From: a virus
Reading direction: 5' to 3' (one strand)
IMG/VR virus record: IMGVR_UViG_3300033273_000550
Span: 124,001 to 188,000 of that record
DNA length: 64,000 nucleotides
Part shown: piece by piece, positions 1 through 64,000 of the stretch
How positions within the stretch are numbered: position 1 is the first letter of the stretch
How the letters are laid out: each line of letters starts with the position of its first letter
Notes under the pieces: generated by a model
Database searches by the model: none
The model's input: the letters and a program-made list of their open reading frames with translations, nothing else
What the model was told of the DNA's origin: nothing
Made by a program: the position numbers and the translations under genes

Positions 1-426
1 GGATTTGGGTTAAACGAATTTGACGCTGATTTACCTTTTAACCCTATACATTATAGGGACACTTTTATAAGTGTAGTTATGTGTGCTTTTCCTTTTACAG
101 AAAATGCCTGTCACTTACATAGCTCTACATTCAATCCTATCTACTGTGGTCATCCAGTTATAGAGTTTGGACCTTACAGACATTTAAGAGAGTTAAAAAA
201 TAGAGGTTTTAAAACTTTTGACAAGTGGTGGGATGAAAGTTATGATGAGATAGAAAATCCTTGGGACAGATTTAATGAGATATTAAAAATAGTTCATAAA
301 TTGGCTTTAATGAGCAAAGATGAGTTATTAGAGATGTATATAGATATGAAAGATATTTTACAATATAACTCTGATCTTATAAGCAATTTCGACGGAAAAA
401 GTTTTTTAAAAGATAGATTATTATGA
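1..426 (+). CDS. Glycosyltransferase-like protein, C-terminal part (cut by window edge)
   Basis: The frame is open from base 1, so this is the last ~141 residues of a longer gene starting before the window. It contains a stretch like the donor-binding end of exostosin-type/GT-B transferases: a T-E-x-A-C then F-N-P-I-x-x-G-H-P pattern, a G-P, and GFKTFDKWWDESYDEI, which is typical of virus-encoded glycosyltransferase-like proteins. It ends in an ATGA overlap with the next gene, consistent with an operon of glycan genes. The donor and acceptor cannot be told from the sequence. The first in-frame ATG (base 79) is probably internal, because the similarity pattern extends upstream of it. Confidence 0.6.
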   Translation, partial: GFGLNEFDADLPFNPIHYRDTFISVVMCAFPFTENACHLHSSTFNPIYCGHPVIEFGPYRHLRELKNRGFKTFDKWWDESYDEIENPWDRFNEILKIVHKLALMSKDELLEMYIDMKDILQYNSDLISNFDGKSFLKDRLL

Positions 427-863
427 TACCGGAGTTTTATAATAAAAAGTTTACTGTTATTACTAAAGAGAAAATCACTTTAGATTTACCGGATTATATT
501 GTTAATTTTTACGGTTCCTATGATAAGTGTTATTATGATATAAAAGATTACGAAATTAGCAATGATACGTTTTTTAACGGACATATTATTTTTAATATAT
601 TAGAGAAATATCAAGATGGAATAGAAAAAGTTATAGAAAGTATAATTGAACATAATATTTTAACTCCTAAAAATATCTTTGTTACCGGTATTCATCATCA
701 TGGTGTAGACTCTAAATGTTACTTAACAGATAGTATATGTTACTGTAGTTCCTGGGTGTTGCCTTTTGTATTGAATACAAGCAGGACAGAAAATAACTTA
801 TACGGAGAAATGCAAGTACATAGAATTACTATAAACGAAATTAAAATACAATCATCTATATGA
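423..863 (+). CDS. Hypothetical protein in glycan cluster
   Basis: This 146-residue protein is not recognised. It has no signal peptide or clear membrane segment. A histidine-rich turn (GIHHHGVDSKCY, around residue 90) and a cysteine pair (SICYCSSW) are visible and could bind metal, but that is a guess. The start overlaps the upstream stop by four bases and the end overlaps the next start (ATGA), so it is translationally coupled within the glycan operon. It may act with the glycosyltransferase-like proteins on either side. Confidence 0.55.
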   Translation: MIPEFYNKKFTVITKEKITLDLPDYIVNFYGSYDKCYYDIKDYEISNDTFFNGHIIFNILEKYQDGIEKVIESIIEHNILTPKNIFVTGIHHHGVDSKCYLTDSICYCSSWVLPFVLNTSRTENNLYGEMQVHRITINEIKIQSSI

Positions 864-1639
864 GAATAGCAGTTTGTATAAGCGGGCAGTTAAGAAACTG
901 GAGATTAGGTTTCGAAAATCAACAATGGTTCTGGAAGACTGCAAATAGAGATATTGTTGAGGTAGATTATTTTGCTCATACCTGGACAAGTAGTATGGAT
1001 CGCGAAGGAGTATCGCAATCTTATATTGAAAGAGAAGTTGACCAAAAAGAATTTTTAGAGTTCTGTAATAACTTTAACGTTAAAAAAGCTATTTTAGATT
1101 CAAAAGAGCAAAAATCCTTTTATGGAAATGATCACTGGAGCGGGTTATTTTATAGTTTTGCTAAATCTATTCTTTTAAAAAGAGAGTATGAGTTAAAAAA
1201 TAACTTTGAATATGATATAGTAGTTAAATCCAGACCTGATGTAGTATTTAACCCTGATAGGACTTTTTTCATACCCTCTCTACCTAACAATAGTATTTAC
1301 ACTACCCATGGTGGTCCTATGAAAATGGAGTTTTATATGTACAACTTTAATGATTGCGTTTTCTTTAGTAACTCTTATACTATGGATTTACTACTTAACA
1401 TACTCCCCTATAGAAAAAAAGGAATAATTGACTCAGATGAGCAGTTGAAAAATATACACCCACTAGGTCCCGGTGCTCTATTACATGATTATTTTAGAGA
1501 ATATGGTATAACTCCTCATTTTGGGTGTTCCTTTAACGAGGTACTTCTAAAACTAGGATGTCCTGATGATGTTGATATGTTTAATGGTAGAGATTTTAAA
1601 CGGATGGAAAAGTATTTTTCCGAATGGTATACTAAATAG
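860..1639 (+). CDS. Putative glycosyltransferase-like protein (CISGQLRNW family)
   Basis: This is a 259-residue soluble protein. The N-terminal MRIAVCISGQLRNW, followed by a VDYFAHTWT strand, is characteristic of a group of phage and giant-virus proteins annotated as glycosyltransferase-like. A later VVKSRPDVVF segment looks like the conserved R-x-D site of that group, and a DSDEQL stretch follows. The role in glycan assembly is inferred from this resemblance and from the neighbours, not from a confirmed catalytic motif. The gene at 17827-18480 looks like a distant relative (VYCYTWN, RIIKFKPNV at the equivalent places). Confidence 0.55.
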   Translation: MRIAVCISGQLRNWRLGFENQQWFWKTANRDIVEVDYFAHTWTSSMDREGVSQSYIEREVDQKEFLEFCNNFNVKKAILDSKEQKSFYGNDHWSGLFYSFAKSILLKREYELKNNFEYDIVVKSRPDVVFNPDRTFFIPSLPNNSIYTTHGGPMKMEFYMYNFNDCVFFSNSYTMDLLLNILPYRKKGIIDSDEQLKNIHPLGPGALLHDYFREYGITPHFGCSFNEVLLKLGCPDDVDMFNGRDFKRMEKYFSEWYTK

Positions 1640-1642
1640 GTT

Positions 1643-2434
1643 ATGATAAACTTAAATAAGAAAGGTACAGTAATACTAACACACTATAGATCTGGTGGTA
1701 CTCAATTAAGGTCTATACTACATGGTGTTTTAGAATATATTTATGAGGTCCCTATTGACGATACGTGGGAACTTAATTTTGATGATCAAGATTACGGTTT
1801 TGATTACAATAAGTATCTTACTGAAATTTTCTGTAAAGAGCCGAATGGTTATCAAACTATTCAATTGAATAATCCAATGGTAAGTAGTTATATAGAAAGT
1901 ACCGATTGGATGGAAAAAATTATAAAGGATTATGAAGTTATAGTTTTAGAGAGAACAGATATAAAAAAAGCTTTACTTTCATTACCGTTATGGGAAAAAT
2001 TTATTAAAGAAGGGTATTACGACTTAGGACCTGACGGATGGACTAGCGGTAATATGAATATTTTTCACAACACTCTTAAGAAAGATCCTATACGGTATAC
2101 TGAAATATACCAGGGTATACATTTTGAATTCAACGATTGGAAAAATTATAGAAAGTATTTAGATTTTCAATTAATGCTTTTTTTAAATAGAATTAGAAGC
2201 AATAGGTATATAGCTAGCAAATATAGTCTTCCTGTAATTTACTATAGTGAATACGAATTTGAAACTACTGATAAATTTATTCACCGATTTAAACTAAAAG
2301 ATGGATCAGATAAATCCAGATTACGAGGAATGATTGATACTACTAGAAAACACAAAATACCTTATATAGAACAGGATTACTTAGAGTATTTCGACGATAA
2401 GACTAAGCAAGTATTTAAGTATTGGCAACTATAA
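1643..2434 (+). CDS. Putative sulfotransferase
   Basis: The protein has 263 residues. An N-terminal strand-loop-helix, TVILTHYRSGGTQLRSIL (residues ~9-26), matches the 5'-phosphosulfate-binding loop of PAPS-dependent sulfotransferases, where the second part is typically R-S-G-S/T. The segment VIVLERTDIKKALLSL (around residue 100) resembles the 3'-phosphate-binding strand and helix of the same fold. It would move sulfate from PAPS to a sugar or other acceptor. The APS kinase-like gene at 46483 could supply PAPS. The stop overlaps the next start by one base (TAATG). Assignment is to the fold only. Confidence 0.6.
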   Translation: MINLNKKGTVILTHYRSGGTQLRSILHGVLEYIYEVPIDDTWELNFDDQDYGFDYNKYLTEIFCKEPNGYQTIQLNNPMVSSYIESTDWMEKIIKDYEVIVLERTDIKKALLSLPLWEKFIKEGYYDLGPDGWTSGNMNIFHNTLKKDPIRYTEIYQGIHFEFNDWKNYRKYLDFQLMLFLNRIRSNRYIASKYSLPVIYYSEYEFETTDKFIHRFKLKDGSDKSRLRGMIDTTRKHKIPYIEQDYLEYFDDKTKQVFKYWQL

Positions 2435-3375
2435 TGAGAAAAAAAGTAGCATTTTATACCTGTACCAACGGGTTAGGACATTACAAAAGAGTAAGCGAAG
2501 TAGCTTTACACTTAGTTAATGACTATGATGTTACTATATACTGTAGTAAATCACAGGCAGAGAAGATAGGTACTGTAGGTTATGCTGAATACATTTATTA
2601 TACTCAAGATAACATCAAATGGAACTTAGTAACTAATGGTGAAAGCGATAAAGCAATAGATACCTACCTTAGCTGGTTACTCCAGTACGGTTCTACAGTA
2701 AAAAATTACGATATAGTTATATCAGATAATCTAGCCGGGCTATGCCAATACGGTGATGTAATCTTAATGGGTTCTTTTTTCTGGAAAGATGTATTTAAGT
2801 CATACCTTGGGAATAATAGATTAACAAGACTCGATGAACGTACATTATTAGATAAGCACCCTACTATTATTACTAATAAGTACGTTGAAACTCAATCAAT
2901 GAAAGAGTATCCTTATAAGTTTCAAACAGGTTTTGGTGAATTAAGTAGCCCTCGTATAGCTCATAGCATAAAATACCTATATTATTTACCTCCTAGTAAT
3001 GATTATGGGTTAGGTTATAGTAGAGTCATAGATAAGATTGCTAGATTAGATGTACCGTATATTAAATCCGGAGGAGACATACCAGATTTTCCTGAAGCTA
3101 CTGCTATAATTGCAAGACCTGGTGTAGGTACTATCACACATTGTGTAAAAAATCAAATACCTCTTATAGCTCTTTATAGTACTAAAGATTCTGAAGAGAT
3201 AATAGAGCTAGCTCATATAGTAGAAGAGTTAAAAATAGGATTTAAACAAGATATAGATGAACCTTTACGTTTAGATAAGTTCAAAATGATGAATAATAAT
3301 ACTATATTTTGTTATGCTGAGAAGTTTGAAGATCAAGGTTACAAAAAAATAGCAAACTATATAAAAGAGTTATGA
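2434..3375 (+). CDS. GT-B glycosyltransferase (MurG/GT28-like)
   Basis: The protein has 313 residues. The N-terminus (VAFYTCTNGLGHYKRVSEVA) has the G-L-G-H loop of MurG/GT28-type GT-B enzymes. The C-terminal half has IARPGVGTITHCVKNQIPL, the classic nucleotide-sugar-binding segment with G-V-G-T then an acceptable-to-donor loop. It should transfer a sugar from an NDP-sugar. I chose the ATG at 2434, which overlaps the upstream TAA by one base, over an in-frame TTG twelve bases earlier. The end overlaps the next gene by four bases. Confidence 0.72.
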   Translation: MRKKVAFYTCTNGLGHYKRVSEVALHLVNDYDVTIYCSKSQAEKIGTVGYAEYIYYTQDNIKWNLVTNGESDKAIDTYLSWLLQYGSTVKNYDIVISDNLAGLCQYGDVILMGSFFWKDVFKSYLGNNRLTRLDERTLLDKHPTIITNKYVETQSMKEYPYKFQTGFGELSSPRIAHSIKYLYYLPPSNDYGLGYSRVIDKIARLDVPYIKSGGDIPDFPEATAIIARPGVGTITHCVKNQIPLIALYSTKDSEEIIELAHIVEELKIGFKQDIDEPLRLDKFKMMNNNTIFCYAEKFEDQGYKKIANYIKEL

Positions 3376-4133
3376 AAATTGGTATAGTAGGCGTCGGAGT
3401 AGTAGGAAGCGCAATAAAGAAAGGGTTCGAAGAACTAGGACATGAAGTAAAAGTACATGATTTAAAGTTAGGTACGTACATAACAGATGTTTTAGATACT
3501 GAGATAGTATACCTATGTCTTCCAACTAATTCTAAGCCTGATGGTTCTTGTGATACTGAGGCTCTCATCTGGACTATAGATGCACTATCAGATAAATACT
3601 ACAAAGGTATCGTAGCTGTAAAATCAACTATCATACCAGGTACTTATGATAACCTAAAGGTAATGTTTCCTAGTGATAGACTATGCTTAGTACCAGAATT
3701 TTTAAGAGAAAAGTATGCGTTCGAGGATTTCACTCAACGTCATAATGTTTTAGTTATAGGTACTAATAATGAAGAATGTTCTAAAGCTGTAATTAAGTCC
3801 CACGGCTACTACCCAAAGCAGGTTAAGATATTAACTCCATACGAATGTGAATATGTAAAGTACTTTTCGAATGTTTTTAAAGCGTATAAAACTGTCTTTG
3901 CTAATTCATTTGGTAAGTTATGTGAAAAAAACGGTGTTGATTATAGTAAAATATTAGATGTATATCATGCAGAAGATGTAAAAGAGACTGCTTACTTAAA
4001 TTACTTTAAAGAAGGATTTGGCGGGATGTGCTTACCAAAAGACGTAAAAGCATTAGCTAAGTTTGCCGAAGATACCGATATAGATACTTTTAACTTTATA
4101 CTTTCAGAAAATAACAAATTTTTACATGAATAG
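3372..4133 (+). CDS. UDP-glucose/GDP-mannose dehydrogenase family protein, short form
   Basis: This is a 253-residue NAD-dependent sugar-nucleotide dehydrogenase. The Rossmann motif GIVGVGVVGSAI opens the protein. A CLPTNSKPDG segment and a VKSTIIPGT strand follow, then the catalytic loop GFGGMCLPKD with Cys at about residue 220. Family members oxidise UDP-glucose or a related sugar to the uronate. At 253 residues it lacks most of the C-terminal UDP-binding domain of the usual ~430-residue enzymes, so it may depend on a partner or act on another substrate. The end overlaps the next gene by eight bases. Confidence 0.8.
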   Translation: MKIGIVGVGVVGSAIKKGFEELGHEVKVHDLKLGTYITDVLDTEIVYLCLPTNSKPDGSCDTEALIWTIDALSDKYYKGIVAVKSTIIPGTYDNLKVMFPSDRLCLVPEFLREKYAFEDFTQRHNVLVIGTNNEECSKAVIKSHGYYPKQVKILTPYECEYVKYFSNVFKAYKTVFANSFGKLCEKNGVDYSKILDVYHAEDVKETAYLNYFKEGFGGMCLPKDVKALAKFAEDTDIDTFNFILSENNKFLHE

Positions 4134-4968
4134 AGTTAGATACGCATTTGAAGAATTTAAGGATTTGAAATCTTTTGATATTATACCTTATCAAGATATT
4201 ATCGATAGGTATAACAGTATTCAAATGTCTACATATAATGATTCTCTAGAAAAATCAGATAAAAACACTCAACCGGTAAATTCGACTAAAGAGAAATTTA
4301 ACCCAAAGCTAGCTTGGAAAAAACACCCACCTCTCCGATTTAGATACCAGTCTCCAAATACCGGGCTTTCTACATTAGTAAAAGCAGATACTGCTTCTAT
4401 GGATATGCAAGGTTTAGGAGAAACATGGGATCATTTTGCTTATTTTACTATACCGTATGAATTCGTTAATAAATTTCAAACAAAAGTTTTAGAGAATCAA
4501 ATTATCACACCCTTTAGGTTGTTTATGAAAGAAGCAATAACACAAGGATTAGGACCTAAAGAAATAATGAAATTGAGAAATAAGTATGATAAACTTTACC
4601 CTGATCTATATAATCATCAAGATTTTAGACCTAAAGTTCCTTATTGGAGATATATGTTAATAGTAGATCAGTTTATTTCAATACTATATGACGGTGTAGT
4701 TTATCCTATCTGTTACAACAATCCAAGTGAGATACTAGACAGAGGAACCCACCGTTCATTAATGATGGCAGGTTCTTATTGTGATGTACCTGTATTAATT
4801 TGGTACCCTGAACTAGGAGGCAAAGAATTAAAAGAAGAGTGGAAAATTAAATTACAACCAGGGTTTTCTGATAAGAATTTATACATGATACCAGATTATA
4901 AAAATAAAATTTTAAGGTTCTATGATGATGGGGAGGAATTAGAATACACAAATAACAACTTAATATGA
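4126..4968 (+). CDS. Hypothetical protein with ParB-like segment (paralogue A)
   Basis: The protein has 280 residues and no clear family. It shares a layout with the gene at 9275: an opening acidic helix with S/P-FDI then DxxDRY, a central YDKLYPD motif, and a C-terminal D-G-x-x-x-P, I-x-x-R/G-x-H-R, then P-V/F-x-x-x-x-P arrangement. The segment ILDRGTHRSLMMAG with the following DVPVLIW strand looks like the ParB/Srx nucleotide-binding core (DGHHR then I-P-V-V). A role in nucleotide-dependent modification is possible but unproven. It sits between a sugar dehydrogenase and a cytidylyltransferase. Confidence 0.55.
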   Translation: MNRVRYAFEEFKDLKSFDIIPYQDIIDRYNSIQMSTYNDSLEKSDKNTQPVNSTKEKFNPKLAWKKHPPLRFRYQSPNTGLSTLVKADTASMDMQGLGETWDHFAYFTIPYEFVNKFQTKVLENQIITPFRLFMKEAITQGLGPKEIMKLRNKYDKLYPDLYNHQDFRPKVPYWRYMLIVDQFISILYDGVVYPICYNNPSEILDRGTHRSLMMAGSYCDVPVLIWYPELGGKELKEEWKIKLQPGFSDKNLYMIPDYKNKILRFYDDGEELEYTNNNLI

Positions 4969-5639
4969 AAAGTATAGCTATAATAATACATGCTAGACAA
5001 AAAAGCACTAGATGTCCTAATAAGCATTTAAGACCTCTCAATAACTCAGGAGACTGTATATTGGATATTGCAATACGCAATGTAGTAGATCTTAAAAATG
5101 TAGAAGAAAAGTATCTAGCAGCACATGAACAAGCTATTAAAGACCATTACATACCTGGTATAGACATACTACATAGGGAATATAATTCTGTTGCTCCTGG
5201 AAATGCTCATCATAGTATAATGTATAAACATTTAGAGAATGTTAAATCAGACTATATTATAAATTACAATCCATGTCAACCTTTTCTTAAGGTAGATAAA
5301 CTACAGGAAGTTATAGATTGGTTTAAGAAATCTCCAATTGAAAGTGCCATTACTGTAAAAGAATCTAAAAACTTTTACTGGGAAAAAAATGCAAAACCAG
5401 TTAATTTTAAACCTAACGATAGGTTATCTACAACTTCTGGGCCTTCTTTATGGGAGGCAACACATTCATTAGTTATGTATAAACGTAGCTATATGTTGGA
5501 AAACTGGGAATTATTTCCTAATTTGTACTATGAACCATATCCCTACCTCATTGACTGGCCTGAAGAAGAGTTAGTAGATGTTGATACTGAATTAGATTTT
5601 AAACTTGTAAAAACTCTTTATAATGAAATACGTAATTGA
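4965..5639 (+). CDS. Cytidylyltransferase (NeuA/SpsF-like)
   Basis: The 224-residue protein opens with IAIIIHARQKSTRCPNKHLR, the NTP-binding loop of the CMP-sugar synthetase/SpsF family (usual form Q/P-A-R-x-x-S-x-R-x-P-x-K). Later segments, YIINYNPCQPFL and SAITVKESKNF, match the second and third conserved strands. Such enzymes activate acidic sugars such as sialic or legionaminic acid with CTP. The NeuB-type synthase at 15161 could provide the substrate. It overlaps the next gene by 17 bases. Confidence 0.75.
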   Translation: MKSIAIIIHARQKSTRCPNKHLRPLNNSGDCILDIAIRNVVDLKNVEEKYLAAHEQAIKDHYIPGIDILHREYNSVAPGNAHHSIMYKHLENVKSDYIINYNPCQPFLKVDKLQEVIDWFKKSPIESAITVKESKNFYWEKNAKPVNFKPNDRLSTTSGPSLWEATHSLVMYKRSYMLENWELFPNLYYEPYPYLIDWPEEELVDVDTELDFKLVKTLYNEIRN

Positions 5640-5922
5640 TATAGATGATACTATTTGTAAAGAAGAAGGACCAGTAATAGATAGACTACCTTTCAAAGAT
5701 AGAATAGAAAAGATAAATAATCTATATGATGAAGGACATACCATTATATTCTATACAGCAAGAGGTAATAAAAGCGGTAGAGGAGAAGCATATTATAGAC
5801 CTATAACAGAAGCACAATTAGAAGCTTGGGGGGTAAAATATCATCATTTGTATTTCAAACCTTTCGATGCCGACATATTTATAGATGATAGAGGAGTACA
5901 CCCAGATGAATTTTTTAAATGA
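5623..5922 (+). CDS. HAD-family phosphatase, small
   Basis: This is a 99-residue minimal HAD hydrolase. Motif I is VIDIDDTICKEEG (nucleophile Asp and the +2 Asp), motif II is IIFYTARG, and the last motif is FIDDRGVHPDE with paired aspartates. Proteins of this size are often labelled capsule-biosynthesis phosphatases and may dephosphorylate sugar phosphates. The gene starts inside the end of the cytidylyltransferase gene and ends in an ATGA overlap, so the three are co-translated. A second small HAD gene lies at 46917. Confidence 0.75.
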   Translation: MKYVIDIDDTICKEEGPVIDRLPFKDRIEKINNLYDEGHTIIFYTARGNKSGRGEAYYRPITEAQLEAWGVKYHHLYFKPFDADIFIDDRGVHPDEFFK

Positions 5923-6509
5923 TACTCAATATAAAAAAAGTTTTAGAAGCGGTTAATAATCCAATAAATGATCCTTGGACTCATTATATTGTAGACGACA
6001 TTCTCAACTACGATTTTACCTATGAATCAAGTTTTGTATTTGACCATGATACATTCTTTCAGCTTATAGGTGAACTTGAATACTATAGACATGAAATATT
6101 AAAGACTTATAACCCTATTAGGTTAAGAGAAAATGCTCAAGGAGAACCAAGAGAAGAAGTAAAAAATACTTGGGCTAGAGTAAATTGGTTGACAGAACCG
6201 CCTTATGTCGATAGAGAGATTCATATGGACAATATTAATAAAATATGGACATGTGTTATATACTGCCATCCAGTTGATAATACCGGTACTGTATTAATAG
6301 AAGCTGACGGTTCTACTGTTGCCAAGGAAATAGAGTGGAAGCAAAATAGAGCTTTAATATTCTCACCAGGTAATTCTAATCAACCTACTTGGCATAAAAT
6401 AATTAATAGTACTAATAAAACAAGAAGAGCTATAGCACTTAATATTCAAACTAATAACGATAAACTAAAAGTACCTTATTATGTTTACGATAGGGATCAA
6501 CAATTATGA
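5919..6509 (+). CDS. Putative 2-oxoglutarate/Fe(II) oxygenase-like protein
   Basis: The protein has 196 residues. The segment EIHMDNINKIWTCVIYCHP has an H-x-D pair that fits the first two iron ligands of the double-stranded beta-helix oxygenases. TWHKIINSTNKTRRAIALNI later supplies a distal His followed by an Arg in the right order for 2-oxoglutarate binding. The spacing (about 70 residues) fits prolyl-hydroxylase-like domains. The substrate is unknown; a sugar or precursor is likely from the context. The assignment is from motif order only. Confidence 0.5.
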   Translation: MILNIKKVLEAVNNPINDPWTHYIVDDILNYDFTYESSFVFDHDTFFQLIGELEYYRHEILKTYNPIRLRENAQGEPREEVKNTWARVNWLTEPPYVDREIHMDNINKIWTCVIYCHPVDNTGTVLIEADGSTVAKEIEWKQNRALIFSPGNSNQPTWHKIINSTNKTRRAIALNIQTNNDKLKVPYYVYDRDQQL

Positions 6510-7243
6510 TGAAGCAGTTTTTTAATATAGTAGTTCCGATGGCAGGAAGAGGTTCAAGGTTTCAAGAACAAGGGTATACTGACTCTAAACCGTTTATTGA
6601 CGTAAACGGTAAACCTATGATACAAAGAGTAATTGAAAATTTAGATATTGAATTTGATAAAAATTTTAAATTTATTATAATTTGTCAACAAGCAGATTTT
6701 GATAAATATGATTTTAGTTTCTTTAATGAAATAGTAGGTCATGATAATATAGAAATAATTAAATTACAAAGTACTACTCAAGGAGCTGCTTGCACTCTAT
6801 TGACAGCAAAATATTATATAGATAATAAAATTCCCTTACTTAGTTTTAACTCTGATCAACTTATAGACTATAATGCTAACGAAACTTTTAGTAGAATGAG
6901 TCTTCATGATGGTGGAATACCTTGCTTTATCGGTGAAGGTAATGATTGGAGTTATGCTAAAACTAATGAAGACGGGTATGTAGTAGAAGTAGCAGAAAAA
7001 AAGCAAATTTCTAACGATGCTACAGCGGGCTACTACTACTGGAGCAGAGGCTCAGATTTTGTTAAGTATGCCGAACAGATGATAGAAGCTAACGATAGGG
7101 TGAATAATGAATTTTATGTAGCACCTGTATATAACTATGCTATTAAGGACGGTAAACATATTGTGATAACACATGTGGATAAGGTGTATGAATTAGGTAC
7201 ACCTGAATATCTACAGAATTACTTAAATGGACTTACAAAATAA
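6506..7243 (+). CDS. Sugar-phosphate nucleotidyltransferase
   Basis: The protein has 245 residues. The signature VPMAGRGSRFQEQGY followed by KPFIDVNGKPMI is the nucleotide-binding loop and catalytic Lys region of the NTP_transferase family, which makes NDP-sugars from sugar 1-phosphates. LSFNSDQLID carries the metal-binding D. The protein is closely similar along its length to the C-terminal half of the fusion protein at 16030-17394 (for example the GSDFVKYAE and RVNNEFYV stretches), so the two arose by duplication. It starts in an ATGA overlap; a second ATG follows directly. Confidence 0.85.
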   Translation: MMKQFFNIVVPMAGRGSRFQEQGYTDSKPFIDVNGKPMIQRVIENLDIEFDKNFKFIIICQQADFDKYDFSFFNEIVGHDNIEIIKLQSTTQGAACTLLTAKYYIDNKIPLLSFNSDQLIDYNANETFSRMSLHDGGIPCFIGEGNDWSYAKTNEDGYVVEVAEKKQISNDATAGYYYWSRGSDFVKYAEQMIEANDRVNNEFYVAPVYNYAIKDGKHIVITHVDKVYELGTPEYLQNYLNGLTK

Positions 7244-8108
7244 AGATACATTTTTAGATTATAGAAAAGAACAAGAGAAGAGTATACTAGCGAAAGCAGA
7301 TATTACAAATCCTCTTAGTTCTTTACTTACTGTAGAGGTTAATACTACTGAACTTTGCAATAGAAGATGTGTGTTTTGTCCTAGATACGATAAAGATGTT
7401 TACCCTAACCGTAACCTTAATATGACTGTAGAAATAGCAGAATTGATAGGTAAAAATTTAAAAATAGATAACTACAAAGGTAAAGTATCTTTTAGCGGAT
7501 TTAGTGAAAACTTTATTAATAAGAAATTCGTTGATATAGTTGCTAAATTAAGAGAGTACTTACCTGATAGTTTATTTGAATGTAACACTAATGGGGATTT
7601 CGTCACTGAGGATTACGTTAGACGTCTATATGATGCAGGATTAGATATACTTTATATTAATCTTTATGATGGAATAGATCAAATAGATAAATTTAATGCT
7701 ATAATGAAACCTTTTAAGCAAGAGCAGTATAAGTATAGAGCTCATTACTCTCAAGCTGATTATGGACTTAATTTAAATAATAGAGGAGGTTCTATAACTT
7801 GGTTAGGCACTGATGAAGACTCAGTGGAGAACTTAAAAGGTACACCTTGTCATTATCCTTTTTATAAGATGTTTGTTGATTGGAATGGAGATGTGATTTT
7901 CTGTTCAAATGATTGGCAAAAAGAAATTAAAATAGGTAATTTGTCGAAACAGAGACTTAAGGATGTATGGTTCAACGATAAAATCAATAATATAAGAAAA
8001 AGACTTATAAAAGGAGATAGATCAGAAAGTCCTTGCAACAAATGTTCGGTTAACGGACAAATGTTCGGTAAAACTAGTTTTGAAATACTTAAAAAAGCTA
8101 TCGTATGA
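7227..8108 (+). CDS. Radical SAM protein with SPASM-type C-terminus
   Basis: The protein has 293 residues. ELCNRRCVFCPRYD (around residue 40) gives the CX3CX2C cluster motif that binds the 4Fe-4S used to cleave SAM. VSFSGFSENF is a variant of the following glycine motif. The C-terminus has spaced cysteines (CHYPFYKMFVDWNGDVIFCS, then CNKC) typical of SPASM or twitch auxiliary-cluster domains. Relatives modify peptides or small molecules by radical chemistry. A second such protein is encoded at 10227. Within this cluster a sugar-modifying role is plausible but not shown. Confidence 0.8.
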   Translation: MDLQNKDTFLDYRKEQEKSILAKADITNPLSSLLTVEVNTTELCNRRCVFCPRYDKDVYPNRNLNMTVEIAELIGKNLKIDNYKGKVSFSGFSENFINKKFVDIVAKLREYLPDSLFECNTNGDFVTEDYVRRLYDAGLDILYINLYDGIDQIDKFNAIMKPFKQEQYKYRAHYSQADYGLNLNNRGGSITWLGTDEDSVENLKGTPCHYPFYKMFVDWNGDVIFCSNDWQKEIKIGNLSKQRLKDVWFNDKINNIRKRLIKGDRSESPCNKCSVNGQMFGKTSFEILKKAIV

Positions 8109-8596
8109 TTGTGAGTATGACAAATAAAAACAGAGGACTAGGGTTAGAACTATCTAAACGGTTTGATAATGTATTTGACGGATTTGAAAACTCCTCAGAT
8201 GTATTTATTAATATAAGGCATAATAGTTTTAACCAGACAGAAATGTTAATGTATGCATATGAGCAATGGAAAGAAGAGAAAAAGACTATAGTTAACATTA
8301 TAAGCCGTAGTAAATACCCTAATATTTCTAAAGGTTATTTATATTCTGCATCTAAAGCAGCATTAAGTCATTTATCTACTAATCTTAAAATGAATAGTAC
8401 TAAAAAATGCAGAATAATTGATATAAATCCTGGATTATTAGAATCTGATCTACCTTCTTTAAGTTATAAGGAAGTAGCAGATGTAATAGAATACTGTATT
8501 AACCTACCTTTTCATATAGAGGTAGGAGAATTATCATTATGGCATAATACTCCGTATAATGTCGTATCAAAAATGAAAGATGAAAGAAGAGCTTAA
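8105..8596 (+). CDS. Short-chain dehydrogenase/reductase-like protein, reduced
   Basis: This is a 163-residue short form of the SDR fold (usual length ~250). The active-site motif YSASKAALSHLS (Y-x-x-x-K) is intact and is followed by a RIIDINPGLLESDLP strand, the usual P-G loop after beta-6. The N-terminus MTNKNRGLGLELSKRF still resembles the T-G-x-x-x-G-x-G cofactor loop, but the central part is shortened. It may be a compact NAD(P)-dependent sugar reductase or a degraded copy. Both ends overlap neighbours by 4-17 bases. Confidence 0.65.
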   Translation: MIVSMTNKNRGLGLELSKRFDNVFDGFENSSDVFINIRHNSFNQTEMLMYAYEQWKEEKKTIVNIISRSKYPNISKGYLYSASKAALSHLSTNLKMNSTKKCRIIDINPGLLESDLPSLSYKEVADVIEYCINLPFHIEVGELSLWHNTPYNVVSKMKDERRA

Positions 8597-9278
8597 CATT
8601 TATATAGGATATGATTCAAGACAAGATGTTACACCGAATTATTCTAAAGTAACAAACTCACCTTTTATGGTGTGTTATGAATCTATAAGACATTTTAACC
8701 AAGAAGTATTTATTACAGCTCTTAAATTAGATGAACTTATAGAGCAAGGCATATATACTAGAGAGGTAGATCCTTTAGCGAGTACTGAGTTTACCTATAG
8801 CAGGTTTTTAACTCCTTATCTTAATGGATTCGAAGGAATTGCGTTATTTTGTGACTCAGATTTTCTATGGCAGTGCAATATAACAGATATTCTTGAGTAC
8901 TATGATCAAACAAAAGCAGTCATGTGTGTACAACACGACTATGTACCTAAATTAGAACAAAAAATGGATGGGTACAAACAGACTGTCTACCCTAGAAAAA
9001 ATTGGTCTAGTTTAATGTTATTTAACTGTGCTCATCCGGATTGCAAAAATTTAACTCCCGAAAATGTAAATACAAAAAGTCCAAAGTATTTACATAGAAT
9101 GGAATGGACCACAGATGATAATATAGGTAACTTACCTTTATGGTATAATTGGTTGGAAGGTGAATATAATGGAGATACAGAACCTTACGCTATACATTAT
9201 ACTAACGGAGGACCTTGGTATAAAACATATAACGGAGATTATAAGCAAAACTGGATAGATATTTACAATAAGTTATGA
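8580..9278 (+). CDS. Glycosyltransferase, GT8-like
   Basis: This 232-residue protein has a GT-A fold. IYIGYDSRQDVTP at the N-terminus and a FCDSDFLW segment (the metal-binding D-x-D) near residue 100 match glycogenin/GT8-type transferases. A C-terminal HYTNGGPWY resembles the conserved H-x-x-G-x-x-K/W donor loop. It would use a nucleotide sugar and Mn2+. It overlaps the preceding SDR-like gene by 17 bases and the next gene by four. Confidence 0.75.
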   Translation: MKEELNIYIGYDSRQDVTPNYSKVTNSPFMVCYESIRHFNQEVFITALKLDELIEQGIYTREVDPLASTEFTYSRFLTPYLNGFEGIALFCDSDFLWQCNITDILEYYDQTKAVMCVQHDYVPKLEQKMDGYKQTVYPRKNWSSLMLFNCAHPDCKNLTPENVNTKSPKYLHRMEWTTDDNIGNLPLWYNWLEGEYNGDTEPYAIHYTNGGPWYKTYNGDYKQNWIDIYNKL

Positions 9279-10222
9279 TAAATTGGTGGAAGAAAGATAT
9301 ATTTGACGATTTAAAACCTTTTGATATTTTATCTTTAGAAGACCTATTAGATAGATACCAGAAAACTTTGAAGACTTTTCCTGAGTATGAACAGCAAGCT
9401 GAAGAAGGAAGATTTTTTTTAGGAATAAAATCTAAAGACTTATCGGATCCTGATGTTAAATACTTTCATGAAAAATATAACCATCCTAACTGCGATTTAA
9501 CAAAAGAACCTAGAGAGAAAATTTGTATGGTTTATAAGGAAGGAAGGAACTTCAATAAAGAAGAATACCATACAGAAGGTAGTATAAAATTTACAGGAGG
9601 TACATCAAATTACAATGGAAGAGATGGACAGATACGAGGTGGATGGGCAACACCAGAAATAGAAGAGTTTCATTTAGGTCCAGTTCGCGACGGTAAATTA
9701 ACAGGCGATTGGATATACCTTGAGGTACCTTATAATTTAACATATAATTTTTTAGAATTAACAAATAACGGTGTCCCTATACAGATTGCCAAAAAATTTG
9801 TTAAAGAAGTAGAATCAGAAAAAGAAGTAACTTTAGATGTTATAAAGAAATATGAAGAGAAGTATGATAAACTGTATCCTGATTGGAGTCATGATTTTCC
9901 TATAAACGGTTACTTCCAAATGAAAAAGGACGGGTTACTGTTCCCTGGTGTTTGGTGGCACAGTCATATTATATGTGGACATAGTTACCATAGAATGATA
10001 ATGACAAGTTTCAATAAGATGAATTTTCCTTTTGTAATGCCTGTGCCTGCAAATCATAACGGTAGTTGGTATGCTTGTTCGAAATATTGTTCGTATCTTT
10101 TTAATAACGAACTACATTACCTAACAGCAGAAATTAATATAGAAAAACAAAAAGTATTTTACTCTTTTACTAAAGATCAAAATTGGGCTATAGAGAGAAA
10201 CAAAGAGTTAATTAAAACTTAA
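9275..10222 (+). CDS. Hypothetical protein with ParB-like segment (paralogue B)
   Basis: The protein has 315 residues and resembles the gene at 4126. Shared features, in order, are FDDLKPFDILSLEDLLDRY, a middle section with KYDKLYPD, then DGLLFPGVWW, a GHSYHRMIM segment and FPFVMPVP. In paralogue A the equivalent H-R pair is in a clearer ParB/sulfiredoxin-like context. The protein has no membrane segment or signal peptide. The function is unknown. Keeping two diverged copies in one cluster suggests both are needed, perhaps on different substrates. Confidence 0.55.
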   Translation: MINWWKKDIFDDLKPFDILSLEDLLDRYQKTLKTFPEYEQQAEEGRFFLGIKSKDLSDPDVKYFHEKYNHPNCDLTKEPREKICMVYKEGRNFNKEEYHTEGSIKFTGGTSNYNGRDGQIRGGWATPEIEEFHLGPVRDGKLTGDWIYLEVPYNLTYNFLELTNNGVPIQIAKKFVKEVESEKEVTLDVIKKYEEKYDKLYPDWSHDFPINGYFQMKKDGLLFPGVWWHSHIICGHSYHRMIMTSFNKMNFPFVMPVPANHNGSWYACSKYCSYLFNNELHYLTAEINIEKQKVFYSFTKDQNWAIERNKELIKT

Positions 10223-10226
10223 TTTA

Positions 10227-11153
10227 ATGCTTGAACCTATAACATATGCATATTTAGAGACTACTAATTACTGTAATCTAGACTGCTCTTTCTGTAACAG
10301 AAAAGAAGTTATTGGAGCATTACAACACATGCCTCTTCCTAGATTTAGAGAAATGTTAGAAAAGATAAAACATCATCCTATAAAAGAAGCTAAATTAATG
10401 GGTATGGGGGAACCTATGTTACATCCTCAATTTGATGAAATCTGTAAAACTTTTAAAGAATACTTTCCAGATGCTTTTTTAATTGTTGCAACTAACTGTC
10501 AATATCCGATAAGACCAGGTACTAAAATAGGAGATAAGTTTGAAAACTGTATGAAGTATATCGATTTGTTATATTTTAGTATAGATGGGTATAAAGAGTC
10601 ATACGAAAGAGATAGAGCACCTGCTAAGTGGAGTAAATTAATTAAGTTTTTAGATGACTTTAAAGGTATGAACAGGTATAACTGTAGAGTTACCTGTAAT
10701 TACGTGGTTAACCCAGATAACGTATATGATATACAGATTATTAAAGACGAAATAGTAGATGTATACGATTTAGAAGAACTTAGATTAAATATTGCTCAAA
10801 ACTGGTCTGAGGATGAAAGCATGCCAGGTGGTTATTCTCAAGAAGATATTAAGTATATTAAAGATAACTGGAAAGAAAATATTAAAGGTAAAGACAATTG
10901 GGAATTCGACCAATGTTTTTGGGTAAAAGAAGGAGTTTACACTACAGTTGAAGGTCATGTTAAAATGTGCTGTTTGAATACAGGTGCTGAACCGTTTGGT
11001 AACCTGTTTGACGAAGATATAGATACAATTAGAATGTCTAAAGAGTATACAGCAGTAAGAGAAGGTTGTGCTACTAACAATCCTACAAGTCATTGTAAGA
11101 ATTGTTCCTATAAAGAACTTTCTCCTATGTTAGGGTTGATTAGAAGTGAATGA
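10227..11153 (+). CDS. Radical SAM/SPASM protein
   Basis: The protein has 308 residues. AYLETTNYCNLDCSFCNRKE carries the CX3CX2C motif at residues ~13-20. KLMGMGEPMLHPQF is the G-E-P motif. LLYFSIDGYKESYERDR is the usual third strand. The C-terminus has a SPASM-like set of cysteines: CFWVKEGVYTTVEGHVKMCC, then CATNNPTSHCKNC. This arrangement holds auxiliary iron-sulfur clusters. It resembles radical SAM enzymes found in surface-polysaccharide or peptide-modification loci. It is the second such enzyme in this cluster and is more canonical than the one at 7227. Confidence 0.83.
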   Translation: MLEPITYAYLETTNYCNLDCSFCNRKEVIGALQHMPLPRFREMLEKIKHHPIKEAKLMGMGEPMLHPQFDEICKTFKEYFPDAFLIVATNCQYPIRPGTKIGDKFENCMKYIDLLYFSIDGYKESYERDRAPAKWSKLIKFLDDFKGMNRYNCRVTCNYVVNPDNVYDIQIIKDEIVDVYDLEELRLNIAQNWSEDESMPGGYSQEDIKYIKDNWKENIKGKDNWEFDQCFWVKEGVYTTVEGHVKMCCLNTGAEPFGNLFDEDIDTIRMSKEYTAVREGCATNNPTSHCKNCSYKELSPMLGLIRSE

Positions 11154-12028
11154 AACGAATTAAAATAGATAATATTAACAATAAGGTACTAGTAGCAGCA
11201 GGATGCTCACACACAGCTGGTTGTGCATTTTACAAAAACCCTAAATTTAGAGTAAATTCACAAGGAGTATACGAAGATGTTATAGAGTGGGCTTCTGAAG
11301 AACTAGCAGATTTATATAAAGTACCTTGTTCTTTAAAATTAGTTGATGAAAAACTAAGTTGGCATGGTAAATTAAAAGACCTACTTAATTTTGATACTAA
11401 TATTAACTTAGGTTTCGGAGGAGCAGGTTATGAAGCTTGTAGTACTGCTTTAAAGCACTACATATTTAAAAAAAGTACATTAGATAACCACCTTATTATA
11501 CTTCAGCTACCTTCTCCAAGCAGGGTAATGATACCTGATACACAGAATGAAAAGTATAATATAAACTTAACTAGCGACTATATAAACGACCCGGACAGAT
11601 CTTACGCAGAGAATAGTCTTCTACAAAACTTTTTTGAACCAGGTTTTTATGAAGTAAAGTTTTTACAGGATATACTTTATTTACAGGATTATATTGAAAC
11701 TAAGGGGGGGAATTTTCGTATAATTACTGACTTTTTATACCCTTCTTTTCTTACCGGTAAATTTTTAAATAAACATAAGGTAGAATTCGAAACATTCTTC
11801 AGAAGAGGTAGTTATAAACCTTTTTATAACTTTGATATAAACTTTATTTTAGATAAATTGAATACTATAGCAATACCGGCTACCGAAAGTTATAAAACAT
11901 TAGCTAGTCAAGGTTTAGTATTTGATGATAATCACTTATCTGAAGACGGTAACGCTCAATTAGCTAATCTCATTTATAAGAATTTAGAGAATTATTCTAA
12001 ATTTAAATTAAGTACAACAGTTATATAA
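11150..12028 (+). CDS. SGNH/GDSL hydrolase-like protein
   Basis: The protein has 292 residues. LVAAGCSHTAG at the N-terminus is the block I motif (G-x-S) of the SGNH fold. The C-terminal DDNHLSEDGNAQLA carries the D-x-x-H catalytic pair. The NLGFGGAGYEACSTAL segment supplies the block II glycine. Members are esterases or sugar O-acetyl hydrolases/transferases, so it may add or remove acyl groups on a glycan. Related proteins occur at 62829 and, more distantly, 50080. There is no signal peptide, so it acts in the cytoplasm or virion. Confidence 0.65.
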   Translation: MKRIKIDNINNKVLVAAGCSHTAGCAFYKNPKFRVNSQGVYEDVIEWASEELADLYKVPCSLKLVDEKLSWHGKLKDLLNFDTNINLGFGGAGYEACSTALKHYIFKKSTLDNHLIILQLPSPSRVMIPDTQNEKYNINLTSDYINDPDRSYAENSLLQNFFEPGFYEVKFLQDILYLQDYIETKGGNFRIITDFLYPSFLTGKFLNKHKVEFETFFRRGSYKPFYNFDINFILDKLNTIAIPATESYKTLASQGLVFDDNHLSEDGNAQLANLIYKNLENYSKFKLSTTVI

Positions 12029-13059
12029 TGAAAAAGCACTTAAAAAATATTGTTCGAAAAAGCAACTTACTTGATAAAACAGCATACAAGTATGTTTTAG
12101 ATCAGAATGAAAGAAATTTTTTAATGCATAAAGGTAAATGGCAAGATTTTATTAATAGTTTAAGACAAGAAGATTTTTTCTTTTATCCTAATTCTAAAAA
12201 ATTTGTAAGGAAGTTAGCTAAGCATATTAGAGTTAGAGAATATAATATAATGTTAACACCAGGCTCTGATACAGCTATCAAAACTATCTTTGAAGCATTC
12301 GAGTTAAAAGGTAAGAACATTGTTACTACTAATTACTGTTTTCCAATGTACGATGTTTATGCTGATCTATACGAAGCAAACTTAGTCAAAGCTAGATATA
12401 AAAGAGAGAGATTTAAAATAAGAAATTTAATAGAAAAAATTAATGAGGATACAGAGTTTATTATTATCGCTAACCCAAACTCTCCTTTAGGTGATCTATA
12501 TACATTCGATGAGATTAAAATGTTATTAGACACAGGTAAATACGTTGTTATAGATGAGGCTTATATAGAATTAACAGAAGCAGAATCAGTCACGACACTA
12601 ATAGACGAATATCAAAATCTTATAGTAACAAGAACTTTTTCAAAAGGCTTAGGAGCAGCAGGCTGTAGATTAGGTTATATAGTTAGTTGTCGAGAAAATA
12701 TGGAAATACTTTCTAAATTTAGAATGATGTATGAAGTTAACTCCATAGGTTTACTATACGGAGAATACATCTTAGATAACTACCCAGAATATCTTCGTTA
12801 CTTACAAACGACTATAAAGCAGAAAAAATTATTAGTAAGTCAGCTACAAAATATGCATTATAATATTGTAGACACGGACTGTACTTGGTTTTTTATTGAA
12901 AAAACCGAAAGATTAGAACAAATATTTAGAGACCATTGGGTTAGTTATAGAACCTTAACCCTACCGGGTAGGAGAAGTTCTGAATGGATTAAGTTTAATT
13001 ACGATTTAGCACTTAGAAATACTTATTTTATTAACGATTTATTAAATGAAGTACGTTAG
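12028..13059 (+). CDS. PLP-dependent aminotransferase (HisC-like, class I/II)
   Basis: The protein has 343 residues. Family residues visible are NPNSPLG (Asn contacting PLP), VVIDEAYIEL (Asp and Tyr contacting the ring) and TRTFSKGLGAAGCRLGY (the PLP Lys in S-K-G with the following Arg). MLTPGSDTAIKTIFE is the phosphate-binding loop. It is closest in pattern to histidinol-phosphate aminotransferase. In a glycan cluster it may instead make an amino compound or phosphonate decoration. It starts on the last base of the preceding stop and overlaps the next gene by 14 bases. Confidence 0.82.
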   Translation: MKKHLKNIVRKSNLLDKTAYKYVLDQNERNFLMHKGKWQDFINSLRQEDFFFYPNSKKFVRKLAKHIRVREYNIMLTPGSDTAIKTIFEAFELKGKNIVTTNYCFPMYDVYADLYEANLVKARYKRERFKIRNLIEKINEDTEFIIIANPNSPLGDLYTFDEIKMLLDTGKYVVIDEAYIELTEAESVTTLIDEYQNLIVTRTFSKGLGAAGCRLGYIVSCRENMEILSKFRMMYEVNSIGLLYGEYILDNYPEYLRYLQTTIKQKKLLVSQLQNMHYNIVDTDCTWFFIEKTERLEQIFRDHWVSYRTLTLPGRRSSEWIKFNYDLALRNTYFINDLLNEVR

Positions 13060-14365
13060 TAGATTTGATAGAAGCCTAATCGAAGGAGTTTTTAAAGAAT
13101 CGTATGTATATTCGATCAAAGAACTTCCTTTAAACCTAGCTTATTTCCAAGATAGTAGACAAAATATACGTTGGGAGTATACCTACGGTAGTATAGGTCT
13201 TGTAAATAAAATAAATGATTTTTATAGAGTCGAGACGAGATTATTAGAGCTTATAACTTCTGGTGATTCACCTTCTAGTTTAAGACAGAGACTCAATATA
13301 GTTAATACTTTATTACTTTGTAACTTAGATACTGACGTTCCTGTACATACCTCAATAAGTCCTGAACATAATTTACAAGGAGAAGTAGACCTTAAGGATA
13401 TAAAACCAGGTGACATTTATTTTATAGCTCATCCTGGACATACTAGAGTAGAAGGTTCAATCTTTCTTAATATACCTTTAAAAAATAGTCTACTTTACAT
13501 TAATAAAAAACATAATTTAACTCTTAAACAAAATAACAATGTTCAAAGAGTTCATACAATCGGAAAATTATTAGAGAGCTTTAATAGCAGATTTACAGAT
13601 AAGGATAAAAAATACTGGTATAGTTTTAGCAGAAACAAACCCCTCGATCCTACAGTACGCAATAGATTAAAAACTCATGATAAGACAGATGTAAGAATTC
13701 TTAAGCTCGGTAGGATATTAGAAAGAGGGAGTAAAATTAAAAGATCCTCTCACCCTTCTGCTCAATACCTAAAAGAGACATATAAATCTTTTAATAATTT
13801 CTGCAATCAGTTATTTACTAATAATATTAAAATTTATACTCAAAGTATAGGTAATGTTAGGCATAAATTTTTTGAAAATAGCAATTCTATATTGGAGGAT
13901 AAATTAAAGTTAAAACTTAACACTAATCAGAGTGTTTATAACCTGATTAATAATAAAGTTAATTACATAGATCTACCTGCAAGGAATGAAGCAGAGAGAT
14001 TTGATTTTGATACTAAATATGAAAAACTAATACATAGCGAACTTACTAATGTACTTAGTAAAGCTCCTAGTAAAGATCATAAAATGTTTACAAATAATAG
14101 TTTTAAGTATATTCAAACTAAAGAAACTAATATAGAAGATTTGGTAAGACTAAATAACTATAAAGGTTTTATTATATTTGTAGATAGTGATCAAATTAAC
14201 TATATTAATAGAGCATTAGAGGAATTGTTATTCTGTATACCTTATGAGGTAAGCTTATCTCGTACAGAAAATAATGCTATAAAAATTGTAAACTGTGCAC
14301 ACGAGGGATGGAAGAGTAGTGAACTTAGAAAAGAAGTAGTTATAGATAATAGATTTTTATTATGA
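13046..14365 (+). CDS. Hypothetical protein in glycan cluster
   Basis: This 439-residue protein is not recognised. It is soluble, rich in Lys and Asn, and has no signal peptide. A region near residue 120 (KPGDIYFIAHPGHTRVEGSI) is the best-conserved-looking part, with a His-Pro-Gly-His-Thr-Arg core that could be a catalytic or phosphate-binding loop. The C-terminal part is less structured. It overlaps both neighbours (aminotransferase and 2-hydroxyacid dehydrogenase), so it probably belongs to the same pathway. Confidence 0.5.
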   Translation: MKYVSRFDRSLIEGVFKESYVYSIKELPLNLAYFQDSRQNIRWEYTYGSIGLVNKINDFYRVETRLLELITSGDSPSSLRQRLNIVNTLLLCNLDTDVPVHTSISPEHNLQGEVDLKDIKPGDIYFIAHPGHTRVEGSIFLNIPLKNSLLYINKKHNLTLKQNNNVQRVHTIGKLLESFNSRFTDKDKKYWYSFSRNKPLDPTVRNRLKTHDKTDVRILKLGRILERGSKIKRSSHPSAQYLKETYKSFNNFCNQLFTNNIKIYTQSIGNVRHKFFENSNSILEDKLKLKLNTNQSVYNLINNKVNYIDLPARNEAERFDFDTKYEKLIHSELTNVLSKAPSKDHKMFTNNSFKYIQTKETNIEDLVRLNNYKGFIIFVDSDQINYINRALEELLFCIPYEVSLSRTENNAIKIVNCAHEGWKSSELRKEVVIDNRFLL

Positions 14366-15177
14366 AAATAGGGTTTTTAACAAAATACAAACATCTCCCA
14401 GAATTTTCTTCTTTTGTTGAGAGTAAATTTGAATGTATTGACTTACATAAAGGAATAGTCGAAGTAGATTATATTTTCTCAGCTCCTAATTATACCTTAA
14501 GTGAAGTTGATGATAGTTTAGTTGAGAATACAAAATGTAAAGCTGTTATTACCCCTTCTACAGGTACTAATCATATTAAAACAAATCTTGTACCTATTAT
14601 TAGCATTAAAAATGATAAGATATTAGAAAGTATAACCTCTACTGCAGAACATAACTTACTTTTAATATTAAGGCTTGCTAGAGAGATAGAACCATATAGA
14701 CAGTTAAGTTCCTTAAACTTAGGAATATTAGGGTATGGAAGATTAGGTAAAATACTTCATCGTATTGCTACTCCTATTTTTAAAAATATATACACAGCCG
14801 ATAAAGAATATCAAGATAAAGATTTCTATTCTAAAACAGACATACTCAGTATTAATATAGATCTAACTGAAGATAATTATGATTTTATTAATAAGAGTTA
14901 TGTAGAGAAATTTAGTAAAAATATCTATATTGTTAATACAGCAAGAGGAGAAGTAGTAAACGAAGAAGAAATAAGTATTCTTACTTACGATGGTAAGGTA
15001 TTAGGATATGGAACTGATGTTATAAAAGAAGAGTTTAATTCTACTGCTACGACTATGAAAAGTTATTATAATCCCAAGATTATAGTAACAAGACATATAG
15101 GGGGTACTGCTATCGAAGCTCAAGAAACTGCTTATAGACATTTAATTAATAAAGTACTTAATGAAAATAATATCTGA
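14362..15177 (+). CDS. D-2-hydroxyacid dehydrogenase family protein
   Basis: The protein has 271 residues. LNLGILGYGRLGKIL is the G-x-G-x-x-G NAD-binding loop (residues ~116-130). NTARGEVVNEEE carries the substrate-binding Arg, and VTRHIGGTAIEAQ carries the catalytic His. These are the features of phosphoglycerate/lactate-type dehydrogenases. The protein is shorter than the usual ~310-330 residues, with a trimmed N-terminal domain. The substrate is unknown; a hydroxyacid made for glycan decoration is possible. It overlaps the NeuB-like gene by 17 bases. Confidence 0.78.
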   Translation: MKIGFLTKYKHLPEFSSFVESKFECIDLHKGIVEVDYIFSAPNYTLSEVDDSLVENTKCKAVITPSTGTNHIKTNLVPIISIKNDKILESITSTAEHNLLLILRLAREIEPYRQLSSLNLGILGYGRLGKILHRIATPIFKNIYTADKEYQDKDFYSKTDILSINIDLTEDNYDFINKSYVEKFSKNIYIVNTARGEVVNEEEISILTYDGKVLGYGTDVIKEEFNSTATTMKSYYNPKIIVTRHIGGTAIEAQETAYRHLINKVLNENNI

Positions 15178-15991
15178 ACTTTGTCAAAACCATAACGGTA
15201 ATCTAGATGTACTAGATAATATGATTAAAATGGCGGCTGTTGGTAGCGATATAGTTAAAATACAGTCTATAAAAGCATCTACTTTTACTTACAGAGAAGA
15301 ATATGAGAGCTTTAGACCTTATGAACCAGAATTTTTACGACTAAAAGGATTAGAACTCAGTAAAGAAGATGAGGAGTTTTTTATTTTTAAATGTTTAGAG
15401 TATGGAGTAGAATCTATGACAACCGTTTTTGTTCCTCAACATGCTAGCTATTTTAATAACTTAGGTTATGACAATTTGAAACTATCCGGATATTCCATAC
15501 CAGCTTTTGACTATGGTAAAAAATTAAAAAACTTTAAATTTAAAAGATTATTTTTCTCTACTTCTAGTCTTACATTAGAAGAAATAAAAGAAACTGTAAA
15601 GAATCTAGATGAAATGAATATAGAGTACTATATGATGCAATGTACCTGTATTTATCCAACACCGTTAGAAAAACTTAATCTACAGAATATAGAATTCTAT
15701 AGAAAGTTAGGAATAAAAAACGTAGGTTTAAGTGATCACTCTAATCCTCATCAAGATGGTTTACTTTCTTCTAAGTTAGCAATATTTCAAGGAATTGATG
15801 TACTGGAAAGACATTTTACTATTTTAGACATTGAAGATACTAGAGACGGTAAAGTTTCAATTACTCCTAAGATGTTATCAGAACTAAAAAGGTTCAGTAG
15901 AATGTCCAAAGAAGATCAGTATAGAGAGTTAAATGAGTTTACAGAAACTCAAATTTTTAATCACGACTACTATAGAGGTAGGTTTAAATGA
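15161..15991 (+). CDS. neuB: N-acetylneuraminate (sialic acid) synthase, NeuB-type
   Basis: The protein has 276 residues. Opening motifs ISELCQNHNGNLD and SDIVKIQSIKAST, then YMMQCTCIYPTP and NVGLSDHSN, match the TIM-barrel domain of NeuB. NeuB condenses N-acetylmannosamine (or a related sugar) with PEP. A late His in LERHFTI is the usual metal/PEP ligand. The C-terminal antifreeze-like (SAF) domain of typical ~345-residue enzymes is missing. With the cytidylyltransferase at 4965 it suggests activated nonulosonic acid synthesis. No NeuC-type epimerase was seen in this window. Confidence 0.85.
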   Translation: MKIISELCQNHNGNLDVLDNMIKMAAVGSDIVKIQSIKASTFTYREEYESFRPYEPEFLRLKGLELSKEDEEFFIFKCLEYGVESMTTVFVPQHASYFNNLGYDNLKLSGYSIPAFDYGKKLKNFKFKRLFFSTSSLTLEEIKETVKNLDEMNIEYYMMQCTCIYPTPLEKLNLQNIEFYRKLGIKNVGLSDHSNPHQDGLLSSKLAIFQGIDVLERHFTILDIEDTRDGKVSITPKMLSELKRFSRMSKEDQYRELNEFTETQIFNHDYYRGRFK

Positions 15992-16004
15992 TTAAAGTGA
16001 GTAC

Positions 16005-16015
16005 TATTTATAATA
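16005..16015 (+). promoter_or_regulatory. Putative late promoter element TATTTATAATA
   Basis: The 11-mer TATTTATAATA lies in the short gap before the ATG at 16030. The same 11-mer precedes the tail sheath, tail tube and 25003 genes. By analogy with the single-box late promoters of T4 (TATAAATA) it is read as a late promoter, so at least the end of the glycan cluster would be expressed late. Confidence 0.5.
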
Positions 16016-16029
16016 AATGGTAATAAGTT

Positions 16030-17394
16030 ATGAAACCAGTAAATTTTATTATATTTGACTTAGATGGAGTCTTAATAGAAACCAAAGACTTACATTTTGA
16101 GGCTTTAAACAAGGCACTTGGTGAATATGCAATAGATATGTCTGAACATCTTGCTATTTACGACGGTTTAACCACTTCACAGAAACTCAAAGTACTATCA
16201 GAAAAAAAAGGACTACCAATCGAATTACATAAGGAAATTTGGAAAAAAAAGCAGTTGATAACTTTTGAAATGCTTAGAAGTATTAAACCTGATAAAAGAC
16301 TACAGAATATAATGTCGGAGTTAGTTAAAAAAGGTTATAAGTTAGGATTATGTACTAACTCTATACGTAAAACTGCTATTACAGTATTATCTAAATTAGG
16401 AGTAGCAGAATATATGGATTTAATTCTGTCTGGAGAAGATGTAACTAACCCAAAACCTCATCCTGAAATATACTGGAAGGCTATATCTAAAATGAGCGTA
16501 CTTCCGGAAGAGACTTTGATAGTAGAAGATTCTCCATTCGGTTTATTAGCTGCATCTAGAAGTAAATCTAATATACTTAGAGTAAATAAACCTAAAGATG
16601 TTACATTAGAGAATATAGAAAAGAAGTTAAAAGAAATACAGACTGGTATGAAACAACCAACACCAGCTTGGAGAGATGAAAACCTTACTGTGCTTATTCC
16701 AATGGCAGGAGCAGGAAGTAGATTCCAACAGGCAGGTTATACTTTTCCTAAACCTCTCATCGATGTAAAAGGAAAACCAATGATTCAAGTAGTAGTAGAT
16801 AATTTAAATATAAAAGCTACATATGTTTACGTTGTACAGAAAGAACATAGACAAAAGTACAATTTAGATACCCTTCTTAATTTAATTACTCCTGGCTGTA
16901 AAATAGTAGAAGTAGACGGCATAACAGAAGGAGCTGCTTGTACAGCACTACTTGCTAAAGAGTATATCGATAATGATAATGCTTTATTCTTTGCTAATTC
17001 AGACCAGTATGTAGACTGGGATAGTAATGAGTTTTTATATAAGATGAATGAAACTGAAGCTGATGGCGGTATTGTAACATTTAAAGCTACTCACCCTAAG
17101 TGGTCTTTTGCTAAAGTAAACAAAGAAGGAATAGTAACTGAAGTTGCAGAAAAGAATCCTATATCAGATATCGCAACTGTAGGATTTTACTATTGGAAAA
17201 AAGGTTCTGATTTTGTAAAGTATGCAGAGGATATGATTAAAAAAGATATTAGAGTTAATAATGAATTTTACGTATGCCCTGTATTTAATCAAGCTATTGA
17301 AGATAATAAGAAAATTAGAACATTCAATATAAATAAAATGTGGGGATTAGGTACTCCTGAGGATCTTAAATACTACTTAGAAAATTTTAAATGA
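16030..17394 (+). CDS. HAD phosphatase fused to sugar nucleotidyltransferase
   Basis: This 454-residue protein has two domains. Residues ~1-210 are a beta-phosphoglucomutase-like HAD: IIFDLDGVLIETKDLHFEAL (motif I), LGLCTNSIRKTA (motif II), SGEDVTNPKPHPEIY and LIVEDSPFG (acidic motif). From ~218 on, LIPMAGAGSRFQQAGY and KPLIDVKGKPMI mark an NTP_transferase domain very similar to the separate protein at 6506. Joining the two activities suggests sugar phosphate handling and activation in one polypeptide. It starts 14 bases after a late-type promoter element. Confidence 0.85.
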   Translation: MKPVNFIIFDLDGVLIETKDLHFEALNKALGEYAIDMSEHLAIYDGLTTSQKLKVLSEKKGLPIELHKEIWKKKQLITFEMLRSIKPDKRLQNIMSELVKKGYKLGLCTNSIRKTAITVLSKLGVAEYMDLILSGEDVTNPKPHPEIYWKAISKMSVLPEETLIVEDSPFGLLAASRSKSNILRVNKPKDVTLENIEKKLKEIQTGMKQPTPAWRDENLTVLIPMAGAGSRFQQAGYTFPKPLIDVKGKPMIQVVVDNLNIKATYVYVVQKEHRQKYNLDTLLNLITPGCKIVEVDGITEGAACTALLAKEYIDNDNALFFANSDQYVDWDSNEFLYKMNETEADGGIVTFKATHPKWSFAKVNKEGIVTEVAEKNPISDIATVGFYYWKKGSDFVKYAEDMIKKDIRVNNEFYVCPVFNQAIEDNKKIRTFNINKMWGLGTPEDLKYYLENFK

Positions 17395-17834
17395 AACTAA
17401 TAGCTCACAGAGGTAACATAACTGGCCCTAAACCTGAATTAGAAAACTCTCCTGATTATATTTTTGAAGCTATCAAAAAAGGTTTTGATGTAGAGATAGA
17501 TGTTTGGTACAGTACAGACGGTAAGTTTATGCTAGGTCACGATAATCCTGATTATAAATTTCCTTTTGAGCTTTTAGAAAATTGGTACAGTAGATTATGG
17601 ATACACTGTAAAAATTATTTAGCTTTAGCTAAGTTAGTAGAAATAGATAAAGGAGGTCATAAACTTAACTACTTTTGGCACGAAGAAGATTTTGCTACCC
17701 TCACCTCAAAAGGGTACATATGGAGTATACATCCAATAGATTATGGTATATTAGTTATGCCTGAAAGTTCTAACACAGTTCAAACAACTACTACGAAAGG
17801 TATATGTAGTGATTTTATAGGAGAGTATGCCTAA
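17391..17834 (+). CDS. Glycerophosphodiester phosphodiesterase-like protein, short
   Basis: The protein has 147 residues. LIAHRGNITG (catalytic H-R-G), PELENSPDYI (Glu) and FDVEIDVWYSTDGKFMLGHD (E-x-D and the second His) reproduce the GDPD TIM-barrel active site in order. The protein is much shorter than typical GDPDs (~240 residues), so the barrel is incomplete or the protein is a minimal variant. It may hydrolyse a phosphodiester in a glycan or lipid. It overlaps both neighbours and shares the transcript that starts near 16015. Confidence 0.7.
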   Translation: MKLIAHRGNITGPKPELENSPDYIFEAIKKGFDVEIDVWYSTDGKFMLGHDNPDYKFPFELLENWYSRLWIHCKNYLALAKLVEIDKGGHKLNYFWHEEDFATLTSKGYIWSIHPIDYGILVMPESSNTVQTTTTKGICSDFIGEYA

Positions 17835-18480
17835 AGCAATTATCATATCAGGACTCTTAACACATCTTTCAGATAATATTATACCTTTTTTAGATAAAGA
17901 TACTGACGTATACTGTTATACTTGGAATATAGATTGGAACGGTAGATGGATGGTTAAGTTAAATAGGTATAAGAAATACTGTAATGATATAAAAGTAGTT
18001 TTAGAAAAACCTAAATTCGAAAAAAAACTACATTCATATTTTTACTCTACGTATAAAACTGTTAATATGATTGATGATATTGACAAGTATGACCGTATTA
18101 TTAAGTTTAAACCTAATGTAGAAGGAGATATAAATTATGTAGGAGACTTAGACTACTATTTTTTAAAAGCTAAATTACAATCCAGACCTTTGCTTTCTAA
18201 TACTAATAAAGAGGAATGTATCTTCGGTACAGTTCATTATCAATCAATGGATGAGCGAATGTTTACTACTTATCCGTTGGCTTTAAAGAAATTATTTCAT
18301 ATCTTGGAAGAAGAGTTTATTCCTACTATGCTAAGTATAGATGCTTTTTGCAGTATGAAGTATGGTGAAAATTACGAAGGTAGTTTATTTTGGAAGGAAT
18401 GGGTTGATAACAAACAAGTAAAGTTAATACAAGATATTGATTTAAGAATCCCTAATAGTAAATCATATGCCAATTCATAG
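17827..18480 (+). CDS. Hypothetical glycosyltransferase-like protein
   Basis: The protein has 217 residues. The start, KAIIISGLLTHLSDNIIPFL, then DVYCYTWNIDW and RIIKFKPNVEGD resemble in order the features of the protein at 860 (ISGQLRNW, YFAHTWT, VVKSRPDVVF). It may therefore be a diverged relative of that glycosyltransferase-like group. No metal-binding D-x-D is obvious. It overlaps the next gene by 14 bases. Function remains a guess from context. Confidence 0.5.
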   Translation: MPKAIIISGLLTHLSDNIIPFLDKDTDVYCYTWNIDWNGRWMVKLNRYKKYCNDIKVVLEKPKFEKKLHSYFYSTYKTVNMIDDIDKYDRIIKFKPNVEGDINYVGDLDYYFLKAKLQSRPLLSNTNKEECIFGTVHYQSMDERMFTTYPLALKKLFHILEEEFIPTMLSIDAFCSMKYGENYEGSLFWKEWVDNKQVKLIQDIDLRIPNSKSYANS

Positions 18481-18730
18481 AACAAAAAATAGCTTAACAG
18501 AAAACGAAATAGCTGACTTTAAACTTATAAAAAGCAGAGAAGAGTTTTTAGATAAAGAAATGGCTGAAGTAGGTTTATTAGAGCTCCAAATTAAGTTAAG
18601 AAAGGAATCTAATGAAAATTTCTATAAAGAGACAGTTAATTTACGAAAGCAGCTAGCTAAGTATATTAAAGAGAAGTATGGCGATGGATCCATTGATCTC
18701 GATAAAGGTAAATTTATTCCTTCTAAATAA
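18467..18730 (+). CDS. Small coiled-coil protein
   Basis: This 87-residue, strongly charged protein is predicted to be almost all helix: EEFLDKEMAEVGLLELQIKL and the following NLRKQLAKYIKEK show heptad-like leucines. It is not recognised. It is the last gene before the tail module and ends about 110 bases upstream of the sheath gene. It could be a small structural or chaperone-like protein of the tail, or belong with the glycan genes that it overlaps. Confidence 0.5.
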   Translation: MPIHRTKNSLTENEIADFKLIKSREEFLDKEMAEVGLLELQIKLRKESNENFYKETVNLRKQLAKYIKEKYGDGSIDLDKGKFIPSK

Positions 18731-18751
18731 CTTTTTCACTCTTAAATACGA

Positions 18752-18818
18752 TATTTATTAATATATAATACGGACCACTTGTAAAAATGGTTTCGATTTT
18801 CTCGATATATTTATAATA
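18752..18818 (+). promoter_or_regulatory. Tandem late promoter elements before tail sheath
   Basis: The ~110-base gap before the sheath gene holds two copies of the AT-rich late element: TATTTATTAATA at 18752-18763 and TATTTATAATA at 18808-18818, the latter 24 bases before the ATG. A weak inverted repeat (ACCA...TGGT) lies between them. Two elements in front of the most abundant tail protein would fit strong late transcription. Confidence 0.5.
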
Positions 18819-18842
18819 GACTAAAAATAAACTAAAGCGAAC

Positions 18843-20594
18843 ATGGCAGAAACTATTATCTCCCCAGGTGTATTTCAAAGAGAGAATGATATTTCATTTA
18901 TCACTCCTGCACCAGTTGAAGTAGGAGCAGCAATTATTGGCCCTACAGTTAAAGGACCTGTTGAGATTCCTACTACTGTAACATCATATAATCAATATGT
19001 AAGGCTTTTCGGCGATGTATTTGAAAATGGAACAGCTAAAGACGAATACTTTACATCTATAGCTGCAAAAAATTACTTTAGTCAAGGAGGTAACACACTG
19101 CTTGTGACTAGAGTTGTAACTGGTTCATATACTAGTGCTGCTAACACACACATTTCAGCAAGCGACAAAGGTGCTACACAGCCTTTTACCATTAAGACAA
19201 TCGGTCAAGGAACAATTTATAATAATTTATCATCATCAGACGGAACTTACGATGGAGCAATCGATGAAAATTCATTAGATGCTTCATTAGTTTCAGGATC
19301 TGCTGACAGTATTAGATGGGAAATCTCTAACATTAGTAATGCTAAGGGAACATTTACTTTATCTGTACGTAGAGGTAATGATAATAAGAATCAAAAAGTT
19401 GTTTTAGAGACATTCAATAATCTTTCGTTAGATCCTAACAGTGAAAACTACGTAGCAAAAGCTATCGGTACTCAATATAAGACTCAATCAGGAGGAGAGA
19501 TCACTGTAAACGGAGAGTTTACTAATAAATCTAACTACATTTATGTAAGTGCAGTTAATTTAAAAACTCTTAACTACTTAGGTAATGACGGATCAACAGT
19601 AGGAGTAGATTCAGGAGGAACTTCTTATTCTGCTTCTTTACCAATTGCTGAGTCAGGATCATTCTACAATGCTACTGGTACTCAAAAAGCATCAGGTTCA
19701 ATGAACCTTTACGGTAATATTAACGGTACAGATTCTCAAGGTCTAACCTCAGGTAACTACTCAGATGTAATTACTTTATTAGAGAATTCTGACGATTATA
19801 AATTTAACATTATTTCTGCTCCAGGTATTACAAACACTCACCATGGAACAACTGTTGACAGTTTAATCTCACTAGCAGAGACTAGAGGAGATTGTATTGC
19901 AGTAGTAGACTTAGTAGGATACGGAAGCAACGTAAGTGCAGTAAATACTCAAGCAGCAGATCTAAATAGCTCATATGCAGCATCATACTGGCCATGGCTA
20001 CAAACTAGCTCAGGTACAGGTAAAAATATCTGGATCCCAGCATCAGTAGTTATTCCAGGAGTATATTCATTTACAGATAATAGTTCAGCACCATGGTTTG
20101 CACCTGCTGGATTAGTTAGAGGTGGATTAGTTGGAGTTATTCAAGCAGAAAAGAAATTATCTAAAGCAAATAGAGATTCTTTATATGATAACAAAGTTAA
20201 CCCAATTGCAACCTTCCCTGGAACTGGATTAGCAGTATTTGGTCAGAAAACGCTACAAACTAAAGCATCTGCTCTAGATAGAGTAAATGTAAGAAGACTA
20301 TTAATCGAATTAAAAGAGTTCGTTGGAAATCAAGCTCAAAACTTGGTATTCGAGCAGAACACTATCGCTACAAGAAACAGATTCTTATCTGCTGTAAATC
20401 CATACTTAGATTCAGTAGTACAAAGACAAGGATTGTATGCTTATAGAGTGGTAATGGATGATAGCAACAACACTGCTGAAGTTGTAGATAGAAATCAATT
20501 AGTTGGTCAGATCTTTATCCAACCAGCTAGAACAGCAGAATTTATAGTACTTGACTTCGTAGTAGAGCCAACAGGAGCTACATTTGGTCAATAA
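18843..20594 (+). CDS. Phage tail sheath protein (gp18-like)
   Basis: This 583-residue protein has the form of contractile-tail sheaths. The N-terminus (PGVFQRENDISF) carries the conserved P-G-V-Y/F and the arm that interlocks neighbours. A central beta-rich insertion domain spans ~120-330. The C-terminal part has a FAPAGLVRGGL segment, a DRVNVRRLLIELKEFV helix and a closing FIQPARTAEFIVLDF strand, all typical of sheath proteins. It forms the outer contractile tube. It is expressed from the tandem late-type elements upstream and is followed by the tube gene. Confidence 0.93.
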   Translation: MAETIISPGVFQRENDISFITPAPVEVGAAIIGPTVKGPVEIPTTVTSYNQYVRLFGDVFENGTAKDEYFTSIAAKNYFSQGGNTLLVTRVVTGSYTSAANTHISASDKGATQPFTIKTIGQGTIYNNLSSSDGTYDGAIDENSLDASLVSGSADSIRWEISNISNAKGTFTLSVRRGNDNKNQKVVLETFNNLSLDPNSENYVAKAIGTQYKTQSGGEITVNGEFTNKSNYIYVSAVNLKTLNYLGNDGSTVGVDSGGTSYSASLPIAESGSFYNATGTQKASGSMNLYGNINGTDSQGLTSGNYSDVITLLENSDDYKFNIISAPGITNTHHGTTVDSLISLAETRGDCIAVVDLVGYGSNVSAVNTQAADLNSSYAASYWPWLQTSSGTGKNIWIPASVVIPGVYSFTDNSSAPWFAPAGLVRGGLVGVIQAEKKLSKANRDSLYDNKVNPIATFPGTGLAVFGQKTLQTKASALDRVNVRRLLIELKEFVGNQAQNLVFEQNTIATRNRFLSAVNPYLDSVVQRQGLYAYRVVMDDSNNTAEVVDRNQLVGQIFIQPARTAEFIVLDFVVEPTGATFGQ

Positions 20595-20607
20595 TTTAAA
20601 AATTAGA

Positions 20608-20618
20608 TATTTATAATA
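20608..20618 (+). promoter_or_regulatory. Putative late promoter element TATTTATAATA
   Basis: This is an exact copy of the 11-mer seen before the sheath gene. It lies in the 34-base gap between sheath and tube, 10 bases before the tube ATG. It would allow extra transcription of the tube gene. Confidence 0.5.
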
Positions 20619-20628
20619 AATTAATAAC

Positions 20629-21114
20629 ATGGCAGTATTAGACGCAAACGAAATCATGTTTAGAGCCTTTGAACCAAAGGTACAGAACAGATTTATACTT
20701 AATATCGATACGATCCCTGCTTATTTAGTTAAGAATGTAAAAGCTCCTACTTTTACTGATAACTCAATCAAGCTAGATCATATTAACTCGTATAGAAAGA
20801 TTCGTGGTAAGAGAGAGTGGGAAGATATGACTATGACACTCTATGATCCAATCACTCCTTCAGGAGCTCAAGCAGTAATGGAGTGGGCAAGATTATCATA
20901 CGAATCAGTAACAGGTAGAGCAGGTTATTCTGATTTCTACAAAAAAGATCTTACTCTTAATATTTTAGGTCCTGTAGGAGATATCATCGGAGAATGGGTA
21001 ATCAAAGGAGCTTTCTTAGTCAATGGAGACTTTGGACAGTTTGATTGGTCTACAGATGAAGTAGTTGACCTTAATATTACAGTAGCTATGGATTATTGCG
21101 TCTTGAATTACTAA
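20629..21114 (+). CDS. Phage tail tube protein (gp19-like)
   Basis: This 161-residue protein follows the sheath gene, as in T4-like phages. Its size and the pattern LDHINSYRKIRGKREWEDMT, LYDPITPSGAQAVMEWAR and DLNILGPVGDIIGEWVIKGA match the gp19/T4-like tail tube family, which stacks as hexamers to form the inner tube. It ends in a DLNITVAMDYCVLNY strand, as expected for the tube beta-barrel. A strong terminator follows at 21139. Confidence 0.92.
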   Translation: MAVLDANEIMFRAFEPKVQNRFILNIDTIPAYLVKNVKAPTFTDNSIKLDHINSYRKIRGKREWEDMTMTLYDPITPSGAQAVMEWARLSYESVTGRAGYSDFYKKDLTLNILGPVGDIIGEWVIKGAFLVNGDFGQFDWSTDEVVDLNITVAMDYCVLNY

Positions 21115-21138
21115 CGCTACACTACATATTCTAATATT

Positions 21139-21168
21139 AACCCGGATTCATTTCCGGGTTTTTTTTTC
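21139..21168 (+). terminator. Rho-independent terminator after tail tube gene
   Basis: The inverted repeat AACCCGGA / TCCGGGTT (loop TTCAT) is followed by an unbroken run of T. It closes the sheath-tube transcription unit. Confidence 0.85.
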
Positions 21169-21230
21169 GAATTATTCTTCATATATTAAATTAATATTAC
21201 GGCAAGTTTAAGAGAATATTACTAACTGCC

Positions 21231-21242
21231 TATTTATTAATA
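21231..21242 (+). promoter_or_regulatory. Putative late promoter element before small exported protein
   Basis: TATTTATTAATA lies 14 bases before the ATG at 21257 and matches the upstream element at 18752. Together with terminators on both sides it makes the 21257 gene an independent transcription unit. Confidence 0.45.
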
Positions 21243-21256
21243 TAAAACATCCAATT

Positions 21257-21490
21257 ATGAAGAAAGCATTTAACCTTATTTTAGTAGGTATGCTGTTATT
21301 CGGGATGATAGCAGCAGCCAACACGACCGATCCGGTACGTGAAGCAAAAGCCAAACAGTATGAATATCTGAAGAAGGCTAAGTACTTCGAAATTCGAGCA
21401 GAATTAGAAGCAGGAAAAATTACATTAGAAGAAGCCCAAGCCAAGTGGCAAAAGGCAATTAACAAATTAAAAAAAGAAGAGGGTAAATAA
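21257..21490 (+). CDS. Small exported helical protein (moron-like)
   Basis: The protein has 77 residues. The first ~21 (KKAFNLILVGMLLFGMIAAA) are a clear Sec signal peptide: Lys pair, hydrophobic core, A-x-A-type end. The mature part (~56 residues) is charged and helical (KAKQYEYLKKAKYFEIRAEL, EEAQAKWQKAINKLKKEEG). It should be secreted to the periplasm or outer surface. It sits alone between the tube and baseplate genes with its own promoter element and terminator, and looks inserted there. A role in lysis, superinfection exclusion or envelope modification is possible; none is shown. Confidence 0.65.
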   Translation: MKKAFNLILVGMLLFGMIAAANTTDPVREAKAKQYEYLKKAKYFEIRAELEAGKITLEEAQAKWQKAINKLKKEEGK

Positions 21491-21501
21491 CCCTCTTTTT
21501 T
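21477..21501 (+). terminator. Rho-independent terminator overlapping stop codon of 21257 gene
   Basis: AAGAGGGT and ACCCTCTT form a stem around a short AT loop that contains the TAA stop, followed by a T run. It isolates the small exported-protein gene from the baseplate genes. Confidence 0.82.
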
Positions 21502-21527
21502 GTTGTATATGAAATTTTAAAGTGCTA

Positions 21528-21538
21528 TATTTATATAA
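21528..21538 (+). promoter_or_regulatory. Putative late promoter element (variant)
   Basis: TATTTATATAA, a close variant of TATTTATAATA, lies 27 bases before the baseplate gene at 21566 and directly after a terminator, so this unit needs its own promoter. Confidence 0.42.
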
Positions 21539-21565
21539 AAGACTAGTTTTTTTAAAATAAAATTT

Positions 21566-22306
21566 ATGGCCGAATTTAAATTACCTACCGAAACGGTAGA
21601 CTTACCATCAAGAGGATTACTATATCCTGAAACTTCTCCTTTATCGAAAGGTACTTTAGAAATGAAGTATATGACAGCTAAGGAAGAAGATATTCTAACT
21701 AACCAGAATTATATTCAAAACGGTGTAGTATTAGATAAACTACTTCAGTCTCTTATTGTTACTGAAGGTATTAACTATAACGAATTATTAGTAGGTGATA
21801 AGAATGCATTGTTAATTGCAGCTAGAATTCTTTCTTACGGTAAAGATTACAATGTAATTATGGAAGGACAAAGTCTGGATATAGACTTAACTACTTTTGA
21901 AAATAAACCTATTGATGAAAGTAACTATAAAGATAGAAAGAACTCATTTACTATCAAGTTACCTAATTCCGGTAATGAAGTTACTTTTAAATTATTGACT
22001 CATGGAGATGAAAAGAACATAGAAAAAGAACTTCAAGGGTTAAGAAAGATTAATAAACAAGAATCTAAAGAGGTAACAACAAGACTTAAGCATATTATTA
22101 CAGCAGTTAATGGTGCTACCGATATCAGTGATATCAGAGAGTTTGTTGACAATTATTTATTAGCTAAAGATGCAAGAGTATTAAGAGAGGAATATGCAAG
22201 GGTTTCTCCTGATATTGATCTTACATTTAATTATACCAATAGTTTAGGTGATGAGGAGGTCGCTACCTTGCCTATTACCTTTCGCTTTTTTTGGCCTGAA
22301 GGCTAG
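21566..22306 (+). CDS. T4-like baseplate hub assembly protein (gp26-like, T4_baseplate family)
   Basis: The protein has 246 residues. The start (LPTETVDLPSRGLLYPETSP, then GTLEMKYMTAKEEDILTNQN) is the hallmark of the T4_baseplate family (gp26 of T4-like cyanophages). A central beta region (NSFTIKLPNSGNEVTFKLLT) and a helical region follow. The C-terminus ends FRFFWPEG in front of a CTTTTTTTGG run where the next ORF, in the +1 frame, overlaps by 56 bases. This resembles tail assembly chaperone pairs produced by frameshifting. It acts in baseplate or tape-measure assembly. Confidence 0.8.
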   Translation: MAEFKLPTETVDLPSRGLLYPETSPLSKGTLEMKYMTAKEEDILTNQNYIQNGVVLDKLLQSLIVTEGINYNELLVGDKNALLIAARILSYGKDYNVIMEGQSLDIDLTTFENKPIDESNYKDRKNSFTIKLPNSGNEVTFKLLTHGDEKNIEKELQGLRKINKQESKEVTTRLKHIITAVNGATDISDIREFVDNYLLAKDARVLREEYARVSPDIDLTFNYTNSLGDEEVATLPITFRFFWPEG

Positions 22307-22541
22307 CGATAGATCTTCTATTTTTTCACAAATTCATGAAATAGTATTTCACGGTAACGGAGGATACGATTGGTATTCTGTGTATAATATGCCTATATGG
22401 CTTCGTAAATTTACGTTTATGAAGTTGAAAGAACACTTTGAAGCTATTAATGATACTAATAAACAACCTCAGAAAACTAAAAGTAAGGTTCATCGACCGG
22501 ATATAAAACCATCTTATACAACAAAGGCTTCTTCCAAATAG
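22251..22541 (+). CDS. Baseplate hub/assembly protein (gp51-like), possibly made by frameshift
   Basis: The reading frame from ATG 22251 gives 96 residues. Only the part after the overlap, from ASDRSSIFSQIHEIVFHGNG and YNMPIWLRKFTFMKLKEHFE, looks like a conserved small baseplate assembly protein that follows gp26 in T4-like phages. The first ~15 residues read through the upstream gene in another frame and look unlike natural protein. The protein could start at 22251 or be made as an extension of the upstream protein by a +1 shift at 22285-22294. A terminator stem spans its stop codon. Confidence 0.6.
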   Translation: MRRSLPCLLPFAFFGLKASDRSSIFSQIHEIVFHGNGGYDWYSVYNMPIWLRKFTFMKLKEHFEAINDTNKQPQKTKSKVHRPDIKPSYTTKASSK

Positions 22542-22549
22542 GAGCCTTT
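22523..22549 (+). terminator. Probable terminator overlapping stop of gp51-like gene
   Basis: AAAGGCTTC and GGAGCCTTT pair (one G-T wobble) around a nine-base loop, followed by a short T-rich tail. The TAG stop lies at the loop edge. It is followed at once by a late element, so transcription is reset before the tape measure gene. Confidence 0.6.
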
Positions 22550-22551
22550 AC

Positions 22552-22562
22552 TATTTATATTA
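22552..22562 (+). promoter_or_regulatory. Putative late promoter element (variant)
   Basis: TATTTATATTA lies 14 bases before the tape measure ATG at 22577 and three bases after the preceding terminator stem. It is a one-to-two base variant of TATTTATAATA. Confidence 0.42.
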
Positions 22563-22576
22563 TATAGAACTCTTAC

Positions 22577-24976
22577 ATGGCTATAAACGATAACGAAAGA
22601 AGGAAAGCTAGACAACAGGCTGACGAGATAGCACTCATATTCAAAGATACATTTTTTAGTATTGCAGATGAGTTTGCTGATCGTATGTCTGATGCTTTCG
22701 AAGCTGGTACTGATAGAGGTTTTAGCGCTACTACAGTTAAGAGTGTAGAGCGACAGATAAAAGATCTAGGACGCTCATATGATCAACTCTCCCGTAATCA
22801 ATCACGTATTATAAAAGGTACTCTTAAAGAAAGAGATATACGTGCGCAGATACTAGAATTTGATAAAAAAAGAGAGGCAGTTCTTACTCAAATGAGTCTA
22901 ATTGCTGATGAAACTTCACAAGAGTACACAAGGTTAAGACGAGATTTAGCTGCTATAGAAAAGACTGCTGAAGGACTAACACAGGAATTAGAAAACCAAA
23001 TCGTTGCATTAAAGAGGTTAAATTCTCAAACTGCATTTTTCGATTCTCTAGCCGAAGCTGCTAAAAGTATTCCTGGCTTAGGGCCATTAATCTCCGGTCC
23101 TTTTAAAGAAGCTCAAGAAGCCGCTAGATTAGCAGCTTTGAAAACTGATGATTTTATAACCGCATTTGCTGCGGGAATTGGGACGTTAGGTGTATCACTA
23201 GGTCAAACACTTTTAGGACCAAAAGGTATTTTAATTACATTAGTTAAAGTAAATGATCAGGTAACAGAAATAGGTAGAGAATTTGCTATTTCCGGAGCAT
23301 CCGCTCTGAAATTTAGAAAAGAGCTTGACTCCGCTGCTGAATCTACATTAGTACTTACAAAAGAACTTATTGCAGCTAATTTCCAATTAAATAATCTAGT
23401 TGGAATCGCAGGTAGATTTGACGAAAAACTAGTAACTACTTTTGGTGAACTTACAACCTTATTAGGACTTACAGAAGAAGAAGCTGGCAAACTACTATTA
23501 AACACTAGTAATTTAAACACCTCGGCTAATGACTTTACTAGCGCATTAGCAGAGAGTTTAGTTATAGAGAGTCAATTGCAAGGAATAGCAATAGGATTAA
23601 AAGATGCTTTTCAAGAGGTAAGTAATATATCTGCAGAGACTGCTCTTAACCTTAGAAGAAATGAAAATGCAATTGCTGCTGCTGTAGTACAAAGTAGAAG
23701 ATTAGGTCTTTCATTTGATGTATTAGAAAATTCTGCTGATAGTTTATTAGATTTTGAATCTTCTATTAGATCAGAATTAGAAGCAGAACTATTAACAGGA
23801 AGACAGCTTAATTTAGAAAGAGCAAGAGCCGCAGCATTAACCGGAGATACGGTAACTCTACAAAGAGAATTAGGTAAAAATTTCGGTACACTAGCAGATT
23901 TTGAAAATCAATCTGTTTTAGCTAGAAGAGCACAAGCACAAGCTCTAGGAATGTCTGTAGAAGAATTAGCCAATATTCTATTAAAGCAAGAGGCTGTTAT
24001 AGCTAATGAAGAAGCTGCTTTAAGATTAAACGCAGAACAAATTAGAGGTGCTAGAAAATTAGCAGAAGAAGAAGGTATAACTTTTGGGCAAGCCCTTAAA
24101 AATCAAGCTATGCAGCTATCAGCTACACAGACTTTAGAAAGATTTGCTGGTAAGCTACAACAAGCTTTTGCTTCATTAATCCAGGTAATCGAGCCTGCTC
24201 TTAACACAGTTACTAAATTAGTAGAAAAACTATCTGGTAATTCATTTTTTGCAACAGCAGCAAAATCTATCTTAGGTGTAGGTTCAACTATTGCTATAGT
24301 TAGTTCGATAATGAACTTTGGGAAGTCTATTATTAGTGGAGCAAGAGGTTCTACACCTGCTAATCCTATGTATACTGCAAATGTAGGTGGCTTAGGAGGT
24401 GATCCTAATCAACTTTCCTTATTCCCTGAAGGACCAGTACCTAGTGGTAAGAACCCCAAAGGTTTTAAAAATAGTAGAATGATGGGTAAATTTGGGAAAG
24501 CAGGCAAGTACGCCAGATTTGGTAGATTAGCTAAATTTGGGGGAGCAACTGCTCTGATAAGCTCTGGTATAAATTTAGGTACCAACTTAATGGATGATAA
24601 ATTAAGTACTGGAGATGCCTTAATGAAAACATTAGATCAAAATAAATTTACAGCCTTAGGAGCAGGAATTGGAGCTCTTTTTGGAGGAATTGGAGCAGTA
24701 CCTGGTGCTGCAATAGGAGGCTTATTAGACGTTTTCGCTAATAACGCAGGTTTTAATGGTACCTACGACGACTTTATAGTTAGACCAGGACAAAAACCTA
24801 TGAGGTTTAACAAAGGTGATATAGTAGCCGGAGGTACTAATTTAGGAGGTAATAATAAAGGGTTAGAAGATAAATTTGATAAACTGATTGCTTTAGTAGA
24901 AAAAGGATCAGTAATTAATATGGAATCAAGAAAAGTTGGTACCGCAATGGTTTTATCAGGAATTAAAAACGCTTAA
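22577..24976 (+). CDS. Tail tape measure protein
   Basis: This is a 799-residue, largely helical protein. The first ~150 residues are charged coiled coil. Ala/Leu-rich helices follow, then a hydrophobic region near 555-575 (FATAAKSILGVGSTIAIVSS), and a Gly-rich hydrophobic stretch near 690-720 (LGAGIGALFGGIGAVPGAAI) typical of tape measures, which may insert into the host membrane. The C-terminal GDIVAGGTNLGG motif is also common in these proteins. It sets tail length and lies between the assembly proteins and the baseplate genes, as expected. Confidence 0.82.
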   Translation: MAINDNERRKARQQADEIALIFKDTFFSIADEFADRMSDAFEAGTDRGFSATTVKSVERQIKDLGRSYDQLSRNQSRIIKGTLKERDIRAQILEFDKKREAVLTQMSLIADETSQEYTRLRRDLAAIEKTAEGLTQELENQIVALKRLNSQTAFFDSLAEAAKSIPGLGPLISGPFKEAQEAARLAALKTDDFITAFAAGIGTLGVSLGQTLLGPKGILITLVKVNDQVTEIGREFAISGASALKFRKELDSAAESTLVLTKELIAANFQLNNLVGIAGRFDEKLVTTFGELTTLLGLTEEEAGKLLLNTSNLNTSANDFTSALAESLVIESQLQGIAIGLKDAFQEVSNISAETALNLRRNENAIAAAVVQSRRLGLSFDVLENSADSLLDFESSIRSELEAELLTGRQLNLERARAAALTGDTVTLQRELGKNFGTLADFENQSVLARRAQAQALGMSVEELANILLKQEAVIANEEAALRLNAEQIRGARKLAEEEGITFGQALKNQAMQLSATQTLERFAGKLQQAFASLIQVIEPALNTVTKLVEKLSGNSFFATAAKSILGVGSTIAIVSSIMNFGKSIISGARGSTPANPMYTANVGGLGGDPNQLSLFPEGPVPSGKNPKGFKNSRMMGKFGKAGKYARFGRLAKFGGATALISSGINLGTNLMDDKLSTGDALMKTLDQNKFTALGAGIGALFGGIGAVPGAAIGGLLDVFANNAGFNGTYDDFIVRPGQKPMRFNKGDIVAGGTNLGGNNKGLEDKFDKLIALVEKGSVINMESRKVGTAMVLSGIKNA

Positions 24977-24978
24977 AC

Positions 24979-24989
24979 TATTTATAATA
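24979..24989 (+). promoter_or_regulatory. Putative late promoter element TATTTATAATA
   Basis: An exact copy of the 11-mer starts three bases after the tape measure stop and 13 bases before the next ATG at 25003. Confidence 0.5.
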
Positions 24990-25002
24990 AAAATTAACAA
25001 TC

Positions 25003-25209
25003 ATGGGAATTAAAGATTCATTTTTAAACAATCCTTCAGGATTAAGCCTAGGAGGAATCACACCACCAACAAGACCAGGTGCATTAAGAACATCAACTAT
25101 GCATAACCAGTCTTCTATTAATGATAATCCAGATATTGAACAACAACCTTCAGTATTGGATCTTGACGGAGTTACTCCACCAAAGTATTTAGATAACCCA
25201 CCTAACTAG
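25003..25209 (+). CDS. Small tail-module protein with duplicated motif
   Basis: This 68-residue protein has low sequence complexity and is probably unstructured. Two related segments, LSLGGITPPTRPG near the start and LDLDGVTPPKYLDNPP at the end, look like a duplicated peptide, perhaps two docking motifs. It is not recognised. It is the first gene after a late element and is followed closely by the tube-like baseplate gene, so it is likely a minor virion or assembly protein. Confidence 0.55.
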   Translation: MGIKDSFLNNPSGLSLGGITPPTRPGALRTSTMHNQSSINDNPDIEQQPSVLDLDGVTPPKYLDNPPN

Positions 25210-25212
25210 TAA

Positions 25213-26643
25213 ATGGGAATCTTAAGGAACTACATAGAAAGGGGTATCCCCGATAATAACAGATTTTACTTTGAATCAGGTAATAAACCCCTGGTTACAA
25301 AAGACATTCCTGTTAAAATAGATTCTAGGGTTCCTAACTCTACTAATCAAATTACTAGAAGAGTAAACGATTTAGAGAGGATAGCCAAGTTACTAATTAA
25401 ACCACCAGGGTTAAAGTATATAGCTAATGAAACTATGCTTCAAGCTAGTACTTTTAAACCTGATCCTAATAAGACTTTTATAGGCAATAAATTAAAGCAG
25501 TTAGGAAGCGGTTTATTAGGTACAGCTAAGACATTAGGTTCCACTTTAGCACAAGTTCCAGTAAACGGAACAGGTACTCACTTTGTAAAAGGATTTGCCG
25601 GTCAAGCAAAAAATACTTATTTAAGACAGCAAAATGGTACTAAGTTAGGAGCAGCACCACATGCATTAGCTTTAGGAGGTGGAGAAATATCTATTGATCC
25701 AACCAGAAGTGTTCTCTTAGAGTACTTAAATTCTAAGTTTGCTCCTCAACCATTTGAGGATAATAAGCTAAAAAGTGATTCTCTTCAAAAAGAGTCAGAT
25801 GAATTATCTAACAATAAGAGCATAAGAGTAAGATTAGGTGATCCAACTATTGGTGATAAAGTTTTAGCAAGAGACGGTATTAATATGCTTTCTCCTTTCG
25901 ATCCAACAGAAGATCAATTTAAAAGATTATTAGATAGGAATAATATAGAGCTAAAAGATGGAGCCTATAAAACTCAGTTTGGTCAAACTTTAGGAAGAGA
26001 TTTTGTAAAATTTAGAATACATATAGTTACTCCTGGAGAAAGAAATAATGCACCAAGTAGAAAAGTATTATTCTTTAGAGCATTCTTAGATAATTTTAAC
26101 GATAATTATTCTGGTAATTGGAACACATACAATTATGTTGGTAGAGGAGAAAACTTTTATACATATAATGGTCTAGATAGACAGATAAGTTTAGGTTTTA
26201 AAGTGGCAGCACAGACTGGTGAAGAGATGAGACCTATCTATCAAAAATTAAACTACTTAGTTTCTTCAGTAGCTCCTACATATGAAGATAACTTTATGAG
26301 AGGAACATTTGTTCAAATGACTGTTGGTGATTATATATATGAATTACCTGGTATAATGAACTCAGTATCTTTAGACTGGCAATCTGACTACCCATGGGAG
26401 ATTGCTATGAATAGACCTGAAGAATTAGAAAGAGATATACCGCAACAGGAACTACCTATGATATTAAATTGTAACTTAACATTTACACCGATTCATAAAT
26501 TCTTACCAACAGCAGATGGAGATAGAAACGCATATATTACTAATGCTACTACTCCTGATGAAAGAAATAAAATAGTAGGAGGACGTACAAGACCACGAGT
26601 TGAAACGGCTAATGAGATTACCCCTCAAGGTAGTACAAACTAA
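25213..26643 (+). CDS. Baseplate / tail-tube-cap protein (gp48/gp54-like)
   Basis: The protein has 476 residues. The first ~250 are variable and Lys/Asn-rich. The C-terminal part (FFRAFLDNFNDNYSGNWNTY, YTYNGLDRQISLGFKVAAQT, YQKLNYLVSSVAPTY, FVQMTVGDYIYELPGIMNSV) has the strand pattern and W-x-x-x-Y landmarks of tail-tube-fold baseplate proteins that cap the tube. The position, between the tape measure and the gp53-like gene, supports this. Whether it matches gp48 or gp54 cannot be told. Confidence 0.6.
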   Translation: MGILRNYIERGIPDNNRFYFESGNKPLVTKDIPVKIDSRVPNSTNQITRRVNDLERIAKLLIKPPGLKYIANETMLQASTFKPDPNKTFIGNKLKQLGSGLLGTAKTLGSTLAQVPVNGTGTHFVKGFAGQAKNTYLRQQNGTKLGAAPHALALGGGEISIDPTRSVLLEYLNSKFAPQPFEDNKLKSDSLQKESDELSNNKSIRVRLGDPTIGDKVLARDGINMLSPFDPTEDQFKRLLDRNNIELKDGAYKTQFGQTLGRDFVKFRIHIVTPGERNNAPSRKVLFFRAFLDNFNDNYSGNWNTYNYVGRGENFYTYNGLDRQISLGFKVAAQTGEEMRPIYQKLNYLVSSVAPTYEDNFMRGTFVQMTVGDYIYELPGIMNSVSLDWQSDYPWEIAMNRPEELERDIPQQELPMILNCNLTFTPIHKFLPTADGDRNAYITNATTPDERNKIVGGRTRPRVETANEITPQGSTN

Positions 26644-26648
26644 ATAGA

Positions 26649-26951
26649 ATGAATAGATATAAAGGAATAGATAGAAATATAGATAACGATAGAGGCAGAT
26701 ATATCTCTAACGCTATATACCCTACTATACCAGAAACTGAAGATGATATATACATTATAGCTTCTTCTGGAGATAGATACGATACTTTAGCATCTAGCTT
26801 TTATAACGATTCATCATTATGGTGGATTATAGCTAGTTCTAATAATCACGATAGATCTTCACTAACTATTACTCCTGGAGTACAAATAAGAATACCAGCA
26901 GATAAAACCTTAGCATTACAATTATTTGAGGCAGTAAATAAAACAAGGTAA
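26649..26951 (+). CDS. Baseplate wedge protein with LysM-like fold (gp53-like)
   Basis: The protein has 100 residues. The segment YIIASSGDRYDTLASSFYND, then SLWWIIASSNN and ITPGVQIRIPAD, follows the LysM/tail-X pattern (G-D-R-x-D-x-L-A, W-W-x-I-A-x-x-N, G-x-x-I-x-I-P). It matches the LysM-containing part of T4-like gp53. It should join baseplate wedges. The surrounding order (tube cap, gp53, hub) is that of myovirus baseplate clusters. Confidence 0.72.
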   Translation: MNRYKGIDRNIDNDRGRYISNAIYPTIPETEDDIYIIASSGDRYDTLASSFYNDSSLWWIIASSNNHDRSSLTITPGVQIRIPADKTLALQLFEAVNKTR

Positions 26952-26952
26952 A

Positions 26953-29900
26953 ATGAGTTTAGGTTACAATAGTAATTTTAAAATACACGTACCTATAACT
27001 TCAGGTTCTATAGAACAGTTAAAGGTAAGAAGTAAAATACTCTCTAAAAAGGAAAGAACCGAGAGAGATATACTTTATTTATCATCTAGAGCACCTTGGG
27101 TTAAAGTTTCATCAGCGGTCAATGTTGTTGATGGTGACGAAAAAACTAAAGATTATTTACTTGCTGAAGAAAATGTCTTAGCAGGTGGAACATACGATGC
27201 AAGCTCAGGTAAGTATAAAAGTGGTATATTTGAAAAAGTAAGCAGTTATAACCTATCAGAGCCTGGAGAGGGATATAGACCAGTTCCCGGTGTCGTAGGA
27301 ATCACTTCTCAATATTTAGGTACATACGGTACTTATAAAGAAACAACAATTGATATTCAAGTTAATTCTTTAGATCAACTCGATCTAATGGATAAATTAT
27401 ACTTTAGACCTGGTATGTCTCTACTAGTTGAATGGGGTCATTCAGTTTATGCTACTAGTACTAAGAATGATTATCAGATAGTAAATAACATAGAAACAGT
27501 TTCTAACTTCTTTGCTGCTACAGGGCAAACAGGTTATAAGTCTATAAGTGATGTAAATAAAGCTATAGACGAAATAAAAGTAAAATCAGGATTCAATTAT
27601 GATGCTGCCTACGGTCAAATAGTTAACTTTAACTGGACAGTAAATGATGATATGACTTATACCTGCAGTGTAAGAATGTTAAGTCATGGTAGTTTAATTG
27701 AATCGTTAGGATTGCTTTCTAATGCTTCTTCTAATACCGGTACATTATTTGCTGGAGAAGGAGAAGATGTAGAAGATAAACCTTTATCTAGTGGACTTAC
27801 TTTACTACACGATGTATTTAGCGCTATAATGAGTTTAGAAGACTTTACAGAAGCTACAACTAATGAACTTACTTGGGATAAACTAACAGAAAATAATCAA
27901 AAAAAATTAGGACCATTAGTTGCCGAAGTACTAACTAATGTTAATTCTATTGGTAAAAGTAATGGAAGACCGTTTAATTATGTTCCTTTTAAATATGAAG
28001 GAGATAAAAGCGAAAAAACAAAATACTTAAGATTTATACAGATATCAGATTTCTTAAACCTAGTTAATGAGATATTTTGTCCCAAAAACGATGGGGTACT
28101 GTTAGCAGGTTTTTATACTGGCGAAGTAGATGATAACGATGCTCCTATAAATACTACTCCTTATTTAACTTTTCCTGATCATATATCTGCTGATCCTTCA
28201 AGAGTACTTTTTAGATCAAAAACTATTTCCGACCCTTTTAGGTACAAGATTATAGAAGATTTCCCTGAAGAAGAAAATGATATACTTAATATTTACGTTG
28301 AGGTAGGATTTTTACTACGTACTGTAGAAAGTATAGTAAATAGAAATAGTGAGAGTGATCAAACAGTTTACGATTTTGTTTATTCTATAATTAAGCAAGT
28401 TCAAAGTGTGATGGGGGACGTTAACGAGTTTGATATACACCCTGATGGAGAATTAAATTATATAGTAGATAGAAAAGTACTGCCTACAAAAAGTCTTTTA
28501 GAATCTAAAGACGCTTATATTGAATTAAGAGGTTCTAAATCTCCAGTGAGAGGTATAAATATAACTTCAGAGATTACAAATGATTTATCTACAACCTTAG
28601 CAATTGGTGCTACTGCTGGTAATACAGACCTATCTAATGATGTCCTTAATTTGCAGAAATGGAATGAGAATTTAGAAGATAGAATATTACATAAGATAAG
28701 ATTTATAGATTCTAAAACTAAATTTAGAGCTAAGTACGATAGTACTATGCAGGATCGAATTAAAATTCAAAATTTTAGAAATTTAAGTATATTTGTCGGT
28801 AAGGTTAATTACTATAAGGTTAGTTATGAGAACAATGAATTTAATGCTAAGCTTCACGAAACATCTATATGGGAAAAAGCAGGACAAGCAATACGAGCGT
28901 ATTTTAACACAGGTGTAGTATTTTACGCTGATAAAAAATATCCTAAAGGAGCGATAAATATTAATGCTTACGATGAAGTTAATATATCAGGATTACATAA
29001 AAAATGTATGCAGGAACTTCTTATTCTTAACACTATCAAGCAAGGAGAGAACCCACCAGGATTGATACCTATTGATCTATCTTTTATTGTAGACGGTTTA
29101 GCAAGCTTTAATATTGGTGAAGCATTTGGAGTTAAAAAAGGAGTTCTACCAAGCAAATATGATGATACTGTAGGATTTATAGTCACCGGTATAGATCATA
29201 ATATAGGTACAGATGGATGGACAACACAGATTACAGGTAGAATGTTTATCCCTGATACTATAGAAAAAGCAGATATACAAGATTTACCAGTAGCAGAAGA
29301 AATAGTAACCACAGAAATAAAAGATTTTTTATCTGATTTCGAATTTGCTCCTATATTTATGTCACCGACAGGAAAACAACCTATAAGTAGAAATGATTTA
29401 GATGTTGTATACCCAACTGAGATTGGTTTAACCCAACCCCGTACTACTATAGTCGGGGCACCACAACCAGGTGCTCCAAGAGGAGAAAGAAAACATCAAG
29501 GGTGGGATATAAAAACTAAAGCTGAAAACGCTATTTATGCACCTATATCCGGTAGAGTACAGTGGGTTAGTCGTTTTAGTGTAGGTAAAGCTAAATTTAG
29601 AGGTATTGTAGGAAGTGGTAATTCAGGAAAACCCAAATTCTTTACTAAAAAAGATCTTCGTGGCGGAGGGTACTTAAAAGTAGTAGGTACCGGCGAGTAC
29701 GAAGGATGGGAGTTTAAAATAGGATATACCAAACCTAATAATAACTACGAACCTAATATGGAAGTAACAAAAGGTCAGCCTATTGGCAAAGCCTTAGACT
29801 TAAACGTAATAAACACAGTAAGAGTTGGAGATCAGGTACACGTTTATGGAGGTTACGATACTACTGAAAATGATACAGATAGGATGGATCCTCACCTACA

Positions 29901-29967
29901 CGTAGAAGCTCGTTATAACGGCTCTATTTATGATATGTCTCAATACGATAAATGGGAAACTAAATAA
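26953..29967 (+). CDS. Baseplate hub protein with C-terminal M23 peptidase domain
   Basis: The protein has 1004 residues. The N-terminal ~400 residues, with TTIDIQVNSLDQLDLMDKLY and MSLLVEWGHSVY, fit a hub/gp27-like or tube-related baseplate domain. The last ~160 residues are an M23 (LytM) endopeptidase: KHQGWD supplies His and Asp metal ligands (around residue 848) and DPHLHVEARY the H-x-H (around 981). It would cut peptidoglycan cross-links during tail penetration, replacing the separate lysozyme of T4 gp5. It is followed directly by another baseplate-module gene. Confidence 0.82.
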   Translation: MSLGYNSNFKIHVPITSGSIEQLKVRSKILSKKERTERDILYLSSRAPWVKVSSAVNVVDGDEKTKDYLLAEENVLAGGTYDASSGKYKSGIFEKVSSYNLSEPGEGYRPVPGVVGITSQYLGTYGTYKETTIDIQVNSLDQLDLMDKLYFRPGMSLLVEWGHSVYATSTKNDYQIVNNIETVSNFFAATGQTGYKSISDVNKAIDEIKVKSGFNYDAAYGQIVNFNWTVNDDMTYTCSVRMLSHGSLIESLGLLSNASSNTGTLFAGEGEDVEDKPLSSGLTLLHDVFSAIMSLEDFTEATTNELTWDKLTENNQKKLGPLVAEVLTNVNSIGKSNGRPFNYVPFKYEGDKSEKTKYLRFIQISDFLNLVNEIFCPKNDGVLLAGFYTGEVDDNDAPINTTPYLTFPDHISADPSRVLFRSKTISDPFRYKIIEDFPEEENDILNIYVEVGFLLRTVESIVNRNSESDQTVYDFVYSIIKQVQSVMGDVNEFDIHPDGELNYIVDRKVLPTKSLLESKDAYIELRGSKSPVRGINITSEITNDLSTTLAIGATAGNTDLSNDVLNLQKWNENLEDRILHKIRFIDSKTKFRAKYDSTMQDRIKIQNFRNLSIFVGKVNYYKVSYENNEFNAKLHETSIWEKAGQAIRAYFNTGVVFYADKKYPKGAININAYDEVNISGLHKKCMQELLILNTIKQGENPPGLIPIDLSFIVDGLASFNIGEAFGVKKGVLPSKYDDTVGFIVTGIDHNIGTDGWTTQITGRMFIPDTIEKADIQDLPVAEEIVTTEIKDFLSDFEFAPIFMSPTGKQPISRNDLDVVYPTEIGLTQPRTTIVGAPQPGAPRGERKHQGWDIKTKAENAIYAPISGRVQWVSRFSVGKAKFRGIVGSGNSGKPKFFTKKDLRGGGYLKVVGTGEYEGWEFKIGYTKPNNNYEPNMEVTKGQPIGKALDLNVINTVRVGDQVHVYGGYDTTENDTDRMDPHLHVEARYNGSIYDMSQYDKWETK

Positions 29968-30479
29968 TGTACATACCAGAAGGAAAATATAAAAAAGCTG
30001 TCTACACCCAAGGTGGTGATTTAATAAATGAAAATGGTACAGAGTATCAAGGATGGTACTTTGAAGACTATAAAGGTAGAATATTCTCTGGTAAAAAGCC
30101 TGAAAAAAAATCTAAAAGACTTCTTAAACTTTCTGATGAAGAAGATGCTTTTGCTCAAATGACTTTTACTTCTGAAAAAATTGAACCTACAGAACTAGAT
30201 TATGAAAATGGTACTTTTACAAGATACTTTCTTCAAAACTTCCGTACCTCTAAAATAATAGAAGTAACTAAACAGAAATGGTTAGCTATAAAAGGAAAAA
30301 ATAGAACAGCTTTTGCTAAGATAGAATGGATACTCAAAGGTCCTGCTGATAATGTTAAAAAAGGAGATTATATTTACTTCGGTGCAGAAGCTAAAAATAA
30401 AGAATTAGTTGAAGAACAAGTAGGAATTAAGAATTTAAAAGACTATATTACTGATTATAGAGAGTTTGTTAAAGACTAG
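29967..30479 (+). CDS. Putative virion/baseplate protein, unknown
   Basis: This 170-residue protein starts on the last base of the hub stop. The N-terminus (YIPEGKYKKAVYTQGGDLIN, then YQGWYFEDYKGRIFSGKKPE) is a beta-rich pattern seen in small phage structural proteins. A helix rich in Lys and Glu closes the protein. It lacks a signal peptide. It is the last gene of the late tail unit; its TAG stop abuts the TTGC element of the next promoter. Confidence 0.55.
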   Translation: MYIPEGKYKKAVYTQGGDLINENGTEYQGWYFEDYKGRIFSGKKPEKKSKRLLKLSDEEDAFAQMTFTSEKIEPTELDYENGTFTRYFLQNFRTSKIIEVTKQKWLAIKGKNRTAFAKIEWILKGPADNVKKGDYIYFGAEAKNKELVEEQVGIKNLKDYITDYREFVKD

Positions 30480-30508
30480 TTGCTAGTTTAAGATAAAAAG
30501 GTTATATT
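30480..30508 (+). promoter_or_regulatory. Host-like promoter TTGC-N19-TATATT (replication unit)
   Basis: TTGC (30480-30483), a 19-base spacer and TATATT (30503-30508), preceded by AG from the TAG stop of the upstream gene. The same AGTTGC-N19-TATATT layout recurs at 32323 and 44990. It resembles the Bacteroidota sigma-70 type (TTG around -33, TA-n-n-TTTG around -7), so host polymerase could use it. Confidence 0.62.
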
Positions 30509-30524
30509 GTTAAAAAGGTTATAA

Positions 30525-31850
30525 GTGTTTTATATAGTAGAATCAGATACTCAATTAGACAGGTTAGATAAGCTTCATAGATTCGGAGCCTTTATTTACG
30601 TTATTCCTGATAACTTTAATTTTCATCCAAAGTTAACAGATACTTGTGCTGTTTATGTTAGACCGTTAAATAGTAAACATGGATTTATAGTTCCTATTAA
30701 ACACTCAGAAGGACTTAATGTTGAAAAAGAACGTATCTACGAAATACTTAAAAAATATAGTAAACTTTATACTATAGATAAGAAAGAACTACTATACCAC
30801 TTTAATTTACAGCAGAGCATTGATGTATCTTTACTTCATTCGATGACTACATATGAAAGATTAGAATATAATAAAGATCATTCTTTAGTAAATAATTTTT
30901 ATAATAAGCATAATTCTAAATCTGATATCAATGCAATCATACCTTTATCGATTTTGTATAAAGTATGTGAAAAAATTCATGATCAAGTAAAATCCTCAAT
31001 GGATTTTGTGATTCCCGCAGGCTTTGACTTCTATAATTCGACTGCAACTAATGTTTTTTACTTGTTAGAACAGTCTGGAATGGGTATTTATTATAAAGCC
31101 TTTAACGAATTATTTAAACCTCGTAACCCGATATATAACACAGTAGATAATAAAGTTTTAACCTATTATAATTTATACAATGCAACCTCTAGACCTACTA
31201 ATGCTTTTAATTCTGTCAACTTCGCTGCTATACCTAAGGGTGACCAGTATAGGAAGGCTTTCCGTCCCCAAGGCGACTACTTTGTGGAGTTCGATTTTGA
31301 TGGTTACCACCTTAGGCTACTTTGCGATCAAATTGGCTATAAGCTAACGAACGAATCCGCACATAAGCAGCTAGCTAAGTTATATTTTGAAAAGGATGAA
31401 ATATCCGATGATGAATATGCTCAAGCTAAACAGATTAACTTTCATGCTATTTACGGGAAGATACCTGAGAAATACGCTTTTCTTGAAGTCTTCGAAAAAA
31501 TACAGCAATATATTAACTCATTATGGGTAAAGTATGAAGGGGTGGGTGTAGTACATAATCCAATGACTGAGAAACCTTTTACTGAGAAGTTAAAAGATAT
31601 GAACCCTCAGAAGCTGATGAATTATATGATGCAGTCGTTGGAAACTTCAAGAAACATTCTTATCTTAAAAGAAGTACTTAGGTATCTTGATAAAAAGCGC
31701 ACTAAAGTATGTTTGTATACTTATGATGCGCTTCTTTTTGATTTTTATAAAGAAGATGGTAAGGAAACTTTAGAAGATTTGAAAAAAATACTAGAAGAAG
31801 GTGGAAAATACCCAGTTAAATTTAAATACTCGGAGAATCTAGTTTTATGA
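30525..31850 (+). CDS. Family A DNA polymerase-like protein, short and divergent
   Basis: The protein has 441 residues and a GTG start. The C-terminal half keeps the three polymerase motifs of family A in order: motif A as VEFDFDGYHLRLL (Asp near residue 257, usual D-Y-S-Q-I-E-L-R), motif B as AKQINFHAIYGK (Lys, Phe, Tyr-Gly of the O-helix) and motif C as LYTYDALLFDF (the His of H-D-E is replaced by Tyr, Asp kept). The N-terminal ~220 residues may be a degenerate 3'-5' exonuclease domain. It lacks the length of a full Pol I, so it may be a specialised or inactive polymerase. T4 itself uses a family B enzyme. Confidence 0.72.
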   Translation: MFYIVESDTQLDRLDKLHRFGAFIYVIPDNFNFHPKLTDTCAVYVRPLNSKHGFIVPIKHSEGLNVEKERIYEILKKYSKLYTIDKKELLYHFNLQQSIDVSLLHSMTTYERLEYNKDHSLVNNFYNKHNSKSDINAIIPLSILYKVCEKIHDQVKSSMDFVIPAGFDFYNSTATNVFYLLEQSGMGIYYKAFNELFKPRNPIYNTVDNKVLTYYNLYNATSRPTNAFNSVNFAAIPKGDQYRKAFRPQGDYFVEFDFDGYHLRLLCDQIGYKLTNESAHKQLAKLYFEKDEISDDEYAQAKQINFHAIYGKIPEKYAFLEVFEKIQQYINSLWVKYEGVGVVHNPMTEKPFTEKLKDMNPQKLMNYMMQSLETSRNILILKEVLRYLDKKRTKVCLYTYDALLFDFYKEDGKETLEDLKKILEEGGKYPVKFKYSENLVL

Positions 31851-31872
31851 AACAATTTAATATTTATTTTAA

Positions 31873-32322
31873 ATGTCAGTAGTTGTAAGTCCTCAATTCG
31901 ATTATGATATTGAGCCTTTATATTTAAATGAAGATATGAGTAACAAACTATTCTGTACTTTCGCTACAGAAGATTCTCTTGATACAGTATTAGAGCAAAT
32001 TCAAGATAAGTACAAGATTATTTATAATAAAATATTCGTTTTATATTCCAAAAGTCAAGACGAATATATTTGTACTTATAATGTGGATTTCGGTAACGTA
32101 AGTACTTTCCTAGAAAATACTATTCTAGTACATAGAAAGAAAGAATCTAACACTCTCTATACTATTAATGCGTTAAATACTCTAATAAAAGAACTCAACG
32201 AAGGAGTTCTAGATACTTCTTATAGAGTAAACTGGAATGATTTCAGAAACTGCATTCTTCTTACTAAAGGTCCTGAGCTAAAAAGAATTAATACAAGATT
32301 ATTTAAAATTCTTGAATTATAG
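31873..32322 (+). CDS. Hypothetical protein in replication module
   Basis: This 149-residue protein is of mixed alpha/beta character. A clear block at the C-terminus, YRVNWNDFRNCILLTKGPEL, then KRINTRLFKILEL, is conserved-looking, and the N-terminus starts VVVSPQFDYDIEPLYL. I do not recognise the family. It lies between the polymerase-like gene and the ssDNA-binding protein and may be a replication accessory or translational regulator. Its TAG stop is part of the next promoter. Confidence 0.5.
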   Translation: MSVVVSPQFDYDIEPLYLNEDMSNKLFCTFATEDSLDTVLEQIQDKYKIIYNKIFVLYSKSQDEYICTYNVDFGNVSTFLENTILVHRKKESNTLYTINALNTLIKELNEGVLDTSYRVNWNDFRNCILLTKGPELKRINTRLFKILEL

Positions 32323-32351
32323 TTGCTCGTTCGATCTTAATTAGCTATATT
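32323..32351 (+). promoter_or_regulatory. Host-like promoter TTGC-N19-TATATT (ssDNA-binding protein)
   Basis: TTGC at 32323-32326, then a 19-base spacer and TATATT at 32346-32351, 28 bases before the ATG at 32380. The preceding TAG stop supplies the AG of AGTTGC, as at 30480 and 44990. Confidence 0.62.
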
Positions 32352-32379
32352 ATAGTAAACATAAATAAGTTATATAAAT

Positions 32380-33183
32380 ATGGATTTAAATGCGATTAAG
32401 GCTAAACTAGATGCCTTGAACAACAACGGTCAGCAAAAAGAAAAAACTGACTATTCGACAATTTTTTGGAAACCTGAATTAGGTAAACAAACTGTTAGAA
32501 TTGTTCCGTCTGCTTACGATCCTACTTTTCCTTTTAAAGAGTTGAAATTTCACTATGGTGTGGGGAAGTATCCAATGGTGTCTTTATCAAACTTTGGTAA
32601 ACAAGACCCTATTGAAGAATTCGTAAAAGAACTTAGAAAGACAAACGACAAGGATAACTGGTCCCTATCAGGTAAACTTAATCCTAAAACTAGAATCTTT
32701 GCTCCTGTAATAGTTAGAGGAGAAGAAGATAAAGGTGTTAGGTTATGGGGATTCGGTATTACTATCTACAAAGCTCTTCTGGCATTAGCTGAAGATGAGG
32801 ATGTAGGTGACTATACTGATGTTATTAACGGATGGGATTTAATCGTTGAGCAACAACAAGGTAACCCTTACCCGACTACTACTGTTAGAATTAAACCTAA
32901 ACAGACTCCATTATCAGATAATAATGATTTAGTAGATACGTGGTTAAAGACTCAACCTAATCCTACTGAAGTACACACTCAGTATGACTACGAATTTATT
33001 AAAAAGCAATTACAGAATTATCTTAACCCTGGATCTGCTGAAGATTCTGCTCCAGCAGCATTACCAGGAGGTTCGGATACTGTAGAATCTGCTGCTCCTC
33101 AAAAGACTGACTTTACATTGGAAACTGCTACGTCAGGTAACCAAGATACAGTTAGTAAATTTGACGACTTATTTAATGAGTAA
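32380..33183 (+). CDS. Single-stranded DNA-binding protein (gp32-like)
   Basis: The protein has 267 residues. A basic N-terminal segment, a central OB-like core (TIFWKPELGKQTVRIVPSAY, then FPFKELKFHYGVG and ARIFAPVIVRGEE-type strands) and an acidic C-terminal tail ending KFDDLFNE match T4-like gp32 proteins. The tail contacts other replication proteins. Unlike T4 gp32, the sequence has no cysteine, so the zinc-binding subdomain is missing. The gene sits between its own promoter and a strong terminator, which fits the high demand for this protein. Confidence 0.8.
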   Translation: MDLNAIKAKLDALNNNGQQKEKTDYSTIFWKPELGKQTVRIVPSAYDPTFPFKELKFHYGVGKYPMVSLSNFGKQDPIEEFVKELRKTNDKDNWSLSGKLNPKTRIFAPVIVRGEEDKGVRLWGFGITIYKALLALAEDEDVGDYTDVINGWDLIVEQQQGNPYPTTTVRIKPKQTPLSDNNDLVDTWLKTQPNPTEVHTQYDYEFIKKQLQNYLNPGSAEDSAPAALPGGSDTVESAAPQKTDFTLETATSGNQDTVSKFDDLFNE

Positions 33184-33190
33184 CTCATCA

Positions 33191-33210
33191 GGCCGCTAAG
33201 GCGGCCTTTT
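33191..33210 (+). terminator. Rho-independent terminator after ssDNA-binding protein gene
   Basis: GGCCGC-TAAG-GCGGCC is a perfect GC-rich stem-loop followed by TTTT. No promoter is seen before uvsX, so partial read-through may set a lower level for the following genes. Confidence 0.8.
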
Positions 33211-33224
33211 ACTTTTATTTAATT

Positions 33225-34298
33225 ATGGCTAAAAAGAAACAAGAGGTCCAGGATAGGGCCACGGAGGCGGTACGTAAATCTTTCAACTTAGGTAACTTTA
33301 AAAAGAAGAAAGGATTCTCTAATGCTTCTGTAAAATTTAAAGAACAAGGCTGGATTCCTTTATCCAAAGCTTTTCAAGATATAACTTCACTACCTGGTAT
33401 TCCTACCGGACATATTACCCTACTTAGAGGACATAGTGATACTGGAAAAACTACTGCATTAATTGAAGCTGCAGTAAATGCTCAAAAAATGGGTGTACTT
33501 CCAGTTTTTATTATTACTGAGATGAAATGGTCTTGGGAACATGCTAAAGAAATGGGTCTTCAAGTAGAAGAGGTTAAAGATGAAGCTGGTAATGTTATAG
33601 ATTATGAAGGACATTTCCTTTATGCTGATAGAGGTACGTTAAATACTATAGAAGATGTAGCAGTTTATATTGCAGATCTAATGGATGAACAAGCTAAAGG
33701 TAATCTACCTTTCGATATGTGCTTCTTCTGGGATAGTATTGGTTCAGTACCCTGTGAATTATCAGTAAAATCAAATAAGAATAATAACGAATGGAATGCC
33801 GGTGCGATGTCTACTCAGTTTGGTAATAATCTTAATCAAAAGATTCTATTATCAAGAAAAGAAAACTCACCGTATACTAATACTATGGTAGCTATTAATA
33901 AGGTTTGGACTATGAAACCTGAATCACCTATGGGTATGCCGAAATTACAGAATAAAGGAGGTATGTCGATGTGGTACGATGCTACTTTAGTAGTAACATT
34001 CGGTAATATTACTAACCCAGGTACTTCTAAGATTAAAGCTATCAAAAACGGTATGCAAGTAGAGTTCGCTAAAAGAACAAACGTACAGATAGAAAAGAAT
34101 CATATCGGAGGAGTACAGTCTAGAGGTAGAATCGTAATGACTCAACACGGTTTTATTGAAGACGATAAACGAGCTATTGATAAGTATAAAGACGAACACA
34201 AAGACCACTGGTTAAAGTTAGTTGGTAGTTTAGACTTTGATTTAATTGAGGAGGGTGATTTAGAAGAAACACCAATTTCACCTAACTTACTTGATTAA
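33225..34298 (+). CDS. uvsX: UvsX-like RecA recombinase
   Basis: The protein has 357 residues. LLRGHSDTGKTTALIEA is the Walker A loop (residues ~66-82). FIITEMKWSWE and FDMCFFWDSIGSV follow as the Walker B region. A region rich in basic residues near the end suits DNA binding. The family (T4 UvsX) forms filaments on ssDNA with gp32 and UvsY and promotes strand exchange and recombination-dependent replication. It ends one base into the next gene. Confidence 0.88.
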   Translation: MAKKKQEVQDRATEAVRKSFNLGNFKKKKGFSNASVKFKEQGWIPLSKAFQDITSLPGIPTGHITLLRGHSDTGKTTALIEAAVNAQKMGVLPVFIITEMKWSWEHAKEMGLQVEEVKDEAGNVIDYEGHFLYADRGTLNTIEDVAVYIADLMDEQAKGNLPFDMCFFWDSIGSVPCELSVKSNKNNNEWNAGAMSTQFGNNLNQKILLSRKENSPYTNTMVAINKVWTMKPESPMGMPKLQNKGGMSMWYDATLVVTFGNITNPGTSKIKAIKNGMQVEFAKRTNVQIEKNHIGGVQSRGRIVMTQHGFIEDDKRAIDKYKDEHKDHWLKLVGSLDFDLIEEGDLEETPISPNLLD

Positions 34299-35317
34299 TG
34301 GCTTACGACGATATTCTAAAGAATTTAAAGCAGACCCCACCCCCTGAGTTGAACGATCACGTTCTAGTGATCGATGCTATGAATATGTTAATTCGTAGCT
34401 TTTCATTACTCAAAGCGATGAGCCCATCTGGTCACCACATAGGTGGCTTGGTGGGATTCATGCGCTCACTTGGTTATGTAACAAGAATTTTTGACCCTAC
34501 TAGAGTAATTATAGTATGGGACGGTAAAGGAGGTTCTGGTAATAGGCAGAATATTGATCCAAATTATAAAGCACACAGAGCAAATACTAGAATTACCCAC
34601 TGGGGATTATACGATACTAAAGAAGAAGAGACAGAAGCGTTAATTGGACAGTTATTTAGAACTAAAGACTATCTAGAATGCCTTCCGGTACAGCAGATTA
34701 TGATGGAAAAGTTAGAAGCTGATGATATTATAGCATACCTAGCTTCTCAAATTACCAAGAGTAATAAAAAGATGACAATTATATCATCGGATAAAGACTT
34801 CTTACAGTTAGTTAACAGTAATATAAACGTATATGCTCCAGTTAAAAAGAAAACCTTTACAATTGATAATATAAAGGAAGAACTAAAGGTAATTCCAGAA
34901 AATTACAATATAGTTAAAGCCTTATTAGGTGATAATTCAGACGGTTTAAGAGGAGTAAAAGGATTAGGTATAAAAACTATAGTTAATGAGTTTCCTATGC
35001 TTACCACAGATCCTAATATGACGTTAGATTATGTGTTTGATACTTGTGAATCTAATTTAGAAGGTAAAAAAATCTTTGCTAAAATTCTTCATAATTGGGA
35101 TAAGGTAAATACTAATTTTGAATTAATGGATTTACATGAGTCTGTGTTGGATGATAGAGAAAAAAAGACTATATTGGATATAATAAAAAGTGATATACCT
35201 GATCTTCAGACAGGAGCTTTCCTTCACTTGTTAGATGTAGATAAGATTGAAGGAATAACAAAGAATACTGAAGGATGGTTAGAAACTTTTAGGGGTTTAA
35301 CGGTTTTTAAAAAATAG
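34298..35317 (+). CDS. 5'-3' exonuclease / RNase H (T4 rnh-like, FEN family)
   Basis: The protein has 339 residues. Metal-binding acidic motifs are in order: VLVIDAMNMLIRSF, VIIVWDGKGGSG, KLEADDIIAYLAS and IISSDKDFLQLV. The helix-3-turn-helix DNA-binding segment GDNSDGLRGVKGLGIKTI follows. It should remove RNA primers and 5' flaps at the lagging strand. It lies between UvsX and the helicase, in the usual replication cluster. Confidence 0.87.
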   Translation: MAYDDILKNLKQTPPPELNDHVLVIDAMNMLIRSFSLLKAMSPSGHHIGGLVGFMRSLGYVTRIFDPTRVIIVWDGKGGSGNRQNIDPNYKAHRANTRITHWGLYDTKEEETEALIGQLFRTKDYLECLPVQQIMMEKLEADDIIAYLASQITKSNKKMTIISSDKDFLQLVNSNINVYAPVKKKTFTIDNIKEELKVIPENYNIVKALLGDNSDGLRGVKGLGIKTIVNEFPMLTTDPNMTLDYVFDTCESNLEGKKIFAKILHNWDKVNTNFELMDLHESVLDDREKKTILDIIKSDIPDLQTGAFLHLLDVDKIEGITKNTEGWLETFRGLTVFKK

Positions 35318-35325
35318 GTTATTAA

Positions 35326-36666
35326 ATGACATTAAAAAGTTTACAGAATTACGGTAAAGGATTTCAGTTAAAAGTATTAGGATCTCTTCTTACCGATAAA
35401 AAGTTTCTTCTCAATGTAAGAGACGTACTATATGATCACTACTTTGATGCTGATTCTCATAAATGGATAGTAAAGCAGATTTGTGATTACTTTGATAAGT
35501 ATCATACTAACATTACTATGGATGTTCTTAAAGTAGAACTTCAGAAAGTAGAGAACGAAGTGCTTCAAGTTGCTTTGAAAGAAGAACTCAGAAATTCCTA
35601 TCAAGCATCTCAAGAAGATTTAGAATATGTACAAGAAGAATTTACCACTTTTTGTAAGAATCAAGAGATGAAAAATGCTATCTTAAATTCTGCTGATCTA
35701 CTTAAAGATGGAGATTTTGATGGTATTAGAAATATGATTGAAAAGGCTATGAAAGCCGGAATGGATAAAAATATTGGTCATGAATATAACAAAGATGTTG
35801 AAACGAGATATCGTATTGATTACCGTCCTACTATCCCTAGCCCTTGGCCTATACTTAACGAAGGTATTCAAGGAGGATTTGGCCCAGGAGATCTTGGAAT
35901 TGTGTTTGGTAATCCTGGTGGGGGTAAAAGCTGGACTATGGTCGCTATTGCTGCTCACGCAGTACAACTCGGATACAAAGTTAATTACTACACGCTGGAA
36001 CTCGGGGAGGATTATGTTGGTAAGCGTTTTGATTGTTACTTTACTGGTTATTCTATTGACGAGGTAAATAAGCATAGAAAAGAAGTTCAAGCTCATGTAG
36101 ATAACTTAAAAGGTAAGTTAATAGTTAAAGAATACGCTCCTAAATCAGCTACTGTAGGTACTATTAGATCTCATATTCAAAAATGTGTGGATATGGAGCA
36201 TAAACCTGATTTGGTTATTATTGATTATGTAGATTATCTTAGAGCACCTTCTAAATCTAAATTTAGCGAAAGAAAAGATGAGATTGATGATGTATTTATC
36301 GCTACTAAAGGTTTAGCTAAAGAGCTTAAAATACCTATTCTTACTCCTTCTCAGGTTAACAGAATGGGAGCTAAAGATTCAGTTATTGAAGGAGATAAAG
36401 CAGCTGGGTCTTATGATAAAATGATGGTAGCAGATATTTGTTTATCATTATCAAGACAGAAAGAAGATAAAGTATTAGGTACTGGTAGAGTTCACGTAAT
36501 GAAAAATAGATATGGACAAGACGGTATGACTTATAATGTAAAAATGGATACTAATAACGGTCATATTGAGTTCGAAGGTAAGGCTGATCCTTCTGATCTA
36601 ATACCTGACAGTCAAGATAAACCTAAATTCAACTTGACTAGAGAACAAATGTCAAAATTATTGTAA
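35326..36666 (+). CDS. Replicative DNA helicase (gp41/DnaB-like)
   Basis: The protein has 446 residues. An N-terminal helical domain (~150 residues) precedes the RecA-like domain, with Walker A IVFGNPGGGKSWTM (residues ~193-206), LVIIDYVDYLRAP (Walker B) and ILTPSQVNRMGAK (the DnaB Q-loop). Family members form hexameric rings that unwind DNA 5' to 3' with a primase. It is similar in size to T4 gp41 (475). Confidence 0.88.
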   Translation: MTLKSLQNYGKGFQLKVLGSLLTDKKFLLNVRDVLYDHYFDADSHKWIVKQICDYFDKYHTNITMDVLKVELQKVENEVLQVALKEELRNSYQASQEDLEYVQEEFTTFCKNQEMKNAILNSADLLKDGDFDGIRNMIEKAMKAGMDKNIGHEYNKDVETRYRIDYRPTIPSPWPILNEGIQGGFGPGDLGIVFGNPGGGKSWTMVAIAAHAVQLGYKVNYYTLELGEDYVGKRFDCYFTGYSIDEVNKHRKEVQAHVDNLKGKLIVKEYAPKSATVGTIRSHIQKCVDMEHKPDLVIIDYVDYLRAPSKSKFSERKDEIDDVFIATKGLAKELKIPILTPSQVNRMGAKDSVIEGDKAAGSYDKMMVADICLSLSRQKEDKVLGTGRVHVMKNRYGQDGMTYNVKMDTNNGHIEFEGKADPSDLIPDSQDKPKFNLTREQMSKLL

Positions 36667-36709
36667 AAAGTTTACGTGGAAGTAAAATATATATTGTATT
36701 TATTAACAC

Positions 36710-36734
36710 GGCCTCAAAGTTCTCTTATGAGGCC
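36710..36734 (+). terminator. Stem-loop, possible terminator after helicase gene
   Basis: GGCCTCA and TGAGGCC form a perfect 7-bp stem around an 11-base loop, followed by ATATTTGT, a weak T tail. It lies in the 105-base gap between the helicase and nrdB. It may instead be a processing site. Confidence 0.5.
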
Positions 36735-36738
36735 ATAT

Positions 36739-36766
36739 TTGTCTAACACCTTAAGTAATATATAAA
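36739..36766 (+). promoter_or_regulatory. Possible nrdB promoter
   Basis: TTGT (36739-36742), an 18-base spacer and TATAAA (36761-36766), five bases before the nrdB ATG. It resembles the TTGC-N19-TATATT set but is weaker. No other signal was seen in this gap apart from the stem-loop just before it. Confidence 0.35.
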
Positions 36767-36771
36767 GATAT

Positions 36772-37749
36772 ATGAGTTTATTAGAAGAAAGAGTTGTGTA
36801 CAAACCGTTCGAATATCCTAAAGCATTTGATTACTGGCTAAAGCAACAACAAGCACACTGGTTACATACAGAAGTACCTATGGCACAAGACGTATCTGAC
36901 TGGAAAAGTAATATGAAAGATCATGAAAAAAACGTTGTTGGTGGGATATTGAAAGGATTCGCACAAACTGAAACTATTGTAAATGATTATTGGTCAACAC
37001 TAGTAACTAAATGGTTTAGAAAACCAGAAGTTATTATGATGGGAACTACATTAGGATCTTCAGAAACTATTCATGCCGAAGCATATTCTTTATTGAACGA
37101 ACAATTAGGTTTAGATAATTTTGCCGAGTTTTTAGAAGATGAAACTACTATGGCAAAGATTGAAAACTTAATGAATGTAAGAGATGGTCATGATGGTACT
37201 CCTAACTGGCATGATAGAGCTAAATCTTTAGCTATTTTCTCTGCATTTACTGAAGGTGTTAACTTGTTTTCTTCTTTTGCTGTTTTATTATCATTTAAAA
37301 TGAGAAACTTACTAAAAGGAGTAGGTCAGATTGTAGAATGGTCTGTTAGAGACGAATCATTACATTCAGATGCTGGATGTTGGCTATTTAGAACTTTAAT
37401 GGAAGAACATCCAGAATTTAAAACTCCTGAATTAGTAGCTGATATTGAAGAAGCTGCTAAAAATGCTTTACAGTTAGAGTTTGACTTTATTGATAAGGTA
37501 TTTGAAATGGGTGATTTAGAGAACTTAGGTAAGGAAGAGCTTAAAAACTTTATTCGTCATAGAGTAAATACTAAGATGAGTGATTTAGGTCTTAAACCTA
37601 TCGTTCCTGCTTCAGAAATCGATAAAGGAGCATTAAAAACTATGAAGTGGTTTGATGCAGTTATTGCTGGTAAACAACAAACTGACTTCTTTGCAAATAG
37701 AGTTACTAATTACGCTAAAGGCCATATGGACTGGTCATCAGCATTTTAA
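36772..37749 (+). CDS. nrdB: Ribonucleotide reductase class Ia, beta subunit
   Basis: The protein has 325 residues. SSETIHAEAYSLL contains the E-x-x-H metal ligands and the Tyr expected to carry the stable radical. FTEGVNLFSSFAVL has the next Glu, and RDESLHSDAG the E-x-x-H of the second site. It pairs with the alpha subunit encoded nine bases downstream. Together with thioredoxin (45025) it would supply dNTPs for phage replication. Confidence 0.9.
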   Translation: MSLLEERVVYKPFEYPKAFDYWLKQQQAHWLHTEVPMAQDVSDWKSNMKDHEKNVVGGILKGFAQTETIVNDYWSTLVTKWFRKPEVIMMGTTLGSSETIHAEAYSLLNEQLGLDNFAEFLEDETTMAKIENLMNVRDGHDGTPNWHDRAKSLAIFSAFTEGVNLFSSFAVLLSFKMRNLLKGVGQIVEWSVRDESLHSDAGCWLFRTLMEEHPEFKTPELVADIEEAAKNALQLEFDFIDKVFEMGDLENLGKEELKNFIRHRVNTKMSDLGLKPIVPASEIDKGALKTMKWFDAVIAGKQQTDFFANRVTNYAKGHMDWSSAF

Positions 37750-37758
37750 ATAAAGGTT

Positions 37759-39474
37759 ATGAGTTTAGTAGTAGATACTTCCCAATGGGAAGCTGGCAAA
37801 GATTATCCTGAGTGGATGAATGAAGTTTCGATAGCAACTATCTCTAAAGGATATTTGTTACCCGACGAAACACCTAGAAAAGCATACAAACGTGTAGCAG
37901 ACACGATTGCAAAAAGATTAGACCGACCAGATTTAGCGAGCAAATTCTTTCGCTATATGTGGAAAGGTTGGTTGAACTTAGCCTCACCTGTACTATCCAA
38001 TACTGGAACCGATAGAGGGCTCCCAATCTCTTGTTTTGGTATAGACACACCTGATTCGATTAGAGGAATAGGCCTTACTAACGCTGAGTTAATGAGGCTT
38101 ACTTCCTTAGGTGGTGGAGTAGGTATTGGTTTATCTAAAGTTAGAGGTAGAGGAGAAAAAATCGGTAATGCAGGTATGGGACAATCAGAAGGAGTTGTGC
38201 CATGGGCTAAGATTTATGATTCAACCATTATAGCAACAAATCAAGGTGCAGTAAGGCGTGGAGCAGCCTCTGTAAACTTAGATATTAATCACCCAGATAT
38301 TAAAGAATACCTACAGATCAGAAGACCTAAAGGGGATCCAAATCGCCAGTGTCTTAATCTACACCAATGTGTTGTAGTAGATGACTCTTTCATGCAAAAA
38401 TTAGATCATAGAGATCCTGAGGCAATGGAACTGTGGGTAGAAATACTTAAATCAAGGGTAGAAACAGGTGAACCTTACCTTATGTTTAAGGATAATGTAA
38501 ATAAAAATAATCCACCGGCATACGTTAAGAATAACTTGGATGTAACAATGACAAATATATGTTCCGAGATAACATTATTTACAGATGAAGAGCACAGCTT
38601 CATTTGCTGTCTTTCATCGGTTAACCTTACAAAATGGCATGAATGGCGCAACACAGATCTTATAGAAACAGCAATATATTTTTTAGACGGGGTCTTAGAA
38701 GAATTCTTAGCAAAAACTTCTGGAAGAGAATCATTGGTAAGAGCACACAGATCCGCTAAAAAAGGTAGAGCTATTGGTTTAGGAGTCTTAGGTTGGCATA
38801 CATTATTACAGAACGAAAGAATACCGTTTGCATCTATTGCAGCTACATCGTTAACTCATCAAATATTCTCTGATATTAGACAAAAAGCAGAAAATGCTTC
38901 GAGAAAATTAGCTGATGAGTATGGAGAACCAATTTGGTGTAGAGGTACAGGAATGAGAAACTCTCACTTACTAGCTATCGCACCTACTGTATCAAATTCT
39001 ACAATATCAGGAGGTGTTTCAGCAGGTATAGAACCTGTACCAGCAAACGTCTATACATTTAACTCAGCAAAAGGTACATTTATACGTAAAAATCCTGCTT
39101 TAGAGTCTTACTTAGAAGAAAAAGGAGCTAACACAGAAGAAGTATGGGATCAAATTATGAAAGATAGAGGGTCTATCGCTAATTTACCTGAAGATGTTAT
39201 GCCTGCAGAAGATAAACCTATCTTTTTAACATTTGCAGAAATTAATCAGTTACAATTAGTAGAACAAGCTGCTGCTAGACAAAAGTATATTGATCAAACT
39301 CAATCGTTAAATTTAGCATTTGATCCAACAGATTCACCTAAATTTATTAACCAAGTTCACCAAACGGCTTGGAGATTAGGAGTAAAAACACTATATTATT
39401 TAAGAACAGATTCAGTAATCAATGGAGATATTGGTTCAAGAACCGCAGAAGATTGTTTAAGTTGTGATGGATAA
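37759..39474 (+). CDS. nrdA: Ribonucleotide reductase class Ia, alpha subunit
   Basis: The protein has 571 residues. GLPISCFG holds the first redox cysteine. LTSLGGGVGIGLS and NLDINHPDIKEYL are typical loops. MTNICSEIT supplies the N-x-C-x-E active-site residues with the thiyl Cys. ICCLSSVNL has the partner cysteine. The C-terminal CLSCDG is the swinging redox pair. There is no N-terminal ATP-cone, so dATP feedback at that site is lost, a common phage feature. The last bases overlap the next small gene. Confidence 0.9.
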   Translation: MSLVVDTSQWEAGKDYPEWMNEVSIATISKGYLLPDETPRKAYKRVADTIAKRLDRPDLASKFFRYMWKGWLNLASPVLSNTGTDRGLPISCFGIDTPDSIRGIGLTNAELMRLTSLGGGVGIGLSKVRGRGEKIGNAGMGQSEGVVPWAKIYDSTIIATNQGAVRRGAASVNLDINHPDIKEYLQIRRPKGDPNRQCLNLHQCVVVDDSFMQKLDHRDPEAMELWVEILKSRVETGEPYLMFKDNVNKNNPPAYVKNNLDVTMTNICSEITLFTDEEHSFICCLSSVNLTKWHEWRNTDLIETAIYFLDGVLEEFLAKTSGRESLVRAHRSAKKGRAIGLGVLGWHTLLQNERIPFASIAATSLTHQIFSDIRQKAENASRKLADEYGEPIWCRGTGMRNSHLLAIAPTVSNSTISGGVSAGIEPVPANVYTFNSAKGTFIRKNPALESYLEEKGANTEEVWDQIMKDRGSIANLPEDVMPAEDKPIFLTFAEINQLQLVEQAAARQKYIDQTQSLNLAFDPTDSPKFINQVHQTAWRLGVKTLYYLRTDSVINGDIGSRTAEDCLSCDG

Positions 39475-39667
39475 AATAAAAGGACTAGGAGACGTACTAT
39501 TTATAATAACAAAGTATACCGGAATCAGGTGGATCGTAAAAAAGATCTGGGGTGAAGATTGCGGATGCGATGAACGGCAAGATTTTCTTAATGAAAAGTT
39601 TAATTTTACTAAAGAAGATCTAGAAGCTGATTTATTAAAAAAACCAAAACCTACACCAAAGTTATGA
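39467..39667 (+). CDS. Small conserved phage protein with CGC motif
   Basis: This 66-residue protein starts at ATG 39467 inside the end of nrdA (an upstream GTG is also possible). GLGDVLFIITKYTGIRWIVK leads to GEDCGCDERQDFLNEKF. The C-G-C with nearby acids and the phrase C-x-x-R-x-x-x-L-N is common in small phage proteins of unknown role, which may bind a metal. The C-terminus is Lys/Pro-rich. It overlaps the next start by four bases. Confidence 0.6.
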   Translation: MDKIKGLGDVLFIITKYTGIRWIVKKIWGEDCGCDERQDFLNEKFNFTKEDLEADLLKKPKPTPKL

Positions 39668-40938
39668 CAAAGAAAAAAGGTTCTATTTTTATACAAATTG
39701 CAAGTTATAGAGATCCAGAATTAAGAAATACTCTAGCTTCACTTTTAGATAATGCTGATAACCCAGATAGGTTAAAAATATGTATTGCATGGCAGCATGC
39801 TAAGGCAGATGAGTGGGATACATTAGATGAGTATTTTGATGATAAGAGATTTAAGATAATTGATATAGATTATAGAGACTCAAAAGGAGCATGCTGGGCT
39901 AGAAACTTAATTCAACAAGAATACAACAATGAAGATTACACTCTTCAATTAGATTCTCATCATAGATTTACTAAAGGCTGGGATACAACGTTAATTGATA
40001 TGTTAACAGACCTTCAGAAGAAAGGTCATAAAAAACCTCTTTTAACAGCTTATATTCCTTCGTTCAATCCTGAAAATGATCCTGAAGGTAGAGTACAAGT
40101 TCCATGGAAAATGAACTTTGATAGGTTTACACCAGAAGGAGTAGTCTTTTTCTTACCTGCTGCTATTGATGATTGGCAGGAAAGAGATGAACCAGTGCCA
40201 GCTAGATTCTTCTCTGCTCACTTTACCTTTACCTTAGGTATTTTTGCTAAAGAAGTACAGCACGATCCTCAATTTTATTTCCATGGGGAAGAAATATCAT
40301 TAGCAGTTAGAGCATTTACTCACGGTTACGATTTATTTCACCCTCATAGAGTTATTGCATGGCATGAATATACTAGAAAAGGTAGAACAAAACAGTGGGA
40401 TGATGACCCAATATGGGCGGATAGAAATAGATTAACATTTCATAGACTAAAAGGTCTATTAGGCACTGATGGAACTACGTGTTCACCGTGTATGAGGAAA
40501 AGATTAGAACCATATTATCTAGGAGAAGAAAGAACCTTAGAAGATTATGAGAGATATGCTGGAATTAGGTTTAAAGATAGAGGTATTCAAGAATGGACTA
40601 CAGATAATAAATACCCACCTAATCCTGAGGTAGATGATTATGATAACTCTTTTAATTCCCTATTCAGACACTGTATAGACATACATTTAGACTCGGTCTC
40701 TGAAGATGATTATGAATTTTGGGCTGTTGCGTTCCAGGATAAGGATGGAAACGACTTATATAGAAAAGATGCTGATGCCCAAGAAATTAAAGGATTGATT
40801 AATCATGCGAAAAATAATGATAATTGGATAAATCTATGGAGAGAATATACAGGTCCAGTGCCTGCAAGTTGGGTAGTATGGCCATATTCTAAGTCTAAAG
40901 AATGGTGTAATAGGTTAACCGGTAAATTAGGAGTATAA
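39664..40938 (+). CDS. Glycosyltransferase, GlcNAc-transferase (GT60-like)
   Basis: The protein has 424 residues. FIQIASYRDPELRNTLASLL at the N-terminus and YTLQLDSHHRFTKGWD (the D-x-H/D metal site, around residue 100) are the marks of the GlcNAc-transferase family PF11397. The C-terminal ~90 residues (EDDYEFWAVAFQDKDGNDLY then GPVPASWVVWPYSKS) are a separate beta-rich domain. It would add GlcNAc or a similar sugar to a protein or glycan. It is the first of five glycan-type genes in this stretch. Confidence 0.8.
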   Translation: MTKKKGSIFIQIASYRDPELRNTLASLLDNADNPDRLKICIAWQHAKADEWDTLDEYFDDKRFKIIDIDYRDSKGACWARNLIQQEYNNEDYTLQLDSHHRFTKGWDTTLIDMLTDLQKKGHKKPLLTAYIPSFNPENDPEGRVQVPWKMNFDRFTPEGVVFFLPAAIDDWQERDEPVPARFFSAHFTFTLGIFAKEVQHDPQFYFHGEEISLAVRAFTHGYDLFHPHRVIAWHEYTRKGRTKQWDDDPIWADRNRLTFHRLKGLLGTDGTTCSPCMRKRLEPYYLGEERTLEDYERYAGIRFKDRGIQEWTTDNKYPPNPEVDDYDNSFNSLFRHCIDIHLDSVSEDDYEFWAVAFQDKDGNDLYRKDADAQEIKGLINHAKNNDNWINLWREYTGPVPASWVVWPYSKSKEWCNRLTGKLGV

Positions 40939-41720
40939 TGGTTGTAGAAACCTATAATGAATTTAGTTTTATTTTAGGTTACTATCTACCTGAAGCTTTT
41001 ACGTTGTATAAGGAAGGAAAACTAAAAGAAACAAAAAGTAGAATAGGGACTAAAGAATTTTTTTATTTTTCTCCTGATCATAAAGAATATAATAGACAGA
41101 TTAATAATATAGAATTTAATCTTTCGAATTTTTATAGTAATAACTGTACATTAGTCGAAAATAAGTCTTTTCCTGATTTAAATACATACTATAAAAACGA
41201 TAAGTATAAATTTGATAAACCGATAGTCACCATTCAGAATAAAAATAATATTGAATGGGGAGTAGATTTGTTTAATTTTTACTCTAATACTGATTTATCT
41301 GAAATTATTAATATATTAGGTAGTAAGTATCAAATAGTGTACATAAGAATGCCTGAAAAAGGAGCTTTTAATACAAGCCCTGACAGTGTAGGTTATGTAG
41401 ACTTAAAAGATAAAGAATACTTAAAAGAAAATCACCCAGAAGTTACCATTTTAGATGACTTAGTTGAAGATAACTGGAATATTGAACAAATGAAAGCTAT
41501 GGCTAACGCTGATAAACACCTAACAGTAGCAGGTGGGGATGCAGTACTAGCAGCTTACTTTAAAGGTGACTTAGTAATATATAATTCATTAGGAACTACT
41601 GCTACTAATAGAGGCATATGGGGTACTAATTCTTATTTATCTAAATTTAGCGGTAGTAGTATAAACGGATTTAATGAAAAGTCTCAAATTTTAGATTATA
41701 TTAAAAATAAATGGCTATAG
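40938..41720 (+). CDS. Hypothetical glycosyltransferase-like protein
   Basis: The protein has 260 residues. The C-terminal part has MKAMANADKHLTVAGGDAVL with the following AAYFKGDLVIYNS strand, a G-G and hydrophobic strand pattern like the donor end of GT-B transferases. The N-terminal half has no recognised motif. It is translated in overlap with both the GT60-like gene and the next gene. A glycosyltransferase role is inferred from this and from context. Confidence 0.5.
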   Translation: MVVETYNEFSFILGYYLPEAFTLYKEGKLKETKSRIGTKEFFYFSPDHKEYNRQINNIEFNLSNFYSNNCTLVENKSFPDLNTYYKNDKYKFDKPIVTIQNKNNIEWGVDLFNFYSNTDLSEIINILGSKYQIVYIRMPEKGAFNTSPDSVGYVDLKDKEYLKENHPEVTILDDLVEDNWNIEQMKAMANADKHLTVAGGDAVLAAYFKGDLVIYNSLGTTATNRGIWGTNSYLSKFSGSSINGFNEKSQILDYIKNKWL

Positions 41721-42718
41721 ACGTAAGAATACATTATTATAAAAATGAAAAGTGGGGTAGATACCACTTACCTTGGATTACTCAATTCTCGGAATATATC
41801 AAAAAGTACCATACTGTCGAACTTAAGGATTATTATAAAGGTGATGGTAAGTGGGACGGACCTATAGATTTACAAGAACCTATTCTATTTAATAGAGCAA
41901 AAACAACCAACCCAGGAATCGGAGATACAGATTTTATTATAGAAAATCTTAATAATAACGAGATAGTAGTTGTTACGTTTTGTAAATTCTTTCATCACCG
42001 TATGGTACATTGGATGAAAGACCCTAAAGTTAAAGCTATTTTATGTGCTCATTATAGCAGTAGGTTTTTCGCAGAACATTATACTAGAAATAATAGTTTC
42101 GAATATGCTAATAAAGTTAAACCGTTTATCTTTGGGTTTTTCCACGAATTTGATGTAGATACCTACAGAGAGGTAAGAGATAATACTGAAAAACTTAATC
42201 CTAACTTATTTTTTAAAGGAGGAGGAGTTTCATTAGAAAGTTATAGATCTGTTGTCTATCATCTAATGAAAAAAGGTATGTTAGAATCTCATAGCGTACC
42301 TCATCCTACTTATCTTGAGTTATTAGCTAAGCAAGGTATAGCCTTTTCTCATTATCTTGACCTTAATCTCTTTAGATCAGCAACCGAAAATTGTGGAGAA
42401 CTATGCTACAGAGATATGGAGATGATGTCTATAGGTGTACCTTATATTAGAGTTGAATATAAAAGTGAGTTACATGAAGCATTTTTACCTAACTACCATT
42501 ATATATGTGTTCCTAGAGAAGATGCTTTCCTAGCTTTTGAAGAAGGAGGAGATGAAGCAGTAGCAGATTTAGTAATAAAGAAATACAATGAAGTAAAAGA
42601 CAATAAACCATTTCTTGAGTTTATAAGCAAAAATCAGAGAAATTGGTATGATAAAAATATGAGATTTCCTAAAAGTGCAGAACTTGTCAGGGAACTCTCA
42701 GGTATGATAAATTGGTAA
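41711..42718 (+). CDS. Hypothetical protein in second glycan cluster
   Basis: The 335-residue protein is soluble and lacks a signal peptide. Visible features include IVVVTFCKFFHHRMVHWMKD and a late segment NCGELCYRDMEMMSIGVPYI followed by RVEYKSELHEAF. The latter looks like the conserved end of GT-B-type transferases (E-x-x-x-x-G-x-P-x-I). The family is not certain. It overlaps the upstream gene by ten bases and is followed after one base by a methyltransferase gene. Confidence 0.5.
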   Translation: MAIDVRIHYYKNEKWGRYHLPWITQFSEYIKKYHTVELKDYYKGDGKWDGPIDLQEPILFNRAKTTNPGIGDTDFIIENLNNNEIVVVTFCKFFHHRMVHWMKDPKVKAILCAHYSSRFFAEHYTRNNSFEYANKVKPFIFGFFHEFDVDTYREVRDNTEKLNPNLFFKGGGVSLESYRSVVYHLMKKGMLESHSVPHPTYLELLAKQGIAFSHYLDLNLFRSATENCGELCYRDMEMMSIGVPYIRVEYKSELHEAFLPNYHYICVPREDAFLAFEEGGDEAVADLVIKKYNEVKDNKPFLEFISKNQRNWYDKNMRFPKSAELVRELSGMINW

Positions 42719-42719
42719 T

Positions 42720-43340
42720 ATGGGACATTTTAGAGGACATACATCTTATTATAGTGAAATTCTCAAAGGTAATTTTACTGCCCAACAGAGAGATTACGCA
42801 TTTGATGTTTTAGGTGAATTATTTGAAGATAAAAGACCTTCACAGGTTTTAGAAATCGGGACTTCCTTTGGGGGTACAACACAATTTATTAGAGAAAAAC
42901 TTAACAGTATAGAATTAGGAAATTCTGTAGTTAGATCATACGATGTTAACGAACAGAAATGGTATAATCAACAGAGAGAAACAGGAATAGATATTAGAGT
43001 GGAAAATGTTTTTTCACATTCGTATAAAGAGCTTTCAAAACCTCAAGATGTAGAAGAGTTCATAACTAGAGAAGGGACTACTATAGTTCTATGTGATGGT
43101 GGTAGTAAAGTAAATGAATTTAGATTACTTGCTCCTTTTTTAAAGACAGGAGATATTATTATGGCTCATGATTATATTGATACAAGAGAAAATTTTATAG
43201 AAAATTATTTTGACAAAATTTGGAATTGGAGAGAGATAGGTATTGAGGATATTCAAGATGTATGTGATACTTATAATTTAGTTCCTTATATGCAAGAAAA
43301 ATTTAACGAAGCAGTTTGGGCATGCAGAATAAAAACATAA
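42720..43340 (+). CDS. Class I SAM-dependent methyltransferase-like protein
   Basis: The protein has 206 residues. VLEIGTSFGGTTQFI is the motif I loop (E-x-G-x-x-x-G) that binds SAM. VVRSYDVNEQ is the acidic strand after it, and TIVLCDGGSK and GDIIMAHDYI fill the next strands. The pattern is that of cephalosporin-hydroxylase/rhamnosyl-O-methyltransferase types. It may methylate a sugar made by its neighbours. Its end overlaps the next gene by 19 bases. Confidence 0.68.
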   Translation: MGHFRGHTSYYSEILKGNFTAQQRDYAFDVLGELFEDKRPSQVLEIGTSFGGTTQFIREKLNSIELGNSVVRSYDVNEQKWYNQQRETGIDIRVENVFSHSYKELSKPQDVEEFITREGTTIVLCDGGSKVNEFRLLAPFLKTGDIIMAHDYIDTRENFIENYFDKIWNWREIGIEDIQDVCDTYNLVPYMQEKFNEAVWACRIKT

Positions 43341-44989
43341 CAATAGTAACTGGATTATGGGACCTTGGTAGAGGTGATTTAGAAGGATGGTCAAAAAGAT
43401 CTTTTGAGACCTACAAAACTCACTTTTTTAAGTTACTTGAAACCGATGCTCAATTTTGTATCTTTATTCCAAAAGAACTTGAAGAAGAAGTTCGAGAAAT
43501 AAGAGGAGATAAACCCACAGCAATTTATATCAAAGAACTTAAAGATATAGAAACTTGGAATCCTTTTTTTAATGAGATACAAAAGATAAGAGAAGACGAA
43601 AAATGGAGCACATCGGTAGGATGGCTAACCGATTCTCCCCAGGCAAAATTAAAGTACTATAATGCTTTAATGATGTGTAAGATGTTTATGGTGAATGATG
43701 CCTCTGTTTATAATCCTTTTAAATCTGAATACTTTTATTGGATAGATGGTGGACTTACTTCTACTGTAAATCCTGGTTACTTTATAAATGATAAAGTTTT
43801 AGATAACTTAGAAAATTACTCAAGAAGTATAGAGAAGTTTACCTTCTTACAATACCCTTATGAAGGAAACACTGAAGTACATGGATTTGAAAGGAAAAAA
43901 TTAGCTCAATTTTGTGATACTGAATATGTAAATAAGATCTCAAGAGGAGGTTTTTTTGGGGGTCATAAAGAAATATTAAGCCAATTAAATGGACATTATT
44001 ATAATTTTTTATCTAGCACTTTAACCCAAGGTTATATGGGTGCTGATGAATGTTTATTCACTATCTTATCGTACAGGTATCCAGAACTGATTCATAATTT
44101 TGCTTTAGAAGGTAACGGTTTAGTTTTTCCTTTTTTTGAAAACTTAAAACAGTACGATAAAGTTCGTAATGATTTACAGAAAGACACTGTTCTATATGTA
44201 ATCACTTATAATTCACCAAAGCAGTTTGAAACTATTATAGAGTCTTTTAAACAATACGACCCAGATCTGTTAAAATTAACGGATAAGGTCTTATTAGATA
44301 ATTCTATGGACCCTACAACTTTTGATAGATATAAAGAACTATGTGAAGAATACGATTTTAAACATATCAAGAAAGATAATATAGGTATATGCGGAGGAAG
44401 ACAGTTTATTGCTGAACATTTTGATAAGGAAACTAACGGAAAGCAGTACTTATTTTTTGAAGATGATATGTTTTTCTATAACGGTAAAGAAACTACTTGT
44501 AGAAACGGTTTTAACCGAAAGGTAAAAAATATACTAAATAAATCTATTCAAATATTAAACAGAGAAAATTTTGATTTTCTAAAGTATAATTTTTCGGAAT
44601 TTTACGGTGAGCACTCAAAACAATGGGCTTGGTATAATGTACCTCAAAATTTAAGAGATAAGTTCTGGCCTGATTACAACAAACTACCAGAAAGAGGTTT
44701 AGATCCTCACTCTCCGTTTTTAGAGTTTAGTAATATAAAAATTTATAAAAGAATACCTTATATTACCGGTGAGATTTACTACTCTAACTGGCCTCAGCTA
44801 GTATCTAGAGCAGGAAATAGAAAAATGTTTCTAGAAACTAAATGGGATAGACCGTTTGAACAGACATGGATGAGTCATTTTTTCCAGCTTACAAAAGAAA
44901 AAAAACTCAAACCCGGATTATTATTAATTACCCCTACAGAACATGATAGATTTGATTTTTATCCTGCTGAAGAAAGAAGAGAGAATTAG
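43322..44989 (+). CDS. Two-domain protein: HtrL/YibB-like plus GT2-like
   Basis: The protein has 555 residues. The N-terminal ~280 match HtrL/YibB: TIVTGLWDLGRGD, CIFIPKELEEEV, YYNALMMCKMFMVNDAS, then FYWIDGGLTSTV. The C-terminal ~270 look like a GT-A glycosyltransferase: VLYVITYNSPKQFETIIESF, KKDNIGICGGRQFIAEH and YLFFEDDMFFYNG (D-D-x metal site). I chose ATG 43322; an in-frame TTG six bases earlier is less likely. The fusion is unusual and the two halves probably act on one glycan. Confidence 0.68.
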   Translation: MQNKNITIVTGLWDLGRGDLEGWSKRSFETYKTHFFKLLETDAQFCIFIPKELEEEVREIRGDKPTAIYIKELKDIETWNPFFNEIQKIREDEKWSTSVGWLTDSPQAKLKYYNALMMCKMFMVNDASVYNPFKSEYFYWIDGGLTSTVNPGYFINDKVLDNLENYSRSIEKFTFLQYPYEGNTEVHGFERKKLAQFCDTEYVNKISRGGFFGGHKEILSQLNGHYYNFLSSTLTQGYMGADECLFTILSYRYPELIHNFALEGNGLVFPFFENLKQYDKVRNDLQKDTVLYVITYNSPKQFETIIESFKQYDPDLLKLTDKVLLDNSMDPTTFDRYKELCEEYDFKHIKKDNIGICGGRQFIAEHFDKETNGKQYLFFEDDMFFYNGKETTCRNGFNRKVKNILNKSIQILNRENFDFLKYNFSEFYGEHSKQWAWYNVPQNLRDKFWPDYNKLPERGLDPHSPFLEFSNIKIYKRIPYITGEIYYSNWPQLVSRAGNRKMFLETKWDRPFEQTWMSHFFQLTKEKKLKPGLLLITPTEHDRFDFYPAEERREN

Positions 44990-45018
44990 TTGCAAATAAG
45001 ATAAATTATTACTATATT
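44990..45018 (+). promoter_or_regulatory. Host-like promoter TTGC-N19-TATATT (thioredoxin unit)
   Basis: TTGC at 44990-44993, a 19-base spacer and TATATT at 45013-45018. The thioredoxin ATG follows six bases later, so the mRNA would have little or no leader. The TAG stop of the previous gene abuts the TTGC. Confidence 0.62.
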
Positions 45019-45024
45019 GATATT

Positions 45025-45285
45025 ATGAAAGAAATTATTAAATTTTATGCAGAATGGTGCGGACCATGCAGAATGTATAATCCTATTTGGGATGAGTTTA
45101 AAAGAGAAAACGAAGGTAAAGCTAGTTTTATAGAAGTAGATATAGACAAAGATACTACTGGATTAGCTGCTAAATTTAAAGTAAGAAATATACCTTCTAC
45201 AGTGGTTGTAGAAAGTAATGGAGACTTTAAAAAAGAAGTAGGTTTATTGAATTACAGTAAACTTAAAGAATTAACCAATTTATAG
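45025..45285 (+). CDS. Thioredoxin
   Basis: This is an 86-residue compact thioredoxin fold. EWCGPCRMYNPIWDEF carries the W-C-G-P-C active site. KVRNIPSTVVVE has the cis-Pro. It is shorter than E. coli thioredoxin (~108) and close in size to T4 NrdC. It would reduce the ribonucleotide reductase at 36772-39474. It directly follows a host-like promoter. Confidence 0.88.
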   Translation: MKEIIKFYAEWCGPCRMYNPIWDEFKRENEGKASFIEVDIDKDTTGLAAKFKVRNIPSTVVVESNGDFKKEVGLLNYSKLKELTNL

Positions 45286-45287
45286 TT

Positions 45288-45602
45288 ATGTTAAGAAAAC
45301 CAAATTCTATCCCTAAAGGGGATACCATTATCGAAGACCCAGCAATTGAACCTTATTTTTTAGTTAAGTCAAGAGTTGGAGGATATGTTCTCTATAAAAG
45401 AGTAACAAGAGGTGCTAATAACACAGAATACATTCAAACAATTTGCTACCCAGGTAATTTTCAACATGCATTGAGATTATTAGGAGAGGAGATGTTGAAT
45501 AATGGAGAAAAAGTTGTATATAGTAGCTTAAAAAACTATATTAAAGAATATAATAAAATTGAAGAAAGAATAACTTCAATAAAGGATCAGCCTATATCCT
45601 AA
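45288..45602 (+). CDS. Hypothetical phage protein
   Basis: This 104-residue protein has an even spread of short strands and a C-terminal helix. It starts two bases after the thioredoxin stop. The sequence has the phrases GDTIIEDPAIEPYFLVKSRV and YVLYKRVTRGANNTEYIQTI. I recognise no domain. It shares the thioredoxin transcript. Confidence 0.5.
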   Translation: MLRKPNSIPKGDTIIEDPAIEPYFLVKSRVGGYVLYKRVTRGANNTEYIQTICYPGNFQHALRLLGEEMLNNGEKVVYSSLKNYIKEYNKIEERITSIKDQPIS

Positions 45603-45634
45603 TAATACCTGGCAAATTTAATTATTTTTTTATT

Positions 45635-46486
45635 ATGGCTAAAAATGCTGTTTTATCATTAAGTGGAGGAATGGATTCTTCTACATTATTACTACACCTA
45701 CTTAGAGAGGGGTATAATGTTACTGCCTTATCGTTTGATTATGGGCAGAAGCATAGAGTAGAGCTAGAAAGAGCTCAACAACTAGTTGATTACGTTAACT
45801 CAAAAAGCGTACAGCTAGTAGATTACGATTCTTCGCAAGAACAAGCGATTGCAGAACCGAAATTTAATAAGGTTACTTACCAAGTTATTAAGATTGACGG
45901 TATTACCTCATTACTAAACTCAGCTCTAGTTGAAGGAGGTAGTGATGTACCAGAAGGTCATTACGAGGAAGAAAATATGAAGGATACTGTTGTTCCTAAC
46001 AGAAATAAAATCTTCTCTTCTCTTACTCAAGCTGTAGCACTATCTATTGCAAATAAAACTCAAGAAGACACGTTTATTTCCTTGGGAATTCATGCAGGAG
46101 ATCACGCTATTTATCCTGATTGTAGACAAGAATTTAGAGATGCTGATATGGAAGCGTTTCAAGTAGGTAACTGGGATGCAGATAGAGTTAAATTTTATAC
46201 TCCTTATTTAGATACCGATAAATTTGGTATTTTAAAAGATGGAGAGGTTAGCTGTGAAGAGTTAGGCTTAGACTTTAATGAAGTATATGCTAAGACTAAT
46301 ACTTCTTATAAACCTTACCCTTCTGGTAACTCAGATTATAAATCAGCATCTTCAGTAGAAAGAATTGAGGCATTTATTTCTCTTGGAAGACCTGATCCGG
46401 TTCAATATGAAGATGAAACTGGTCCTGTAGATTACGAAGTAGCTAAGTCACACGTAGAAAAGCTATTAGCTGAATACGCAAAATGA
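45635..46486 (+). CDS. queC: 7-cyano-7-deazaguanine (preQ0) synthase
   Basis: The protein has 283 residues. VLSLSGGMDSSTLLLHLL is the PP-loop (S-G-G-x-D-S), followed by ALSFDYGQKH. QueC converts 7-carboxy-7-deazaguanine to preQ0 with ATP and ammonia. The usual zinc site near the C-terminus (C-x-x-C-x-x-C) is not obvious here, only single Cys residues such as PDCRQEF and VSCEELG. Together with FolE, QueD, QueE and QueF in the next 15 kb it completes the preQ1 pathway. It ends in an ATGA overlap with the APS kinase-like gene. Confidence 0.87.
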   Translation: MAKNAVLSLSGGMDSSTLLLHLLREGYNVTALSFDYGQKHRVELERAQQLVDYVNSKSVQLVDYDSSQEQAIAEPKFNKVTYQVIKIDGITSLLNSALVEGGSDVPEGHYEEENMKDTVVPNRNKIFSSLTQAVALSIANKTQEDTFISLGIHAGDHAIYPDCRQEFRDADMEAFQVGNWDADRVKFYTPYLDTDKFGILKDGEVSCEELGLDFNEVYAKTNTSYKPYPSGNSDYKSASSVERIEAFISLGRPDPVQYEDETGPVDYEVAKSHVEKLLAEYAK

Positions 46487-46917
46487 TTTACTGGTTCACA
46501 GGCCAACCAGGTGCTGGTAAAACAGTACTTGCAGATAAGTTAAAATCGCATCTTCCAGATGCATATCGAATTGATGGAGATGATATGAGAGAATTATTCT
46601 CTAATAAAGATTACTCCATTAAAGGTAGAGTAGAAAACGTGGGTACTGCACAACGCATTGCCCACTATCTACATAACAATGGTAAAGATGTAATAGTTTC
46701 TTTAGTTTCTCCTTATATAGATCAAAGAGAAGATTTTAAAAAATTATTAGGAGACGATATAAAGGAAATTTACGTCCATACAGAAGATATTAGAGGAAGA
46801 GAGAATTATTTTGCTCAGGCTTATTTACCACCAAAAGAAAATTTTATTGACATAGATACTTCTTATGACTCTCCTCTTGAATCTTTTATTAAACTTCTTA
46901 AACAATTAAACCTATAA
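46483..46917 (+). CDS. Adenylylsulfate (APS) kinase-like protein
   Basis: The protein has 144 residues. YWFTGQPGAGKTVLADKL is the Walker A loop. YRIDGDDMRELFSNKDYSIK and the following R-V-E-N-V, then VIVSLVSPYIDQREDF, match CysC: the APS-binding I-D-G-D and the I-S-P-Y-x-x-x-R. Normal CysC is ~200 residues, so it is trimmed at the C-terminus. It should phosphorylate APS to make PAPS, or a similar adenylylated substrate. The sulfotransferase-like gene at 1643 is a possible consumer. Confidence 0.75.
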   Translation: MIYWFTGQPGAGKTVLADKLKSHLPDAYRIDGDDMRELFSNKDYSIKGRVENVGTAQRIAHYLHNNGKDVIVSLVSPYIDQREDFKKLLGDDIKEIYVHTEDIRGRENYFAQAYLPPKENFIDIDTSYDSPLESFIKLLKQLNL

Positions 46918-47255
46918 TGGAAAAGAAAAATACATACTTTGTAGATATCGACGGAACCATTTTTGTTTATAGAAAGTTTGAAACATATAAAAACTCAGAA
47001 GCTCAAGTAATTAAAAGTACTAAGCAGTTTTTGCAACAGAAGAAAGATGAGGGTCACTGTATTATATTAACAACTGCTAGACCAGATTATTTAAGATTAC
47101 ATACTGAATATGAATTAGAAGTTAATAATATTCCGTATGACCAATTAGTAATGGAAATAGAAAGAGGACCGAGATATTTAATTAATGACTTGTCTCCTCA
47201 TGAACCTGGCGATAGAGCAATAGCAATTAATTTAGAAAGAGATAAAGGTATATGA
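46917..47255 (+). CDS. HAD-family phosphatase, small
   Basis: The protein has 112 residues. YFVDIDGTIFVYRK is motif I (D-x-D-G-T). IILTTARPDY is motif II. RYLINDLSPHEPGD has the final acidic motif (N-D). It resembles the small HAD at 5623. It lies inside a run of overlapping genes (APS kinase-like, HAD, cytidylyltransferase-like), so it may dephosphorylate an intermediate there. Confidence 0.72.
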   Translation: MEKKNTYFVDIDGTIFVYRKFETYKNSEAQVIKSTKQFLQQKKDEGHCIILTTARPDYLRLHTEYELEVNNIPYDQLVMEIERGPRYLINDLSPHEPGDRAIAINLERDKGI

Positions 47256-47605
47256 AAAAGTATTCAATGTTTATTGGTAGATGGCAACCTTGGCACGACG
47301 GACATAGATGGTTGATTGATCAGAGATTAAAAGAAGGTAAAAAGGTTTGGATAGCTATTCGTAATGTCGAACCTAATGAGAATCAACCTTGGACTCCTCA
47401 TGAGGTTTTAATGAATTTACAAGAAGAGTTGAATGATTTAATTCAAGAAGGTAAAATATTTATATCTATAGTCCCTGATATTGAGTCGATCAATTACGGT
47501 AGAGGAGTAGGTTATGATATCATAGAACACATCCCACCAAAAGAAATCGGAGAAATCTCAGCTACTTCTATTAGAAAACAGATGAAAAAAGATGGTAAGT
47601 TATAA
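47252..47605 (+). CDS. Nucleotidyltransferase of the cytidylyltransferase-like (HxGH) superfamily
   Basis: The protein has 117 residues. FIGRWQPWHDGHRWLI carries the H-x-G-H nucleotide-binding motif and ISATSIRKQ the second (I-S-x-T-x-I-R) motif. Family members add AMP or CMP to a phosphate (NMN adenylyltransferase, glycerol-3-phosphate cytidylyltransferase). The actual substrate is unknown. It is too short for ATP sulfurylase, which uses a related fold. Confidence 0.72.
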   Translation: MKKYSMFIGRWQPWHDGHRWLIDQRLKEGKKVWIAIRNVEPNENQPWTPHEVLMNLQEELNDLIQEGKIFISIVPDIESINYGRGVGYDIIEHIPPKEIGEISATSIRKQMKKDGKL

Positions 47606-47607
47606 AA

Positions 47608-48114
47608 ATGATAGCCACGTTTGACAAATTTTTACTATCTGATAAAATATGTAAAAAAATAATATCAGAATATAAAGATAAAGTTTCTTTAATAGAAATG
47701 GTCAATGTTAGAAGGCAGAAAAATTATCATGAGTATGACGGAACTAGTTGGGTACATGAAGTTGTATCTGATTTGATTTGTAAAAATTTAGGCAGTCAGT
47801 ACAAGTTATTAGAACGAGTTACTATTTTAAGATATGATATTAGTGATTATTTTATTGAGCATGTAGATGGTCCTAGTAATACAAAAATGAGAAATGATTT
47901 GTCATATCATTTTTACGGTGGTGTTGAGTTATCTGAAAAATCTGACTTTGACGGCGGAGAATTTTTTATAAAAAAGAAAAAAGTGGATTATAAAAAAGGA
48001 AGAATATTTACCCATGGATTTTCAGACCCACATAGTGTGAGTAAAATAACTAGAGGTACACGATGGAGTATTCATTTTTTAATTTTAAAAGAATATCAAA
48101 ATGGTATCATATAA
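47608..48114 (+). CDS. 2OG-Fe(II) oxygenase (prolyl 4-hydroxylase-like)
   Basis: The protein has 168 residues. YFIEHVDGPSN carries H-x-D, and FSDPHSVSKITRGTRWSIHF the distal His and the R-x-S that binds 2-oxoglutarate. DFDGGEFFIK is the usual conserved strand. These mark the prolyl-hydroxylase-like group. It could hydroxylate a protein or a small molecule. It is translated in overlap with the DUF2061 gene and follows the nucleotidyltransferase after two bases. Confidence 0.78.
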   Translation: MIATFDKFLLSDKICKKIISEYKDKVSLIEMVNVRRQKNYHEYDGTSWVHEVVSDLICKNLGSQYKLLERVTILRYDISDYFIEHVDGPSNTKMRNDLSYHFYGGVELSEKSDFDGGEFFIKKKKVDYKKGRIFTHGFSDPHSVSKITRGTRWSIHFLILKEYQNGII

Positions 48115-48307
48115 AAGACACATAGCAAAAACAATTTCCTGGAGAATTCTAGGTACGTTAGATACTTTTATATTATCTTGGGTACTGACAGGGAATGTAA
48201 AGATAGGTGCTGCAATCGGCGGTGCTGAAGTTTTAACAAAAACTATATTATATTTTGTTCATGAAAGAGCATGGTATAAGTTTTCAAAATTTGGTTTAGA
48301 TAAATGA
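48101..48307 (+). CDS. DUF2061 membrane protein
   Basis: This 68-residue protein has two hydrophobic segments. HIAKTISWRILGTLDTFILS and IGAAIGGAEVLTKTILYFVH, with a closing HERAWYKF, match the DUF2061 family. The role is not established. In my recollection, members often lie near sulfate-activation genes in Flavobacteriia, which would fit the APS kinase-like gene five genes upstream. It overlaps the preceding gene by 14 bases and the carbamoyltransferase gene by four. Confidence 0.78.
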   Translation: MVSYKRHIAKTISWRILGTLDTFILSWVLTGNVKIGAAIGGAEVLTKTILYFVHERAWYKFSKFGLDK

Positions 48308-49983
48308 TCCAATTAGGAATATCAGCTTTTTACCATGATTCTGCTGCCTGTTTAGTAGTAGACGGAAAAGTATTATTAGGTGCTGAAGAAGAGAGATTCA
48401 CAGAAATTAAACATGATCATAGCTTTCCTGTTAATGCTATCTTATATGTACTAAGAGAATCAGGAATCCAAGATATCAATCAAATTGATGAGATTTGTTG
48501 GTACGAAATTCCGGAAGTTAAAAAAAATAGAGTTCTTAAAACTTTTAATAAGAACTTTTTTAAAACATTTAAAAATAGATTAAGATTTTTAAGAGACTAT
48601 CATTTTAAAAGCCCAGCTAAATTATTAAAGAAGCATTTTAACTACACTGGTGACATAACATATGTAGATCATCACTTATCACATGCCGGTTTTTCATACT
48701 ATACCAGCAAATATGAAAACGCTGCTATCTTATCTGTGGATGGAGTAGGAGAGTGGGAGACTGTTTCTATTTACCATGCAAAAGGTGAAGAATTATGGCA
48801 GAAGCATAGTTTTGTTTTTCCTAACTCTCTTGGGATGTTATACTCTACTGTTACTTCATTTTTAGGGTTTAAACCTAACGAAGGAGAATACAAAGTTATG
48901 GGATTAGCACCATTCGGTGACCCAGAAAAATACTACGGTAAATTATCTAAAATTTTTACTCAAGAGTATCTAGAAATAGACCAAAAATACTTTACATGGG
49001 AATATTCTGATAGAATAATGTTTAATATGGAATTTTGTAAGCTTCTAGGATTGGCACCAAGGTTTAGTGAAGAGCCGATTGAACAAGAACATAAAGATTT
49101 AGCAGCTGCATTACAAAAAATATATGAAAGAGAGTTTGAAAAATTAGTTATTCTTGCTAAGAATTATACCTCGACAGATAATATATGTTTAAGCGGAGGT
49201 TGTGCGTATAATGGTGTAGCAAATAAATTAGCCTACAAACATTTTAAATCAGTACACATACCTTACGCACCATCTGATGCTGGATCTGCTATAGGTGCTT
49301 GTTTAGTTAGTAGAGCAGGTAAGAAAGAATCCTTTAATGTTACTCCATATTTAGGACCAAGAGTAAAAGATAGTGACTTTTTACCTATATTAAGTGATTA
49401 TAAGGATAAATTAAGCTGGCAAGAGCTTAAGTTTACTGAGCTTACAGCTCAAGTAGCTAAACTATTAGATGAACAGAATATAGTAGCTTGGGTGCAAGGT
49501 AGGATGGAGTTCGGCGCAAGAGCGTTGGGTAACCGCTCTATATTAGCTTCTCCAAAAAATGCTTCGATGAGAGATAAGTTAAATAGGGTAATTAAAAAAC
49601 GAGAAGGCTTTAGACCATTTGCTCCTTCTGTTACTCTAGAAACAGCATTTAAACATTTTAATATAGAAGAGCCTGTACCTTATATGAATATAGTAGTTAC
49701 AGCTAAGGATGATGACGGGTTTGCAAGATTTACTCGATTTCCTGCTGCTACTCATATCGACGGTACCTGCAGAGTTCAAACAGTAACACCAGAAATGAAT
49801 AGTAGATACCATCAACTGTTAAAGGCAGTTGGAAGACAGACCGGTGATGAAGTATTATTAAATACCTCATTTAATCTTAAAGATCAGACTATAACGGTCT
49901 CTGGTGAACAAGCAATCAAAAGATATTTAGATTCAGACATTGATTATTTGGTTATCAATAATTATTTAATTTCAAAGAGATGA
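48304..49983 (+). CDS. Carbamoyltransferase, NodU/TobZ/CmcH family
   Basis: The protein has 559 residues. The N-terminus (LGISAFYHDSAACLVVDGKV, LLGAEEERFTEIKHD) and later YVDHHLSHAGFSYY and AILSVDGVGEWET form the Kae1-like ATP/carbamoyl-AMP domain. CLSGGCAYNGVANKLAY, GRMEFGARALGNRSILA and REGFRPFAPSV mark the C-terminal domain that binds carbamoyl phosphate. It should carbamoylate a hydroxyl on a sugar or nucleoside. The acceptor is unknown. A 39-residue gene and an SGNH gene follow. Confidence 0.87.
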   Translation: MIQLGISAFYHDSAACLVVDGKVLLGAEEERFTEIKHDHSFPVNAILYVLRESGIQDINQIDEICWYEIPEVKKNRVLKTFNKNFFKTFKNRLRFLRDYHFKSPAKLLKKHFNYTGDITYVDHHLSHAGFSYYTSKYENAAILSVDGVGEWETVSIYHAKGEELWQKHSFVFPNSLGMLYSTVTSFLGFKPNEGEYKVMGLAPFGDPEKYYGKLSKIFTQEYLEIDQKYFTWEYSDRIMFNMEFCKLLGLAPRFSEEPIEQEHKDLAAALQKIYEREFEKLVILAKNYTSTDNICLSGGCAYNGVANKLAYKHFKSVHIPYAPSDAGSAIGACLVSRAGKKESFNVTPYLGPRVKDSDFLPILSDYKDKLSWQELKFTELTAQVAKLLDEQNIVAWVQGRMEFGARALGNRSILASPKNASMRDKLNRVIKKREGFRPFAPSVTLETAFKHFNIEEPVPYMNIVVTAKDDDGFARFTRFPAATHIDGTCRVQTVTPEMNSRYHQLLKAVGRQTGDEVLLNTSFNLKDQTITVSGEQAIKRYLDSDIDYLVINNYLISKR

Positions 49984-50099
49984 GCAAAGAAGAGAAAAAA
50001 GAAAAACTTTCTAAAGAAGAACTAGAAAGAGAGAAAAAATTTCAAGAAAAATTAAAAGAACTTAAAAAAAGAGATCCTTTTGTCTACAAAAACTTCTAA
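49980..50099 (+). CDS. Very small charged protein downstream of carbamoyltransferase
   Basis: This is a 39-codon frame whose ATG overlaps the carbamoyltransferase stop (ATGA), as in most pairs of this genome. It is a Lys/Glu-rich helix ending in KKRDPFVYKNF, which looks like a defined C-terminal motif. The tight coupling and the non-random ending argue that it is real. The next gene begins inside it. It may be an accessory peptide of the carbamoyltransferase, analogous to the small proteins that follow such genes in bacteria. Confidence 0.55.
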   Translation: MSKEEKKEKLSKEELEREKKFQEKLKELKKRDPFVYKNF

Positions 50100-50760
50100 A
50101 TTAAAAGTTGGATTTTTCGGTGACAGTTGGTGTGGCTGTAGCACAAAAAATAAGCAAATATACGATATATCTTGGCCTAATTTACTGACTAAGAAATTAA
50201 ATGCTGAGCCATTGTATACCTGCTTACCCGGTGGTCACTTATTTCATGCATATGAAAAATTAGAAAATCATTTAAATGAAGTAGATTATGCTATAATAGT
50301 AGTTAGTGATCCGTACAGACTACCATCTGAATATCAAATACCAGCTATGAGTGCCGGTTATGATGATGAAGTTGCAGAGAGGCTTTTAGGTAAAAGACAA
50401 GCTGATATGTTTGGTAAGTATGTAGAGTATCATTATAGATTTTTTTCAAGAAAATATTCTGGTATAGCTCAAAAAGGATTATTAAGTGAAATAGATAATA
50501 TGGTGAAAGATAAGAAAGCACTTATAATTCCTGGATTTAAGTTATCTATGCAAGGGTACAAAATTACTAATGCAGCATATACAAACTGTACTTTACACTC
50601 TATTAAGAGAAAACGTTTTGATAAAAATAAAACAATCGCAAATCATCTTAATGAAGAGGAAAATATTGTGTTAGCCAATGCTTTATATGATTTTATAACA
50701 TCAGATTATAAAAAAGGTGAATTTGATTTAAAAAAGTATTTTAAATATTTGTATAATTGA
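50080..50760 (+). CDS. SGNH hydrolase-like protein (TTG start)
   Basis: The protein has 226 residues. KVGFFGDSWCG near the N-terminus is the SGNH block I (G-D-S). CLPGGHLFHAY supplies the glycine block and YAIIVVSDPYR the next strand; a clear C-terminal D-x-x-H is not evident. The N-terminal motif starts only ten residues in and an in-frame stop lies upstream, so the start must be TTG 50080, inside the 39-codon gene. Coupling with a carbamoyltransferase suggests it alters the same product. Confidence 0.6.
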   Translation: MSTKTSKLKVGFFGDSWCGCSTKNKQIYDISWPNLLTKKLNAEPLYTCLPGGHLFHAYEKLENHLNEVDYAIIVVSDPYRLPSEYQIPAMSAGYDDEVAERLLGKRQADMFGKYVEYHYRFFSRKYSGIAQKGLLSEIDNMVKDKKALIIPGFKLSMQGYKITNAAYTNCTLHSIKRKRFDKNKTIANHLNEEENIVLANALYDFITSDYKKGEFDLKKYFKYLYN

Positions 50761-50777
50761 AAATAAAAGGTTATATT
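50749..50777 (+). promoter_or_regulatory. Host-like promoter TTGT-N19-TATATT (queD-queE unit)
   Basis: TTGT at 50749-50752, 19 bases, and TATATT at 50772-50777 within AGGTTATATTGTAT. The gap between the SGNH gene and queD is ~60 bases. The leader is ~40 bases; no riboswitch-like fold was seen in it. Confidence 0.58.
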
Positions 50778-50818
50778 GTATAGACAATAGTGTCGTAGAA
50801 CCACTTTAAAAACACATT

Positions 50819-51286
50819 ATGGGAAAATTTCAATCAACAAAAGTATTCGATGGCTTTTCGACGGTATTCCGTCAATGGAAAGCAGAAACTACCCACTGTA
50901 AATATGTACATGGGTATGGAGTTTCATTTAAATTATGGTTTGAAGGTGATTTAGATGAAAGAAACTGGGTATGGGACTTCGGCGGAATGAAAAGAGCTAA
51001 AGGAAAAATAGATGGTATGACTCCAAAAGAATGGATGGATTACATGTTCGATCATACCTTTGTAGTAGCAGAAGATGATCCGTATCTTCAATCATTTGTT
51101 AAAATGGATGAAGCAGGAGTAGCTCAAGTAAGAGTAGTACCTGCAACAGGAGCAGAAAGATTTGCTAAATTTATTTACGATAAAGTTAATCCTTTTATTG
51201 AAGAAGAAACAGAAGGTAGAGTAAAAATAGCAAGAGTAGAATTTAGAGAACATGGTAAAAACTCAGCAATATATGAGCCTAGGTAG
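50819..51286 (+). CDS. queD: 6-carboxytetrahydropterin synthase (QueD), FRQW/HGYG subfamily
   Basis: The protein has 155 residues. WVWDFGGMKRAKG and MFDHTFVVAEDDPYL are the QueD strand and the D-H catalytic pair. THCKYVHGYGVSFKLWF carries the active-site Cys and the first of two zinc His. The standard A-A-H is replaced by VFRQW and the second His of H-G-H by Tyr. This pattern is typical of a marine bacterial/phage QueD group. It turns dihydroneopterin triphosphate into 6-carboxytetrahydropterin. It overlaps queE. Confidence 0.8.
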   Translation: MGKFQSTKVFDGFSTVFRQWKAETTHCKYVHGYGVSFKLWFEGDLDERNWVWDFGGMKRAKGKIDGMTPKEWMDYMFDHTFVVAEDDPYLQSFVKMDEAGVAQVRVVPATGAERFAKFIYDKVNPFIEEETEGRVKIARVEFREHGKNSAIYEPR

Positions 51287-52049
51287 AATAGAAGATTATA
51301 ATAAAACTTTACCTATAGTAGAGCTCTATACTGCTGTACAATCAGAAGGATCTAGACAAGGATTTCCTACTATAGTAATACGTACTACAGGTTGTACGCA
51401 TAGATGTTATTTCGGAGAAGGTGGATGGTGTGATTCTTGGTATACTTCTATACATCCCGAAAAAGGAAAATATAACTTCCAGGATATCATAGATATGTAT
51501 AATAGTCATCCGCATATTAGTGAAATGATGTTGACAGGAGGTTCGCCTACTATGCATAAAAAATTAGTTAATGAATTAACACATTTTGCTAATGAGAGAG
51601 ATATTTTCATTACTATTGAAACTGAAGGAAGTCACTTTCTCCCCACAGACTATCCTATTAACCTTTTATCTATTAGTCCTAAGTTTTCTAATTCTATTCC
51701 AGTTATAGGTGTGGAAACTCCAGAAGGTAAGATAACTGATGATAAGATGATTAAACAGCATAATAAATTTAGAGTAAATGTTGAAGCAATTAAAGAAAGC
51801 ATTAATTATCATTCCGATTACCATATTAAACCGGTTCTTGATAAAGAGCTGTCGATGGTGCCAGAAGTAGAAGAGTTTATTAATAAATTAGAAATTCCTA
51901 AAGAAAAAATATGGGCAATGCCTGCAGGTGATGATAGAGTTTCACTTTTTGAGAGTTATCCGGTAGTAATGAACTTCGTTAGAGATAAAGGATGGAGATT
52001 TACCGGTAGGGCTCATATTATGGCGTTTGATACCGAAAGAGAAGTATGA
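51273..52049 (+). CDS. queE: 7-carboxy-7-deazaguanine synthase, radical SAM (QueE)
   Basis: The protein has 258 residues from ATG 51273; an ATG at 51252 is also possible. VELYTAVQSEGSRQGFPTIV is the typical QueE start. TTGCTHRCYFGEGGWCDSWY is the cluster loop; its cysteines are spaced CX3CX7C instead of the usual CX3CX2C, a five-residue insertion before the C-D. MMLTGGSPTMH is the G-G-E/S-P motif. It makes 7-carboxy-7-deazaguanine from the QueD product. A ferredoxin gene follows with a four-base overlap. Confidence 0.85.
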   Translation: MSLGRIEDYNKTLPIVELYTAVQSEGSRQGFPTIVIRTTGCTHRCYFGEGGWCDSWYTSIHPEKGKYNFQDIIDMYNSHPHISEMMLTGGSPTMHKKLVNELTHFANERDIFITIETEGSHFLPTDYPINLLSISPKFSNSIPVIGVETPEGKITDDKMIKQHNKFRVNVEAIKESINYHSDYHIKPVLDKELSMVPEVEEFINKLEIPKEKIWAMPAGDDRVSLFESYPVVMNFVRDKGWRFTGRAHIMAFDTEREV

Positions 52050-52300
52050 GTTATATCATAGGATCTAAATGTATAGGAACAAAAGATGGTGCTTGTATAG
52101 CTGTTTGCCCAGTAGATTGTATAGAGGAAGGAGAGGATAGCATGTATATCGACCCTGAAACTTGCATTGACTGTGGTGCTTGTGTGCCAGAATGCCCAGT
52201 TGAAGCTATCTTCGATTCTGAAGAAGATGCAATAGCAGCCGGTGAACTAGAGGCTGTAAAAAATAACTATAAATTTTACAATTTAAAATATGAAAACTAA
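52046..52300 (+). CDS. Ferredoxin, 2[4Fe-4S]-type
   Basis: The protein has 84 residues. The two cluster motifs are CIGTKDGACIAVCPVDCI and CIDCGACVPECPVEAI. The first has a wide loop between its first two cysteines, typical of 7Fe/8Fe bacterial ferredoxins. The C-terminus has a short helix (DAIAAGELEAVKNN). The close overlap with queE suggests it is its electron donor, since radical SAM enzymes need a reduced cluster. Confidence 0.88.
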   Translation: MSYIIGSKCIGTKDGACIAVCPVDCIEEGEDSMYIDPETCIDCGACVPECPVEAIFDSEEDAIAAGELEAVKNNYKFYNLKYEN

Positions 52301-52898
52301 AAATTTTATTTTATTACTTAGTTTAGTTTTACTAAGCTGTACTAAAACACAACCAATCGTAGCTCAAGATTTAAGAGAAAGAGTTGAATTTGATATAGAC
52401 GGATTATTTTCTGGAGTTTATTCTGAAGTGTTAGAGCAACCATTAGAGGTTACCTATATAGTTCCTTGTCCGGATGGAGATGCTTCAAGAAGTGGATTAG
52501 ATTTTTACGAAGATGATAATATTCATACATCAGATGATGATGATTATAGTAATAACGTTTGGGATAAAGGACATTTAGCTCCTGCTGCAGCATTTGCTTG
52601 TGATAGAGAAACAATTAAAAAAACTTTTACTTATTTAAACTCAGCCTTACAGCATCAATCACTAAATAGAGGAGCTTGGAATCGATTAGAATCGGTCGAA
52701 AGAGGAATGGCTATCTGGCATGAAGTAGAAGTAAGAATAGAAGTAATATTTGATGAAAATAGTCAAGTACTTCCATCCGGCGCTACAGTTCCCAAAGCTT
52801 TTAGAAAAACTATAAAAGCTGGAGATATCACAAAAGTATTTTATTTCCCTAATATAGATACATCAGGTACTGATTGGGAAGATTATTTAGTTAATTAA
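52290..52898 (+). CDS. DNA/RNA non-specific endonuclease, lipoprotein
   Basis: The protein has 202 residues. KTKNFILLLSLVLLSCTK is a lipoprotein signal with the lipid Cys at residue 17. WDKGHLAPAAAF is the D-R-G-H active site with Lys in place of Arg. TYLNSALQHQSLNRGAWNRL has the conserved Asn and W of the NUC family (Serratia nuclease type). It should cleave DNA and RNA outside the cytoplasm, anchored to the inner or outer membrane. The gene directly precedes the TonB-dependent receptor region. Confidence 0.82.
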   Translation: MKTKNFILLLSLVLLSCTKTQPIVAQDLRERVEFDIDGLFSGVYSEVLEQPLEVTYIVPCPDGDASRSGLDFYEDDNIHTSDDDDYSNNVWDKGHLAPAAAFACDRETIKKTFTYLNSALQHQSLNRGAWNRLESVERGMAIWHEVEVRIEVIFDENSQVLPSGATVPKAFRKTIKAGDITKVFYFPNIDTSGTDWEDYLVN

Positions 52899-52899
52899 T

Positions 52900-53079
52900 A
52901 TGAGCGATAAAGAATTCGTACAATGGTTTAGAGGGTTCGTAGAAGGAGCTCATCACTATAATATCACCCCTAAACAGTGGGATGATTTAAAAGATAAGTT
53001 GTCATTAGTAAAGAAGGAAGGTCCATCATCTTTTGCCTATCAATTGGACAAATCTTGGGTTACTGATATAGCTTATTAG
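52900..53079 (+). CDS. Small conserved phage protein (59 residues)
   Basis: The frame from ATG 52900 runs 59 codons to TAG 53077. It has FVQWFRGFVEGAHHYNITPK and QWDDLKDKLSLVKK, a pattern common in small proteins of many phages (R-G-F-V-E-G, then I/L-T-P-K-Q-W-D-x-L-K). It is followed by the TBDR promoter region. It shows no signal peptide, so it is cytoplasmic. Confidence 0.68.
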   Translation: MSDKEFVQWFRGFVEGAHHYNITPKQWDDLKDKLSLVKKEGPSSFAYQLDKSWVTDIAY

Positions 53080-53090
53080 GTTATATTTTG
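53078..53090 (+). promoter_or_regulatory. Possible promoter -10 element before TonB-dependent receptor
   Basis: AGGTTATATTTTG lies 20 bases before the receptor ATG. It matches AGGTTATATTGT of the promoters at 30503 and 50772. The matching -35 is poor (TTGG 23 bases upstream), so this is less certain than the others. Confidence 0.4.
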
Positions 53091-53110
53091 TTTAATTTAA
53101 ATTTTAATTA

Positions 53111-55621
53111 ATGAGAAATCTCGTTACAATGCTGTTAACATTCTTAACAGTAGGAGCTTACGCTCAACAAGTAGCTGTTAAGGATACAGTCCTGACACAG
53201 CAGCTAGAAGAGGTAGTAGTCTCATCAAGGGTAATTGACGTTGCAAAAGAACGAATTACACCTGTTGCAGTATCTACTATTTCCGCTAGTGACATTTCTT
53301 TAAAAACAGGAAACTTAGAGTTCCCTGAAATTATGAACAACACCCCAGGTGTTTACGCTACTAAGCAAGGAGGAGGATATGGGGATTCTCGTATCTCACT
53401 TCGAGGTTTTGATCAGCGTAATACATCTTTCTTAATTAACGGTCAACCCGTTAATGACATGGAAAACGGGTGGGTGTACTGGTCTAACTGGCAAGGATTA
53501 ACGGACGTTGCTTCCGGAATCCAAATCCAAAGAGGACTTGGTGCATCAAGACTGGCTGTCCCTTCTGTGGGTGGTACAGTATCTATCTTCACTAAAAGTG
53601 CGGATAAAAGACAAGGCGGTTCATTTACCCAAGTAGTAGGTAACGACGGGTATACTAAAACGACTGCTGCTTACAACACTGGATTAAATGAAAATGGATG
53701 GGCTACATCTGTTTTATTAAGTAAGTGGGCTGGAGATGGCTATATTTACAACACCAGTGGTGAAGGTTGGACTTACTTCTTTGCATTAGGATATGCACCA
53801 GAAGATTCTGATCATGCTATTAACTTTTCTTTATTAGGTGCAGGACAATGGCACCACCAAAGAGATGTTTGGGTATCTATTAGAGATTACCAAAACTTTG
53901 GTGAAGAAGGAATTGATAGAAGATGGAACTCAAACGGTGGTATTTTAAACGGAGAAGAATATAGCCTTAGAAGAAACTTCTATAACAAACCATTAGCTAC
54001 AATTAACTGGGATTGGGACATTTCTGATAATGTTCAATTAAATACATCCCTATATGGTTCAGCTGGTAGAGGTGGTGGAACAGGTCCAAGAGGTAGAAAC
54101 TACTACAACTCGGAAACTGATATCTTACCATTTAGAAAAGACCTTACTGAACATTATTTAGAAAATGGTAGAGGTTCAAGATTGGCTAACGGTTTCATCG
54201 ATTTTGATGCAATCGTTCAGTACAATAGAAATAACACTCAAGGATATGATGGAGGAATCTCTGCATATCAAGGAGCTTTAATCGCTTCTAACGGGTACAA
54301 TGATGATAACGTAAATAGAGCTGGTCTAGTAAGAAGAGCTTCTATGAACTCTCATGATTGGGTAGGTGCTATTTCAAACTTAGATATTACTGCTGGTAAG
54401 ATGAGATACTCTATCGGAGTAGATTTAAGAAACTACAAAGGTTACCATTATAGAGTACTAAATGATCTATTAGGATTTGATGCTTATTACTCTACTGGTA
54501 ATAAAAACTCAGAAGGACAGATTATTGAATCACTAGTTGAAGCAAGTCCATTTCAAAACACTGGAATTAGAGGACCTAAAATCGATTACTACAATATCGG
54601 ATATGTAGGTTGGCAAGGTGTTAATGGTTTAGCTGAATACTCAGGAGATGCATTAACTGCTGTAATTCAAGCAGGTCTTTCTAATCAATCATTCCAAAGA
54701 GAAGATTTATTTGATCAACCATCTAACTACCTTTCTGAAAAGAAGAACGTTGGTGGTGGGTATGTTAAAGGTGGCGCAAACTACAACCTAGATGCTAAGT
54801 CTAATGTATTCTTTAACGCAGGGTATATTTCGAGACAGCCTAATTTCGATGCAGTATTCCCTAACTACGCTAATAACGTTAACCCAAATCTACAGAATGA
54901 AGAAATTAAATCTTTAGAACTTGGATACGGATTTATCACAGACAAAGTTAAATTAAACGTAAATATCTACTCTACTAACTGGGGTAATAGATTTGTAACC
55001 AGATCTCTTACTAACCAGCAAGGTGTTGATGGATTTGCTCAATTTAGAGATATCGATGTAACTCACAACGGTGTTGAGATTGAAAGTTCATACAAACCAT
55101 CTAGTAGAACTACATTCAAAGGAATGCTATCAATTGGTGATTGGGAATACGATAATAACTTCGAAGCAGAATTATTTGACGAGAACCAACAATCAATCGG
55201 TACAGGTACTTTATATACTAAAGGAGCTAAAGTAGGGGATGCTGCACAATTTGTAGCTAACTTTGCAGTCGATCAGAGATTCGGCTCTAAACTTAAAGCT
55301 GACCTATCATATAGATTCGTTGACGGATTATATGCTGATTATTCAATTACTGATTCAGCATTTACTTCTCCAGATAACGATGGAGCACTTAAATTACCTT
55401 CTTATGGTCTTGTTGACCTAGGAGCTACTTTCTTTGCAGGAAGAGGGTGGAGTTTAAGAGCTAATGTTAATAACGTATTAGACACAACTTATATTGCTGA
55501 GTCTAATTCAAATATCCATGCAAGTGCAACTTCAACTACATGGAATGGAATTGATGTAAGAAACTCGGTATGGTTCGGATTCGGAAGAACTTGGAACGTA
55601 TCTCTTAAGAAAAGATTCTAA
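53111..55621 (+). CDS. TonB-dependent outer-membrane receptor, full length
   Basis: The protein has 836 residues. Residues 1-18 (RNLVTMLLTFLTVGAYA) are a Sec signal. TonB box QQLEEVVVSS is near 30-39. The plug domain spans ~45-165 with FPEIMNNTPGVYATKQGGG, SRISLRGFDQRN and VPSVGGTVSIF. The rest alternates strands of a 22-stranded barrel and ends with WNVSLKKRF, the terminal Phe needed for outer-membrane insertion. It lacks the N-terminal carboxypeptidase-like domain common in Bacteroidota TBDRs. A phage gene for a whole receptor is rare. It is bounded by a promoter-like box and a strong terminator. Confidence 0.93.
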   Translation: MRNLVTMLLTFLTVGAYAQQVAVKDTVLTQQLEEVVVSSRVIDVAKERITPVAVSTISASDISLKTGNLEFPEIMNNTPGVYATKQGGGYGDSRISLRGFDQRNTSFLINGQPVNDMENGWVYWSNWQGLTDVASGIQIQRGLGASRLAVPSVGGTVSIFTKSADKRQGGSFTQVVGNDGYTKTTAAYNTGLNENGWATSVLLSKWAGDGYIYNTSGEGWTYFFALGYAPEDSDHAINFSLLGAGQWHHQRDVWVSIRDYQNFGEEGIDRRWNSNGGILNGEEYSLRRNFYNKPLATINWDWDISDNVQLNTSLYGSAGRGGGTGPRGRNYYNSETDILPFRKDLTEHYLENGRGSRLANGFIDFDAIVQYNRNNTQGYDGGISAYQGALIASNGYNDDNVNRAGLVRRASMNSHDWVGAISNLDITAGKMRYSIGVDLRNYKGYHYRVLNDLLGFDAYYSTGNKNSEGQIIESLVEASPFQNTGIRGPKIDYYNIGYVGWQGVNGLAEYSGDALTAVIQAGLSNQSFQREDLFDQPSNYLSEKKNVGGGYVKGGANYNLDAKSNVFFNAGYISRQPNFDAVFPNYANNVNPNLQNEEIKSLELGYGFITDKVKLNVNIYSTNWGNRFVTRSLTNQQGVDGFAQFRDIDVTHNGVEIESSYKPSSRTTFKGMLSIGDWEYDNNFEAELFDENQQSIGTGTLYTKGAKVGDAAQFVANFAVDQRFGSKLKADLSYRFVDGLYADYSITDSAFTSPDNDGALKLPSYGLVDLGATFFAGRGWSLRANVNNVLDTTYIAESNSNIHASATSTTWNGIDVRNSVWFGFGRTWNVSLKKRF

Positions 55622-55638
55622 CATTAAAAATAATTAAG

Positions 55639-55666
55639 GGGAGCCCTTGCGGCTCCCTTTTTTTTT
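55639..55666 (+). terminator. Rho-independent terminator after TonB-dependent receptor gene
   Basis: GGGAGCC and GGCTCCC pair around the loop CTTGC, followed by nine T. The loop contains the TTGC used as -35 in the next promoter. Confidence 0.88.
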
Positions 55667-55674
55667 CATATATT
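55647..55674 (+). promoter_or_regulatory. Promoter overlapping terminator (TTGC-N18-TATATT)
   Basis: TTGC (55647-55650) sits in the terminator loop. After 18 bases (the stem and T run) comes TATATT (55669-55674), and the ATG of the next gene follows five bases later. Stop and start of two units are therefore packed in ~40 bases. The spacing is one base shorter than in the other sites. Confidence 0.5.
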
Positions 55675-55679
55675 ATAGT

Positions 55680-56081
55680 ATGGCAAAAAAGGTTGTATTA
55701 ACGTGGGAGGATATAAACTCTCTATTGGATAAAATTCACAAACAGACACAAGGAAAAATAGATATGGTTACGGGTATACCGAGAGGTGGTACCTTACTGG
55801 CGATAATGTATTCGCATAGGTTTAATGTTGCTTATTTACCTTATATGAGTAACCATTATGAAAGACTTCTAATAATTGATGATATAGCAGATTCAGGAAT
55901 TACATTTACAAAGACTAGTAAAGAGTTTCCTAATTGTAAGTATGCTGCTATTCATTATAAAAATACTTCAACTTTTAAACCTGACTTCTACGGATTAGAA
56001 ATACCAGAAGATTATGGATGGATCGTTTATCCGTGGGAAAAAAAAGATTCCAAACCTATACAGGATTATTTGGATAATTGA
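55680..56081 (+). CDS. Phosphoribosyltransferase-family protein
   Basis: The protein has 133 residues from ATG 55680; an earlier in-frame TTG lies in the terminator and is rejected. TGIPRGGTLLA is the PPi loop and RLLIIDDIADSGITFTKT the PRPP-binding motif (D-D-x-x-D-S-G-x-T). It is smaller than purine phosphoribosyltransferases (~180). It should make a nucleotide from a base and PRPP, or regulate. The substrate is unknown; a deazaguanine salvage role would suit the neighbours but is a guess. Confidence 0.78.
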   Translation: MAKKVVLTWEDINSLLDKIHKQTQGKIDMVTGIPRGGTLLAIMYSHRFNVAYLPYMSNHYERLLIIDDIADSGITFTKTSKEFPNCKYAAIHYKNTSTFKPDFYGLEIPEDYGWIVYPWEKKDSKPIQDYLDN

Positions 56082-56098
56082 GTAAAAAATCATATATT
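56070..56098 (+). promoter_or_regulatory. Host-like promoter TTGG-N19-TATATT (folE)
   Basis: TTGG at 56070-56073, a 19-base spacer and TATATT at 56093-56098, inside and just after the end of the phosphoribosyltransferase gene. The folE ATG at 56117 follows 18 bases later, which supports that start over an upstream TTG. Confidence 0.5.
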
Positions 56099-56116
56099 AT
56101 ATTAAATAAAGTTTAT

Positions 56117-56797
56117 ATGGGTGATAGTGTAAAAAACGAAATTGAAATTGTAAAGACAGGTTTTGCTAATGGTGTAGCACCTGGTTTTCCATTAACTGAA
56201 GATGAGAAATGGAATGTAGTAGAAGAAGCAGCTGAAGCTTATGGTAAGTTTTTAGATGCATTAGGATGTGATTGGAAGAATGATCCTAACTCAGCTGATA
56301 CTCCTAGAAGGGTAGCAAAAGCTTATGTTTTTGATCTTTGGAAAGGTAGATACGATGCTATGAGTGATATTACAGCATTTCCTTCTGATGGATATGACGG
56401 TATAGTACAAGAAAGTAACATACCAGTTACCTCTATGTGTAGTCACCACCACCAGACCATAGCTGGTAGAGTATCGATAGCTTACGTTCCTTCTAAAAAT
56501 GGTAAGGTTGTAGGATTATCTAAGTTAAATAGAATTGTAGAGCATTTTGGTAGAAGAGGAGCTATACAGGAGCAACTTACTGTTGCTATTCATAATGCTA
56601 TCCATGTTATATGTGAAGGTAATTTAGGAGTAGCAGTAATGATAGATGCAACTCATAACTGTGTTAGTTGTAGAGGAGTAAAGCATTCAGGAGCATCAAT
56701 GCAAACAGCTAAACTATCAGGTTGTTTTCTAGAAGAAGATGCTGCTAGAGCAGAGTTTTATAAAAATATTGAACTTTCTAGCAAATGTCGAATCTAG
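56117..56797 (+). CDS. folE: GTP cyclohydrolase I
   Basis: The protein has 226 residues. DTPRRVAKAYVFDLW is the N-terminal helix motif. SMCSHHHQTIAGRVSIAYVP carries zinc Cys and His. VGLSKLNRIVEHFGRR and HNCVSCRGVKHSGASM complete the active site (second zinc Cys). It hydrolyses GTP to dihydroneopterin triphosphate, the first step toward both folate and deazaguanines. In this genome it feeds QueD. It overlaps the next gene by 13 bases. Confidence 0.9.
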   Translation: MGDSVKNEIEIVKTGFANGVAPGFPLTEDEKWNVVEEAAEAYGKFLDALGCDWKNDPNSADTPRRVAKAYVFDLWKGRYDAMSDITAFPSDGYDGIVQESNIPVTSMCSHHHQTIAGRVSIAYVPSKNGKVVGLSKLNRIVEHFGRRGAIQEQLTVAIHNAIHVICEGNLGVAVMIDATHNCVSCRGVKHSGASMQTAKLSGCFLEEDAARAEFYKNIELSSKCRI

Positions 56798-57243
56798 AAC
56801 ACGATATTAGACCTTGGGGGGAGTATCAAGTACTCTATGATGGAGAAGACTGTAAAGTAAAACGTATTACAGTTTTACCCGGTAAAAAACTATCACTTCA
56901 GTATCACTATAAAAGAGATGAACTTTGGCAGATCATCTCAGGTAAAGCAAAGTTAGTTATAGGATCTGAAGATCTTAAGTATGAAGAATTTGAGTTGCTT
57001 CCTCAAGATGATTTCTTTATATTTAGAAAACAACATCACCGTATAGAGAATATAGGTGAAGAAAATTTAGTCTTTATTGAAATACAAACAGGTGACTATT
57101 TCGGTGAAGACGATATAATAAGATTACAAGATGATTTTGGTAGAGTAGACTTTGATCATTTAAAAGATTGGGTTGATATAAAAGAAGAACAAAAAGCCAA
57201 CAAAACTGATTGGTGGAAAAAAATGAGTAAAGATGGCAATTAA
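56785..57243 (+). CDS. Cupin, mannose-6-phosphate isomerase type II-like
   Basis: The protein has 152 residues. RPWGEYQVLYD, LPGKKLSLQYHYKRDELWQI and KQHHRIENIGEENLVFIEIQ, with DYFGEDDIIRLQDDFGR at the end, match the C-terminal cupin of bifunctional GMP/PMI enzymes (ManC). The H-x-H and Glu of the metal site are present. It would isomerise fructose-6-phosphate and mannose-6-phosphate to feed GDP-mannose-type sugars for the glycan clusters. It overlaps folE and the next gene. Confidence 0.8.
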   Translation: MSNLEHDIRPWGEYQVLYDGEDCKVKRITVLPGKKLSLQYHYKRDELWQIISGKAKLVIGSEDLKYEEFELLPQDDFFIFRKQHHRIENIGEENLVFIEIQTGDYFGEDDIIRLQDDFGRVDFDHLKDWVDIKEEQKANKTDWWKKMSKDGN

Positions 57244-57415
57244 ATTAGACGACCATATAGTAGAAATAGAAGGTATTAGGTATATACCTTATGAAGTAGC
57301 AGTAAAAGCAATCTCTGAGATAGGAGAAGATCAGATTAATAGAGCTGATGAACTTCTAAATAAACTAGCTTCTGACTTAAATTTAACATTTAAAAATATA
57401 GATAAGAATGATTAA
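57233..57415 (+). CDS. Small hypothetical protein
   Basis: This 60-residue acidic protein starts inside the end of the cupin gene and overlaps the dpdA-like gene by eight bases. A beta strand (DDHIVEIEGIRYIPYEVA) and a helix (DQINRADELLNKLASDLNL) are evident. It is not recognised. Tight coupling on both sides supports that it is translated. Confidence 0.55.
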   Translation: MAIKLDDHIVEIEGIRYIPYEVAVKAISEIGEDQINRADELLNKLASDLNLTFKNIDKND

Positions 57416-58226
57416 GATAGCTCACGAATCTCCTAAGAGTATATTTGAAGACGTACAAAGATTTACCGATTATGATTATGCGTTAGTTCATTTATTTGAA
57501 GAGGATGAGGAGTATCTTAAAATCTTTGAAAAAGCTGTTAGAAAAGGAAGAGAAGTAATTTTAGATAATTCTATTTTTGAATTAGAAGAAGCTTTTGATG
57601 CAGATAAATTTGCTAAGTGGGTGGATCATTTAAGACCTACCTGGTATATTGTACCGGATGCTTTAGAAGATTCTGTTAAGACATGTAAACAGATGGCTTC
57701 TTGGGATAAGAGGTATTCTGAGTTACCTGGTAAAAAGATAGGAGTAGTTCAAGGTAGAACATATGAGGAAATCGTAAACTGTTACAAGTTTATGGATAAT
57801 TCTGACGTTGATATGATTGCTATTTCCTTCGACTATTCATACTATACTAAATCAGTACCTCATCCTAATAAGTATGTTAGTTGGATGTTAGGTAGAGTTA
57901 AGTTATTAGGAGATCTACTTAAGGATGGAGTAATAAACGTAAATAAGAAGCATCATTTATTAGGATGTGGGTTACCGCAAGAGTTTCAATATTACAAGCA
58001 TGCTGATTATAATTGGTTATACTCTCTTGATACTTCTAATCCTGTAGTTCACGGTATTAAGGGAATTAGTTATGCCGATCAAGGACTATGGTCTAAAGAA
58101 TCTCAAAAACTATTTGAACTGATTAACTCAGATGTAAGTATAGACCAGTTAAGTGTTATTAAAAATAATATTCAAAAATTTAGATGGTTTGCAAATGGAC
58201 AACAAGATGTGGATAGCGTTTTTTAG
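57408..58226 (+). CDS. dpdA: TGT/DpdA-like 7-deazaguanine DNA transglycosylase
   Basis: The protein has 272 residues. EVILDNSIFELEEAF, TWYIVPDALEDSVKTCKQ, KIGVVQGRTYEEIV and DMIAISFDYS follow the barrel of tRNA-guanine transglycosylase relatives: the catalytic D-N-S (D-S-G in TGT), the V-P-D strand and the G-V-V-Q-G loop. A later WLYSLDTSNPVVHGIKG gives the second Asp. The zinc motif of bacterial TGT is absent, as in phage DpdA proteins. It would replace guanines in DNA with a 7-deazaguanine. It overlaps the formyltransferase gene by 32 bases. Confidence 0.75.
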   Translation: MIKIAHESPKSIFEDVQRFTDYDYALVHLFEEDEEYLKIFEKAVRKGREVILDNSIFELEEAFDADKFAKWVDHLRPTWYIVPDALEDSVKTCKQMASWDKRYSELPGKKIGVVQGRTYEEIVNCYKFMDNSDVDMIAISFDYSYYTKSVPHPNKYVSWMLGRVKLLGDLLKDGVINVNKKHHLLGCGLPQEFQYYKHADYNWLYSLDTSNPVVHGIKGISYADQGLWSKESQKLFELINSDVSIDQLSVIKNNIQKFRWFANGQQDVDSVF

Positions 58227-58743
58227 TCAGACAGGATCTGAAATTGCCGATATTGCTGAGTCGTTAGGTAGATGGCCTGATAGAATAGTAACTAACGATA
58301 GACCAGAGCATCTTAGAACTATAGATGCTAGAATAGAAAAACAAGGTTACTTTACTTTCAGCAATAAACCTGATGTAGAAGAGTATGCTGACTTACTTAC
58401 GTACTTTCCGGACGCTATCATAACTCTACATGGTTGGTTAAGAATAATGCCTCCTGAGATTTGTGAAAGACATAGAATATTTAATGGTCATCCAGGATTA
58501 ATAACTGAATACCCAGAACTAAAAGGAAAAGATCCTCAGATAAGAGCTTACGAAGGCATTAAAGCTGGAAAATATCTGACTGCTGGAGCAGTTTTACACC
58601 ACGTAACTGCTGGAGTTGATGAAGGTAAGGTTATTATGGAAGAATATTTTAATGCGCAAGATTTGTCTCTTGATGAATTATTTCGTATATTGAGAGATAG
58701 AAGTTTATATATGTGGTGTAATTTTCTTAAAAAGGTTTTATGA
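58195..58743 (+). CDS. Formyltransferase (PurN-like), candidate base-modifying enzyme
   Basis: The protein has 182 residues from ATG 58195 (alternative ATG 58207). ITLHGWLRIMPPEI, RIFNGHPGLITEYP and TAGAVLHHVTAGVDEGKVI carry the N-G-H-P (catalytic Asn and His) and D-E-G/D motifs of 10-formyl-THF formyltransferases. It differs from PurN in its start and context. It overlaps dpdA by 32 bases and ends on the next start. Such a gene could formylate the aminomethyl group of preQ1 in DNA. A purine role is the alternative. Confidence 0.8.
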   Translation: MDNKMWIAFFSQTGSEIADIAESLGRWPDRIVTNDRPEHLRTIDARIEKQGYFTFSNKPDVEEYADLLTYFPDAIITLHGWLRIMPPEICERHRIFNGHPGLITEYPELKGKDPQIRAYEGIKAGKYLTAGAVLHHVTAGVDEGKVIMEEYFNAQDLSLDELFRILRDRSLYMWCNFLKKVL

Positions 58744-59285
58744 TTACAAGAATAGCATTAGTAGGAGCAAGTAGTACAGGAAAGACTACAGTTTATGAAT
58801 TACTTAAGTCTAAGTTACCTAAGTATGAATTTATTAATGAATCAACCCGTTCTGTCGGTCAATATGGATTTCCTATCAATGAAAACGGAACAGATGCTAC
58901 CCAATTAGCTATCAGTTCTTTTCATTTAGAGGCATTACTTAATCCTTATAATCTTGTATTAGATAGATGTTATATGGATCTAGTAGCATACTCTAGATTT
59001 ATGCCTAATATAAGCAAAGAAACGTTAAATTACATCTTAGATACATGGAAACGTGTTAAAGGCGAGTATACTCATTATGTGTATTTTCCTATTGAATTTG
59101 ATTCTGTAGACGATGGAGTAAGGAGTATCGATGAGCGATGGAGAAAGGATATAGATGATGAGTTTTTTGAAATGCTACAAGATGTGAGACAACCTTATTT
59201 AACTGTGACTGGATCACCGATGCAAAGAGTAGAACAAATTATAGATTTTATAGAAAATGGGAAAACAACTACAGCTATTCTCTGA
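58740..59285 (+). CDS. NadR/AAA-type P-loop ATPase or kinase
   Basis: The protein has 181 residues. RIALVGASSTGKTTVYELL is the Walker A motif. FINESTRSVGQYGFP and LVLDRCYMDLVAYSRF are the usual second strands (D-R in the Walker B region) of the NadR/AAA_28 kinase family. It may phosphorylate a nucleoside or similar small molecule. It starts within the formyltransferase stop and overlaps the MazG-like gene by 29 bases. Confidence 0.73.
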   Translation: MITRIALVGASSTGKTTVYELLKSKLPKYEFINESTRSVGQYGFPINENGTDATQLAISSFHLEALLNPYNLVLDRCYMDLVAYSRFMPNISKETLNYILDTWKRVKGEYTHYVYFPIEFDSVDDGVRSIDERWRKDIDDEFFEMLQDVRQPYLTVTGSPMQRVEQIIDFIENGKTTTAIL

Positions 59286-59838
59286 TCAAGAGATTGGACC
59301 TTGCAGCAATCATGCTAATGAATACGTTCCGTTTGTATCGGAAGTAGAAGAGTTTAATACTACATTTGGTAAACCTAATAATTATGAACCAACCATCCCT
59401 GAAGAAAAAGAATGGAAATTCGTATACGACTTTATACTCGAGGAACTTGAGGAGTATAGAGAAGCGTGCGAAAGAGGAGACATCGTGGAAGTTTTGGATG
59501 CTTTGTGCGACATTGCTTATGTTTCCATTGGGAACGGTACTATGCTACATGGCCTTAAAGATAAGATATGGCCAGCATATCTCGAAGTACAAGCGTCTAA
59601 TTTATCGAAGGCTTGCACATCTGAAGAAGAAGCAATTGAAACCGTCAGCGTACGAGCTAAGGAACAAGGTGAGGAGTGTCATTATGAAAAGGTAGGAAAA
59701 GTTTTTGTAGTATATAGAACTAGAGATAGAAAAGTAATGAAATCAGTTAATTATTTTAGACCTGATTTGACTAAGTTTTTTCAAGAGGAGGAAATAGATA
59801 AATGTAGACCTAATTTTGATCCCGGTACAATAATTTAA
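59257..59838 (+). CDS. MazG-like nucleotide pyrophosphohydrolase (PRA-PH fold)
   Basis: The protein has 193 residues. FILEELEEYREACERGDIVE and VLDALCDIAYVSIGNGTM hold the E-E-x-x-E and D-x-x-D metal motifs of the all-alpha NTP pyrophosphatase superfamily. The N-terminal 50 residues are variable, and the C-terminal half (YEKVGKVFVVYRTRDRKVMK) is an extension. It may clean modified or alarmone nucleotides or hydrolyse dNTPs to monophosphates. In phages such enzymes often accompany base-modification pathways. Confidence 0.75.
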   Translation: MGKQLQLFSDQEIGPCSNHANEYVPFVSEVEEFNTTFGKPNNYEPTIPEEKEWKFVYDFILEELEEYREACERGDIVEVLDALCDIAYVSIGNGTMLHGLKDKIWPAYLEVQASNLSKACTSEEEAIETVSVRAKEQGEECHYEKVGKVFVVYRTRDRKVMKSVNYFRPDLTKFFQEEEIDKCRPNFDPGTII

Positions 59839-59848
59839 ATATAATAAT

Positions 59849-60760
59849 ATGTCAGAAGTTAAAAATTATCAAGAAGTAGTAGATATTGCATCTAAGCATT
59901 TAGGTAAAGTAGGAGGCGATGGATACTCAGATCAATATAATAGAGATTTATTGGTTAAGGTACCTAGGTTCTTAAATAGAGAAGGTTACGGATTAACATC
60001 AGATAGTTTTGTTGGTGTTGATGTTTGGAATGCTTATGAAGTATCTGCTATTACTGTAAAAGGTCAACCAGTAGCCGGTATGTTAAAGATAGTATGTCCA
60101 GCTGATTCCGAATTTCATGTTGAATCTAAATCGATTAAGTTATATTTAAACTCTTTTAATATGACTCAAATTGGTGAAACTGCTGCCGATTGTATTAAAG
60201 CAATCGAAGCTACTGTAAAAAGAGATTTAGATGAGTTACTAGAAACTGAGACAACTGTATCTTTTTATGCAAGTAGTGAAGAGGCGGAAGTTCTATCTTT
60301 CGAAGATTATCAGGATGTAGCAGATGTAGTAGATTTAGATCAAATAGACTTTACTTCTTTTAAATCAGATGCTTCTCAATTGAAGATTGAGGATACTGAT
60401 GAGGAAGCTAAGGTAGTAAAATTAAGATCTAATCTTCTTAGATCAAATTGTAGAGTTACTAACCAACCGGATTGGGGAGATGTATTTATTAAACTTAAAG
60501 GTAAACATCTTCCAGCAGCAGACTCCTTAGCTAAGTATATTGTTAGTCATAGAACCGTTAGTCACTTTCATGAAGAGATATGCGAAATGGTTTTTAAACA
60601 TATTTCTGATGCATATGAACCTGAAGAGCTGATGGTAGCTTGTCTATATACTAGGAGAGGAGGTATAGATATTAATCCTGTAAGAGCAACTCATAGTAGT
60701 TTAATACCTGAATTCTTTACTAACCCTGATTATTTAATTCAGAAGACTCTAAGACAGTAA
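59849..60760 (+). CDS. queF: NADPH-dependent preQ0 reductase
   Basis: The protein has 303 residues. HVESKSIKLYLNSF is the E-x-K-S-x-K-x-Y motif that defines QueF within the tunnelling fold. LRSNCRVTNQPDWGDVFI supplies the catalytic Cys and P-D-W-G. SHFHEEICEMVFKHI the general base His. ACLYTRRGGIDINPVRA is the QueF C-terminal motif. It reduces the nitrile of preQ0 to the aminomethyl of preQ1. With QueC, QueD, QueE and FolE here the whole GTP-to-preQ1 route is present. The size agrees with the bimodular QueF group. Confidence 0.9.
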   Translation: MSEVKNYQEVVDIASKHLGKVGGDGYSDQYNRDLLVKVPRFLNREGYGLTSDSFVGVDVWNAYEVSAITVKGQPVAGMLKIVCPADSEFHVESKSIKLYLNSFNMTQIGETAADCIKAIEATVKRDLDELLETETTVSFYASSEEAEVLSFEDYQDVADVVDLDQIDFTSFKSDASQLKIEDTDEEAKVVKLRSNLLRSNCRVTNQPDWGDVFIKLKGKHLPAADSLAKYIVSHRTVSHFHEEICEMVFKHISDAYEPEELMVACLYTRRGGIDINPVRATHSSLIPEFFTNPDYLIQKTLRQ

Positions 60761-61104
60761 TGAAGGCTGGGAAGATTTGGGGGAATACCGAGATGATTCA
60801 TAAAAATGGAGTTTTAGAATTCCATAGGATTGAATTTAACGCTGGATATAAATGCTCCGAGCATGAGCATAAATTTAAGTGGAACGGTTTTTTTGTTGAA
60901 TCTGGTAAAATGTTAATTAGAGTTTGGCAAGATGATCAAAATTTAGTTGACGAAACGATTCTTAACGCAGGTGAATTCACTATGGTTAAACCAGGTAAAT
61001 TTCATCAGTTTGAAGGATTAGAAGACGGTGTTGCTTTTGAACTGTATTGGGCAGAGTTTAATCATGAAGATATTTATAGAAGAACAGTAGGTTCAAAAAG
61101 TTAA
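60760..61104 (+). CDS. Single-domain cupin protein
   Basis: The protein has 114 residues. CSEHEHKFKWNGFFVESGKM carries the H-x-H of cupin motif 1 and VKPGKFHQFEGLEDG the P-G and His of motif 2. The protein starts on the last base of the queF stop. It is a small metal-binding barrel of unknown substrate, perhaps an epimerase or isomerase for sugar or pterin. Confidence 0.72.
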   Translation: MKAGKIWGNTEMIHKNGVLEFHRIEFNAGYKCSEHEHKFKWNGFFVESGKMLIRVWQDDQNLVDETILNAGEFTMVKPGKFHQFEGLEDGVAFELYWAEFNHEDIYRRTVGSKS

Positions 61105-61106
61105 TT

Positions 61107-61370
61107 ATGGCAGTAGAAAAAACTGAAGTAAAAGAATTGATTGCAGTTAGAGTCCCACCAGGAGATAACTGGGAATTAGTAATAGATAAGGAAAACATTA
61201 TTGAAGGTTTAGTTCAAGCATTAACTCAATATATGCGTAAAACTAAATTTAAAGGTCACTATAGATTAGAACCTTTAAATGGTAAACTATTTGCTATCAA
61301 AGAAACTGAAGTAATTGTTCCGGAACCAGAACCAGAGGTATGGGACCTTTACGGTGAAGGTTCGTACTAA
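61107..61370 (+). CDS. Hypothetical small protein
   Basis: This 87-residue protein follows the cupin gene after two bases. It has strands at LIAVRVPPGDNWELVIDKEN and a helix at IIEGLVQALTQYMRKTK, ending in a Pro/Glu-rich segment (VIVPEPEPEVWDLYG). No family is recognised. Confidence 0.5.
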   Translation: MAVEKTEVKELIAVRVPPGDNWELVIDKENIIEGLVQALTQYMRKTKFKGHYRLEPLNGKLFAIKETEVIVPEPEPEVWDLYGEGSY

Positions 61371-61954
61371 TGTCAAGATTCTTCAAAAAATTATCCTATA
61401 AATACGATTACTTGAATCTTGAATTAGAAGAAACTCAAGAACTCTCCGATGAATATCAGGTTGAATTCAATAAATTATTTGGGAAGTATTTTATAGATAA
61501 AAATTCGGAAATGTGGGTTAATGAAGCCACAGGAGAAATCAGAAAAGAAAGACCAGAGAAAGAAGAAGAAAAAGAAGTAAAACCTAAAAAGGTACCGAAT
61601 AAGAAACTAAAAGAGCTCTATAAAACTCTTTCAAAGTTTGTTCATCCTGACAAAGGAGGTAATACAGAACTTTTTAATAAGGTTAAAGATTCATACGAGA
61701 ATGAAGATTTATTTTCTTTACTGAAGTTTGCTGGAGATTATGAACTTAAGTATGAGTATGATGAAAAAGATAAAGAGTTAATTAGTAGTTCAATTAAAAG
61801 AGTAGAAGACAAAATTAATACCTTACAGAATACTTTAGCCTGGCATTACTGTACAGGAGATAAACACAAAAAAATTACAGTTATTAAAATGCTTGAAAAA
61901 CAGTTAAATATAGAAGTAAAACAGGAAGATATACCTAAAGAGTTACATTTATGA
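61370..61954 (+). CDS. J-domain (DnaJ-like) protein
   Basis: The protein has 194 residues. LKELYKTLSKFVHPDKGGNT (around residues 79-98) is a J domain with the H-P-D tripeptide and the following DKGGN. The J helix ends at VKDSYE. A Lys/Glu-rich coil precedes it, and the C-terminal ~80 residues form a helical domain. It should stimulate host DnaK, or a phage chaperone, on selected clients. It overlaps both neighbours (one and four bases). Confidence 0.78.
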   Translation: MSRFFKKLSYKYDYLNLELEETQELSDEYQVEFNKLFGKYFIDKNSEMWVNEATGEIRKERPEKEEEKEVKPKKVPNKKLKELYKTLSKFVHPDKGGNTELFNKVKDSYENEDLFSLLKFAGDYELKYEYDEKDKELISSSIKRVEDKINTLQNTLAWHYCTGDKHKKITVIKMLEKQLNIEVKQEDIPKELHL

Positions 61955-62838
61955 AATTTATAACCGGTGAAGACTTTCAAAGCTTGTGCGGCACTCAGAT
62001 AAGTATAGAACCCTTTACACCTTATGAACTTAAATCAGATATAGTTATTAATGCTTGGGATTATGATTTTACTGATTATGATAATAGTGAATTAGTTTAT
62101 GTCAATATTGATTTAATAAAAGGACCAATCAAGCCTGAAAATTTAAATGAAGAGTCTAAAAACACGTTAGTATTCGATAAAGAAGTTAATATAGTAGATA
62201 GTTTAAAAAAATTTAAAAATCCATTTAGGTTAGTATTACATAATAATGACGCCGGTTTTGATGAATCTAATTTAGAACTTCTAGACATACCAAATTGTAA
62301 AAAGATATATACGCAAAACGTTTTAATAGAACACGAAGATGTAGTACCTATTCCAATCGGTTTAGGTAATTCTTGCTGGCATTACGGAGATCAAACAGCT
62401 TTTGATAATATTGAACCCAGTGAAGAAAAAACAGAAGATATCTTTTTTAATTTCACGATAGAGGGAGGATGTCGAGACGTTAAGAGACCTGACTGTTTTA
62501 ATAAATGTACTCAATTAGGAATACCTTGGATTAAATCGTTAGATCAGAGAAGTTATATAGAAAAACTTAACACTTATAAGTTTATTATCTCTCCTGAAGG
62601 TAACGGTATAGATTGTCATCGTACTTGGGAAGCTCTTTACTTAAAGACTATCCCTATTGTTGACAAGAATAAAGTTACAGAGCATTTCAGTAAACTTTTT
62701 CCTATGGTTTTAGTTGATGACTGGAATACCTTTAAATTAGATGATTTAAACGGTGTTTACGAAAAAGCTGACTGGTCTAATTATGAATTGCTTGATTTTA
62801 ATAAATTTATTTCTTATATTGGTATAATATGGCAGTAA
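61951..62838 (+). CDS. Glycosyltransferase-like protein (exostosin/GT10-like)
   Basis: The protein has 295 residues. The C-terminal segment YKFIISPEGNGIDCHRTWEA, then LYLKTIPIVDKNKVTEHF, is the conserved donor-binding end of exostosin-like/fucosyltransferase families (S-P-x-G-N-x-x-x-C-x-R-x-x-E-A). The N-terminal half is an unremarkable Rossmann-like domain. Its place in the genome, away from the main clusters, suggests a single sugar addition. It overlaps the next gene by ten bases. Confidence 0.7.
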   Translation: MKFITGEDFQSLCGTQISIEPFTPYELKSDIVINAWDYDFTDYDNSELVYVNIDLIKGPIKPENLNEESKNTLVFDKEVNIVDSLKKFKNPFRLVLHNNDAGFDESNLELLDIPNCKKIYTQNVLIEHEDVVPIPIGLGNSCWHYGDQTAFDNIEPSEEKTEDIFFNFTIEGGCRDVKRPDCFNKCTQLGIPWIKSLDQRSYIEKLNTYKFIISPEGNGIDCHRTWEALYLKTIPIVDKNKVTEHFSKLFPMVLVDDWNTFKLDDLNGVYEKADWSNYELLDFNKFISYIGIIWQ

Positions 62839-63725
62839 AAAGAATATTTGCGTTTGGAGACAGCTTTACTCAAGGTGAGGGAGCTAATTTAAAATTATGT
62901 AGAGAGATAGAAGCTATTTTCGTAAAAGAAAGAAGTAAGTCTAAACGTGCTCATGGTTTAGCTTTAGTAAGTGATATAAATCGTAAACTATCATGGACTC
63001 AACACGTAGAAGATGATTTAGGAATATACGTTGATAATCAAGCTGAAACAGGTGCAAGCAACCAAAAGATATTCCAGAAAGTTTTTGATGTTGACAAATG
63101 GGCTAAGTTTAATTCTGATGATTTAATTATTGTAGCATGGAGTTCTATTTTAAGAGATCCTATGCCGTTTCTACCCAATGTGTATCAAGAATCCTCTCCT
63201 ACCGGTATTGGATGGTCAATAAAAGAATTAGCAGGAAAAGATGCAGAAAGATTATTTTTAGAGACCTACCCTGATAAGTTAGATAAATCTGAAAAAAACT
63301 ATTTAATTGAAACGTTAGTTCCTTTTATGAAGGAATTCTTTAAAGATTATATAGTGGATATTCACGACGGTTCACTACATAATTATCTTACAGTTAATTA
63401 CATTTACTTTTTACAGAAGTTTTTTGAATCTAGAGGCATTAGGTATATGATGGTAGATGCTTTTGAAAATACTACTGCATATAAAAGTTGTAATCCTAAG
63501 TTATGGAAAAGTATAGATACAGAGTACTATATGGGATTCGATAAAACTACCTTATGGGATTTGTTAAATGATAAGTGTGGTGAAAAAGATGTATGGGAAG
63601 ATGAAGAACTTCGTAGTAAAACAGATGGAATAAAGCATCATCCTAATATGGAAGGATATAAAATTATAAGTGAATTCGTATTAGAATATCTTAAAGAAAC
63701 TTTTTTTAAGAAAACAGCAATATAG
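62829..63725 (+). CDS. SGNH hydrolase-like protein
   Basis: The protein has 298 residues. RIFAFGDSFTQGEGAN is the SGNH block I (G-D-S). ETGASNQKIFQKVF gives the block II glycine/asparagine and GIKHHPNMEGYKII at the end the C-terminal His. It resembles the gene at 11150 in length and order, with a closer GDSL motif. It may edit acyl groups on a glycan. It is followed by a 48-base gap holding a promoter. Confidence 0.7.
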   Translation: MAVKRIFAFGDSFTQGEGANLKLCREIEAIFVKERSKSKRAHGLALVSDINRKLSWTQHVEDDLGIYVDNQAETGASNQKIFQKVFDVDKWAKFNSDDLIIVAWSSILRDPMPFLPNVYQESSPTGIGWSIKELAGKDAERLFLETYPDKLDKSEKNYLIETLVPFMKEFFKDYIVDIHDGSLHNYLTVNYIYFLQKFFESRGIRYMMVDAFENTTAYKSCNPKLWKSIDTEYYMGFDKTTLWDLLNDKCGEKDVWEDEELRSKTDGIKHHPNMEGYKIISEFVLEYLKETFFKKTAI

Positions 63726-63754
63726 TTTCTCGTCTGAGATTATTTTCTTATATT
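63726..63754 (+). promoter_or_regulatory. Host-like promoter TTTC-N19-TATATT (last gene)
   Basis: AGTTTC (TTTC at 63726-63729), a 19-base spacer and TATATT at 63749-63754, 19 bases before the ATG at 63774. The spacing and the position of the upstream TAG stop match the other sites. Confidence 0.52.
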
Positions 63755-63773
63755 TAAGTAATAAAACGGTTAT

Positions 63774-64000
63774 ATGGAAAGTGAATATACTTTAACTATG
63801 TATGAGGAAGATTTAGGATTTCCTCGAAAAACTTTAGAAAAATATATTAGAGACCCTCAAGCAGCCAGAGACGCAATAATGTACGGCGGTAAACCCTTTT
63901 TAACTGAAGAAATTATTAAAAATTGGGCTTGTCATTACTTTAGAAGAGATATGAAAGTAGCAAGGACTACTAATAATTTTGGCTTTGATGTAGTTAGTGA
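63774..64000 (+). CDS. Hypothetical protein, N-terminal part (cut by window edge)
   Basis: The frame from ATG 63774 is open to the end of the window (75 codons). It begins MESEYTLTMYEEDLGFPRKT and has GGKPFLTEEIIKNWACHYFR. No domain is recognised from this fragment. It follows a promoter with the common 19-base spacer, so it starts a new unit. Confidence 0.55.
   Translation, partial: MESEYTLTMYEEDLGFPRKTLEKYIRDPQAARDAIMYGGKPFLTEEIIKNWACHYFRRDMKVARTTNNFGFDVVS

Follow-up and report, generated by a model that had tools for sequence, protein, structure and literature searches.

A TonB-dependent receptor family recurrently captured by large marine phages of Bacteroidota and its possible part in nucleic-acid-derived nutrient uptake

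Phages are known mostly for binding TonB-dependent receptors (TBDRs) of their hosts. Host-derived genes that stand between phage genes with their own regulatory signals are called morons, the classical examples being prophage genes. In the open-licence PMC literature, we found a single paper mentioning TBDRs of phages (PMC9723777) and no description of a phage TBDR family or of its coupling to nucleases. PMC9723777 describes a single SusC-like TBDR, in megaphage Mar_Mega_1 and in LR745206, with a proposed boost of nutrient uptake in infection. On the bacterial side, phosphate limitation induces TBDTs of Flavobacterium together with extracellular nucleases, and a role of these TBDTs in organic-phosphorus import has been proposed (PMC8115612); marine Bacteroidota stand out in the degradation of extracellular DNA (PMC8289736).

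Here, we analysed a stretch of 64,000 nucleotides (the window) that is part of a 191,416-bp IMG/VR record (IMGVR_UViG_3300033273_000550) and encodes a tail sheath, a DnaB helicase and a ribonucleotide reductase (RNR). The features at and around its TBDR gene are as follows.

50819-52049, + strand: QueD-like and QueE-like genes belonging to a 7-deazaguanine cluster
52290-52898, + strand: DNA/RNA non-specific (NS) endonuclease (PF01223) with the lipoprotein-type signal VLLSC and the motifs DKGHLAPA and N..Q..N..W..E
53081-53095, + strand: upstream element TTATATTTTGTTTAA, 16 bp before the TBDR start
53111-55621, + strand: TBDR of 836 aa with signal peptide, TonB box, plug (residues ~48-160) and 22-strand barrel
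55636-55666, + strand: strong intrinsic terminator, a 10-bp stem and T-run directly 3' of the TBDR stop
55680-56081, + strand: phosphoribosyltransferase-like protein (PF00156), the first gene past the terminator, start re-assigned to ATG
56078-56797, + strand: GTP cyclohydrolase I (FolE), with which the deazaguanine cluster resumes on the downstream side

An intact receptor gene between phage genes

The initial annotation described a full-length TBDR without an obvious break in a phage genome, and this is borne out. The reading frame translates from ATG to stop into 836 aa with no internal stop, and the Plug (E 7e-12) and TonB_dep_Rec barrel (E 8e-13) domains both exceed the Pfam gathering cut-offs. 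By inspection, the N-terminus carries the signal peptide MRNLVTMLLTFLTVGAYAQ, followed by a TonB-box-like LEEVVVSS at residues ~32-39, and the last residue is Phe, giving the C-terminal aromatic. The AlphaFold2 model (pLDDT 81, pTM 0.80) comprises a plug and a barrel, its 22 strands being counted by a hand reading of the strand pattern. Judged by these features, the receptor looks functional. An N-terminal carboxypeptidase-regulatory-like extension is variably present in TBDR copies of phages and cells (L043, L064, L070, L098, L104), and the window copy is without it.

An assembly chimera at 53.1 or 55.6 kb, considered in the same annotation, is excluded in practice, because a contig from another metagenome (L010) keeps the genes on both sides of the TBDR. 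It has the order of the window, i.e., QueD, QueE, a small protein, the NS endonuclease, the TBDR, the phosphoribosyltransferase and FolE, with identities of 79-94% for QueD, QueE, endonuclease, TBDR and FolE, 66% for the small protein and 37% for the phosphoribosyltransferase. A further locus, L019, has the upstream side in common with the window.

Several observations concern the phage itself. The 7-deazaguanine cluster extends over 50819-60760 (QueD, QueE, FolE and a QueF-like gene), with the nuclease-TBDR pair inserted inside it, and is accompanied by a NodU-like carbamoyltransferase at 48304-49983; cluster and carbamoyltransferase likely serve DNA modification. Glycosyltransferase-like genes at 39664-40938 and 43316-44989 (phrog_24687; weak match to the T4-type HMC glucosyltransferase family) perhaps serve DNA or surface modification. 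The phage also appears to encode its own chaperonin, with genes at contig positions 754-2695 (L002) that were judged GroES- and GroEL-like by eye from homologous sequences and have homologues in many related loci.

The gene had also been credited with its own promoter-like box and terminator; the terminator stands, and the box is now better described as a conserved, distinctive upstream element for which a promoter role is proposed. In the pieces of the contig that were searched, TTATATTTTGTTTAA matches once (0.18 matches expected per window), and its variants occur 5' of several phage orthologues and at 0 of 77 cellular loci, the form common to the window and several relatives being GGTTATAT..TGTTTAA-like. 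It may be the TBDR promoter; a general phage promoter can be dismissed, since the motif occurs just once in the pieces searched. The host-type promoter box TAnnTTTG precedes 46 of 77 cellular copies vs 9 of 75 viral ones. An intrinsic terminator immediately follows 65 of 74 phage copies (88%) vs 4% of 823 other phage genes, and it also follows 94% of the cellular orthologues. The TBDR seems to take its terminator along when it moves and to leave the host promoter behind. Given the terminator at 55636-55666, the next gene probably starts past it at ATG 55680 rather than at TTG 55647.

Recurrence, exchange with hosts and selection

The expectation that phages rarely carry such a receptor does not hold for this family, as close relatives of the window TBDR are encoded by 453 viral contigs, the best 80 of which have 67-84% identity. 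The flanks of most of these 80 loci contain homologues of the window phage's genes and those of the 80 best cellular control loci almost none, by which an origin as host fragments in IMG/VR is rejected for most loci. GenBank phages gave distant matches only, two of them full-length at ~33% and the rest partial. Host genomes encode 13-18 TBDRs each, and one family of these has been captured repeatedly by related phages. Viral-contig scans with three other host TBDR families found no viral relatives, a result that is suggestive only, as all three are less conserved and two of the scans rested on just two peptide patterns. In sheath-bearing contigs, the TBDR was absent, these contigs being too short for an estimate of prevalence. 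A contig of a Crocinitomicaceae MAG (L100) and a phage (L035) encode an identical TBDR protein; mis-binning of a phage may explain the MAG contig.

In the FastTree phylogeny, phage and cellular TBDRs are interleaved, and well-supported branches force at least ten phage/cell changes in a set in which 18 loci are ambiguous between phage and host-fragment origin. The gene has therefore moved many times between hosts and phages, and a single acquisition by phages is ruled out. The ancestry in Bacteroidota suggested earlier from base composition and motifs is supported. A copy from Balneolota (L093) clusters with the phage copies L045 and L052, which suggests that phages may be a route by which outer-membrane receptors move between bacterial lineages.

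Premature stop codons in related genomes had been named as a finding that would refute the annotation; the related genes are intact, and the phage copies are under purifying selection, with pairwise dN/dS of 0.06-0.21 (17 pairs) and values of 0.025-0.12 among cellular copies. With loop limits assigned by hand from the secondary structure of the model, extracellular loops and strands change at about the same rate, the loop/strand ratio being lower in phages (0.83-1.04) than in cells (0.98-1.36). Arms-race variation of the surface is thus not supported, and the gene is retained for what the TBDR does rather than for surface variety.

Neighbouring nucleases and the imported substrate

In 22 of the 80 viral loci, a predicted secreted S1/P1 nuclease (PF02265, E 9e-60), which has an N-terminal signal, is encoded 42-1703 bp downstream of the TBDR and nowhere else in the locus, and an NS endonuclease predicted to be a lipoprotein lies 40-320 bp upstream in seven of the 80 as well as in the window. 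When the S1/P1 protein was scanned for separately, 16 of 19 viral loci had this TBDR in the same locus, and one of the other three was cut by the contig end. IMP dehydrogenase (IMPDH) is directly upstream of the TBDR in 16 loci and RNR in 14, and a thymidylate-kinase-like P-loop gene is near it in 47 (downstream in 46). Altogether, a nuclease, IMPDH or RNR adjoins the TBDR in 41 of the 80 loci, and 39 have none of these. Since large phages commonly encode nucleotide genes, the evidence from their proximity is weak. A small hydrophobic protein (~72-89 aa, no Pfam family; L031:12585-12830) has homologues in 34 viral loci, often beside the TBDR and S1/P1.

S1/P1 genes are present in 13 of 14 host genomes and linked to the TBDR in Ca. 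Arcticimaribacter only; the pairing in phages is therefore not merely inherited synteny. All phage S1/P1 proteins but one fall in a single clade, to which the Ca. Arcticimaribacter protein is sister. Being of one clade, the phage linkages are not independent events, and as the host genes are mostly unlinked, the pair is an arrangement of phages (and Arcticimaribacter) that was kept through swaps of TBDR alleles. Most bacterial TBDR orthologues stand next to pgi or recA, with no nuclease in the operon; EEP nucleases (PF19580) near some pgi-linked host copies lie on the opposite strand and were not counted as operon evidence.

Our preferred reading, held about evenly for and against, is that the recurrently captured TBDR belongs to a moron-like cassette that sustains the uptake of nucleic-acid-derived nutrients during infection. 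A compact cassette of upstream element, TBDR and terminator was captured many times from marine Bacteroidota and, in the infected cell, would most likely supplement the outer membrane with further copies of one conserved TBDR. Exported nucleases, the NS-family lipoprotein here and S1/P1 elsewhere, would cut DNA or RNA extracellularly or in the periplasm. With energy from host TonB, the TBDR would take in the products as oligonucleotides, nucleotides or nucleosides, hence also phosphate, and these could supply phage DNA synthesis via salvage and RNR enzymes that the phage itself encodes. What we infer here is that the nucleases are exported and active, as well as the function and substrate of the TBDR. 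The wider proposal that large marine Bacteroidota phages encode nucleic-acid foraging, in which an exported nuclease, a dedicated TBDR and nucleotide enzymes feed outside DNA or RNA to phage replication, is advanced tentatively, as plausible rather than probable. Of the functions first suggested for the gene, nutrient import is thus retained and narrowed to nucleic-acid-derived nutrients; iron or vitamin scavenging and a change of the surface are less favoured, because exported nucleases and nucleotide-metabolism genes adjoin the TBDR and because its extracellular loops are undiversified in phages.

We consider it somewhat unlikely that the TBDR imports another scarce nutrient, such as an iron complex, a vitamin, a PQQ-like cofactor, a peptide or a glycan, with the nearby nucleases as separate accessory genes. 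The top Foldseek matches of the model in the PDB are FhuA, PqqU, Fiu and FecA, and the structural neighbours are siderophore, PQQ and copper receptors. The weak NCBIfam matches, to receptors for siderophores and B12, all stay far under the cut-off, and most host orthologues have no nuclease partner. However, phage S1/P1 genes occur almost only beside this TBDR family, and no iron or vitamin gene is found among its annotated neighbours. The nearest solved structures (FhuA, PqqU, FecA) single out no nucleotide ligand, and a PDB sequence search returned nothing useful. Since about half of the loci are without nuclease or nucleotide neighbours and most host orthologues lie outside nuclease operons, there is room for another substrate, and the nuclease could serve another purpose.

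An altered phage-host interface, in which the TBDR restores or replaces a surface receptor, serves as a decoy for one or takes part in superinfection exclusion with a periplasmic nuclease, is improbable in our view. TBDRs are classic phage receptors, FhuA-pb5 is among the Foldseek matches, alleles were repeatedly exchanged with hosts, and an exported nuclease could destroy incoming DNA; yet neither an intact TonB box nor a plug is needed for such a role, and the conserved loops, opposite to an arms race, make superinfection exclusion less likely. That the TBDR is a mere passenger, from random capture of host DNA with no selected role or from mis-binned or chimeric contigs, is very hard to credit and already contradicted by synteny in independent contigs, purifying selection, recurrent capture of one family only and the terminator linkage, even though IMG/VR holds some host fragments and the G+C content of the gene is somewhat higher than that of its flanks (37% vs 30-34%).

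Comparison with described systems

The closest phage precedent, the TBDR of Mar_Mega_1/LR745206, is likewise annotated as a full TBDR in a large marine phage. It differs in that the LR745206 protein matches the window TBDR over residues 12-228 only (35% identity) and in that PMC9723777 gives a single annotation, the text examined showing neither a recurrent family nor a pairing with nucleases nor a host tree. The viral structure library contains one full-length TBDR only, A0A8D9FQQ5 of an uncultured marine phage, which shares 12% identity with the window TBDR. Host-derived, intact, under selection and standing between phage genes, the window TBDR resembles an auxiliary metabolic gene or moron; it differs from classical morons in that its carriers are large phages, in which an unsystematic look identified no integration gene.

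What our data add is one TBDR family that was repeatedly captured by phages and apparently kept working, with predicted exported nucleases alongside in many genomes. If uptake of nucleic-acid products is the true role, infected cells would forage outside for nucleotides, which would offer a new angle on phage nutrition and on phosphorus cycling in the ocean, and what a highly conserved, orphan TBDR of flavobacteria imports could be put to the test. The chromosomal orthologue of Flavobacteriaceae, often beside pgi, is up to 77% identical to the window TBDR over the full length and has the same terminator habit; it differs in its more frequent host-type promoter box and, except in Ca. Arcticimaribacter, in having no S1/P1 neighbour. 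The phosphate-inducible TBDT/PusCD systems of Flavobacterium (PMC8115612) are bacterial and SusD-coupled or of other TBDR families, whereas the window TBDR is phage-borne with no SusD-like gene among the ten proteins scanned around it with Pfam, immediate neighbours included. What they share with the nuclease-TBDR pairing described here is the closeness of TBDRs to enzymes degrading organic phosphorus.
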